Below, piece by piece: positions 1 through 33,733 of a stretch of 33,733 bases of DNA. Position numbers and translations under genes: made by a program. How positions within the stretch are numbered: the stretch's first letter is position 1; each line of letters begins with the position of its first letter. The notes under the pieces were generated by a model. The model saw only the letters and a list, made by a program, of their open reading frames with translations, was not told the DNA's origin and made no database searches. This stretch comes from Nitrosopumilus sp. D6 (GTDB lineage Archaea > Thermoproteota > Nitrososphaeria > Nitrososphaerales > Nitrosopumilaceae). The stretch lies in NCBI GenBank assembly GCA_003724325.1, contig RHFD01000030.1, forward strand, positions 1-33,733, in the 5' to 3' direction.

Positions 1-92
1 CTAGCGCTGCCACCTTTTTGGTGCCCTCCTCAAAGAGTCTCTTTGTCTCGTCTGAAGAGTCGGCTATCTGGGGGCGGATCTTTTCTTGGAGG
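1..92. repeat. Direct repeat copy 1 (at least 92 bp)
   Basis: Positions 1-92 match 481-572 with one difference (position 11 c versus 491 t), 480 bp apart. The copy touches the window edge and may extend further left. The difference is synonymous (Val) in the minus-strand repeat protein. Confidence 0.93.
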
Positions 93-480
93 CGCTCTGC
101 AATCTTTAGGAATATCTGGGGGCCGTGGTCTGGCATTTCGTTCCGGCCCGTCCCCGTAGGATTGCCGCCAGTCGCTCTGACTGCGTTCTTGACCTCTTGG
201 AGGGTCTCAAAGGCGGCGCCCGGCTGGCCGTCTGCGATCTGCTGCGACGCCCTTGCAAGCAGTCTGTCTATCTGTGTAAAGTCTGCATCAGGGTTGAGTT
301 CCTTGGCCTTTGCCACGAACTTTTGAATCTTTTCAAGAAATACAGTGGGATCCTTTGTACCAAGACTCCATACATCCCGTATGCCTTCCCATTTTTCGCC
401 GGATATCTCTTTGAATATCATCATCGCGGCCTGAAAGTTCTCCTTTGCCGCCTCTGCATCACCATCTGAGATGGCCTGCT

Positions 481-572
481 CTAGCGCTGCTACCTTTTTG
501 GTGCCCTCCTCAAAGAGTCTCTTTGTCTCGTCTGAAGAGTCGGCTATCTGGGGGCGGATCTTTTCTTGGAGG
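481..572. repeat. Direct repeat copy 2
   Basis: This is the second copy of the 92-bp repeat. Identity ends abruptly at 572, at the point where the reading frame of the signal peptide and that of the repeat body part company. The 480-bp period is exactly 160 codons. Confidence 0.93.
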
Positions 573-640
573 TTCGGCATGCGCCCCTCCGATCATGGTA
601 CCTGTGGCAAGTACTAGCAGACATGCCATGACGGGTATAT

Positions 641-1594
641 TCATGATGAATCCTCCCGGAGTCTTACCAGATTCTGCTGATCCTTTTTGGTTATCTCTAT
701 TGCGCCCTGCCTCTCCAGCCGCTTTACTGCGCGCCACATTGTGGTCCTGGGAAGCAAAAACCTCTTTCTCAGCTCGCTTTCGAGCGCCTGCCCGCCGTTC
801 TCAGATAGGAATATGAGAATCTTTTTGTCATCTTCGCGCATCTCTGGCTCCTCTATGACAGTCTCTTCGGGCACACCTGTCTCTGCAACTGCACGTAGAG
901 CCCTCTTTCTTACCAGCACTGCAATCCCGGCAGCAGATACAGCAAGCGCCACTCCAAGTGTAATCAGGGACAGGTTGTCATTGTCTGGTGCAGGCTCTAT
1001 TACGGGGGTTGTAGCTCCAAAGATATAGTTGATCTCAGAGAGTCCCGCGCCCAGCTGCAGCATTATCTGATCGTTGCGGAGATCCATATTTGATGGGGCC
1101 GCAGTCATCCCGACTATGATCGAGTTTGGTGGCATCAGCAGCGAATATGGACTGTGTGAGTCAAGTGCAAATGTCCAGATTCTCCCCTCCTTTGAGACAA
1201 GATCATGAATGTCATACTCGACTGTTACAGAAGAAGAGCCAAACGTGGAGACTGCCGCCTCGCTGCCGTCCAGCTCACTTGAAAGCAAAAGGTCATTCTC
1301 GCCTAGCGCGATGAGGTTGTCTATGGAGGAGCCAAACAGGTCCACCTTGAGATCCGGTTCGAGCGGATCTACATCGAGCTGGTTTGTAACATGTGCAGAG
1401 CCGTCTGAATACAAGATGAGATCAAGGGTTCGAGTGGTGCCCAGTGAGGACTGTATGGGAACTGTAAGCGCCACTACAATCATGCCGGTAATTACAAGCG
1501 GGACTCTGACCATCGTTTCGATGGTATCATCAGTCCTTACAAAAAGCATTCCATCGGGGGTCGGTTCTGCCTTGGTAATAGCGTGTGTGTTCAT
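641..1594 (-). CDS. Membrane-anchored winged-helix regulator-like protein
   Basis: This 317-residue protein has a hydrophobic segment at about residues 31-50, a predicted extracellular sensor-like region at about 50-205, a second membrane segment at about 208-230 (LSLITLGVALAVSAAGIAVL) and a cytoplasmic C-terminal winged helix at about 255-310 (EDDKKILIFLSENGG...RTTMWRAVKRLERQGAIEI). This is the common archaeal layout of a membrane-tethered transcription regulator; ligand and targets are unknown. It starts 3 bp after the TGA of the upstream wHTH gene, and its own stop overlaps the start of the exported repeat protein as ATGA, so the three genes look like one operon. It may sense something outside the cell related to the exported protein, which is inference. 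Confidence 0.8.
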   Translation of the reverse strand: MNTHAITKAEPTPDGMLFVRTDDTIETMVRVPLVITGMIVVALTVPIQSSLGTTRTLDLILYSDGSAHVTNQLDVDPLEPDLKVDLFGSSIDNLIALGENDLLLSSELDGSEAAVSTFGSSSVTVEYDIHDLVSKEGRIWTFALDSHSPYSLLMPPNSIIVGMTAAPSNMDLRNDQIMLQLGAGLSEINYIFGATTPVIEPAPDNDNLSLITLGVALAVSAAGIAVLVRKRALRAVAETGVPEETVIEEPEMREDDKKILIFLSENGGQALESELRKRFLLPRTTMWRAVKRLERQGAIEITKKDQQNLVRLREDSS

Positions 1595-1597
1595 ATC

Positions 1598-1933
1598 TCA
1601 ATACCTCAGATTCATGCTGTCGACTAGTCCCTGGAACCTCTTGAACTCTTGGAAGAATGCAAGCCCCTTTTCAGTTATCTGGTAGATCTTGTTTCTGTTT
1701 GTCTGAATCGCCCTCATCAGGCCGGCATCTACGAGCTTGCTGCATTTGTCTATCACGGCATAGTGTGATAGATTGGCCTTGCGTGATATGGCAGATATGA
1801 TGATTCCCTCGCGACCGCCGTCTGCAGTCACGTCTAAAATGTCTCCCAATATGCCCATCTCGGATCGGTACTGTTGTTTTGACAACGCATGATATACGTC
1901 CATGTAGTTTAAGAGGAATGTTTTGAAACCCAT
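1598..1933 (-). CDS. Small winged-helix (ArnR1-like) DNA-binding protein
   Basis: This 111-residue protein has a winged-helix fold: MGILGDILDVTADGG, then a helix-turn-helix (IIISAISRKANLSHYAVIDKCSKLVDAGL) and a wing (NKIYQITEKGLAFFQEF). The pattern is typical of the many single-domain archaeal wHTH proteins of the ArnR1/PadR-like type that are abundant in Thaumarchaeota. The true start is uncertain; M11 (1903) and M26 are alternatives, and the conserved part begins near M26. It is the first gene of a tight three-gene minus-strand operon with a membrane-anchored wHTH protein and an exported repeat protein, and it probably regulates that operon or a linked target. Confidence 0.8.
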   Translation of the reverse strand: MGFKTFLLNYMDVYHALSKQQYRSEMGILGDILDVTADGGREGIIISAISRKANLSHYAVIDKCSKLVDAGLMRAIQTNRNKIYQITEKGLAFFQEFKRFQGLVDSMNLRY

Positions 1934-2160
1934 AGCGGAACACGGGATGAAACGGCATTTTTGTACCCTCCTTTGGACGGGTTGATAGGTAATCCAAAAC
2001 CTGTAATTGACTTGCTGTCTGGATCACCCATATTTACCAGAGCCGACGCCTGACAGGCATCATTTCTAATCGCCTGTGGCTCCAAAATGTTCGTTTTGAG
2101 CGTCTTTTGTTAGCCTGCACTAATTTTCATATCACAGTGGTGCCTGTACCATAAAAAAAA

Positions 2161-2170
2161 TATTTAAAAG
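2161..2170 (+). promoter_or_regulatory. TATA box for the 48-residue exported peptide
   Basis: The box TATTTAAAAG is centred about 26 nt before ATG 2192. This is the spacing expected for an archaeal leaderless transcript. An A-rich run just upstream resembles a BRE. Confidence 0.7.
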
Positions 2171-2191
2171 CATGTAGACCATACTAATAGT

Positions 2192-2338
2192 ATGAGATTG
2201 CGAAAGTCAGTCATTGTTGTAATAGTAGTGGCTGTCGTTGTAACTGTAGGTGCCAATATAGCATATGGAGCCTATTGTGGCATTCCGGGTATTGATCCTG
2301 CACCGCCACCGACAGCGTATTGGAGTGCCTGTTTTTAG
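2192..2338 (+). CDS. Short exported or membrane-anchored peptide, 48 aa, unknown function
   Basis: The ORF has 48 codons. A basic start (MRLRK) is followed by a strongly hydrophobic stretch (SVIVVIVVAVVVTVGANIA) and a short tail with two cysteines (C29, C47), a proline run (PAPPPT) and aromatic residues. It looks like a signal peptide or signal anchor plus a roughly 22-residue mature part that could form a disulfide. A good TATA box at the leaderless distance supports real expression. There is no homologue I recognise. It sits alone between a minus-strand regulator operon and the AN1 zinc-finger gene. It could be a small secreted or membrane peptide with a structural or signalling role; the reading is based only on composition and promoter. 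Confidence 0.6.
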   Translation: MRLRKSVIVVIVVAVVVTVGANIAYGAYCGIPGIDPAPPPTAYWSACF

Positions 2339-2409
2339 CATAGATTATCCGTATTTAGAGCTCAAATCCCACAGGCACGAGTTCCCAACTTGGGCACCAT
2401 ACTAGCAGA

Positions 2410-2420
2410 TTTATTAAAAG
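2410..2420 (+). promoter_or_regulatory. TATA box for the AN1 zinc-finger gene
   Basis: TTTATTAAAAG is centred about 25 nt before the GTG start at 2440. This supports a leaderless transcript and that GTG as the start. Confidence 0.7.
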
Positions 2421-2439
2421 AAAAGCACAGAGTCAGGGT

Positions 2440-2661
2440 GTGAAACAGGAGACATGCGCCTATTGTGGGGATAAGACAGACATGGCCTTTCAGTGTAATT
2501 ACTGCAAGGATCAGTTCTGTCCCGAACACCGACTGCCTGAGGAACACCGGTGTGTAAAGCTCAGCCAGATCAGGGCAAGCCGGTTCGGTCAGAAAAAGGT
2601 AATCCGGGATGGCGGATCCAACAAGCCGGGCATCTTTAAGAGAATGTTCGGGAGATCCTAG
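2440..2661 (+). CDS. AN1-type zinc-finger protein
   Basis: This 73-residue protein starts at GTG 2440. Residues 6-38 carry a complete AN1 signature: C6-x2-C9, C19-x2-C22, C27-x2-H30, H36-x-C38, which binds two zinc ions in this family. The tail is short and basic (KKVIRDGGSNKPGIFKRMF). Stand-alone AN1 fingers occur across archaea; in eukaryotes they are linked to ubiquitin and stress biology, but the archaeal role is not settled. Protein or nucleic-acid contact is likely. The end overlaps the convergent membrane-protein gene by 4 bp. Confidence 0.9.
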   Translation: MKQETCAYCGDKTDMAFQCNYCKDQFCPEHRLPEEHRCVKLSQIRASRFGQKKVIRDGGSNKPGIFKRMFGRS

Positions 2662-2942
2662 TAGGGGCTCTTCTCTGGCGAAATTTTTGCGCGCTTTCCC
2701 TGGTATACTAGCGCGATTCCGAGCGCAAACAGTACTAGCGCAGTCAGTGGAAAGTTTTGTGGCGCCGGCAGGACAAACCAGTAATAGGCGCCAAATCCAA
2801 ACGAGACTACCGCCTGCGTCCAGAGCTTTATCCATTTGGGGGCCCTAAACAGCCTGCTTGCCAGCTCTACTGCAAAGATCCCCATTACCGGGTAGATTGT
2901 ATAAAACAGAAAGTCTATCACGTCTACTCCCGTATGCGACAT
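2658..2942 (-). CDS. Small membrane protein, three TM segments
   Basis: This 94-residue protein has three hydrophobic segments, at about residues 8-30 (IDFLFYTIYPVMGIFAVELA), 41-58 (WTQAVVSFGFGAYYWFVL) and 63-80 (FPLTALVLFALGIALVY), and a basic cytoplasmic-looking tail (QGKRAKISPEKS). I recognise no family. It converges with the AN1 gene, sharing 4 bp at the 3' ends, and lies 31 bp downstream of the GINS gene on the same strand, so it may be co-transcribed with GINS. Confidence 0.75.
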   Translation of the reverse strand: MSHTGVDVIDFLFYTIYPVMGIFAVELASRLFRAPKWIKLWTQAVVSFGFGAYYWFVLPAPQNFPLTALVLFALGIALVYQGKRAKISPEKSPY

Positions 2943-2973
2943 ACAATAGGTGTGTGACGGGGATAATTTCTAT

Positions 2974-3528
2974 CTAGTCTTCCAGACGCACTCTTGTTGC
3001 GGCGCCTTTTGTAATCAGGGCCTGGGCGTTGTCGTATGGAATCGTGGCAATGTCTTCTGCCTTGAACGGGCCGTATCTCTGCATGTCTGCCCCCATGAGC
3101 TCGTCTGCATCCTGGAGAATCCTGACTGTAACCCTCTTTGTCTTGTGTCCGTGTGCAATCGACTCGAGGAACTTTGACTTGCCGTTTATGGTGGCAGATA
3201 TAATCATCTCTGTTCTCTCCTGCTGCTCTTCTTGCGAGTCGAGTATGAATTTTTCCTCATCAAGCAGGCGCCCTGCCGGTGCATCTAGCAATCTAGTCTT
3301 TTCAAGCCTTGTGCTCAGCAGTAGTGATGTGAGCTGTTCTGCCATGTCTATGAGGGCGGCTTTTATCTTGTTTTCGACGCCATCGTATTCTTGCTTTTTG
3401 AGACCTCCTACAAACTCTGAAAGATCTCGATAAAATGACGGCTCGAGCTCTGTGAGGGCATCGCTTTCTGTCTCCCTTTGCACCCTGAGGTGCAGTGACG
3501 CTATGTCAATTCTGTTTGTCTCAGTCAT
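2974..3528 (-). CDS. GINS complex subunit (Gins51-like)
   Basis: This 184-residue protein has an N-terminal helical A domain (about 25-125) and a small C-terminal B domain with the signature VTVRILQDADELMGADMQ, then YGPFKAEDIATIPYDNAQAL, then GAATRV. The order A-then-B and the YGPF...D...P..NA...L pattern are typical of archaeal Gins51 (Sld5/Psf1-like). GINS joins MCM and GAN/Cdc45 in the CMG helicase and also contacts primase and polymerase. No Gins23 is visible in this window, and some archaea build a homotetramer of Gins51. The gene is divergent from glnA with a 45-bp intergenic region. It lies about 11 kb from the probable origin. Confidence 0.85.
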   Translation of the reverse strand: MTETNRIDIASLHLRVQRETESDALTELEPSFYRDLSEFVGGLKKQEYDGVENKIKAALIDMAEQLTSLLLSTRLEKTRLLDAPAGRLLDEEKFILDSQEEQQERTEMIISATINGKSKFLESIAHGHKTKRVTVRILQDADELMGADMQRYGPFKAEDIATIPYDNAQALITKGAATRVRLED

Positions 3529-3573
3529 CTACCCAATCCTTAAATGATGGGAGTATTTGTGTTTGAAGTGTAA

Positions 3574-5034
3574 TTGCCCTATAAAGTCAGTCATGGAAAG
3601 GCGATCCCGATAACTTATTCGCCCGACGAGGTCTTTTCGAGGATTCAGCACGAAGGTATCAAGTTTATAGATCTGCAGTTTACCGGCCTTACTGGCCACT
3701 TTCATCACACGACCATATCTACTGATACCTTTACCCCCCAGCAGATGCGCGACGGTCTGCCAAAGCTTGACGGCTCGTCAATAGTTGGCTTTACCACTAT
3801 TGATGACTCGGATCTGATCCTCAAGCCGGATCCAAACACGTTTGCAATAATTCCCTGGATGACAGAAAACCGCACTGCCCGGCTCTTGTGTGATATCTAC
3901 TGGGGGGAAGACAGGGGAAGACTCTCAAGGGATCCGAGGGGGATAGCGCAAAAAGCAGAAGAGTACATCAAGACGCAGGGCTTTGACTATAGCACGTGGG
4001 GTCCAGAGGTGGAGTTTTTTGTGTTTGACAAGGTCAACTGGGATGTGCTGACTCCGTACAAGGGGCAGTCGTACTCGATTGAATCAAAAGAGGCTCCATG
4101 GAGCCAGGATGGCAACGGATACCCGATGGGACTGCAGGAGGGATACTATCCGAGCACCCCGTCTGACACACTGACTCCGTACAGAAACGAGTGTGTCAAC
4201 ATACTAAACAGTAATTTTGGAATACTGTGTGATAACCACCACCACGAGGTAGCTACTGCCGGACAGTGCGAGATTGACATAAGGTATGATCATCTCACCA
4301 ATGCGGCAGATGCGGCCCAGTCCTACAAGTATGTAATTAGAAACATTGCAAAAAAATACGGCAAGGTTGCTACCATGATGCCAAAGCCCATAGCAATGGA
4401 CTCGGGGTCGGGGATGCACATCAATGTAAGCTTGTGGAAGGGAAACAAGAACATGTTTTACGAGCCAGCCGACGAGATAGAGCTGAGTCAGACTGCGAGA
4501 TATTTCTGCGGCGGGATAATCAACCACGCAAAGGCGCTCTCGGCAATATGCAATCCCACCACAAACTCGTACCACAGGCTCGTGCCCGGATACGAGGCCC
4601 CCGCATACATTGCGTGGAGTTCGGGGAACCGCTCGGCCATAGTCAGGGTTCCAAAACACCTCAAGGGAAAAGAGTACGCCCACCTCAAGAGGCTCGAATT
4701 CAGGGCTCCTGACCCGTCTTCAAACCCGTATCTTGCCTTTGCCGCAGTTACAGCAGCCGGAATGGACGGTCTCAAGAAAAAGACGGAACCCGGAGAACAG
4801 GTCCGCGACGATATTTTCAAGATGACAAAGTCAGACAGGGCCAAGAGGGGCATCGGCGTCCTGCCAAAGAGTCTAGGCGAGGCGCTCGACGCACTAGAAT
4901 GTGACAGAAAGTTCCTAAACACCATCTATACCAATGACGTGATAGACAAGATCATAGAGCTTGAGAGAAGAGATCAGCGCGAGATATCCATCAGGCCACA
5001 TCCGCACGAGTTTTATCTTTACTTTGATGTCTAA
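3574..5034 (+). CDS. glnA: Glutamine synthetase, type I
   Basis: The 486-residue protein is full length for GS-I. It makes glutamine from glutamate, ammonia and ATP, and is the main ammonium assimilation step in an organism living on ammonia. Visible motifs: IKFIDLQFTGLTGHFHH in the N-terminal beta-grasp; the metal and glutamate region GPEVEFFVFD; GSGMHINVSLW near residue 276 (family consensus GSGMHxHxS, here N for the second H); NPTTNSYHRLVPGYEAP near 326; and EFRAPDPSSNPYLAF near 375. The adenylylation loop sequence NLYDLP of bacterial GS-I-beta is not seen. The only suitable start in frame before the conserved region is TTG 3574. The 3' end overlaps a convergent small membrane-protein gene by 4 bp. 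Confidence 0.95.
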   Translation: MPYKVSHGKAIPITYSPDEVFSRIQHEGIKFIDLQFTGLTGHFHHTTISTDTFTPQQMRDGLPKLDGSSIVGFTTIDDSDLILKPDPNTFAIIPWMTENRTARLLCDIYWGEDRGRLSRDPRGIAQKAEEYIKTQGFDYSTWGPEVEFFVFDKVNWDVLTPYKGQSYSIESKEAPWSQDGNGYPMGLQEGYYPSTPSDTLTPYRNECVNILNSNFGILCDNHHHEVATAGQCEIDIRYDHLTNAADAAQSYKYVIRNIAKKYGKVATMMPKPIAMDSGSGMHINVSLWKGNKNMFYEPADEIELSQTARYFCGGIINHAKALSAICNPTTNSYHRLVPGYEAPAYIAWSSGNRSAIVRVPKHLKGKEYAHLKRLEFRAPDPSSNPYLAFAAVTAAGMDGLKKKTEPGEQVRDDIFKMTKSDRAKRGIGVLPKSLGEALDALECDRKFLNTIYTNDVIDKIIELERRDQREISIRPHPHEFYLYFDV

Positions 5035-5330
5035 AACGACAGGCGCACTCTGTCAGTCAGGATGAATATCTCAAATAATGCAAGCGCCAGTATGCCGAGG
5101 CCTGCGCCCAGAAAGATTCCGCGCCTCTTGGCAGAGGTGGCAGCCTTGTACAGTAGGATTCCTCCAACCAAGCTGAAGAGAAGGGTCAGGATGCCGCCAA
5201 TTACTTTGTCAAGATGTCTGTCATCGTTTAGTATTGGGTAGAATACCGCAGAGAGCAGGGCAAAAAACACCACTATGTAGACGTACTTGAAGCTGGAGAT
5301 GAGGAGTTTTGGTATCATGTCGTTCATCAT
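5031..5330 (-). CDS. Small membrane protein, three TM segments
   Basis: This 99-residue protein has hydrophobic segments at about residues 12-32 (FKYVYIVVFFALLSAVFYPI), 43-62 (VIGGILTLLFSLVGGILLY) and 72-92 (FLGAGLGILALALFEIFIL). No recognised family. Starts at M1, M2 or M5 are all possible. The 3' end overlaps glnA convergently by 4 bp, and it lies 33 bp downstream of the thermosome gene on the same strand. A TATA-like element (minus strand, near 5360) at the end of the thermosome gene could give it its own promoter. Confidence 0.7.
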   Translation of the reverse strand: MMNDMIPKLLISSFKYVYIVVFFALLSAVFYPILNDDRHLDKVIGGILTLLFSLVGGILLYKAATSAKRRGIFLGAGLGILALALFEIFILTDRVRLSF

Positions 5331-5363
5331 GTATCGTAATTGGAATCAGCAAATAAACCTAGT

Positions 5364-7070
5364 CTACATCATGCCGGGCATTCCACCCATTCCAGGTGGC
5401 ATGCCTCCCATACCGCCCATGCCTCCCATTCCAGGTGGCATTCCGCCCTCCTCGCCTCCGCCGGGCGGGCCGCCTGCGGATTTTTGTGTTGCAATCACAT
5501 CATCAATTCTCAGTATCATGCACGCGGCTTCTGTGGATGCAGATACTATCTGTAGTTTTACTGCAAGCGGCTCGATGATGTCGCCGGACTTCATGTTGGA
5601 GATCTTGCCTTTCATCACGTCAATGCCGGTCCATTTTTCGCCCTTTTGCTGCTTTGAGCGCAGCAGTGTGAGTGTGTCAATGGGATCCATTCCGGCATTC
5701 TCTGCAAGCGTGAGTGGAATCGTCTCTAGGGCATCTGCAAACTTTTCGACGGCCAGCTGTTCCCTGCCCTCTAGGGACTTTGCCCAGCCCCTCAGTTTTG
5801 TGGCTGCAAACGTCTCTGGCGCCCCTCCTCCTGCGACGATCTCTGGCTTTAGCATTACATCTCTTACCACCATGAGCGCGTCGTGTACAGAGCGCTCTAC
5901 CTCGTCTACAACCCTCTGCGAGCCGCCACGAAGTAATAGTGTGACGGATTTTGGATGCTTGCAGCCTTCTACAAACACCCACTTGTCCTCTTCAATCTTT
6001 CTCTCCTCCACCATCTCTGCGCTGCCGAGATCTTTCTCAAACAAGTCATCTAGATTTGTAACTATCCTGGCTCCGGTCGCCTTTGCAAGCTTTGTAAGAT
6101 CGCTCTCCTTTATTCTCCGCACCGCAATGATGCCTGCCTTTGCAAGATAGTGCTGGGCCATATCATCAATGCCCTTTTGGCACAAAACCACGGTTGCGCC
6201 AGAGCCGATCACCTTGTCTACCATTGTCTTTAGCATGTTGTTCTCTTCATCAAGGAACGACTTTAGCTGCTGCGGGTTTGAAATGTTAATCTTTGCATCA
6301 GTTTCTGTCTTGCTGATCTCTAGCGCCGTGTTGATGAGTGCAATTTTTGCGTTACTTGCGTGTCGGGGCATGCCGCCGTGCACGATCTCCTTGTCTAGTA
6401 CAATACCCTGAATTATCATCGAGTCTTTTACCGAGCCGCCAGCCTTTTTCTCCACCTTTATGTCATCAATGTCAACATCATGAACATCGCCGATCTTTTC
6501 AGATACGGATATTACGGATTTTACAACAATGTCTGCAAGCTGTGCAGAGTCCTTTCTGACAAGCTTTGTCTGCATGGACGTCTTTGCCACCTTTGTCAGT
6601 ATGACCTTGTCATTTGCTACCACCTTGTCTGCAATACTCTCTAGGAATTGTTTTGCCTTTTTCCCGGCCTTTCTATACCCGTCTACAATGATGGTCGGAT
6701 GAACATCCTGATCAATTAGGAATTCGGCGTGCTCTAGCAGTGCCCCTGCAAGTACTACTGCAGATGTCGTGCCGTCGCCCACCTCGTTGTCGGTGGTCTT
6801 TGATATCTCTACTAGCATCTTTGCGGCCGGGTGCTGTACGTCGATCTCCTTTAGTATCGTGGCCCCATCGTTTGTAATAGTAACATCCCCAAGCGAGTCA
6901 ACTAGCATCTTGTCCATGCCACGCGGGCCTAGACTGGTGTGGATTATCTCTGCAATGATTTTTGCAGCCCCAATGTTGTTTTTTTGTGCGTCACGGCCCT
7001 TGGTCTCCGTGCCACCCTCTTTTAGTAGCACGACTGGCATATTACCCTTGGAGGTTGCCTGCATTCCCAT
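5364..7070 (-). CDS. Thermosome (group II chaperonin) subunit
   Basis: An ATP-driven folding chamber subunit of about 568 residues. Equatorial domain motifs include [27 protein letters not shown] and [15 protein letters not shown] near residue 100; the apical region contains [14 protein letters not shown]; and the second equatorial part has IVAGGGAPE near 415. The C-terminus is a GGM-type repeat tail ([19 protein letters not shown]) that projects into the cavity. An ATG exists at 7082, but the TATA box at 7092-7100 predicts transcription starting near 7071, so ATG 7070 or ATG 7064 is the better leaderless start. The gene is divergent from glyA over a compact intergenic region with back-to-back promoters. 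Only one subunit gene is seen here; others may exist elsewhere. Confidence 0.96.
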
Positions 7071-7091
7071 AAGTGCGGACATCCCAAATCC

Positions 7092-7100
7092 CTTTTTATA
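7092..7100 (-). promoter_or_regulatory. TATA box for the thermosome gene
   Basis: On the minus strand this reads TATAAAAAG, a strong consensus box. Its centre is about 26 nt from ATG 7070, but only 14 nt from ATG 7082, which argues for the shorter N-terminus. Confidence 0.75.
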
Positions 7101-7139
7101 CCTTACAGATCACCTGCCTGATCCGGGGAGCGGGCGGTG

Positions 7140-7148
7140 TTTTTAAAT
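7140..7148 (+). promoter_or_regulatory. TATA box for glyA
   Basis: TTTTTAAAT is centred about 27 nt before ATG 7171, consistent with a leaderless glyA transcript. Confidence 0.65.
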
Positions 7149-7170
7149 TGGGAAAATCAGGCTCCAAGAT

Positions 7171-8490
7171 ATGGCAGGATCACAAAAAGAGTCTTATAAA
7201 AAAATTTTCGCAAAGATAAAGGAGCATCACACGTGGTTTGCAAACTCGATTCCGCTCATCGCAAGCGAGAACATACCCAGTCCGGCAGTCCGGGAGGCGA
7301 TAGTCTCGGACTTTGGAAACCGGTATGCAGAGGGCTGGCCCGGAGAGCGGGTGTATGCCGGGTGCACGTACATTGATGATGTAGAGTTTGAGTGCATAAA
7401 GCTTGCAAAGAGACTCTACAAGGCAAAATTTGCAGACGTGCGTCCCATCTCCGGCGTGGTTGCAAACCTTGTGATATATTCAGCATTCTCAAATCCCGGG
7501 GATGTAATGCTGGCGCCATCAATTCCCGCCGGCGGCCACATCTCACATGGTAAAAAGGAGCATTCCGGGACTGCGGGGCTGGTTCACGGGCTGGATATCG
7601 AGTTCTACCCGTTTGATGCACAAGAGATGACCATTGATGTGGACAAGACAAAGAAAAAAGTAGCCGAGCTCAAAAAAAGCGGGCGTCTTGCCAAGATTGC
7701 AATGTTTGGCGGCTCGTTGTTTTTGTTTCCGCATCCCGTCAAGGAGCTGTCGGATTTTCTAAAAGGGTATGGTGTGCACATTAACTATGACGCGGCTCAT
7801 GTGGCTGGACTGATTGCAGGTGGTAGATTTCAGAATCCACTGCGCGAAGGAGCAGACACGATGACCATGAGCACCCACAAGACGCTGTTTGGCCCGCAGG
7901 GGGGGCTGGTTCTGGGATCCGAAGAACACGCCGAGCAGATCAAAAAGGCGACGTTTCCGGGACTTACAAGCAGCCACCACATCAACAACATGGCAGCAAA
8001 GGCAGTCGCATTTGCAGAGGCGCTCGAGTTTGGCAAGGCGTATGCAGACCAGGTCATAAAAAACGCAAAGACACTTGCAGTAGCTCTGAGTGATGCGGGA
8101 TTCAAGGTGCTGGGGGAGCGCAGGGGGTTTACAGAATCTCACCAGATAGCAGTCAACGTGTTGGATTACTCTGATGGGGGAAAGGTAGAGGCAGATCTTG
8201 AAAAGGCAAACATTATAGTAAACAGGCAGCTTATTCCCGGAGACATAAAGGCGGGAAGAAACTATTTCCATCCCGGGGGAATCAGGCTGGGTGTCTCTGA
8301 GATTACACGGTTGGGAATGAAAAAGGATCAAATGTGTGAGATTGCAGGCCTGATAAGGCAGGTGGTCATTGAAAAGAAGGATCCAAAAAAACTGCTGCCA
8401 AGGATAAAGGCGCTCAGAAAAAACTATCAAAAAGTCAGGTTTTGTTTTGACGACAAGCTTGGCGCCTATGAATACGTCAGGCTTCGATGA
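7171..8490 (+). CDS. glyA: Serine hydroxymethyltransferase
   Basis: A 439-residue PLP enzyme that interconverts serine and glycine and passes the one-carbon unit to a tetrahydropterin. Motifs: IPLIASENIPSPAVREA, then the substrate loop GNRYAEGWPGERVYAGC, SGVVANLVIYSAF, the aspartate that contacts the PLP ring nitrogen in NYDAAHVAGLIAGG, and the Schiff-base lysine near residue 236 in TMSTHKTLFGPQGG. Archaeal enzymes may use a modified folate or methanopterin; the sequence does not decide this. The stop is directly adjacent to the stop of the convergent PolD large-subunit gene (no spacer). Confidence 0.96.
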   Translation: MAGSQKESYKKIFAKIKEHHTWFANSIPLIASENIPSPAVREAIVSDFGNRYAEGWPGERVYAGCTYIDDVEFECIKLAKRLYKAKFADVRPISGVVANLVIYSAFSNPGDVMLAPSIPAGGHISHGKKEHSGTAGLVHGLDIEFYPFDAQEMTIDVDKTKKKVAELKKSGRLAKIAMFGGSLFLFPHPVKELSDFLKGYGVHINYDAAHVAGLIAGGRFQNPLREGADTMTMSTHKTLFGPQGGLVLGSEEHAEQIKKATFPGLTSSHHINNMAAKAVAFAEALEFGKAYADQVIKNAKTLAVALSDAGFKVLGERRGFTESHQIAVNVLDYSDGGKVEADLEKANIIVNRQLIPGDIKAGRNYFHPGGIRLGVSEITRLGMKKDQMCEIAGLIRQVVIEKKDPKKLLPRIKALRKNYQKVRFCFDDKLGAYEYVRLR

Positions 8491-11400
8491 CTAGTAGTCA
8501 GTGAGTAGCGCCTGGTCGCCGCTGCTCTTGCCAAATACCAGCTCGATCTCATCAGAGAGCGCGTGGATTCTTCCGCGCTGGTATGCCCCCACGTCATACT
8601 TGTCTACAAGCCTCTTTGCAAGCTTTAGATATTTTTCAATTGACGGGCGCGTTATGGTCGGAATAAGATCCCGGCCGCATGTGCATGTCTGGATGAGTGG
8701 CACGCGCCTGTATGACGTGCCACAGTTAGTACACCTGAATTTTTGCCGGGCATATGCCCTGAGGTTTCCCATTATGTCGGGGACTAGATGTGTAGAGATG
8801 ACGTTTGAGACAATTTCTGACGTGTTTACAACATTGATCAACTCTGCGTTTTTTATCTGCATGTCAAACTTGTCAAGCATTGAGCCAAGCGTCGAGTATG
8901 CGCTGCGCGACTTTGACGTGGTCAGAGACGATGTCGTGTGCGTAAAGAAATAGTCACAGAACTGCCTTTTTGTATCTAGGTGCGACTTTATCATGTCTAC
9001 AGAAGAGATGTCTGCAGCCTTGGGAGCCTCTAGTGTAGACTCGAAGAACTCGAGCGGAAACGACTTTACCACCTCTAGGTTGTGCGCCTGCGACTGGGAC
9101 TCGTACGGCATGACTAGCGGTTGCACAAGCAACGGCGCATCCATCAGTCCCCCGATTCTGTCGGAGAGAAACTGTCTTGAAAAGTTCAGCAGGCTGTCCA
9201 TTAGTAGCATTATCGAGTCTGCGTCCCCGTCGGCATCCCGCCTCTTTGCAGAATGCCAGTTGGGGGTTCCAAAGCAGACATGCGTCTCTGTATACCCGAC
9301 TATCCGCCCCACTATTCCCACAGACGTGTGTGGTGCAAGACCGATTACCAGATGACCTACAAGATCCTCTTGGTTTTTTACGTTATAGAATGCTTTCTGG
9401 CCGTAAAACTTTTTCAGGAGCGTGTCGATGTATTTGGAGGTAGAGACGAGATACGAGCCGCTCTCATATGGGATTATCACGTCTTGCATTAGCAGCTCTA
9501 CTGTCTGATCCGGATCCTCAAGCGGCCTGCCGTCTATATCATGCAGGTATCCCATCTCGCGCAGCCTTTGTACCGGCGTTCCTATCCATGACGGCTTGAA
9601 TTGGGTAAGCGGCGAGTTTGTCGCATCAAACCTGACTGTTCCATCCTTGAATACTGAGAGTCCGTAGCTTTGGCGCACAAGCCCCTTTTCAAGCGGCTCG
9701 GCGATCCTGTCCTGGTTGATGAGATCCTTGACACCTTTGAAGGGCTCCTGGGCGCGGATTTCGATGCGCTCTTGCGCCATGACTAGCTCGGCCTTTAATG
9801 GAAACTTTTGGTACGTGTGCGCGACTGCCCTGCGCCCACATTCCTCGCAGTACGGTTCCTCAGTTGCCCTTTTGCATTTCACACAACTATAAGACATGGT
9901 AGTCTTGGTGTTGCATTTGGGGCATCGTATTCCAAGGGAGAGGCTCCCGCATTTTTCACAGTGCCTGTCAGAAATGTTTGCAAAAAAATTCTCCGTCCTT
10001 GAGGCCTTTAGAAGATCCCGGGTCGCGCCTCCCTTGTTGCCTACCGGGAACAGTGTATGGGTGGGCGGCTTCATCACCCGGGCGGCGGCCTTTTCGGGCC
10101 TGCCTATACGGACTCCGATGGATGTGGAAAACTTGGGCCTGATCCGGATCCCGGAGGACTCGGAGATGGCATCAGGTACGGATGCTCCAGACGCCGGCTT
10201 TTTTTTAAACAGCAGATTATAAAAAATTCCGGACTCTGTCTCTGCTAAAAGTATGCTCGCATCCCTTACCGTGTGCGGAACTCCGAGTTTTTCCAGTATT
10301 TTTTTGGCGCCTGCAGGGTACTCGATGGAGGCAGCCGTTGTCTTTTGCGGTTCAAGCAACACGGCAAGCTCTTCAGGCGTGATCATGTCCCAAAAATACA
10401 GATATTTCGGATGTAGTGACACCCCGGATTCAAGTGAAAGATGCAGCGCCTCGTCTGCAGTAGGAATTTTTTTGAGAAATTCGCCCAGCCGCGCATCAGA
10501 GCCTGCCATGTGCCGCAGTTCTGCCTCCCAGAACTCTTCCACATATCCGGTTGGAACCACCTGGGCGTTGTTCTCTACAAAGTCCCCAAACGAGATCAAG
10601 ATGTCCCCAAGATGCAGAATCTTTTCAATCCTGTTTTTGATCTCCAGTCCATGTCTTATGTCCCGGATCCGTACTACGCTGCCGTCTGTAAGCCGGACAG
10701 TCGGGGTGTCAATTGTATCTACAAAGGCAACAGTGGCGCCCTTGCCGGGAATGTCCGTCTTGATCTGCGTTCCGACGGCAATGGTATGATCCAGTATCTC
10801 TGCAACTACCGGGTGAATTCCCACTGCTGCAAAACCAGTGTTGCACGACCGTCCATATCTGAGCCGGAACCCACCAAGTTTCTTTGGAACAGACAGCACA
10901 GATCTGCCGGCAATTACCTCGCTTAGTCTCTTTGCTCCCGCATCCTCATGATCCCCACCTGTCGGCACTGCGCCCTTGAGATCACCGAGCCACTCCCATC
11001 CGTCAAGATCATATTCCTCGATTCTTTTCAAGAGTTTTTTGGCCCTTCCAATCAGCCCGTCATTGAGTACGCGCAGGGCGCCGCCACGAACCCTGTCTGT
11101 CTTTATGCGCGCCATGGCCCTGTGGTTTACCACCTCGAATGGATCCGTGTCCACCCCGTCAAGCTCTACTGGCAGGTTGGAGATCACATGCTCAATGTCC
11201 TCATCTAGTATGTGAAACTGAAAGCTTGCCTCCCTCTCGTAGATTCGAAGCTCCTCGACAAACCTGCCTGTCTCGTCATCAAAACAGTTGGCCTGAAATT
11301 TTGAGAGCCCGACTGCCTTTCTTACGTGGTCGGCAATAAGCATCGTCACGGCAGACTCTGTACCACCTGCCGATCTCATGGGGCCGGCAATCGATACGGA

Positions 11401-11847
11401 GAGATACTCGCTGCCATCCTTGTTCTTTTTTATCTTTACCTCGTTGATTCCCTGCAGGGGGGCTATGGTCACCCCCTCTGTGACTATTGCTAGACCCACC
11501 CGGACTGCAAGATCCAGCTTTTCTTCCAGGGTGGCATCAGAGGGCAAGTACTTGCCTAGAGCAATCTCCTTGGAGAGCATTAGGGCAGAGAGTTCCTTGC
11601 CGTTTGTAAGTAAAAGCTCCCTCAGAGGCTCTACAATGTCGATCTCGTGCATTTTAGATACCCGTTCGGGCAGATCAAAGGCGATCTTGGGCTCTACTGC
11701 GCCCGACGAGTCAACAAGGGTGGATTTTGCCTTTGCTGCCTTTGCATAAATCTGGTGCGTTCCAGCAGAGAGGCTAGAGTAGTATTTCAGGTAGTGATCC
11801 GGCATTGGGATGTTTTTGATGCGGGAGATTGCGTCGGTTTCAGACAT
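8491..11847 (-). CDS. polC: DNA polymerase D large subunit (DP2)
   Basis: The 1118-residue catalytic subunit of the archaeal replicative polymerase PolD. Motifs: NCFDDETGRFVEELRIYE near residue 187; RSCNTGFAAVGIHPVVAEIL; a zinc ribbon cluster near 628-675 (CEKCG...CPKC...CVKC...CEECG); the active-site aspartates in KRRDADGDADSIMLLMD near 868; and a second zinc site near 1037-1060 (CTNCGTSYRR...CTCGRD). The C-terminus carries the DP1/PCNA-contacting region. Length is normal and no intein is present. The small subunit is encoded at 16133-17575. A minus-strand TATA-like stretch near 11876-11886 sits just upstream, between it and the GGGP synthase gene. Confidence 0.97.
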   Translation of the reverse strand: MSETDAISRIKNIPMPDHYLKYYSSLSAGTHQIYAKAAKAKSTLVDSSGAVEPKIAFDLPERVSKMHEIDIVEPLRELLLTNGKELSALMLSKEIALGKYLPSDATLEEKLDLAVRVGLAIVTEGVTIAPLQGINEVKIKKNKDGSEYLSVSIAGPMRSAGGTESAVTMLIADHVRKAVGLSKFQANCFDDETGRFVEELRIYEREASFQFHILDEDIEHVISNLPVELDGVDTDPFEVVNHRAMARIKTDRVRGGALRVLNDGLIGRAKKLLKRIEEYDLDGWEWLGDLKGAVPTGGDHEDAGAKRLSEVIAGRSVLSVPKKLGGFRLRYGRSCNTGFAAVGIHPVVAEILDHTIAVGTQIKTDIPGKGATVAFVDTIDTPTVRLTDGSVVRIRDIRHGLEIKNRIEKILHLGDILISFGDFVENNAQVVPTGYVEEFWEAELRHMAGSDARLGEFLKKIPTADEALHLSLESGVSLHPKYLYFWDMITPEELAVLLEPQKTTAASIEYPAGAKKILEKLGVPHTVRDASILLAETESGIFYNLLFKKKPASGASVPDAISESSGIRIRPKFSTSIGVRIGRPEKAAARVMKPPTHTLFPVGNKGGATRDLLKASRTENFFANISDRHCEKCGSLSLGIRCPKCNTKTTMSYSCVKCKRATEEPYCEECGRRAVAHTYQKFPLKAELVMAQERIEIRAQEPFKGVKDLINQDRIAEPLEKGLVRQSYGLSVFKDGTVRFDATNSPLTQFKPSWIGTPVQRLREMGYLHDIDGRPLEDPDQTVELLMQDVIIPYESGSYLVSTSKYIDTLLKKFYGQKAFYNVKNQEDLVGHLVIGLAPHTSVGIVGRIVGYTETHVCFGTPNWHSAKRRDADGDADSIMLLMDSLLNFSRQFLSDRIGGLMDAPLLVQPLVMPYESQSQAHNLEVVKSFPLEFFESTLEAPKAADISSVDMIKSHLDTKRQFCDYFFTHTTSSLTTSKSRSAYSTLGSMLDKFDMQIKNAELINVVNTSEIVSNVISTHLVPDIMGNLRAYARQKFRCTNCGTSYRRVPLIQTCTCGRDLIPTITRPSIEKYLKLAKRLVDKYDVGAYQRGRIHALSDEIELVFGKSSGDQALLTDY

Positions 11848-11889
11848 TGTTCTACATGCTATCAGCCGATCTTTATTGTTTTTTAAATA

Positions 11890-12639
11890 CTATTTGTCCC
11901 GGATCGCCCTTGCTATATCCCGGAGTTTTTTGATACTGCCGCCTTTTTCAAGCAGTGTGCCAATTACTAGGGCGTCGGCTCCGGCACGGACCAGACTCTT
12001 TGCAGTCTTTGCCTCCCGGATGCCGCCTCCAACTATCAGAAACCCGTCAAATGTGCGCCTGACAGTCTTGACCATCTCTGGCGTGACAGATGTCTTTGCT
12101 CCAGATCCTGCCTCTAGATACACAAACCTCATGCCCAGAAACTGTGCTGCAAGGGCGTACGCTGCTGCAATCTTTGGCTTTTCAAATGGAATTCCCCGCG
12201 CAGAACCTACAAACCATGCAGACGTCCCCTCGCCTATTACCAGGTATGCGGTGGGCAGCGGCTCGAGGCCGAACTTGAGTACGCTGGGGGCTCCTAGGGC
12301 CTGCGCCTGGGAGATAAAGTAGGGATTCTCCGAGTTCATCAGCGAGCTAAACAGGATCGCGTCTGCATTGGGTACAACCCCGGTCACGTTACCAGGAAAG
12401 AGGATTACGGGAATCTTTGTCTCTTTTTTAATGTCTTTTACCACGCGCGCCATCTCGATCTGATCAGTGGCAGAGGAGCCACCCACGAGTATCGCAGATG
12501 CACCAATTCGCTCCACGTCCCGTGCAAGCTTGCCTGATGTGCCGGGATCAGACACCTCGGAATCAACTAGTACGAATAAGAGTGCCTTTTTCTTCCGCAG
12601 TTCGGACTTTAGGAACGACTCTACCCTGTCTCTAACCAT
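11890..12639 (-). CDS. Geranylgeranylglyceryl phosphate synthase
   Basis: This 249-residue TIM-barrel prenyltransferase makes the first ether bond of archaeal lipids, joining geranylgeranyl diphosphate to sn-glycerol-1-phosphate. Visible family features: a substrate aspartate region LLFVLVDSEVSDPG; GASAILVGGSSATD; IPVILFPGNVTGVVPNADAILFSSLMNSENPYF; FVYLEAGSGAKTSV; and phosphate-binding glycines in LIVGGGIREAKTAKSLVRAGADALVIGTLLE. It lies 42 bp upstream of the PolD large-subunit gene on the same strand and may be co-transcribed, although DP2 has its own TATA-like element. It is divergent from the small gene at 12705. Confidence 0.95.
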   Translation of the reverse strand: MVRDRVESFLKSELRKKKALLFVLVDSEVSDPGTSGKLARDVERIGASAILVGGSSATDQIEMARVVKDIKKETKIPVILFPGNVTGVVPNADAILFSSLMNSENPYFISQAQALGAPSVLKFGLEPLPTAYLVIGEGTSAWFVGSARGIPFEKPKIAAAYALAAQFLGMRFVYLEAGSGAKTSVTPEMVKTVRRTFDGFLIVGGGIREAKTAKSLVRAGADALVIGTLLEKGGSIKKLRDIARAIRDK

Positions 12640-12660
12640 GAGGTGGGTTTGTAGGTGCCG

Positions 12661-12671
12661 CTTTAAAGTTT
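12661..12671 (-). promoter_or_regulatory. TATA-like box for GGGP synthase
   Basis: The sequence CTTTAAAGTTT reads AAACTTTAAAG on the minus strand, centred about 27 nt from ATG 12639. The overlapping TTTAATT may serve the divergent gene at 12705 at a slightly long distance. Confidence 0.5.
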
Positions 12672-12704
12672 AATTGGAGTACCAACATACAGAATTGTAT
12701 AGCT

Positions 12705-13067
12705 ATGGACGAGTCTGCCGAGCCCAATTTTAACAACATTCTACGGAAAATCATCAAAAAATCGCTGTTTACAGAGCGACAGATTGAAATTATTTTAAAT
12801 CAGAAGGATCTTCTCAACTCGGAGTTTTCCATCACAAAAGGTGCGTACTATAGGCAGGTGGGGCAGTCTAGAGAGAAACTAGTCTCATTCTTCTATACAG
12901 TCGTGCTTTTACGCAGTCTGGGCATACTTTTACCTGATGACATTGATGTGATATCAAAACTCTCCGAGCAGGTTCGTGTGATAAGTGAGAGTGATTTCTT
13001 TCCAGAAAGAGAGGTAGATGTCATTGATGTGATAGACAATCTCGTCCGCCGTGCGTGCAAACTGTGA
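12705..13067 (+). CDS. Conserved-looking small helical protein, possible DNA-binding
   Basis: This 120-residue soluble protein is predicted mostly helical. A middle segment (LNSEFSITKGAYYRQVGQSREKLVSFFYTVVLLRSLGIL) resembles a helix-turn-helix followed by a helical dimer interface. I recall similar short proteins with a KGAYYRQ motif in thaumarchaeal genomes but cannot name a family. It opens a run of four small genes that leads into the probable replication origin. Its codon use looks more AT-rich than the polymerase genes beside it. A role in transcription or in origin control is inference. Confidence 0.65.
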   Translation: MDESAEPNFNNILRKIIKKSLFTERQIEIILNQKDLLNSEFSITKGAYYRQVGQSREKLVSFFYTVVLLRSLGILLPDDIDVISKLSEQVRVISESDFFPEREVDVIDVIDNLVRRACKL

Positions 13068-13071
13068 CGAG

Positions 13072-13128
13072 TGTGTGAGTATGGGCGCCGTGTGCAGGGA
13101 GGTGTGTGTGATAATATGTGTGAGTATG
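13072..13128. repeat. 12-bp direct repeat in a GT-rich intergenic stretch
   Basis: TGTGTGAGTATG occurs at 13072-13083 and again at 13117-13128, 45 bp apart, within a GT-rich spacer between two small genes. Phased repeats of this kind can be operator sites, but low complexity could also explain them. Confidence 0.6.
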
Positions 13129-13191
13129 TTCATCCAAAATGTGAAATAATATTGTTCAATCACAATAAATCACAATACATGCGTAAATTTT

Positions 13192-13788
13192 GTGATGTTA
13201 GTAGAGATCCCGGATCCTGACGTGATTTTGAGTGTGATTCTGGCGTTCCTGGGCGGCTTGGGCGCGTTGTATCTATTCTACAAGGTGCGCCCGCACATCA
13301 GGTCTGGAAGTAAGACATCTACCATGCCTGACGAGCGGCTTGAATACTATGAAAGGCAGTTAATTGATATGAAGATACGTCTGGATGCCATGGAGATTCA
13401 GGGTGTGGAGCAAAAGACTGGTGATTCGGCCACCGAGTTAAAGGAGATTCTTGGTAGGTTGGCAGCAGGCAGGGTGCAGGGAGGCGCATCCGAGGCAGAA
13501 ACGCCCAAGGTTGTGCCTGAAAAGATCGAGCAGGCACCACCCGTTCTGGTAACTAATTCAAGCCCCACAGACTATGTGTTGCATCTAATCACAGACAAAG
13601 CTATGACGTCACGTGATATACAAGTCACACTAGGCAAAAGCAGGGAGCACACATCACGTCTGATGAAGAGATTGTTTGAGGAGGGTTTTGTAGAAAGGAA
13701 CACGGAGACAAAACCATACACTTACTCTATCACTGAGAAAGGCCGGGTGAGGGCAGGTAAACGCCAGACCAACTCGATTGCTGCATAG
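13192..13788 (+). CDS. Membrane-anchored winged-helix protein with coiled coil
   Basis: This 198-residue protein has an N-terminal membrane anchor (about 11-31, VILSVILAFLGGLGALYLFY), a basic patch, a predicted coiled coil (about 47-95, DERLEYYERQLIDMKIRLDAME), an acidic/proline linker, and a C-terminal winged helix (about 125-190: YVLHLITDKAMTSRDIQVTLGKSREHTSRLMKRLFEEGFVERN). The layout tethers a DNA-binding domain to the membrane through a spacer of adjustable length. The start is GTG 13192 or the adjacent ATG 13195. It lies about 0.7 kb from the probable origin, so a role in origin positioning or local regulation is possible but unproven. Confidence 0.75.
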   Translation: MMLVEIPDPDVILSVILAFLGGLGALYLFYKVRPHIRSGSKTSTMPDERLEYYERQLIDMKIRLDAMEIQGVEQKTGDSATELKEILGRLAAGRVQGGASEAETPKVVPEKIEQAPPVLVTNSSPTDYVLHLITDKAMTSRDIQVTLGKSREHTSRLMKRLFEEGFVERNTETKPYTYSITEKGRVRAGKRQTNSIAA

Positions 13789-13797
13789 TGTGTCAGA

Positions 13798-13810
13798 GGG
13801 ATCGGATCCC
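13798..13810. repeat. 13-bp palindrome after the wHTH stop codon
   Basis: GGGATC-G-GATCCC lies 9 bp after the stop of the membrane-anchored wHTH gene. Related GATCCCGG dyads occur after other genes in this window. Confidence 0.6.
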
Positions 13811-13886
13811 GGGGTTCTCGATGTATGTTTTGGGTGATTTCAAGCCAAAATAAGATGATTTTATGATGAATTATTGTAATTCGAAA

Positions 13887-13896
13887 TTATTAAATT
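13887..13896 (+). promoter_or_regulatory. TATA box for the AbrB-like gene
   Basis: TTATTAAATT is centred about 28 nt before ATG 13920, in an AT-rich stretch. A leaderless transcript fits. Confidence 0.65.
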
Positions 13897-13919
13897 CTCT
13901 ATATTATGATTAATAATAG

Positions 13920-14081
13920 ATGTCAGAAGAAGAGATGGGCGTACTAGTCAAGATCACATCTGCAGGCACCATCTCCATCCCAAAACAGTTCAGAAAGTAC
14001 ATGGACATCCAAAAGGGAGAGTACGTAAAGGTGGTTTTGAGGGGAGACCAGTTGATTGTGAGAAAGGTAACCATATCGTAG
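13920..14081 (+). CDS. AbrB/SpoVT-type swapped-hairpin DNA-binding protein, 53 aa
   Basis: The 53-codon ORF encodes one complete AbrB-like domain: GVLVKITSAGTISIPKQFRKYMDIQKGEYVKVVLRGDQLIVRKV. The family pattern is V.I...G.I.IPK..R..L.I..GD.V.....D.L...K, and it forms a dimeric swapped-hairpin beta-barrel that binds DNA. Such proteins act as transcription regulators or as antitoxins; no toxin-like partner is adjacent, so a regulator is more likely. The next gene on the opposite strand ends 2 nt away. It sits 0.5-0.7 kb from the probable origin. Confidence 0.88.
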   Translation: MSEEEMGVLVKITSAGTISIPKQFRKYMDIQKGEYVKVVLRGDQLIVRKVTIS

Positions 14082-14082
14082 A

Positions 14083-14472
14083 TTATGGGTGTCTTTGTGA
14101 TATTTTGATCGTTTGATACGTCCATTCCCGACCGGTTCTAGTCCTATTTACCCTGCCTTTTGATGAGAATCGTGATAGATAAGTCGATATCACACTCAGT
14201 TTCACAGGCTCGTTGAACTCGTCTTCAAACTTTTCAAGTATGTTTGTAGAGGTGAATTTGCCCATTGGGAAGAACTTGTCTACTACATGCCATATTTTGG
14301 AGCCCACAGAGTTGGGAGCCTGTACTGTTTGGTCATTCTCCTCGATATTCATCAGGTCCAGCATCTCAAAGATCTTTAACACCTTTTCTCTGGTAATGTT
14401 CCCCTCGAGTTTGAGGTTGTAAGAGCCTCCGCTTTGATCCTGCATGTCTATCCTGATGCGTTTTTTTGCCAT
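14083..14472 (-). CDS. Small protein with C-terminal winged-helix-like domain
   Basis: This 129-residue protein starts with a basic beta-rich segment (MAKKRIRIDMQDQSGGSYNLKLEGNI), continues with a helical hinge (REKVLKIFEMLDLMNIEENDQ) and ends with what looks like a winged helix (KIWHVVDKFFPMGKFTSTNILEKFEDEF...KLSVISTYLSRFSSKGRVNRTRTGREWTYQTI). The spacing of helix, turn and wing, and the GREW.Y strand, suggest DNA binding. No family name is recalled. It is transcribed away from the probable origin, and its promoter must lie in the origin region. Confidence 0.7.
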   Translation of the reverse strand: MAKKRIRIDMQDQSGGSYNLKLEGNITREKVLKIFEMLDLMNIEENDQTVQAPNSVGSKIWHVVDKFFPMGKFTSTNILEKFEDEFNEPVKLSVISTYLSRFSSKGRVNRTRTGREWTYQTIKISQRHP

Positions 14473-14630
14473 TTTGGAGATCTACAAAGTTCTAGATTGA
14501 TAGTTTAACGGATCTAGGGAAGTTTGTTAACTGTGGGAGTTGTTAATGTTGACTGCCTAGCCCACGCCTAGGCCTGTTTTTGTTGTTAACAGATGGGTTC
14601 AACCACCCAACCTTAATTGAGTGGTTTTGT

Positions 14631-14658
14631 GCCTAGAGTGGAAATAAGGGGGTCAAAA
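14631..14658 (+). repeat. ORB-like repeat 1
   Basis: This 28-bp element contains AGTGGAAATAAGGGGGTC, close to the archaeal origin recognition box core (CAGTGGAAAC.AA.GGGG). It is identical to the copy at 14693-14720, 62 bp away. Confidence 0.8.
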
Positions 14659-14692
14659 TGACCATATTCACACTGTTAACATCCAGATTCAC

Positions 14693-14720
14693 GCCTAGAG
14701 TGGAAATAAGGGGGTCAAAA
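14693..14720 (+). repeat. ORB-like repeat 2
   Basis: This is the second identical 28-bp ORB-like copy. Its G-run faces the AT-rich segment that could be the duplex unwinding element. Confidence 0.8.
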
Positions 14721-14786
14721 CAGGGTTTTTGGGATGTTTCTTCACATTTGATTAACATTTTGTTAATTTGCAGGCGTGATGGTGAA

Positions 14787-14813
14787 TTGACCCACACACC
14801 TCTCTTTCCACTG
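14787..14813 (-). repeat. Degenerate inverted ORB-like element
   Basis: On the minus strand the element reads CAGTGGAAA, then a GA/GT-rich spacer, then GTGGGTCAA. It matches both ends of the forward ORB-like repeats, with a longer spacer, in the opposite orientation and across the AT-rich dyad from them. Confidence 0.45.
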
Positions 14814-14950
14814 TGTCTTTTTTCATTTTTTTTCTCAGGAAATACCTAAATTAAAAATAATTAATTACAAACTAAACTAGAGTTATTATCAGGTTCTAAA
14901 CACTTCTAATCCATGTATTGGTATGAGAGTAGAAACAATGGTGTGTGGGT

Positions 14951-16153
14951 ATGTCTGACCCAGTAGACCGGATCATCGACTCTGCAAAAGACGGCAAGTC
15001 AATCCTCAAAGACAGGAGCGTCCTTCATTTTACACACATCCCCAACACCATCTTTCATCGGGATGCCGAACAAGAAAAAGTGACCCAGTCCCTGCTCCCA
15101 ATACTAAAACACGCCAAACCCTCAAACCTACTAATCTATGGCAAGCCAGGAACAGGCAAGACCCTGGTGGTCAAAAAAGTAATCTCTAAAATTCAAGAGC
15201 GGGTGGACCAATCAGAGTTTCCAACCAAACTCATATACACAAATGCAAAAAACGAGTCCACCACCACCGGTCTGCTGATAAGCGCCGGCAGGCAGTTGGG
15301 GTTGGATGAAAAAGAACTGCCAATGACAGGTCTGGCAACAGGCGAGGTCTTCAAAAGACTGCTTGACTGCATTGACAAAAACAACCTCAATGTGATATTT
15401 GTAATAGATGAGATCGACTATCTGGCACAACTAATCGCAAGGTCACACAAAGACACAATGTATCAACTCACAAGGGCAAACGAGCGGCTCGGGCGCGGCT
15501 CTTTGGCGCTAGTGGGAATCTCAAATGACCTCAAATTCAAAGAGATGCTTGATGCCAGGGTAATCAGCGGCCTTAGTGAGGAGGAGGTGGTGTTTGCAAA
15601 CTATGATGTGGATCAACTTGCAAAGATACTAGACGAGCGAATCGGAGAGGCCTTTATGCCTGACTCTGTAGAGCCGCAGGCTCTGAGTTTGTGTGCTGCC
15701 ATGGCAGCCAAGATGCACGGTGATGCCAGAAGGGCAATAGATTTGATCCGTGTGGCAGGCGAGATCGCAGAGAGAGAGCAGGCAGACAAGGTTACTGCCA
15801 GACACGTCCGGGACGCGTCCCAAAAAATAGAAGAAAACAAGGAGGAGACTGCGCTAAAGTCCTATCCACTACATGAAAAGCTGGTAATTCTGGCAGTGAT
15901 GAGGGCAGGAGGCTCCTCGACTGGCGAGATCTATACCTCGTACAAAAACCTCTGCAAGGCGACTGCCCAGGATCCACTCTCCCAGAGACGAGTTACCCAG
16001 ATGCTCAACGAGGTGGAAGTCTCTGGACTGATTGACGGGAGAATCGTCCATCAGGGAATGCATGGCAGGACAAAAAAATACAAACTTACGATTCCCACAG
16101 AGACAGTCAAGCGGGCATTCAAAGACGACCTGTCATTGGAGGATGTTATCTGA
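14951..16153 (+). CDS. cdc6: Orc1/Cdc6 replication initiator
   Basis: An AAA+ origin-binding protein of about 400 residues. Motifs: Walker A LLIYGKPGTGKT near residue 64-71; Walker B NVIFVIDEIDYL near 150; sensor 1 LALVGISND; sensor 2 MHGDARRAIDLIRVAGEIAE near 255; and a C-terminal winged helix (about 300-390: LHEKLVILAVMRAGGSSTGEIYTSYKNLC...SQRRVTQMLNEVEVSGLI). It binds ORB elements and loads MCM. An in-frame GTG lies at 14945, but ATG 14951 is the natural start. It sits directly downstream of the ORB-like repeats, the standard arrangement for an autoregulated initiator. The 3' end overlaps the convergent PolD small-subunit gene by 21 bp. Confidence 0.96.
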   Translation: MSDPVDRIIDSAKDGKSILKDRSVLHFTHIPNTIFHRDAEQEKVTQSLLPILKHAKPSNLLIYGKPGTGKTLVVKKVISKIQERVDQSEFPTKLIYTNAKNESTTTGLLISAGRQLGLDEKELPMTGLATGEVFKRLLDCIDKNNLNVIFVIDEIDYLAQLIARSHKDTMYQLTRANERLGRGSLALVGISNDLKFKEMLDARVISGLSEEEVVFANYDVDQLAKILDERIGEAFMPDSVEPQALSLCAAMAAKMHGDARRAIDLIRVAGEIAEREQADKVTARHVRDASQKIEENKEETALKSYPLHEKLVILAVMRAGGSSTGEIYTSYKNLCKATAQDPLSQRRVTQMLNEVEVSGLIDGRIVHQGMHGRTKKYKLTIPTETVKRAFKDDLSLEDVI

Positions 16154-17575
16154 GTTCTCGCTGAGGTCCTTGGTGAATACCTTGAATGTCTTGAGGTTTA
16201 CCAGTACTGCGATCCCGGGATTGGGAACCATTCCGACACTTGCCTGAAAGGGTGTCTGCCTCTGCCAAGACCCGGAATTTATCAGCAAGACCCCGCGATA
16301 CCTGTCAACTTCCATCCTGTGGACATGGCCCACATGAAAGATGTCAGGCACATCCTCTATTACCAGGAGATCCTCTGTCTCCGGGGCGATGGGCGTCTGG
16401 CTGCCATAAATGGGACTCAGATGTCTTGCACGCAGCAGATGCTTCATCACATCTGCAGGCCTGTCATAACTTAGTCCCGGTGTGGTCTTTACTATATCAT
16501 CTATGCTCTGACCATGAAACATTGCCACCTTTACCCCGTTTAGCGAGACCGTGGCCGGGTTTCCAACCATGAGTACATTCTCCCGCTCCCACAGGCCGGC
16601 ATTGTATTTTTTTGGTATGGCAGGCTGCGGAAGAGCCCTCCTCCCGGGATCATGATTCCCCGGCATTATCACTATCTTGATGTGTCCGGGAATTCTGCCG
16701 ATGATCCCTTCTGCCTTTGCAAGCTGCTCTTCGAGCGTCTGGCAGACAAGCTCCCTGTTTTGGTTTGGGTAGATTCCGACCCCGTCTACAAGGTCTCCAC
16801 CAATCAGGACAAAACGGACCTTTTTTGCCACCGGATCCGGGCTTGAGAGCCACGAGACAAACTCGGCTAACTCCTTCTCCATAAAGTACCTGCTTCCTAT
16901 GTGCAGATCAGAGAGAAATACGGCATATGCCTCTGATTCGGATCTGTTGGCTGGCTTGTCAGGTATGTCCGGCATGATAATCTCCCGGATGATAAAGCCG
17001 GAATTCTTATCAAAGACGACCCTTGCCATGACAAACTGGTCAATCAGTAACGCGCCCGCAGTCTTTTGCAGCTCGGCATCAAAGATAATACCCTCAATGG
17101 TGCCAGACGGATCCTCTAGCACCACCTTTGTAATACTTCTCTCAGAACTCCTTGATGTGACTAGACCGCACACATGCACCCCTTTTTCTGACTTTTCGTC
17201 CCTTGATGCGGATATGCCCCTGAGCATCTTGGCCTCTGGCCGGTCAGAGATGATCCGCTTTAGCTTGTTAAAGCGGCTGCTAAAGAGGGCGTTGTACCCC
17301 TTTACCCCCTCCCCCGTAGTTATCTTGGAGGTGGGATCAAAGAGTACGACAGCCTCTGCCAAAAGCATGGGATCGTCTTTTATTCCAAGATATACCTCTA
17401 GGTCATCCTGGTTTATCTGGAAGAGTTTCTGCCGGGTCTTTTCTCTTACTATCTCTTTTATGATCTTTTCAAGCTTTTCTGCATCCACACTCTCGAGGAT
17501 CTCAAAGGCGCCGGGATGGATTTGAAACCCCCGGGTCAGTGCATAGTCAAGTGCAAGGCTCATCTCTTTTTTCAT
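16133..17575 (-). CDS. polB: DNA polymerase D small subunit (DP1), 3'-5' exonuclease
   Basis: The 480-residue proofreading subunit of PolD. After an N-terminal helical region, an OB fold is visible near residues 145-200 (VHVCGLVTSRSSERSITKVVLEDPSGTIEGIIF). A calcineurin-like phosphoesterase domain follows, with metal ligands in LSDLHIGS (near 222), GGDLVDG (near 263), PGNHDPGR (near 307), FHGQSID (near 355) and GHVHRM (near 416), all intact. The catalytic partner is encoded at 8491-11847. The 3' end overlaps orc1/cdc6 by 21 bp. Confidence 0.95.
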   Translation of the reverse strand: MKKEMSLALDYALTRGFQIHPGAFEILESVDAEKLEKIIKEIVREKTRQKLFQINQDDLEVYLGIKDDPMLLAEAVVLFDPTSKITTGEGVKGYNALFSSRFNKLKRIISDRPEAKMLRGISASRDEKSEKGVHVCGLVTSRSSERSITKVVLEDPSGTIEGIIFDAELQKTAGALLIDQFVMARVVFDKNSGFIIREIIMPDIPDKPANRSESEAYAVFLSDLHIGSRYFMEKELAEFVSWLSSPDPVAKKVRFVLIGGDLVDGVGIYPNQNRELVCQTLEEQLAKAEGIIGRIPGHIKIVIMPGNHDPGRRALPQPAIPKKYNAGLWERENVLMVGNPATVSLNGVKVAMFHGQSIDDIVKTTPGLSYDRPADVMKHLLRARHLSPIYGSQTPIAPETEDLLVIEDVPDIFHVGHVHRMEVDRYRGVLLINSGSWQRQTPFQASVGMVPNPGIAVLVNLKTFKVFTKDLSENSDNILQ

Positions 17576-17593
17576 ATCAAAAAATACCTTTCC

Positions 17594-17606
17594 GTTTAAT
17601 TAAATC
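17594..17606 (-). promoter_or_regulatory. TATA region for the PolD small subunit
   Basis: The AT-rich segment GTTTAATTAAATC is centred about 25 nt from ATG 17575 on the minus strand. The near-palindromic core could also contribute to the divergent gene at 17640. Confidence 0.55.
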
Positions 17607-17639
17607 AACCCTCAAATACTGACCGGAAACAGTACCAGT

Positions 17640-18158
17640 GTGAACAGGATCCGACTGGCACTCTTCTTCATATTTCTAGGAGTCGATGTCGGGGTCTTTA
17701 TGGTTGGCACTGCATCAGAGCTGACAGAGGAGGAGGCCAATCTGTTCATGTCAGAGTTTGAAAAAATTATTGCCGACATTGATGCGTGGGGAATATTTAC
17801 ACACAACACCGTCATAGCCCTGCCAATGTTTATTCCGGGACTGGGCGTGGCGTGGGGATTCTTTTCTGCGTGGTCTACGGGAACTGCGTTTGCCGCCATA
17901 ACAATCGCCACTCCGGGGCTTGCCGGAATAAACCCACTCTCGATCTTTTTGTCCCCGTTTGGACTGATGGAGATTACCGCGTACTCGATTGGAATATCTC
18001 GGAGTTTTATCCTAATCTGGGCAATAGTCAAAAAGACGGGCCTTGGCAGACACGTTGCGCCCACGCTTGCAGAGATCGGGGTGGTGCTGTTGTTATTACT
18101 GGCGGGAGGATACATTGAGTTTTATCTGATATCTACTGCCATTGCCACCGGTAGTTGA
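17640..18158 (+). CDS. SpoIIM/DUF95-like integral membrane protein
   Basis: This 172-residue protein starts at GTG 17640. An N-terminal membrane segment (MNRIRLALFFIFLGVDVGVFMVG) is followed by a short exported helix-rich loop and then about four hydrophobic segments (NTVIALPMFIPGLGVAWGFF, TGTAFAAITIATPGL, LSPFGLMEITAYSIGISRSF, VVLLLLLAGGYIEFYLI). The pattern F.HN...AL....PG.G...G......G, plus the P.G..E..AY..., matches the stage II sporulation protein M family found widely outside sporulating bacteria. The cellular role in archaea is unknown. The 3' end overlaps the convergent cbiE by 26 bp. Confidence 0.75.
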   Translation: MNRIRLALFFIFLGVDVGVFMVGTASELTEEEANLFMSEFEKIIADIDAWGIFTHNTVIALPMFIPGLGVAWGFFSAWSTGTAFAAITIATPGLAGINPLSIFLSPFGLMEITAYSIGISRSFILIWAIVKKTGLGRHVAPTLAEIGVVLLLLLAGGYIEFYLISTAIATGS

Positions 18159-18846
18159 TGTACGAATCAGAGGCTGCCTGGTCAAAGACCATTACTGACA
18201 GATCAGAGAACTCCCTTCCCTCCAACTCCCTTACGGTTCCAACAAAGCATGTCTCTGCATCAGTAGTCAGGGCCTCAAAGACGTGCACCCGCATCTTGTC
18301 AGTGGCAAAGCCGCGCTCCCGGAGATATGCAGAGATCTCCGAGGGCATAAAGTGCTTTTCAGGCCGGGACGGCCACGGCCTTGGAACCAGGATCACACTC
18401 AATCCGTCAATTAGCGCCTTTTGCAGCTCTAGCTTTTTCTCCTCAATTGTGCCAGTTACATGCATTGTAATTATCTGTGACTTGTCAAGCGGGATGCGGG
18501 TCCTTGATGCGGCCACCTGGACTGCGCTGATCCCGGGAACTAGCTCTACCTTGCCAAATATCTCTGCCAGCCTGTCTACCACCTCTGACTCTGAAAAATT
18601 TACATCACCTGTAAAGGGGATCACCAGCGTCTTGTTGCCAAGCTCTGGGAGGATCTTTTGATATGCGTCCTCTTGGCTCTTCATGGTTATCTCGCGCACA
18701 TCCTTTCCATCTGTCAAGTGCCGTATGGTGTCAAGTGTATACCTGTATCCAATTATTACATCACACTCCCTGATGATCTTGCCTGCAGCCTCTGTAACAT
18801 AACTTGGAGAACCCGGACCGACGCCAACTGCATAGACTTTTCCCAA
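18133..18846 (-). CDS. cbiE: Cobalt-precorrin-7 C5-methyltransferase (CbiE-like)
   Basis: This 237-residue SAM-dependent tetrapyrrole methylase has the N-terminal VYAVGVGPGSPSYVTEAA, the DVIIGYRYTL region, a central LVIPFTGDVNFSESEVVDRL and the LVPGISAVQVAASRTRIPLD motif. It carries only the methyltransferase (CbiE) half, not the CbiT decarboxylase. The best match is CbiE of the anaerobic cobalamin pathway. Thaumarchaea are known cobalamin makers, which fits. It begins 2 bp after the stop of the PH-like gene, so the two are probably one transcript. No other cobalamin genes are in the window. Confidence 0.85.
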   Translation of the reverse strand: MGKVYAVGVGPGSPSYVTEAAGKIIRECDVIIGYRYTLDTIRHLTDGKDVREITMKSQEDAYQKILPELGNKTLVIPFTGDVNFSESEVVDRLAEIFGKVELVPGISAVQVAASRTRIPLDKSQIITMHVTGTIEEKKLELQKALIDGLSVILVPRPWPSRPEKHFMPSEISAYLRERGFATDKMRVHVFEALTTDAETCFVGTVRELEGREFSDLSVMVFDQAASDSYINYRWQWQ

Positions 18847-18848
18847 AC

Positions 18849-19337
18849 CTATCTGTTTTTCTGCCTATCCTTAATATATTGCACAAAGGGTCTCCAGTCC
18901 ACCTTCATGTATTTGGTAGGCTCTTTCATGGGGTACTTTACCCAGTCTTGCGCCACTGCGTACTGGTGTTTTTCATGCCTGCCGTCCTTTTCATACTCGA
19001 TTAATAACACACCGCCCCATACCTTGTCCTCGCAACTAACATCAAGTATGTCATCAAAGCTCACCTCTACATTCTTGACATTCTTAAGATCTGCCACGAG
19101 CTCCTTTTCATCATACCCGTCGTGGCGGATCATGGTACTCTTTGACCTGATAAAGCTGACTACCTGCCTCTGGGTAATGGCGTTCCACCAGTTTATCTTT
19201 GCTGTCGTCTTGTGCACGAACATCAGGTGCCTGTCAGTGAGTATTAGCATGCCCTCTCTTCCGCCTACAGAGAGGAATTTTTTTGACTCCCTCCACACTG
19301 ATACTACGTGGGCCTGTATCCTCTCGTCTGTCTGCAT
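18849..19337 (-). CDS. PH/GRAM-like domain protein
   Basis: A 162-residue soluble protein starting at ATG 19337 (MQTDERIQAHVVSVWRES). The open frame continues upstream to 19592, but that part lies inside the divergent gene and reads like a shadow. The beta-strand pattern (FLSVGGREGMLILTDRHLMFVHKTTAKINWWNAIT... DILDVSCEDKVWGGVLLIEYEKDGRHEKHQYAVAQDWVKYP) resembles bacterial/archaeal PH-like or GRAM domains. The end has a conserved-looking KVDWRPFVQYIKDRQ. It is followed by cbiE after 2 bp. Function is unknown; lipid or protein binding is typical of the fold. Confidence 0.7.
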   Translation of the reverse strand: MQTDERIQAHVVSVWRESKKFLSVGGREGMLILTDRHLMFVHKTTAKINWWNAITQRQVVSFIRSKSTMIRHDGYDEKELVADLKNVKNVEVSFDDILDVSCEDKVWGGVLLIEYEKDGRHEKHQYAVAQDWVKYPMKEPTKYMKVDWRPFVQYIKDRQKNR

Positions 19338-19359
19338 ATATGACGGGTGGGGGTGGTTT

Positions 19360-19368
19360 GTTAAAAAC
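19360..19368 (-). promoter_or_regulatory. TATA-like box for the PH-like gene
   Basis: The minus strand reads GTTTTTAAC, centred about 27 nt from ATG 19337. This supports the short start and leaderless expression. Confidence 0.55.
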
Positions 19369-19380
19369 CAATTCGATTGG

Positions 19381-19389
19381 CTTTTTAAG
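19381..19389 (+). promoter_or_regulatory. TATA-like box for the cyclophilin gene
   Basis: CTTTTTAAG is centred about 27 nt before TTG 19412 and 36 nt before ATG 19421, so TTG 19412 is the better leaderless start. Confidence 0.55.
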
Positions 19390-19411
19390 TACGGCAATTC
19401 GTGAAAAAACA

Positions 19412-20929
19412 TTGAAGTGGATGGTTCTGGCAGCAGCGGTGGCTCTTGCAGGTCTTGTGGGTGCGGCATCTGCACAGGATGACCGGCTGGCAGTGCTGGA
19501 GACTGGCCACGGCCAGATTGTAATCGAGTTCTTTTCAGATGATGCGCCAAACCATGTAGAGAACTTTGTATCTCTTGCAGAGTCAGGGTCATATGACGGG
19601 ACGCTGTTTCACAGGATTATCTCTGGATTTATGATACAGGGGGGAGATCCCAACACGATAAGCGGTGATCCCGGCACGTGGGGTGGGGGAGGTCCCGATG
19701 AGAACGTAGATGCCGAGTTTAACACGATAAAGCACATCCGGGGGATAGTCTCGATGGCAAGATCCGGGCATCCTGACAGCGCCGGCTCGCAGTTTTTCAT
19801 AGTCCATGCCGACACGGGCTTTCTTGATGGCCAGTACACGGTGTTTGGAAGGATTGTGACAGATGAGAGCTTTGAGACACTTGACAGAATTGCACAGACA
19901 GAGACTAACGCCAGGGATGCCCCTACGGATCCAGAGCCAGTCAGAATTACAAGTGTTACAATCACGGACAGATCCAAGGTTTTGAATTTACTGGATCTCC
20001 CAGAGCCGGAGCGCACTCAAGATGCGCCAGAGATCCCGGATCCAGAGCCCGTACGAATCCTGGGGTTTAACAGCACCGAGCTGGGAGTGCGCTTTACGGC
20101 GCCACCCGGATGGATGCTTCCACGCATTTCTCCCCAGCCGGGAGCCCCGGATGCAGTCACAATCGATCCCAAGCTTGGCAGTCTGCCTGTCATTGCACTG
20201 AGGGTAGATGAGCACCAAAAGACCTTTGATGAGATGGTATCTGACAGGGACGTCCTACTTGAAGATCTTAAAGACGCAGGATATGAGGTTCTTTCTCAGG
20301 AAAAGGACACACTAAACGGTCTGCCCACATATGTGATAACTGTAACAGGTCCAAACCCCCTCAACCCGGAATTATTGCTAAAGACGCAAGAAGTGACAGT
20401 ATACACACCAGACAAGCTCTACATAATGGAATATGCGCATCACGAGACTGGATTTGAGGACGGTCTCACACTGTTTACACAAGTGCTTGAATCCCTCGAG
20501 ATAGAAGGCAATGATCCCGGAAGCGACTCTGGAGGGTGCCTGATTGCTACTGCCACGTTTGGCTCGGAGCTTGCGCCACAGGTGCAACAGCTCCGGGAGC
20601 TCCGGGACAATACAGTGTTATCCACACAGTCCGGCTCTGCGTTTATGGATGCATTCAACTCGTTTTACTATTCCTTTTCTCCTGCAATAGCGGATCTAGA
20701 GCGCGAGCATCCCGTATTCCGTGAGGGTGTAAAGGCGGCAATTACCCCAATGCTTGCAACACTCTCGATACTAAATCATGCGGGAATCGACTCTGAGGCA
20801 GAGATGATGTCGTACGGGGCAGGTGTAATCCTACTGAACATTGGAATGTATGTGGCAGCACCAGCAGTGGCAGCATACCAGATCAGGCGGATTATTATAC
20901 GCAAGAGTGGTTCTGGCAAATACGAATGA
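19412..20929 (+). CDS. Secreted cyclophilin-type peptidyl-prolyl isomerase with CFI-box C-terminus
   Basis: The protein is about 505 residues from TTG 19412 (502 from ATG 19421). A signal peptide (MKWMVLAAAVALAGLVGAASA) precedes a cyclophilin domain (about 25-185) with FHRIISGFMIQGGDP, GIVSMARSG, SAGSQFFIV and GQYTVFGRI. A middle domain (about 210-365; LGFNSTELGVRFTAPPGWML...) follows. The end is a CFI-box-type module: GCLIATATFGSELAPQVQQLRELRDN, then FMDAFNSFYYSFSPAIADLE, then a membrane segment (GAGVILLNIGMYVAAPAVAAY) and a basic tail ending SGSGKYE. It probably folds exported proteins at the cell surface and is held there by the C-terminal anchor. The cyclophilin/CFI-box fusion is notable. 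Confidence 0.88.
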   Translation: MKWMVLAAAVALAGLVGAASAQDDRLAVLETGHGQIVIEFFSDDAPNHVENFVSLAESGSYDGTLFHRIISGFMIQGGDPNTISGDPGTWGGGGPDENVDAEFNTIKHIRGIVSMARSGHPDSAGSQFFIVHADTGFLDGQYTVFGRIVTDESFETLDRIAQTETNARDAPTDPEPVRITSVTITDRSKVLNLLDLPEPERTQDAPEIPDPEPVRILGFNSTELGVRFTAPPGWMLPRISPQPGAPDAVTIDPKLGSLPVIALRVDEHQKTFDEMVSDRDVLLEDLKDAGYEVLSQEKDTLNGLPTYVITVTGPNPLNPELLLKTQEVTVYTPDKLYIMEYAHHETGFEDGLTLFTQVLESLEIEGNDPGSDSGGCLIATATFGSELAPQVQQLRELRDNTVLSTQSGSAFMDAFNSFYYSFSPAIADLEREHPVFREGVKAAITPMLATLSILNHAGIDSEAEMMSYGAGVILLNIGMYVAAPAVAAYQIRRIIIRKSGSGKYE

Positions 20930-20970
20930 TCCATACAAAAATTAATGCCGGGTTTTGAACTAGTTTTAAG
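20909..20970. repeat. Degenerate direct repeat, copy A
   Basis: This copy covers the last codons of the cyclophilin gene (SGSGKYE-stop) and about 40 bp beyond. It matches 22222-22290 about 1.3 kb away: GG-TCTGG-AAATACGA-TGATC, then ACAA, AATG and GGTTTT blocks with small gaps. Confidence 0.7.
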
Positions 20971-21157
20971 ATCTGCAAGAGCTAAAAAAGTAGCCTGATT
21001 AGAACCACAGAGCCTCCATTATGTGGTGTTGCGCCTTATACCCATCATGTCAGGCAAAACCATTTCTTGGATTCTGTGATAAAAGTAGACCGTTGGCTGC
21101 AGAGAAGATTCCGCGTACCACCCATGATACTACTACAGCATGCTATTTATATGTATC

Positions 21158-21196
21158 TTTCATTCCAACTAGTGAGAACGGCTATGTGGAATGAAA
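21158..21196. repeat. Inverted repeat upstream of the secreted-protein promoter
   Basis: TTTCATTCCA (21158-21167) and TGGAATGAAA (21187-21196) are perfect 10-bp arms around a 19-nt spacer. It ends 5 bp before the TATA box at 21202, the position where an archaeal activator or repressor would bind. Confidence 0.75.
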
Positions 21197-21201
21197 ATAA
21201 T

Positions 21202-21211
21202 GCTTAAATAG
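21202..21211 (+). promoter_or_regulatory. TATA box for the secreted-protein gene
   Basis: GCTTAAATAG is centred about 30 nt before ATG 21237. It is the likely core promoter for the two-gene secreted/membrane cassette. Confidence 0.65.
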
Positions 21212-21236
21212 TCAAGAGGCGTAACCATATGTAATC

Positions 21237-21665
21237 ATGAACGAGAGGCGTCTGACAACCCTGCTTTTGCTGACACTAGCCATGGTTCCGGCGATCATGC
21301 TAGTGCCGTTCGGTATGGAAGACGTGTTTGCTGAGCAAGTTTCTATGGGAACAGCTGTAGTCCCATACACCATAAGCGACATAGGACACGCGTTTGGAGC
21401 TATGGAGTTATTTGTAACATTGGATGGTAACTATCACCTACTGATAAACGAAACTATTGCAGATTCACATACAGAGATTACAGAATTAGACATTGTGATT
21501 GCATATGACTTTGCAACACACAGTGATGCGATAATAAATGCCATGAAAACAGGACCTGTGGGGCAAATCAACGAATTGGAATCTACAAACCCTGAACTTT
21601 GGACATATTCATGGCCCTCTAACTGGTGGGGAGCTTATGTTGCATGGTGGCATATCGTCAACTAA
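21237..21665 (+). CDS. Secreted protein of unknown function
   Basis: The 142-residue protein begins with a signal peptide (MNERRLTTLLLLTLAMVPAIM..., likely cleaved near VFA-EQ, residue 32) and has a short beta-rich mature part with an unusual tryptophan-rich end (ELWTYSWPSNWWGAYVAWWH). No family is recognised. It overlaps the next gene, a membrane protein, by 29 bp, so the pair is probably translated together. A 10-bp inverted repeat directly upstream of its TATA box suggests regulated expression. The pair lies between two copies of a degenerate direct repeat. Confidence 0.7.
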   Translation: MNERRLTTLLLLTLAMVPAIMLVPFGMEDVFAEQVSMGTAVVPYTISDIGHAFGAMELFVTLDGNYHLLINETIADSHTEITELDIVIAYDFATHSDAIINAMKTGPVGQINELESTNPELWTYSWPSNWWGAYVAWWHIVN

Positions 21666-22233
21666 GCTACCCTCCTTTCTAAAAGTAGCCTGCATCACGT
21701 TCTTACATCTCTTTATTCACGGAGCAGTAGCCCTTGCGGGTGTACGTCTTGCCAAGATTTACTCCGAGATCGACAGTATAAGCGCCGACAAATACGCGCT
21801 TTATACAATAGATGTGATACAGATATGCGCCGCGGCGATTCTAGCGGCCTGGATGCTCTTTTTACTTGCAGACACGTCGCGTCTTGGAGGAATATGGACA
21901 AGGCTAGCAGACATTAATGCCGGATATCAAATACCCACAAAGACAGACATGGTGTTTGTAAGTCTGGTCGTGATAGCAAGTACTGCAGTATTGCAGCATT
22001 TTTACTGCAATTCACTTGGATCGGGGTCTTGGTCGTGCATAAACATATGGGTAGGGTTCATGGTGCTACTTGGCGCATATCTGGTATGGGTTGCCCTCAA
22101 GAGGAGATCCGGTGCGCAGATCCCAAACAGCAGGCCCAAGCTAAGCTATACTGACAAGATGCTATTCATATCTGCAAGCATTGCGGCAGTCTCTGGATCC
22201 TTGCTCACATATGCCACGATCCGGCTCTGGTAA
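21637..22233 (+). CDS. Membrane protein, about five TM segments, unknown function
   Basis: This 198-residue protein has hydrophobic segments at about residues 12-36, 56-78, 104-122, 133-151 and 175-193. A loop (CNSLGSGSWSCIN) holds two cysteines that could pair outside the membrane. The ORF starts at ATG 21637, inside the previous gene. The end reads ...TYATIRLW-stop, but the +1 frame across the same bases encodes SGSGKYE-stop at 22220-22243, the same tail as the cyclophilin protein, which suggests that the C-terminus was recently frameshifted. No family is recognised. Confidence 0.68.
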   Translation: MLHGGISSTKLPSFLKVACITFLHLFIHGAVALAGVRLAKIYSEIDSISADKYALYTIDVIQICAAAILAAWMLFLLADTSRLGGIWTRLADINAGYQIPTKTDMVFVSLVVIASTAVLQHFYCNSLGSGSWSCINIWVGFMVLLGAYLVWVALKRRSGAQIPNSRPKLSYTDKMLFISASIAAVSGSLLTYATIRLW

Positions 22234-22290
22234 ATACGAGTGATCTAGACAACATAAAATCAATGACAGGTTTTGGAACGCCTATTTTTA
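22222..22290. repeat. Degenerate direct repeat, copy B
   Basis: This copy matches 20909-20970. In the SGSGKYE reading every base difference between the copies is synonymous (GGT/GGC, GGC/GGT, GAA/GAG, AGT/TCC), while similarity continues past the stop codon. Confidence 0.7.
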
Positions 22291-22308
22291 ACAGATCTTC
22301 TGCCAATG

Positions 22309-23655
22309 CTACCAGACATCATCCACCTCGTCAAGCGGCCTGTACTCCTTTTCCACATAGCGCCTAGTCAGTCTCAGTCTAGATATGTCCCTATCAAAGA
22401 AGAGATCTATCACCCAGTCAAGCAAAATCCTAAACTTTTTCTCAAACGTGGGAATCTTTGAGAGATATACATTCCTCCAGATGATCCAAGCCCAGAACCC
22501 TGACACATTCATTCCTAGAATCGTGGCAATGCCTGTCCTTTTCCCGATTATTGCCATCTGTCCCCTTGTCTTGTATGCAAATGCCTCTTTCTTTTTACCC
22601 CTGACTAATGCTGTCAGGTTTCTGATTGCCGCTTTTGCCTGCACGGTTGCAACCTGGGCAGTCGGTGGATATGGTTTTTGTGATCCCGGCTCAATACACA
22701 TTGCACAGTCCCCTACTGCAAAGACGCCGGGAAAGTCGGCGACTTCCAGATATTCATTTACTACCATCTTTCCCTTTTGGGTCTTGAATACGGATCTCTT
22801 GATGGTGTTGACCGGAGTTACACCGGCAGTCCATACCAGCGTCCTTGCGCTTATGCCCCCCGCCCGGGAGTCAACAGGGCTCCTTGGATCATCACCAAGC
22901 TGCTTTGTCATTACCTGGCTTCCATCAAAGCCGGTAACTGCAGTCTTTAATCTAATGTCTATGCCCCTAGATGTCATCTTTTTTCTTGCAAACTCGGCAA
23001 GCCCGGGATCAAATCCCGGAAGGATCATCGGCAGAGCCTCTAGCACCACAACACTGAGATCCCTCCTGTGTATGGCAGGATAGTGGATGCGCGCATCTAA
23101 GAGCAGGTCCATGAGCTCTCCTGCCGTCTCTATTCCTGCAAAGCCGCCGCCTGCCACGACAAAACTCAAGAGGCTCTTTTTTATGGCAGAATCATTCTCG
23201 TTTTCTGCCTGCTCAAACATGTCAATTACGCGGTTTCTTAACATTACTGCATCATTGAGCGTCTTCATGGTGTAGGCGTTTTGCTCTACATCTGCCATTC
23301 CGAAAAAATTCGTCTCACTGCCGAGCGCAACTATTAAAAAATCATAAGAGACTGAGATGCTCTCCCTATCACCTGTACCCCACAGCGTTACAAGCTTGCC
23401 GTGCGGATCAATGTTTTTGATCCGGCCCTCGTAAAACTTTGTCTTTTTGCAGATGGTCCGGATGGGCAGGATTATGTGGCGGGTCTCGATCATGCCAGAG
23501 GCGACCTGTGGCAGCATTGGCGTAAACAGCATAAAGTTATCCTCACTTATCATGACTAGTTCTGTCTCCATATCACCTCCAAACTCGGACTCGAGCCGTC
23601 TGGCGCACTCGATCCCGGCAAAGCCTCCGCCCAACACTACAATTCTCCTAGTCAA
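22309..23655 (-). CDS. Type II NADH dehydrogenase-like FAD oxidoreductase
   Basis: A two-dinucleotide-binding oxidoreductase of about 448 residues. An N-terminal FAD site (RRIVVLGGGFAGIECARRLE) is followed by NFMLFTPMLPQVASGMIE, the FLIVALGSETN turn, an NADH site (SFVVAGGGFAGIETAGELMD), LVWTAGVTPVN and the FAD-contacting FPGVFAVGDCAM. The C-terminus is amphipathic (WAWIIWRNVYLSKIPTFEKKFRILLDWVID), typical for membrane attachment of NDH-2. It would oxidise NAD(P)H and reduce quinone without pumping protons. GTG 23670 is an alternative start, but a TATA-like AATATAT (23681-23687) is about 27 nt from TTG 23655. It lies 34 bp after the ACT-like gene on the same strand. Confidence 0.9.
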   Translation of the reverse strand: MTRRIVVLGGGFAGIECARRLESEFGGDMETELVMISEDNFMLFTPMLPQVASGMIETRHIILPIRTICKKTKFYEGRIKNIDPHGKLVTLWGTGDRESISVSYDFLIVALGSETNFFGMADVEQNAYTMKTLNDAVMLRNRVIDMFEQAENENDSAIKKSLLSFVVAGGGFAGIETAGELMDLLLDARIHYPAIHRRDLSVVVLEALPMILPGFDPGLAEFARKKMTSRGIDIRLKTAVTGFDGSQVMTKQLGDDPRSPVDSRAGGISARTLVWTAGVTPVNTIKRSVFKTQKGKMVVNEYLEVADFPGVFAVGDCAMCIEPGSQKPYPPTAQVATVQAKAAIRNLTALVRGKKKEAFAYKTRGQMAIIGKRTGIATILGMNVSGFWAWIIWRNVYLSKIPTFEKKFRILLDWVIDLFFDRDISRLRLTRRYVEKEYRPLDEVDDVW

Positions 23656-23688
23656 ATACGCCCGCTCCACACACCCGATGAATATATG

Positions 23689-24327
23689 TCAAGTTCTTAC
23701 AATGTCCGAGTGCAAAATGTCATACGCCCGGGATGAATCCCTTTCATCAAGTATGATGGTAATGCTGTCCTGGCCAAAAAATGCATTTACCAACTCTATC
23801 CCGTTTGCATGAAGCACCTCTGCCACGTACGAGACCACATCTGACTGGTTCCGCGCCGGTATTGAGATTCTGATCTTTGCGAGACCAGTACTAAACATCT
23901 CACTGCTCACGTTTCTAAAGATCCGCCTTACATCCTCCATGTCTTCTACCAAAAACCTAAACGAGTCAGACAGCCTGAAAAACTCGTAATCATCTGTTAC
24001 CTTTGAGAACTCGTCTAGTACTGTGGCCGGATTTACTGCGCCAGAGTCCTTTACAGAGACTTTCACATCCATAATCCCATCAGTGAGTACTAGGTGCGCA
24101 TTTTTGAGCACCGACTCGTCTCGGATCTCCTCTTTTTCAAACGAGTCTGCATACCTCTTGATTGCCACCACTACGGTGTTGAGATTCACCTGACTGCCTT
24201 GTATCCGTTCTATCTCTGGATGAATCTTTACTGCAAGGGCCGTATAGTTTATCAGATCCATCTTCATACAGTCATATATTGAGCGGTTTCTGGTAATCAA
24301 CTCCCTTACAATCTCTGGAACAGACAT
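23689..24327 (-). CDS. ACT-domain-like regulatory protein
   Basis: A protein of about 212 residues (217 from ATG 24342). The N-terminal half is helical (MSVPEIVRELITRNRSIYDCMKMDLINYTALAVKIHPEIE) with HTH-like character, and the middle and C-terminal parts look like ACT-type beta-alpha-beta units (LAKIRISIPARNQSDVVSYVAEVLHANGIELVNAFFGQDSITIILDERDSSRAYDIL). This layout fits an archaeal ligand-sensing regulator. Two TATA-like boxes give leaderless spacing to 24327 and to 24342 respectively. Its promoter contains the CCTATTATA inverted repeat shared with the divergent hsp20 promoter, so it may regulate itself and hsp20-cdc48; this is inference. Confidence 0.7.
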   Translation of the reverse strand: MSVPEIVRELITRNRSIYDCMKMDLINYTALAVKIHPEIERIQGSQVNLNTVVVAIKRYADSFEKEEIRDESVLKNAHLVLTDGIMDVKVSVKDSGAVNPATVLDEFSKVTDDYEFFRLSDSFRFLVEDMEDVRRIFRNVSSEMFSTGLAKIRISIPARNQSDVVSYVAEVLHANGIELVNAFFGQDSITIILDERDSSRAYDILHSDIVRT

Positions 24328-24346
24328 GCCCTGCCCTCTCATGAAC

Positions 24347-24374
24347 CCTATTATATGATGTCAATTATAATAGG
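24347..24374. promoter_or_regulatory. CCTATTATA inverted repeat at the ACT-like gene promoter
   Basis: CCTATTATA (24347-24355) and TATAATAGG (24366-24374) are perfect 9-bp arms with a 10-bp spacer, about one helical turn. The arms themselves contain TATA-like boxes, so a protein bound here would block TBP. Confidence 0.75.
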
Positions 24375-24408
24375 TTTGTGTAATAGGACTGAAAAAACCC
24401 TAGAAAAG

Positions 24409-24418
24409 TTAATATAAT
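24409..24418 (+). promoter_or_regulatory. TATA box for hsp20
   Basis: TTAATATAAT is centred about 28 nt before GTG 24442. It overlaps the left end of the 20-bp palindrome at 24416-24435. Confidence 0.65.
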
Positions 24419-24435
24419 GTAATACCTATTACATT
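24416..24435. promoter_or_regulatory. 20-bp palindromic operator candidate at the hsp20 promoter
   Basis: AATGTAATACCTATTACATT has perfect 8-bp arms around ACCT. It lies between the TATA box and the predicted start of transcription, a position typical of an archaeal repressor site. It contains CCTATTA, which recurs at 24347-24374, 24380-24386 and 24436-24442. Confidence 0.75.
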
Positions 24436-24441
24436 TAATAG

Positions 24442-24903
24442 GTGAATATGACAATGTTCGACAGTGAATTCAACCGTCTCTTCAGGAGGATGTCTGGTAT
24501 GACTGACCTCCTAGAAGAGTTTGATAGGAATGCCCAGTCTGATCCGTGCTGCTATAGCTGTGTCATAACGGGGCCGGACAGAACGCCTGCTGTACAAGAG
24601 CACGGATCAGAGGGTTCTGCCTCTGGTACAAGAGAACCTGTTGTAGATACAATTGTTGGCAAAAAAGAGGTAAAGCTCGTAGCCGAGATGCCCGGGGTCG
24701 AAAAGACTGACATCAAGATTATAGTCGACAACGGAACTGTGGATCTGTCTGCAGAACACGACGAGAAAAAGTACCACGCCAGAGTGCCCATCGAGGGCAA
24801 GATCGATGAGGATCACGTCAGGGCCACGTACAAGAACGGAATCCTGCAGATAGTCTTCAAGCTGGAAGAAAAACCCGCAGGCAAAAAGGTGGAGGTTGAA
24901 TAA
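24442..24903 (+). CDS. hsp20: Small heat-shock protein, Hsp20/alpha-crystallin family
   Basis: A 153-residue ATP-independent holdase. The first 65 residues are variable and include an unusual cysteine cluster (DPCCYSC) in a hydrophilic stretch. The alpha-crystallin domain spans about 70-150, with VKLVAEMPGVEKTDIKIIVDNGTVDLSAEH and the conserved ATYKNGILQIVF (family A.YKNGVL). No C-terminal IXI motif is obvious after KKVEVE. Starts at GTG 24442, ATG 24448 or ATG 24454 are possible. It is followed after 29 bp by cdc48 and preceded by palindromic operators. Confidence 0.92.
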   Translation: MNMTMFDSEFNRLFRRMSGMTDLLEEFDRNAQSDPCCYSCVITGPDRTPAVQEHGSEGSASGTREPVVDTIVGKKEVKLVAEMPGVEKTDIKIIVDNGTVDLSAEHDEKKYHARVPIEGKIDEDHVRATYKNGILQIVFKLEEKPAGKKVEVE

Positions 24904-24913
24904 CTCCATCCCC

Positions 24914-24921
24914 TTTTTTTT
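24914..24921 (+). terminator. T8 tract between hsp20 and cdc48
   Basis: Eight consecutive T residues follow CCCC just after the hsp20 stop. Archaeal RNA polymerase terminates at such tracts, so part of the hsp20 transcripts may end here while the rest continue into cdc48. Confidence 0.5.
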
Positions 24922-24932
24922 ATGGTGATTTT

Positions 24933-27071
24933 ATGAACGAGATAATTTTAAAGATTGAAGAGATTCCGCAGCAGCATGTAGGCTGCAGCAGGGCGATAGT
25001 GGATCCCAAGATAATAGAGGAGAGGGGCTGGAGCACGGGTCAGATACTAGAGCTAACCTGTAACAAAAAGACCCACGTAAAGCTCTGGCCCGGGGCGCCA
25101 GAGGAGTACGGCTCTTGCGTGATCAAGATAGACGGTCTTACAAGGCAGAACCTGGGCGCCGGCATTGGAGACAAGGTGTCTGTAAAATCAGTAGAGGCCG
25201 CAGAGGCAGAGCAGATAATATTATCTCCGACTGAAAAGATAGCTGTAGAAGGCCTGCAGGAATACATGACTGCCTATTATCTCAACCATGTATTTACCAC
25301 CGGCGACTCTGTATCACTTAACGCACAGATGGGCGGCCGCATCCGGTGCGTGGTAACTAGCACAAAGCCCTCAAAACCAGTCATTGTAAGTGAGAGGACT
25401 GTATTCAAACTTGGCTCGATGACAAAGGCGCTCGATGCGTCGTCTCCGAGGATAACATATGACGAGCTTGGAGGCCTTGGAGGGGTGGTTCAAAAGATAC
25501 GCGAGATGGTAGAGCTGCCGATGAGGCACCCGGAACTGTTTGAAAAGATCGGCGTCGAGGCTCCAAAAGGGGTGCTATTACACGGGCCGCCGGGTACGGG
25601 CAAGACGCTGCTTGCAAAGGCAGTCGCAGGCGAGACTAACGCCCACTTTATCTCTGTGAGCGGTCCGGAGATAATGGGGAAACACTACGGGGAGAGCGAG
25701 GAGCGGATCCGGGAGATCTTTGCCCAGGCAGAGGAGAACGCACCTAGCATCATATTTATCGATGAGATCGACTCGATCGCGCCAAAACGAGACGAGGTGA
25801 CAGGTGAGGTAGAAAAGAGAATCGTCTCACAGCTGCTTACCCTGATGGATGGAATAAAGTCAAGAGGAAAGGTAACAGTCATTGCAGCCACCAACAGGCC
25901 CGACTCGATTGATCCCGCGCTCAGGCGCCCAGGACGGCTTGACAGGGAGATAGAGATAGGCATACCAGACGGAGAGGGACGTCTTGAGATTCTTGCAATA
26001 CACACAAGGGGAATGCCTCTAGATGAAAAGACGGATCTAAAGCAGATATCAAAGACTACGCATGGGTTTGTCGGGGCGGATCTTGAGGTGCTTGCAAAAG
26101 AGGCTGCAATGAGGGCGCTCCGCAGAATCCTTCCCGAGGTGGATCTTGACGAGGAAAAGATCCCGTCACAGATACTCCAAAAGATCCGCATTACTGCAGA
26201 AGATTTTGCAGATGCGCTCCGGGAGGTAAGACCTAGCGCGCTCCGGGAGGTACAGGTACAGGTTCCAGATGTAAGCTGGGATGATGTAGGCGGCCTTGAC
26301 GGATTAAAAGAAGAACTCCGCGAGGCAGTCGAGTGGCCCATCATACACAAGGAGGCATTCGAGTATGCAGGTGTGGAGACTCCAAAGGGGATACTATTAC
26401 ACGGTCCGCCGGGTACGGGCAAGACACTGATCGCAAAGGCGCTTGCAAGCATGACAGAGTCCAACTTTATCAGCATAAAGGGCCCCGAGCTGCTCTCAAA
26501 GTGGGTCGGCGAGTCAGAAAAGGGAGTCCGGGAGATCTTTAGAAAGGCGCGCCAAGCTGCGCCGTGCATAATATTTCTAGATGAGATTGATGCCCTAGTT
26601 CCGCGCAGGGGCTCTGCATCTGACTCACATGTCACAGAGAACGTCGTCTCACAGATACTTACAGAGATTGACGGCCTTGAGGAGCTCCACGGCGTAGTTA
26701 TAGTGGGGGCCACCAACCGTCTAGACATAGTAGACGAGGCGCTGCTAAGACCCGGCAGGTTTGACAGAATCATAGAGGTGCCAAATCCCAATGCAAAAAG
26801 CCGGAGGCGCATACTAGAGATTCACACGAGCAAAAAGCCGCTTGCAGGCGGGGTAGATCTTGGAAAACTAGTAGATATTACAGAGGGCTTTAGTGGGGCA
26901 GAGCTGGCCGCTGTCACAAACAGGGCGGCAATTGCTGCCCTCAAAAGACACGTCGAGTCCGGCTCTGGTGGCATGTCTGATATACGCATCACGGGGCAGG
27001 ATCTGGCAGATGCAGCAGACAAGGTGAGGCCGGCAAGAAAAGAGGCTCCACTCACACACTCCATCAAATAA
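24933..27071 (+). CDS. cdc48: CDC48/VCP-like AAA+ ATPase
   Basis: A 712-residue unfoldase with an N-terminal substrate/cofactor domain (about 1-170: double-psi beta-barrel [20 protein letters not shown]) and two AAA+ modules. D1: Walker [17 protein letters not shown] near 218, Walker [15 protein letters not shown] near 275, arginine-finger region [14 protein letters not shown]2: Walker [17 protein letters not shown] near 490, Walker [16 protein letters not shown] near 548, [13 protein letters not shown]. It would extract and unfold proteins for the proteasome. It lacks a clear C-terminal HbYX motif (ends LTHSIK). A GGTGA ribosome binding site lies 4 nt before ATG 24933, fitting an internal operon gene after hsp20. 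Confidence 0.96.
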
Positions 27072-27095
27072 ATACGGAGGATCTGGACGGAACTC

Positions 27096-27314
27096 ATGAA
27101 ACTATACCTTGACTTTGACCCCTGCCAAGAGTGCAACACGATGATGGCCGGACTGAGTAGCCCAGAGATGCTATTTGCAGACGAAAAGACAAGGGCAGAC
27201 GAATCGGCACGATTTCTGCGACACCTCACGTACAACCACAGCGAGGTGGTCCAGGCAGTGATGGACGATCTTCCAAAACAGAAAAAAGAACAAGAGCCGG
27301 ACTTTTACAAATAG
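27096..27314 (+). CDS. Small CxxC protein of unknown function
   Basis: The 72-residue acidic protein has a CxxC pair near the start (MKLYLDFDPCQECNTMM, C10 and C13), a helical middle and a charged tail (KQKKEQEPDFYK). No family is recognised, though short proteins of this kind are common in thaumarchaea. It starts 24 bp after cdc48. A TATA-like TCAAATAAAT overlapping the cdc48 stop (27065-27074) is about 26 nt from its ATG, so it may have its own promoter; a GGAGG at 27076 is too far upstream to be a good ribosome binding site. A 9-bp inverted repeat follows its stop at once. Confidence 0.65.
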   Translation: MKLYLDFDPCQECNTMMAGLSSPEMLFADEKTRADESARFLRHLTYNHSEVVQAVMDDLPKQKKEQEPDFYK

Positions 27315-27349
27315 TGATCCGGGAAGGGGCGCATCGCATACCCGGATCA
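27315..27349. repeat. 9-bp inverted repeat at the 3' end of the CxxC gene
   Basis: TGATCCGGG (27315-27323) and CCCGGATCA (27341-27349) are perfect arms around a 17-nt loop, starting at the first base after the stop codon. In RNA this would form a GC-rich hairpin. Confidence 0.7.
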
Positions 27350-27405
27350 TGTGGATGTCTTTAATGTAGACAGGTTTGACCGATAATATTATCTGGTTAT
27401 CAGGA

Positions 27406-27594
27406 CTATTTTATCGAGTCGAGGGCGTGCCCCTTGTTTGTAATCATTTGGGTTACGGCCTCGACGGCATAGTCTATTCCGTGCTCTTCTTCAAAATGAT
27501 CCCTCATCTTGCCTATCGTCTCTGCGGATCTTGCCTCGTTTAGGATATAGTCGCACTCAAAACCATAGTCCCGGCATCGAAGCTTGAGGTTCAT
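27406..27594 (-). CDS. DUF1059 family small protein
   Basis: The 62-residue protein has the DUF1059 pattern: CRDYGFECDYIL at the start (C7, C14), then a helix, then DHFEEEHGID with H33 and H38. The two cysteines and two histidines look like a zinc site. The family is widespread in archaea and bacteria and has no settled function. The gene is divergent from crcB, and its TATA box is at 27614-27623. Confidence 0.82.
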   Translation of the reverse strand: MNLKLRCRDYGFECDYILNEARSAETIGKMRDHFEEEHGIDYAVEAVTQMITNKGHALDSIK

Positions 27595-27613
27595 GTGTTT
27601 GCGGCAGAGGCGT

Positions 27614-27623
27614 GTATATAAAA
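27614..27623 (-). promoter_or_regulatory. TATA box for the DUF1059 gene
   Basis: Reads TTTTATATAC on the minus strand, centred about 25 nt from ATG 27594. Confidence 0.65.
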
Positions 27624-27649
27624 ATCATGATTATTGGATCCGGGGCGCG

Positions 27650-27658
27650 CATAAATAG
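27650..27658 (+). promoter_or_regulatory. TATA box for crcB
   Basis: CATAAATAG is centred 27 nt before ATG 27681. This selects that ATG over the longer open frame beginning at 27612. No fluoride riboswitch is visible in the short upstream region. Confidence 0.65.
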
Positions 27659-27680
27659 CGCCCGGCGGCGCAAAAAACAG

Positions 27681-28061
27681 ATGAAGGGACTCGAATTCGT
27701 CTTTCTTGCGGCAGGCTCGGTGCTGGGCGCATTTCTCAGATACAAGATAACAGAGCCGCCCCTACTACTTGGTACCATACCAGTCGGTGTCCTGGCAGTC
27801 AACGTGATTGGCGCATTCATACTGGGCGCATTCATAGCACTCTCGCAGCAGTGGAGCCTTGATGGGAAATACTCACTCTTTGCAGCAGTCGGGTTCTGCG
27901 GCTCACTTACCACAATGTCTGCCTTTGCGCTGGATTCATCTGACCTGCTTGAGGGAGGCCGCTATGCATCCCTGGCAGTCACTGTTATGGCAAACGTGGG
28001 GCTCTCAATTGCGGCGCTGCTGGGGGGAAAGCACATTATTAATGCAATTGTGGGCAGCTAA
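27681..28061 (+). CDS. crcB: Fluoride channel/exporter CrcB (Fluc)
   Basis: A 126-residue protein with four membrane segments. Conserved features: an early GSVLGAFLRY, GTIPVGVLAVNVIGAFILGAF with the pore asparagine, and GFCGSLTTMSAFALDS (family GFCGG.TTFSTF), which supplies the pore-lining threonines and phenylalanine region. Here methionine replaces the usual first phenylalanine (TTMSAF). Fluc proteins form antiparallel dimers that let fluoride leave the cell. A single gene suggests a dual-topology homodimer. Confidence 0.92.
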   Translation: MKGLEFVFLAAGSVLGAFLRYKITEPPLLLGTIPVGVLAVNVIGAFILGAFIALSQQWSLDGKYSLFAAVGFCGSLTTMSAFALDSSDLLEGGRYASLAVTVMANVGLSIAALLGGKHIINAIVGS

Positions 28062-28067
28062 AAATAG
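28058..28067 (+). promoter_or_regulatory. TATA box for the gene at 28088
   Basis: CTAAAAATAG overlaps the crcB stop codon and is centred about 25 nt before ATG 28088. Confidence 0.6.
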
Positions 28068-28087
28068 CGCAGTGACAGGTTGTAGTC

Positions 28088-28375
28088 ATGTTTGATCTGG
28101 ACAGCAAGGTGTTTGGAAGAGTCGCTGTAAAGGAGATCATCGGGGCCAGTCCCCCCGCATCAGAGACCCGGGAAATTCTAAAAAGAGAGCTCTTGGTACT
28201 GGTACGGGATCTGGACTCTGCAGCCGATCCCGGATCCCTGCTGGAACAGCAGATGAGGCGCGCCGCGCACATCAACAGCAGGCCCGGGGCCATGGCGCTG
28301 GCTCAGGACAAGATAAGACTCTTCAACGAGTACCATGAGAGGTATGTAGAGGAGATTAGGCAGAAGATTTCATGA
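28088..28375 (+). CDS. Small soluble helical protein, unknown function
   Basis: The 95-residue, mostly helical, charged protein (MFDLDSKVFGRVAVKEIIGAS... ELLVLVRDLDSAADPGSLLEQQMRRAAHINSRPGAMALAQDKIRLFNEYHERYVEEIRQ) has no membrane segment, no cysteine and no recognised motif. It has a well-placed leaderless TATA box and lies between crcB and the TFB gene, all on the plus strand. It may be a conserved thaumarchaeal protein; I cannot assign a role. Confidence 0.65.
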   Translation: MFDLDSKVFGRVAVKEIIGASPPASETREILKRELLVLVRDLDSAADPGSLLEQQMRRAAHINSRPGAMALAQDKIRLFNEYHERYVEEIRQKIS

Positions 28376-28417
28376 CGCCGGATCCGTGCCTGCCGGCAGA
28401 GCCAAAACTTGTTGATT

Positions 28418-28426
28418 CATAAATAC
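28418..28426 (+). promoter_or_regulatory. TATA box for the TFB gene
   Basis: CATAAATAC is centred about 31 nt before ATG 28453 and 19 nt before the in-frame TTG 28441, favouring ATG 28453. Confidence 0.6.
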
Positions 28427-28452
28427 CAACTTGGGCAGAGTTGAGAGTCATA

Positions 28453-29358
28453 ATGGTAAGTAATACAAAAGAGATGTGTCCCAGATGCGCACGCGGCAAG
28501 CTGCTAACTGATAATGAATCCGGTGAGATGTTCTGCTCAAAGTGCGGGTTTGTAATTACCGAGAAACTGCAAGAGGCAGGCCCCGAATGGAGGTCTTTCT
28601 CCCAGGACGAGCACGGGGACAGGGCAAGGGCAGGGGCGCCTACCTCGCTGACAATGCATGATATGGGTCTTGCAACAATAATCAACCCGATAAACAAGGA
28701 TGCCTCCGGCAGGCCCCTTACATCCACCATGAAGAGCACCATTGAGAGGCTCAGGACGTGGGACTCGAGAAGCCAGGTGCACGAGCCAGTTGACAGGAAC
28801 TTTAGGCAGGCATTTAGCGAGTTAAACAGGCTAAAGGACAAGCTGGCCATATCTGACGCTGTGATAGAAAAGGCAGCCTACCTGTACCGCAAGGCGCTCG
28901 ACAAGGGACTGGTCCGCGGCCGCTCCATCTCTGCGCTCATGGCATCTGCATTGTATGCGGCATGCCGGGACACAGAGACGCCAAGAAATCTCAAGGATAT
29001 AGAGCAGGCAGCAAACATTAAGAGAAAAGACATTGCAAGGTGCTATCGCCTGCTGGTAAAGGAGCTTGATCTCAGAATGCCGGTAATTGACTCGATTCAG
29101 TGCATTGCCCGGATTGCCAGCAGAATCGGCGTTGCAGAAAAGACAAAGAGGCACGCAGTAAAGGTGCTAAAGCAGGCGCAAGAAAAAGAGGCGTCTGCAG
29201 GCAAGGATCCGATGGGGCTTGCAGCAGCTGCGCTATACCTTGCATGTGTAAAGCATGACGAGGACAAGACGCAGCGCGACATTGCAGATGCGGCAAACGT
29301 GACTGAAGTCACGATAAGAAACAGGTACAAGGGACTAAAAGACTCGCTTGATATCTAG
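28453..29358 (+). CDS. tfb: Transcription initiation factor B (TFB)
   Basis: The archaeal TFIIB homologue, about 301 residues. The N-terminal zinc ribbon has CPRCARGKL...CSKCGFVI. The B-reader/linker region follows (EAGPEWRSFSQDEHGDRARAGAPTSLTMHDMGLATII). Two cyclin repeats span about 105-300 (FSELNRLKDKLAISDAVIEKAAYLYRKALDKGLVRGRSISALMASALYAACR and its second copy IASRIGVAEKTKRHAVKVLKQAQEKE...GLAAAALYLACVKH). It recruits RNA polymerase to TBP-TATA and reads BRE. Thaumarchaea often carry several TFBs; this one looks complete. Confidence 0.96.
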   Translation: MVSNTKEMCPRCARGKLLTDNESGEMFCSKCGFVITEKLQEAGPEWRSFSQDEHGDRARAGAPTSLTMHDMGLATIINPINKDASGRPLTSTMKSTIERLRTWDSRSQVHEPVDRNFRQAFSELNRLKDKLAISDAVIEKAAYLYRKALDKGLVRGRSISALMASALYAACRDTETPRNLKDIEQAANIKRKDIARCYRLLVKELDLRMPVIDSIQCIARIASRIGVAEKTKRHAVKVLKQAQEKEASAGKDPMGLAAAALYLACVKHDEDKTQRDIADAANVTEVTIRNRYKGLKDSLDI

Positions 29359-29387
29359 ATTGTTTTAGATTTGAATTACTTTTAACA

Positions 29388-30005
29388 TCATGTTCGAAAC
29401 GTATCTTCTCCTCTCAATTCAATTTTACCATGATGTGGATCAACTATTGTTGAAAATTCTTTTTCATCACTAATAGTTCTCATCACGGCAAATACTCTTA
29501 TTTTTGTATTGGGAAATGCCTCGGTAATTCTGCTTGCAGCGCCTAGAATTGTAGCTCCGCGGGTTACAACATCATCTACCAAGACAATCTCTTTGGGCTC
29601 AACCAAGGTTTCCACCCCCATTGATTCGTAATGCTCAATTGCCTTTGGTCTATTTTCTGGCTTGCTTGTAGATGATTTTGGTACTGCTTTAATACGTTTT
29701 AAACATTCAACGGATTCTCCTAGTCCAATTTTTGACAGCGCTGTGGTGATCCGTCTAGTTACTGAAAATTGTGATTCTGAACTTCTTGGTAGAGGAATCA
29801 AAACTACATTTTGAGTGAAATAATCCAAAAATTTTGATTCTTTAACTAGGCGAGCAATCGATTCTGACATTAACATACCATTTTCTAATCTATTATCTTT
29901 TTTAAGATCATACATTGTTGTCTTGGATTCTTTACCATGTTTAGAACAAGGGCGTGGCGTGTATGCTAAAATTGATTCATACTCAATACTTGATAATAAT
30001 CCCAT
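29388..30005 (-). CDS. ComF-like phosphoribosyltransferase
   Basis: A protein of about 205 residues with the PRPP-binding loop EIVLVDDVVTRGATILGAA (family VVLVDDV.TTGAT) and the pyrophosphate region VVLIPLPRSSESQFSVTRRIT. An N-terminal CSKHG is the only hint of a metal site. The closest class is ComF/amidophosphoribosyltransferase-type PRTases; the substrate is unknown. ATG 30005 lies 2 bp after the dprA remnant stop; TTG 30011 would overlap that stop. The codons are AT-richer than in neighbouring genes, suggesting acquisition together with dprA. Confidence 0.82.
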   Translation of the reverse strand: MGLLSSIEYESILAYTPRPCSKHGKESKTTMYDLKKDNRLENGMLMSESIARLVKESKFLDYFTQNVVLIPLPRSSESQFSVTRRITTALSKIGLGESVECLKRIKAVPKSSTSKPENRPKAIEHYESMGVETLVEPKEIVLVDDVVTRGATILGAASRITEAFPNTKIRVFAVMRTISDEKEFSTIVDPHHGKIELRGEDTFRT

Positions 30006-30007
30006 AC

Positions 30008-30669
30008 TCAATAATTAAACAGTTTGGGCATTTTAATGTTTGATGGTAAATGTTCCAAGATATCCTCGTATTGATCAAGGATCATTGCTCCATATTTTTG
30101 CATCTCTGCCGGCCATTCTAGATTAGAATCCTCTACAACTGATTTACAGATAAACAGCGGCTTGCCCAATCTTAATGTCTCTTTCCCTTGACTCAAAGAT
30201 CCCCCTTTATCCTTTGCCTGAACAATAACTGACGCATCTGCGATCAATGCCATTGTTCTATTTCGCAATACAAAATTTCTTGGCAATGTGTTGGAACCGA
30301 TCGGATATTGGGAGACGACCAAGTGCTCTCTCATTATTTTCTCTTGCAACTCAGAATTCTCTTTTGGATACGTCTTGTCTAGTGGTGTTCCAATTACTGC
30401 GACAGTCTTGCCGCCATTTTCTATGGCAGTTTGGTGAGCCATGGTGTCAATCCCTTTACCAACATCTCTGTAATCGCCCTAGCTTCTGCAAGCCCCTCAT
30501 CAGTTGCATCTCTTGAACCAACAACTGCAACTTTGGGAAGTGGTAGCGGCGTCTCCATCGAGCCGGCATAATATGCTGTTTTTGGGGCATACTTTTCCTC
30601 TACGTCGTTTAACTGACGTCCTAGTAGCCCTTCCAGATTGGTTGCCTGATATTTAACCTCGTCAGCCAT
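30008..30669 (-). pseudogene. dprA: DprA/Smf-like protein, broken by an internal deletion/frameshift
   Basis: Two overlapping frames give the two halves of one Rossmann-type DprA/Smf protein. The 5' part (from ATG 30669 or 30684) has YYAGSMETPLPLPKVAVVGSRDATDEG and ends in AITEMLVKGLTPW-stop. The 3' part resumes in another frame as KGIDTMAHQTAIENGGKTVAVIGTPLDKTYP, then NFVLRNRTMALIADASVIVQA and GGSLSQGKETLRLGKPLF. The junction near 30440-30460 also lacks the G..VVSGLA segment that normally precedes GID, so about ten codons plus a frame are missing rather than a single base. DprA binds single-stranded DNA and loads RecA in transformation; the SGLA loop is part of its conserved fold, so this copy is probably inactive. 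Confidence 0.78.
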
Positions 30670-30749
30670 ATATTCTCGCCTCATATTCCTCTTATTTCAT
30701 ACTTGCTTAAGATTACCGGGTTATTCTGATATACCCACGACATAATTTC

Positions 30750-32117
30750 CTACCCCTCAAAATCTCCCCGTGTAGGCTTTACAAACCCGCCTTCGACTGA
30801 TTCAGGCGGCGGTATCTTTTTTGATTTTCCAAGGCCTATGGTAGTAATGATTACAGAGGAGAGTATGATAAAAAAGATGAGCTGTGGATAGGCTCCGGCA
30901 TTTGGCAGTCCCAGTGTGATGGGATAGGTGGCAAGGACCGCTGCTGCCAGACCCCTTGGAATCATTGTGTTTGTCACGGCCTTGTCAAGCTTGGAGAATC
31001 TACTTGTCAATATTGCCTTGGCTGCCATTCGTCTTCCCACGTACACTGCTATCGTAATTAAAATTCCAAATATCATGTACTCGCTCTGTCCAAAGCTTGC
31101 AAGCAGTCCCACAAACACGAAAAAGAACGATCTTACAAGAAACGTAAGCTGATTATGAGTCGGATCGTCAATCTCTATCTTTGGCATCTTGAATCTTAAC
31201 ACCTTTGCAAGATGAGTCTTGTTTCCAAGCATCAGTCCAAATACCAGCGCAGTCAGGGCGCCCGACTCGCCAAACGAGTTTGCCAGGAAGAACAGCACAA
31301 AGAGAATTCCAAGCGTGAGCATGTATGCGTGCTGGGCGTTGCCAAGCTTTGTGCTAATGTACATCCAGGGAATGCCTACTCCGAACCCGAGCACCAGCCC
31401 CACCATTACTGCCCTTCCAAGCGTGGCCTGTAGCGTCTCGAGATCAAACTGGCCTGCAAGCACGGCCTCGAAGAGTATGAACGCAACTATCGTTGCTAGA
31501 ATGTCTGTAAGTGCTGATTCAAAGCTGAGCATGGACTTTGTCTCCTCTGATATCTTGATGTTTCTGACCAAGCCAAAGACGATTGCAGAGCTGCTCCCCC
31601 CCACTATCGAGCCAAGCAGGACGCTTTCAAGCCACGACCATCCGAGCGCATAGTGGGCGCCTACAGCAATCATTGCGACAGATATGATAAACCCGACTAT
31701 GGCCAGGGTCACCGAGAAATGAGCAGTCTTTACCACATGCTTGATGTCAAGGTTCAGACCTCCATCAAACATGATTATGATTAGCGCAAGTGAGGCAAAG
31801 TACGGCACCACTTGTATTACTGCCTCTGGCTGGATCACACCAAACAGTGGCCCGATTATTACCCCGAGTACCATCAGAAACGCCACGTCTGGAATGCCTG
31901 TCTTTTTAAAAAATGCCTCTCCTGCGACCCCCAGAAACACCACCACCCCTGCTGCAAGCAGCACCACGTGGGCGGGGGCAATTAAACCATCAGAGGATGC
32001 CAGCTTGTCTATTGACATCTGCAGCTCTGTCATCTTGTCGAGGATCTGCCCCAGACTGGGCAGGCCGTCTATCTGTCCTGCAAACACGTTTAGGATTGAG
32101 AGTACAATACCGTCCAA
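30750..32117 (-). CDS. Monovalent cation:proton antiporter (CPA family, NhaP-like)
   Basis: A 455-residue membrane protein with about 12 membrane segments after a polar N-terminal extension of about 45 residues. Family signatures: GIPDVAFLMVLGVIIGP, IIIMFDGGLNLDI, the core helix SFESALTDILATIVAFILFE (ion-binding aspartate after T, where electroneutral CPA1 members have ND and electrogenic CPA2 members DD), FGLMLGN and the arginine helix MIPRGLAAAVLATYPI. The C-terminus is short and cytoplasmic. It likely exchanges Na+ or K+ for H+. TTG 32117 is the only start possible close to the upstream in-frame stop, and an AT-rich box near 32139-32149 (minus strand) fits leaderless spacing. Confidence 0.88.
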   Translation of the reverse strand: MDGIVLSILNVFAGQIDGLPSLGQILDKMTELQMSIDKLASSDGLIAPAHVVLLAAGVVVFLGVAGEAFFKKTGIPDVAFLMVLGVIIGPLFGVIQPEAVIQVVPYFASLALIIIMFDGGLNLDIKHVVKTAHFSVTLAIVGFIISVAMIAVGAHYALGWSWLESVLLGSIVGGSSSAIVFGLVRNIKISEETKSMLSFESALTDILATIVAFILFEAVLAGQFDLETLQATLGRAVMVGLVLGFGVGIPWMYISTKLGNAQHAYMLTLGILFVLFFLANSFGESGALTALVFGLMLGNKTHLAKVLRFKMPKIEIDDPTHNQLTFLVRSFFFVFVGLLASFGQSEYMIFGILITIAVYVGRRMAAKAILTSRFSKLDKAVTNTMIPRGLAAAVLATYPITLGLPNAGAYPQLIFFIILSSVIITTIGLGKSKKIPPPESVEGGFVKPTRGDFEG

Positions 32118-32194
32118 CTAAATCTACCGTCTCTGGATTAAAGTTAAACTGGGCTTGTTTAATAATTTCGGGCTCTATGGTTTTTTTAGATACA

Positions 32195-32203
32195 CCTTAA
32201 ATT
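32195..32203 (+). promoter_or_regulatory. TATA-like box for the hemerythrin-like gene
   Basis: CCTTAAATT is centred about 27 nt before TTG 32227, supporting TTG as the leaderless start. Confidence 0.55.
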
Positions 32204-32226
32204 GGCGCCTGTATTCGGTATACTGT

Positions 32227-32772
32227 TTGAGCGCAACTAACATGCTACGCGAGGATCACAGGCAGATAAGGCGCCTAGAGGAGCTAGTCAAAAGGTGCTA
32301 TGTGGCCCTGTATGACAACCAAGACGTCCCGCTGTCTGATCTGGGCAGGATTTGTACTATAATTGAAGAGTTTCTAGATGCAATCCATTACTCCCGGGAG
32401 GAGGACTCGTACTTTCCGTGCGTTGCAAGCTATGACCATCTAAAGCAAGAGATACACAACCTGCTAGTAGAGCACGAGTTCTCCCGGAGGATATCTGCCA
32501 AGATAAGGCAGTACCTCAAAAAATGGGAGGCAGGTGAGGACGCAAGGGAGCCAGTCGCCAGATATCTGAGATCCTACAAGATATACCTCGAGGACCACAT
32601 GCGCAAAGAAGATGCCTTTTTTGACAAGGCAGAATCACTGGTCCTCTCAAAGGAGGAAGAATCAGACATGTACGAGCAGTTCAAGTCAGTCATGGCAGTC
32701 TCAAAAAAAGCCCAGGACATGATACAGGAAATAGAGTATCTTGAGGGCAGACCATGGGCCATGTGCAAGTGA
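32227..32772 (+). CDS. Hemerythrin-like diiron protein
   Basis: A 181-residue helical-bundle protein starting at TTG 32227 (MSATNMLREDHRQIRRLEEL; ATG 32242 is the alternative). Iron-ligand pattern: DH in REDHRQIRR, H...E in DAIHYSREEDSYFP, EHEFSRR and DHMRKEDAFF, matching HHE-domain hemerythrin-like proteins that bind two irons through histidine and carboxylates. Roles in the family include oxygen or NO sensing, iron handling and redox protection; which applies here is not visible. It is divergent from the antiporter gene. Confidence 0.85.
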   Translation: MSATNMLREDHRQIRRLEELVKRCYVALYDNQDVPLSDLGRICTIIEEFLDAIHYSREEDSYFPCVASYDHLKQEIHNLLVEHEFSRRISAKIRQYLKKWEAGEDAREPVARYLRSYKIYLEDHMRKEDAFFDKAESLVLSKEEESDMYEQFKSVMAVSKKAQDMIQEIEYLEGRPWAMCK

Positions 32773-32784
32773 GATCCTCTGACT

Positions 32785-32806
32785 CGGGATAGGGTCACCG
32801 ATCCCG
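32785..32806. repeat. 6-bp dyad after the hemerythrin-like gene
   Basis: CGGGAT (32785-32790) and ATCCCG (32801-32806) are inverted with a 10-bp spacer, 12 bp after the stop codon. It belongs to the GATCCCGG-type motifs seen after several genes here. Confidence 0.5.
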
Positions 32807-32885
32807 GAATCACACTCTTGGATCAAATGATTCAAAACGCGCCGGCATGTCTGAAAACTTGGACTTGTCTGAAACTCGGCGCAAG

Positions 32886-32895
32886 CTCTTTATGG
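32886..32895 (+). promoter_or_regulatory. TATA-like box for cysC
   Basis: CTCTTTATGG is centred about 26 nt before ATG 32917, giving a leaderless transcript. Confidence 0.5.
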
Positions 32896-32916
32896 AATGT
32901 ATCAAACCTGTGACTC

Positions 32917-33432
32917 ATGAAGCCCTTTGTGCTCTGGATGACGGGCCTGCCGTGCTCTGGCAAGACCACAATAGTAAAGGATCTGCAAAGGGATATTCCC
33001 AACCTTGCAATGCTTGATGGTGATGAGCTGCGCGAGTGGTTTTCTCCAAAGGACTTTTCAAAAGAAGCGCGCAACGAGCACAACAAAAGGGTTGCACACC
33101 TTGCAAAACTACTGCTAAAACACGGGGTTTCAAGTGTAGTCTCCCTAGTCTCCCCATACATGGAGAATCGCAAGACTGCAAGGGAGATAGTTGGCGCAAG
33201 TGGGCAGTTTGCCGAGTGTTATGTGAAATGCTCGCTTGCAAAATGCGAGGAGCGCGACGTCAAGGGCATGTATGCAAAGGCGCGAAAAGGCGAGATAAAG
33301 CAGTTTACCGGGATAGACGACCCGTACGAGGCCCCAGAAAACGCAGATCTCACAATAGACACAGAACACGAGCCGCCCTCAGAGAGCGCAGACAAGATAA
33401 GAGACTTTCTGAGATCAAAGAGCCTAGTGTGA
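32917..33432 (+). CDS. cysC: Adenylylsulfate (APS) kinase
   Basis: A 171-residue P-loop kinase that phosphorylates APS to PAPS. Motifs: Walker A MTGLPCSGKTTI (residues 8-19), LAMLDGDELREWFS with the APS-binding DGD, the SVVSLVSPYMENRKTAREI segment and the lid region GMYAKARKGEIKQFTGIDDPYEAP. The CxxC-like N-terminal extension of some bacterial enzymes is absent. Convergent with it is a CysQ/inositol-phosphatase-type gene that could remove the PAP left over when PAPS is used. No ATP sulfurylase is in the window. Confidence 0.92.
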   Translation: MKPFVLWMTGLPCSGKTTIVKDLQRDIPNLAMLDGDELREWFSPKDFSKEARNEHNKRVAHLAKLLLKHGVSSVVSLVSPYMENRKTAREIVGASGQFAECYVKCSLAKCEERDVKGMYAKARKGEIKQFTGIDDPYEAPENADLTIDTEHEPPSESADKIRDFLRSKSLV

Positions 33433-33481
33433 TCTCAGAGCCTGGTTAAAAACAAAATCTAAAAACCCACCATTCCACATC

Positions 33482-33508
33482 CGAGTTTCCATATTGGAAC
33501 CAAACTCG
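33482..33508. repeat. Nested inverted repeat between convergent cysC and cysQ-like genes
   Basis: CGAGTTT (33482-33488) pairs with AAACTCG (33502-33508); inside lies TTCCA-TAT-TGGAA (33487-33499). The two hairpins are mutually exclusive. The location between 3' ends suggests a bidirectional terminator or RNA-end structure. Confidence 0.6.
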
Positions 33509-33517
33509 ATCCCGGGA

Positions 33518-33733
33518 TTACATTTCTGGTTCATCGGCATTTATGAGATTTTTTTTAAACTCTGAGAGAATAATATCATGAATCACGCCGTTTGTCGCAA
33601 GTATTCCGTCATGGTGGATCACATCTGCCTTGTTGTATACTAGGTGACCCCCATTCATGTCAGTCATCTTGCCGCCTGCCTCTGTAATTATACAGTACGA
33701 GGCAGCAGTATCCCACTCCTTCATCTTGTTAGT
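33518..33733 (-). CDS. CysQ/inositol-monophosphatase family protein, C-terminal part (partial)
   Basis: Only the last 71 codons are in the window. The visible part starts TNKMKEWDTAASYCIITEAGGKMTDMNGGHLVYNK, which contains the family WD.AA....EAGG..TD..G..L.YNK signature with the metal-binding aspartate in EWDTAA. The family hydrolyses phosphate esters such as inositol-1-phosphate, fructose-1,6-bisphosphate or 3'-phosphoadenosine 5'-phosphate. The convergent APS kinase gene makes a PAP phosphatase (CysQ) the more attractive reading, but an inositol monophosphatase for archaeal lipid synthesis cannot be excluded. It ends KNLINADEPEM. Confidence 0.88.
   Translation of the reverse strand, partial: TNKMKEWDTAASYCIITEAGGKMTDMNGGHLVYNKADVIHHDGILATNGVIHDIILSEFKKNLINADEPEM

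Follow-up and report, generated by a model that had tools for sequence, protein, structure and literature searches.

The window analysed here, a 33,733-nucleotide stretch of DNA from Nitrosopumilus sp. D6, comes from one contig of a 1.17-Mb genome in 106 contigs, and its nearest named relatives are contigs of Nitrosopumilus sp. H13. Three genes meet at the locus of interest. On the minus strand (23689-24342) lies a candidate regulator gene, whose 217-aa product combines an N-terminal four-helix domain with two tandem ACT domains. Divergent from it, on the plus strand, are hsp20 (24448-24903; alpha-crystallin small heat-shock protein, PF00011, E = 2.3e-8) and cdc48 (24933-27071; an AAA+ ATPase with CDC48_N, CDC48_2 and two AAA domains), the presumed second gene of the operon. 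The preliminary description had placed an ACT-like gene beside hsp20-cdc48, and Pfam agrees, with HSP20, CDC48 and a sub-threshold ACT_7 match. The hsp20 gene starts at the ATG at 24448, conserved in the alignment of relatives (ATATGACA). For the ACT gene, 24342 is a likelier start than 24327, with the ATG kept in relatives and a TATA element 26-27 bp upstream. Eighty named relatives were found with the ACT-like protein, and their intergenic regions were aligned with that of the window (81 sequences). The ACT-like gene is divergent from hsp20 in all 80, and cdc48 follows hsp20 in 75. An NDH-2-type pyridine nucleotide-disulphide oxidoreductase gene (22309-23670, minus strand) lies directly behind the ACT gene and occupies the same place in most relatives inspected. 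The H13 assembly contains two diverged ACT/hsp20 loci (L097 and L098), whose proteins are 92% and 88% identical to that of the window; this assembly is possibly a strain mixture.

Between the two divergent genes, conservation peaks in two places, one at each promoter, and the spacer between them is only 64% conserved. At the hsp20 promoter, the conserved element TTTATATA-ATGTMATANNTATTACAT (24409-24434) consists of the TATA box with an 18-bp palindrome immediately downstream. The TATA box (24409-24416, plus strand) reads TTAATATA in the window and TTTATATA in relatives, with a mean conservation of 97% across the 81 sequences. The palindrome (24417-24434, plus strand) reads ATGTAATACCTATTACAT in the window against the consensus ATGTMATANNTATTACAT; it is matched with at most one mismatch in 73 of the 80 relatives and with at most two in 78. 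A 20-bp palindrome had been described at 24416-24435, and it is exact. It had also been placed between the TATA box and the predicted transcription start. Archaeal transcription starts about 25-27 bp from the TATA centre, so that the hsp20 start is expected near 24439 and the palindrome, centred at about -13, does fall between the two; a bacterial-type promoter scan was uninformative for this archaeal DNA. The 24417-24434 palindrome is almost certainly an operator. That it acts instead as an RNA hairpin (thermometer) within the hsp20 leader, as a perfect dyad close to the start codon of a heat-shock gene might, is very improbable: in nearly all relatives it sets in at the final bases of the TATA box, so that transcription should start downstream of it, and its distance to the ATG is constant (28-29 nt).

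The locus had originally attracted attention for a dense array of the heptamer CCTATTA/TAATAGG. Five exact copies lie within 96 bp, at 24347, 24368, 24381 (not 24380, as first given), 24425 and 24436, and the 9-bp-arm inverted repeat noted at 24347-24374 has exact arms, which grow to 12 nt (24344-24377) if one mismatch is allowed. Dinucleotide shuffling of the 105-bp region never yielded the heptamer five times (0 of 20,000 shuffles); any heptamer chosen post hoc reached that count in 40 of 5,000 (0.8%), and a 9-bp-arm palindrome occurred in 4 of 3,000. Genome-wide, 115 copies of the heptamer occur in 1.17 Mb. Against this density stands the alignment of 81 sequences, in which copies 1 (24347-24353, plus strand), 3 (24381-24387, minus strand), 4 and 5 (24436-24442, minus strand, at the expected start-site or leader position) are matched in only 1, 2, 5 and 1 sequences, respectively. 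The 'CC' of copy 4 coincides with the palindrome's centre, a variable NN, and copy 2, kept in 49 sequences, lies inside the TATA region of the ACT gene. Across the whole region, relatives mostly carry 0-2 copies. The heptamer therefore does not hold as the operator unit, the array as a functional unit was ruled out by conservation in the 81 sequences, and a five-site operator is most improbable. Since four of its copies are so poorly conserved, the array is, by this comparison, mostly a private coincidence on top of a real operator. Aligning the hsp20 upstream regions of relatives, as had been suggested, thus divides the proposed dyads: the palindrome at 24417-24434 is conserved, whereas the one at 24347-24374 is not kept as a dyad.

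The second conserved block, TGTCARTTATAATAGGATTATGTAA (24359-24383, no strand assigned), covers the promoter of the ACT gene, and most of its columns are 95-100% conserved. Within it, the ACT TATA element is flanked by two TGTMA half-sites, which have the same orientation and are spaced 20 bp apart; TGTCA-N15-TGTAA is present in 77 of the 80 relatives. The TATA region itself (24365-24374, minus strand; CCTATTATAA) fits a leaderless transcript from near 24342, and TATAATAG stands 25-27 bp from the ACT start codon in most relatives. Because half-sites of the operator thus stand on the ACT side as well, the block is a candidate autoregulatory site through which the ACT protein probably controls its own gene.

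An AF2 model of the ACT-like protein (pLDDT 81.8), together with Foldseek, revealed the beta-alpha-beta-beta-alpha-beta ACT fold, and residues about 80-216 match the regulatory domains of aspartokinases (E = 3.5e-7). The protein shares the tandem ACT fold with these enzymes over that stretch but lacks a kinase domain, an N-terminal helical domain being fused to it instead. This domain (aa 8-66; 24145-24321, minus strand) is predicted to bind DNA. It is the most conserved part of the family, holding nearly all of the invariant columns, and comprises four predicted helices (pLDDT 85.8) with an HTH-like sequence pattern. Profile and fold searches of the domain against the PDB returned no significant match, none having an E value below 3, so that its DNA binding is a property that we infer. 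Two Pfam matches of the protein, to ACT_7 and DUF7523 (PF24367), fall under the curated cut-offs. The likeness to DUF7523, a domain without an assigned function, is weak and confined to the N-terminal 68 residues: the window protein scores 25.8 bits against a cut-off of 27, and 15 of 18 members of the ACT-protein family match at E values up to 0.01. No DUF7523 match over the Pfam threshold was found in the window's own genome; among the control genomes, the domain occurs in Haloferax volcanii. A remote ACT-like paralogue with about 24% identity (for example L095, 2548-3159, in G046) is present in many genomes of the order; in G046 it adjoins genes that resemble pyruvate/2-oxoacid dehydrogenase subunits.

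The strict pattern TATATA-N1-6-GTMATRNNYATTAC was searched for in 300 Nitrososphaeria genomes, with the same pattern reversed as control. It occurs in 156 genomes, and the reversed control in 3. Within the window's own family most matches are simply the orthologous promoter, which proves conservation only; the informative matches are those in other lineages. A sample of about 64 distinct sites was inspected (four of them, L213, L218, L240 and L241, end at a contig edge after an hsp20-like start and were judged from that start), and with a single exception they lie ahead of an hsp20, thermosome or cdc48 gene; the exception, a site without a chaperone gene (L180), adjoins an ACT gene. In other families, additional hsp20 genes carry a site upstream, in some genomes several of them and usually without an adjacent ACT gene. 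One site (L254) precedes cdc48 alone. The divergent partner of the ACT gene varies with the lineage, being hsp20-cdc48, cdc48 or the thermosome. The last arrangement, with the palindrome in between, was seen in three genomes (G039, G278 and G089, the last from another order), and in G207 the site lies upstream of a thermosome gene about 2 kb from the ACT gene. In genus g8 of family f8, cdc48 is often the divergent neighbour of the ACT gene, and the palindromes separating the two are imperfect. A full site, or one with a single mismatch, precedes the second, long hsp20 of three relatives (G002, G004 and G007). Besides an intact locus on another contig, G018 has an additional ACT gene that lacks its N-terminal part and adjoins cdc48 fragments (L089, 2779-3666, on contig C2), which reflects either a duplication or an assembly chimera.

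The suggestion that the operator serves chaperone genes beyond this locus is therefore borne out in relatives, but in the window's own genome neither the thermosome genes nor the second (short) hsp20 has a site upstream; the thermosome gene within the window (5484-6956, minus strand) likewise has no operator-like site upstream. In this genome, then, it looks like a switch for one locus and not like a heat-shock operator used genome-wide. The genomes of 0.8 Mb also keep the palindrome, imperfect in one of them, which indicates that some true sites, the window's own (TTAATATA) among them, escape the strict TATATA pattern. Their ACT genes had been suspected of degenerating; this was rejected, as the in-frame stops precede the true start and the gene is intact.

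Outside the window's family, the ACT gene is present in 31 of 32 genomes that bear the operator and in 20 of 97 that do not (Fisher p 3e-15, uncorrected for relatedness), in a 2x2 table tallied by hand from two genome listings; the 32nd operator-bearing genome has an ACT gene fragment at a contig end. Contrasts within single genera (g43 and g14) point the same way: operator and ACT gene are both present in G165 and G207, and both absent from their respective congeners, G155 and G178 for the former and G049 for the latter. Three genomes (G043, G045 and G211) retain the ACT gene although the strict operator pattern has no match in them. In two of these, which belong to another family, a short Lrp/AsnC-like ORF is the divergent neighbour of an ACT-like gene (L083 in G045, L372 in G211), and two imperfect copies of the palindrome separate them. 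The divergent ACT-like protein, earlier put forward as the regulator, thus stands as the best candidate for it. The palindrome could also be the chaperone operator of another, unlinked transcription factor, the ACT gene being a neighbour for some other reason. Sites before hsp20 and thermosome genes that have no ACT gene alongside would fit such a factor, as would the lack of a recognized DNA-binding fold in the N-terminal domain. We consider it unlikely, however, given the co-occurrence and the same-genus contrasts, the fact that the ACT gene accompanies three different chaperone arrangements, and the operator half-sites that, in nearly all relatives, lie on both sides of the TATA box of the ACT gene itself.

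All results here come from comparative sequence analysis, which establishes the operator, how well it is conserved, which genes it stands before and how it co-occurs with the ACT gene; from these we infer DNA binding by the ACT protein, the direction of control (repression or activation), the signal and the response to heat. The most probable reading, which we hold with fair confidence, is that the ACT protein is an autoregulated repressor of a proteostasis regulon, acting on the 24417-24434 operator of the hsp20-cdc48 promoter. A dimeric protein on the palindrome would block the recruitment of RNA polymerase; most likely it is the product of the divergent gene, in which a helical (HTH-like) domain is joined to two ACT domains of the aspartokinase type. 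With the operator between TATA box and start, a bound protein should impede the entry of polymerase, the mechanism described for Phr (PMC9133787); this makes repression likelier than activation. The protein would also control its own gene through the TGTMA half-sites at its TATA box. The regulon would be small: in Nitrosopumilaceae it would consist of hsp20-cdc48, in other families of cdc48 and several hsp20 genes, and in yet others of the thermosome. Derepression would follow proteotoxic stress or a change in an ACT ligand. The link to heat comes from the identity of the target genes. The idea of a thaumarchaeal heat-shock operator thus survives as a conserved operator upstream of hsp20, without the heptamer as its unit and without sites at the thermosome genes of this genome.

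More distant members of the ACT-protein family occur in Crenarchaeota (L364-L370 and L375). Their neighbours include argG (argininosuccinate synthase), carA (carbamoyl-phosphate synthase small chain), an ACT-bearing amino-acid kinase and ABC-transporter or cobalt-transport-like genes, the ABC-transporter genes being judged from protein starts only. These homologues form a candidate family of amino-acid regulators. The palindrome was absent upstream of the three crenarchaeal homologues checked; with their position at amino-acid genes, this means that the ancestral signal may be amino acids rather than heat. In the phylogenetic tree, most crenarchaeal members group together (95/88), albeit with several long branches and an open backbone. 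Neighbours and tree together suggest an amino-acid regulator that was recruited to chaperones in Nitrososphaeria. In its fullest form, which we propose tentatively and rate a little short of an even chance, one branch of an amino-acid-sensing family (helical DNA-binding domain plus tandem ACT domains, with crenarchaeal kin at arginine and aspartate-family genes) would have been recruited in Nitrososphaeria, placing chaperones and Cdc48 under an amino-acid-type sensor via one palindromic operator.

A related possibility overlaps with the autoregulated repressor and differs from it in the signal: an amino-acid-responsive activator or repressor on the palindrome would tie chaperone output to the amino-acid or growth state of the cell, not to heat. 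The tandem aspartokinase-type ACT domains and the neighbours of the crenarchaeal homologues favour such a signal, whereas the Nitrososphaeria sites inspected precede chaperone and cdc48 genes, not amino-acid genes. It is the strongest of the alternatives and a real possibility, if clearly the less likely one.

Two archaeal heat-shock regulators, Phr and HSR1, both euryarchaeal, are the only ones named in a 2022 review (PMC9133787). Their regulons contain a small heat-shock protein and an AAA+ ATPase and do not include the thermosome; the same source reports no conserved heat-shock binding motif in Sulfolobus and leaves crenarchaeal regulation open (PMC10653856). In the open-access literature, no report of the present operator or regulator was found (subscription papers and RegPrecise lay outside the search), and no dedicated heat-shock regulator was previously on record for this archaeal branch. 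For ammonia-oxidizing archaea, which are abundant in ocean and soil, the present work thus names a specific operator of a chaperone regulon together with a candidate for its regulator, and the proposal is directly testable by experiment.

The system resembles Phr of Pyrococcus furiosus, an autoregulated repressor of hsp20 and the Cdc48-type ATPase VAT1, whose palindromic site in the start region blocks RNA polymerase (PMC9133787, PMC10746257); Phr sites precede HSP20 and VAT1 in Pyrococcus (PMC10746257). It also resembles HSR1 of Archaeoglobus fulgidus, an autoregulator tied to an hsp20 gene, with a regulon that includes a small heat-shock protein and an AAA+ ATPase (PMC9133787, PMC10653856). 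Two features of such repressors recur here: an operator at the hsp20 core promoter, in about 80 relatives, and a regulon of hsp20 and a Cdc48/AAA+ ATPase, seen in the frequent hsp20-cdc48 pairing and in separate sites at cdc48 and hsp20. The operators, as the preliminary description recognized, differ in sequence: that of Phr consists of TTTA at -10, TGGTAA at the start and AAAA at +10, and that of HSR1 is CTAAC-N5-GTTAG, with hsp20 downstream in the same operon rather than divergent. Neither regulator has ACT domains in its descriptions, the ACT protein being built differently, and the N-terminal domain of the latter gave no significant profile or fold match to a solved chain. The regulon differs too, as it includes the thermosome in some lineages, unlike those of Phr and HSR1 (PMC10653856). 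The ACT system is not classed with Phr or HSR1 but probably works like them, and it seems to have arrived independently, by convergence, at hsp20 and Cdc48, the targets of Phr.
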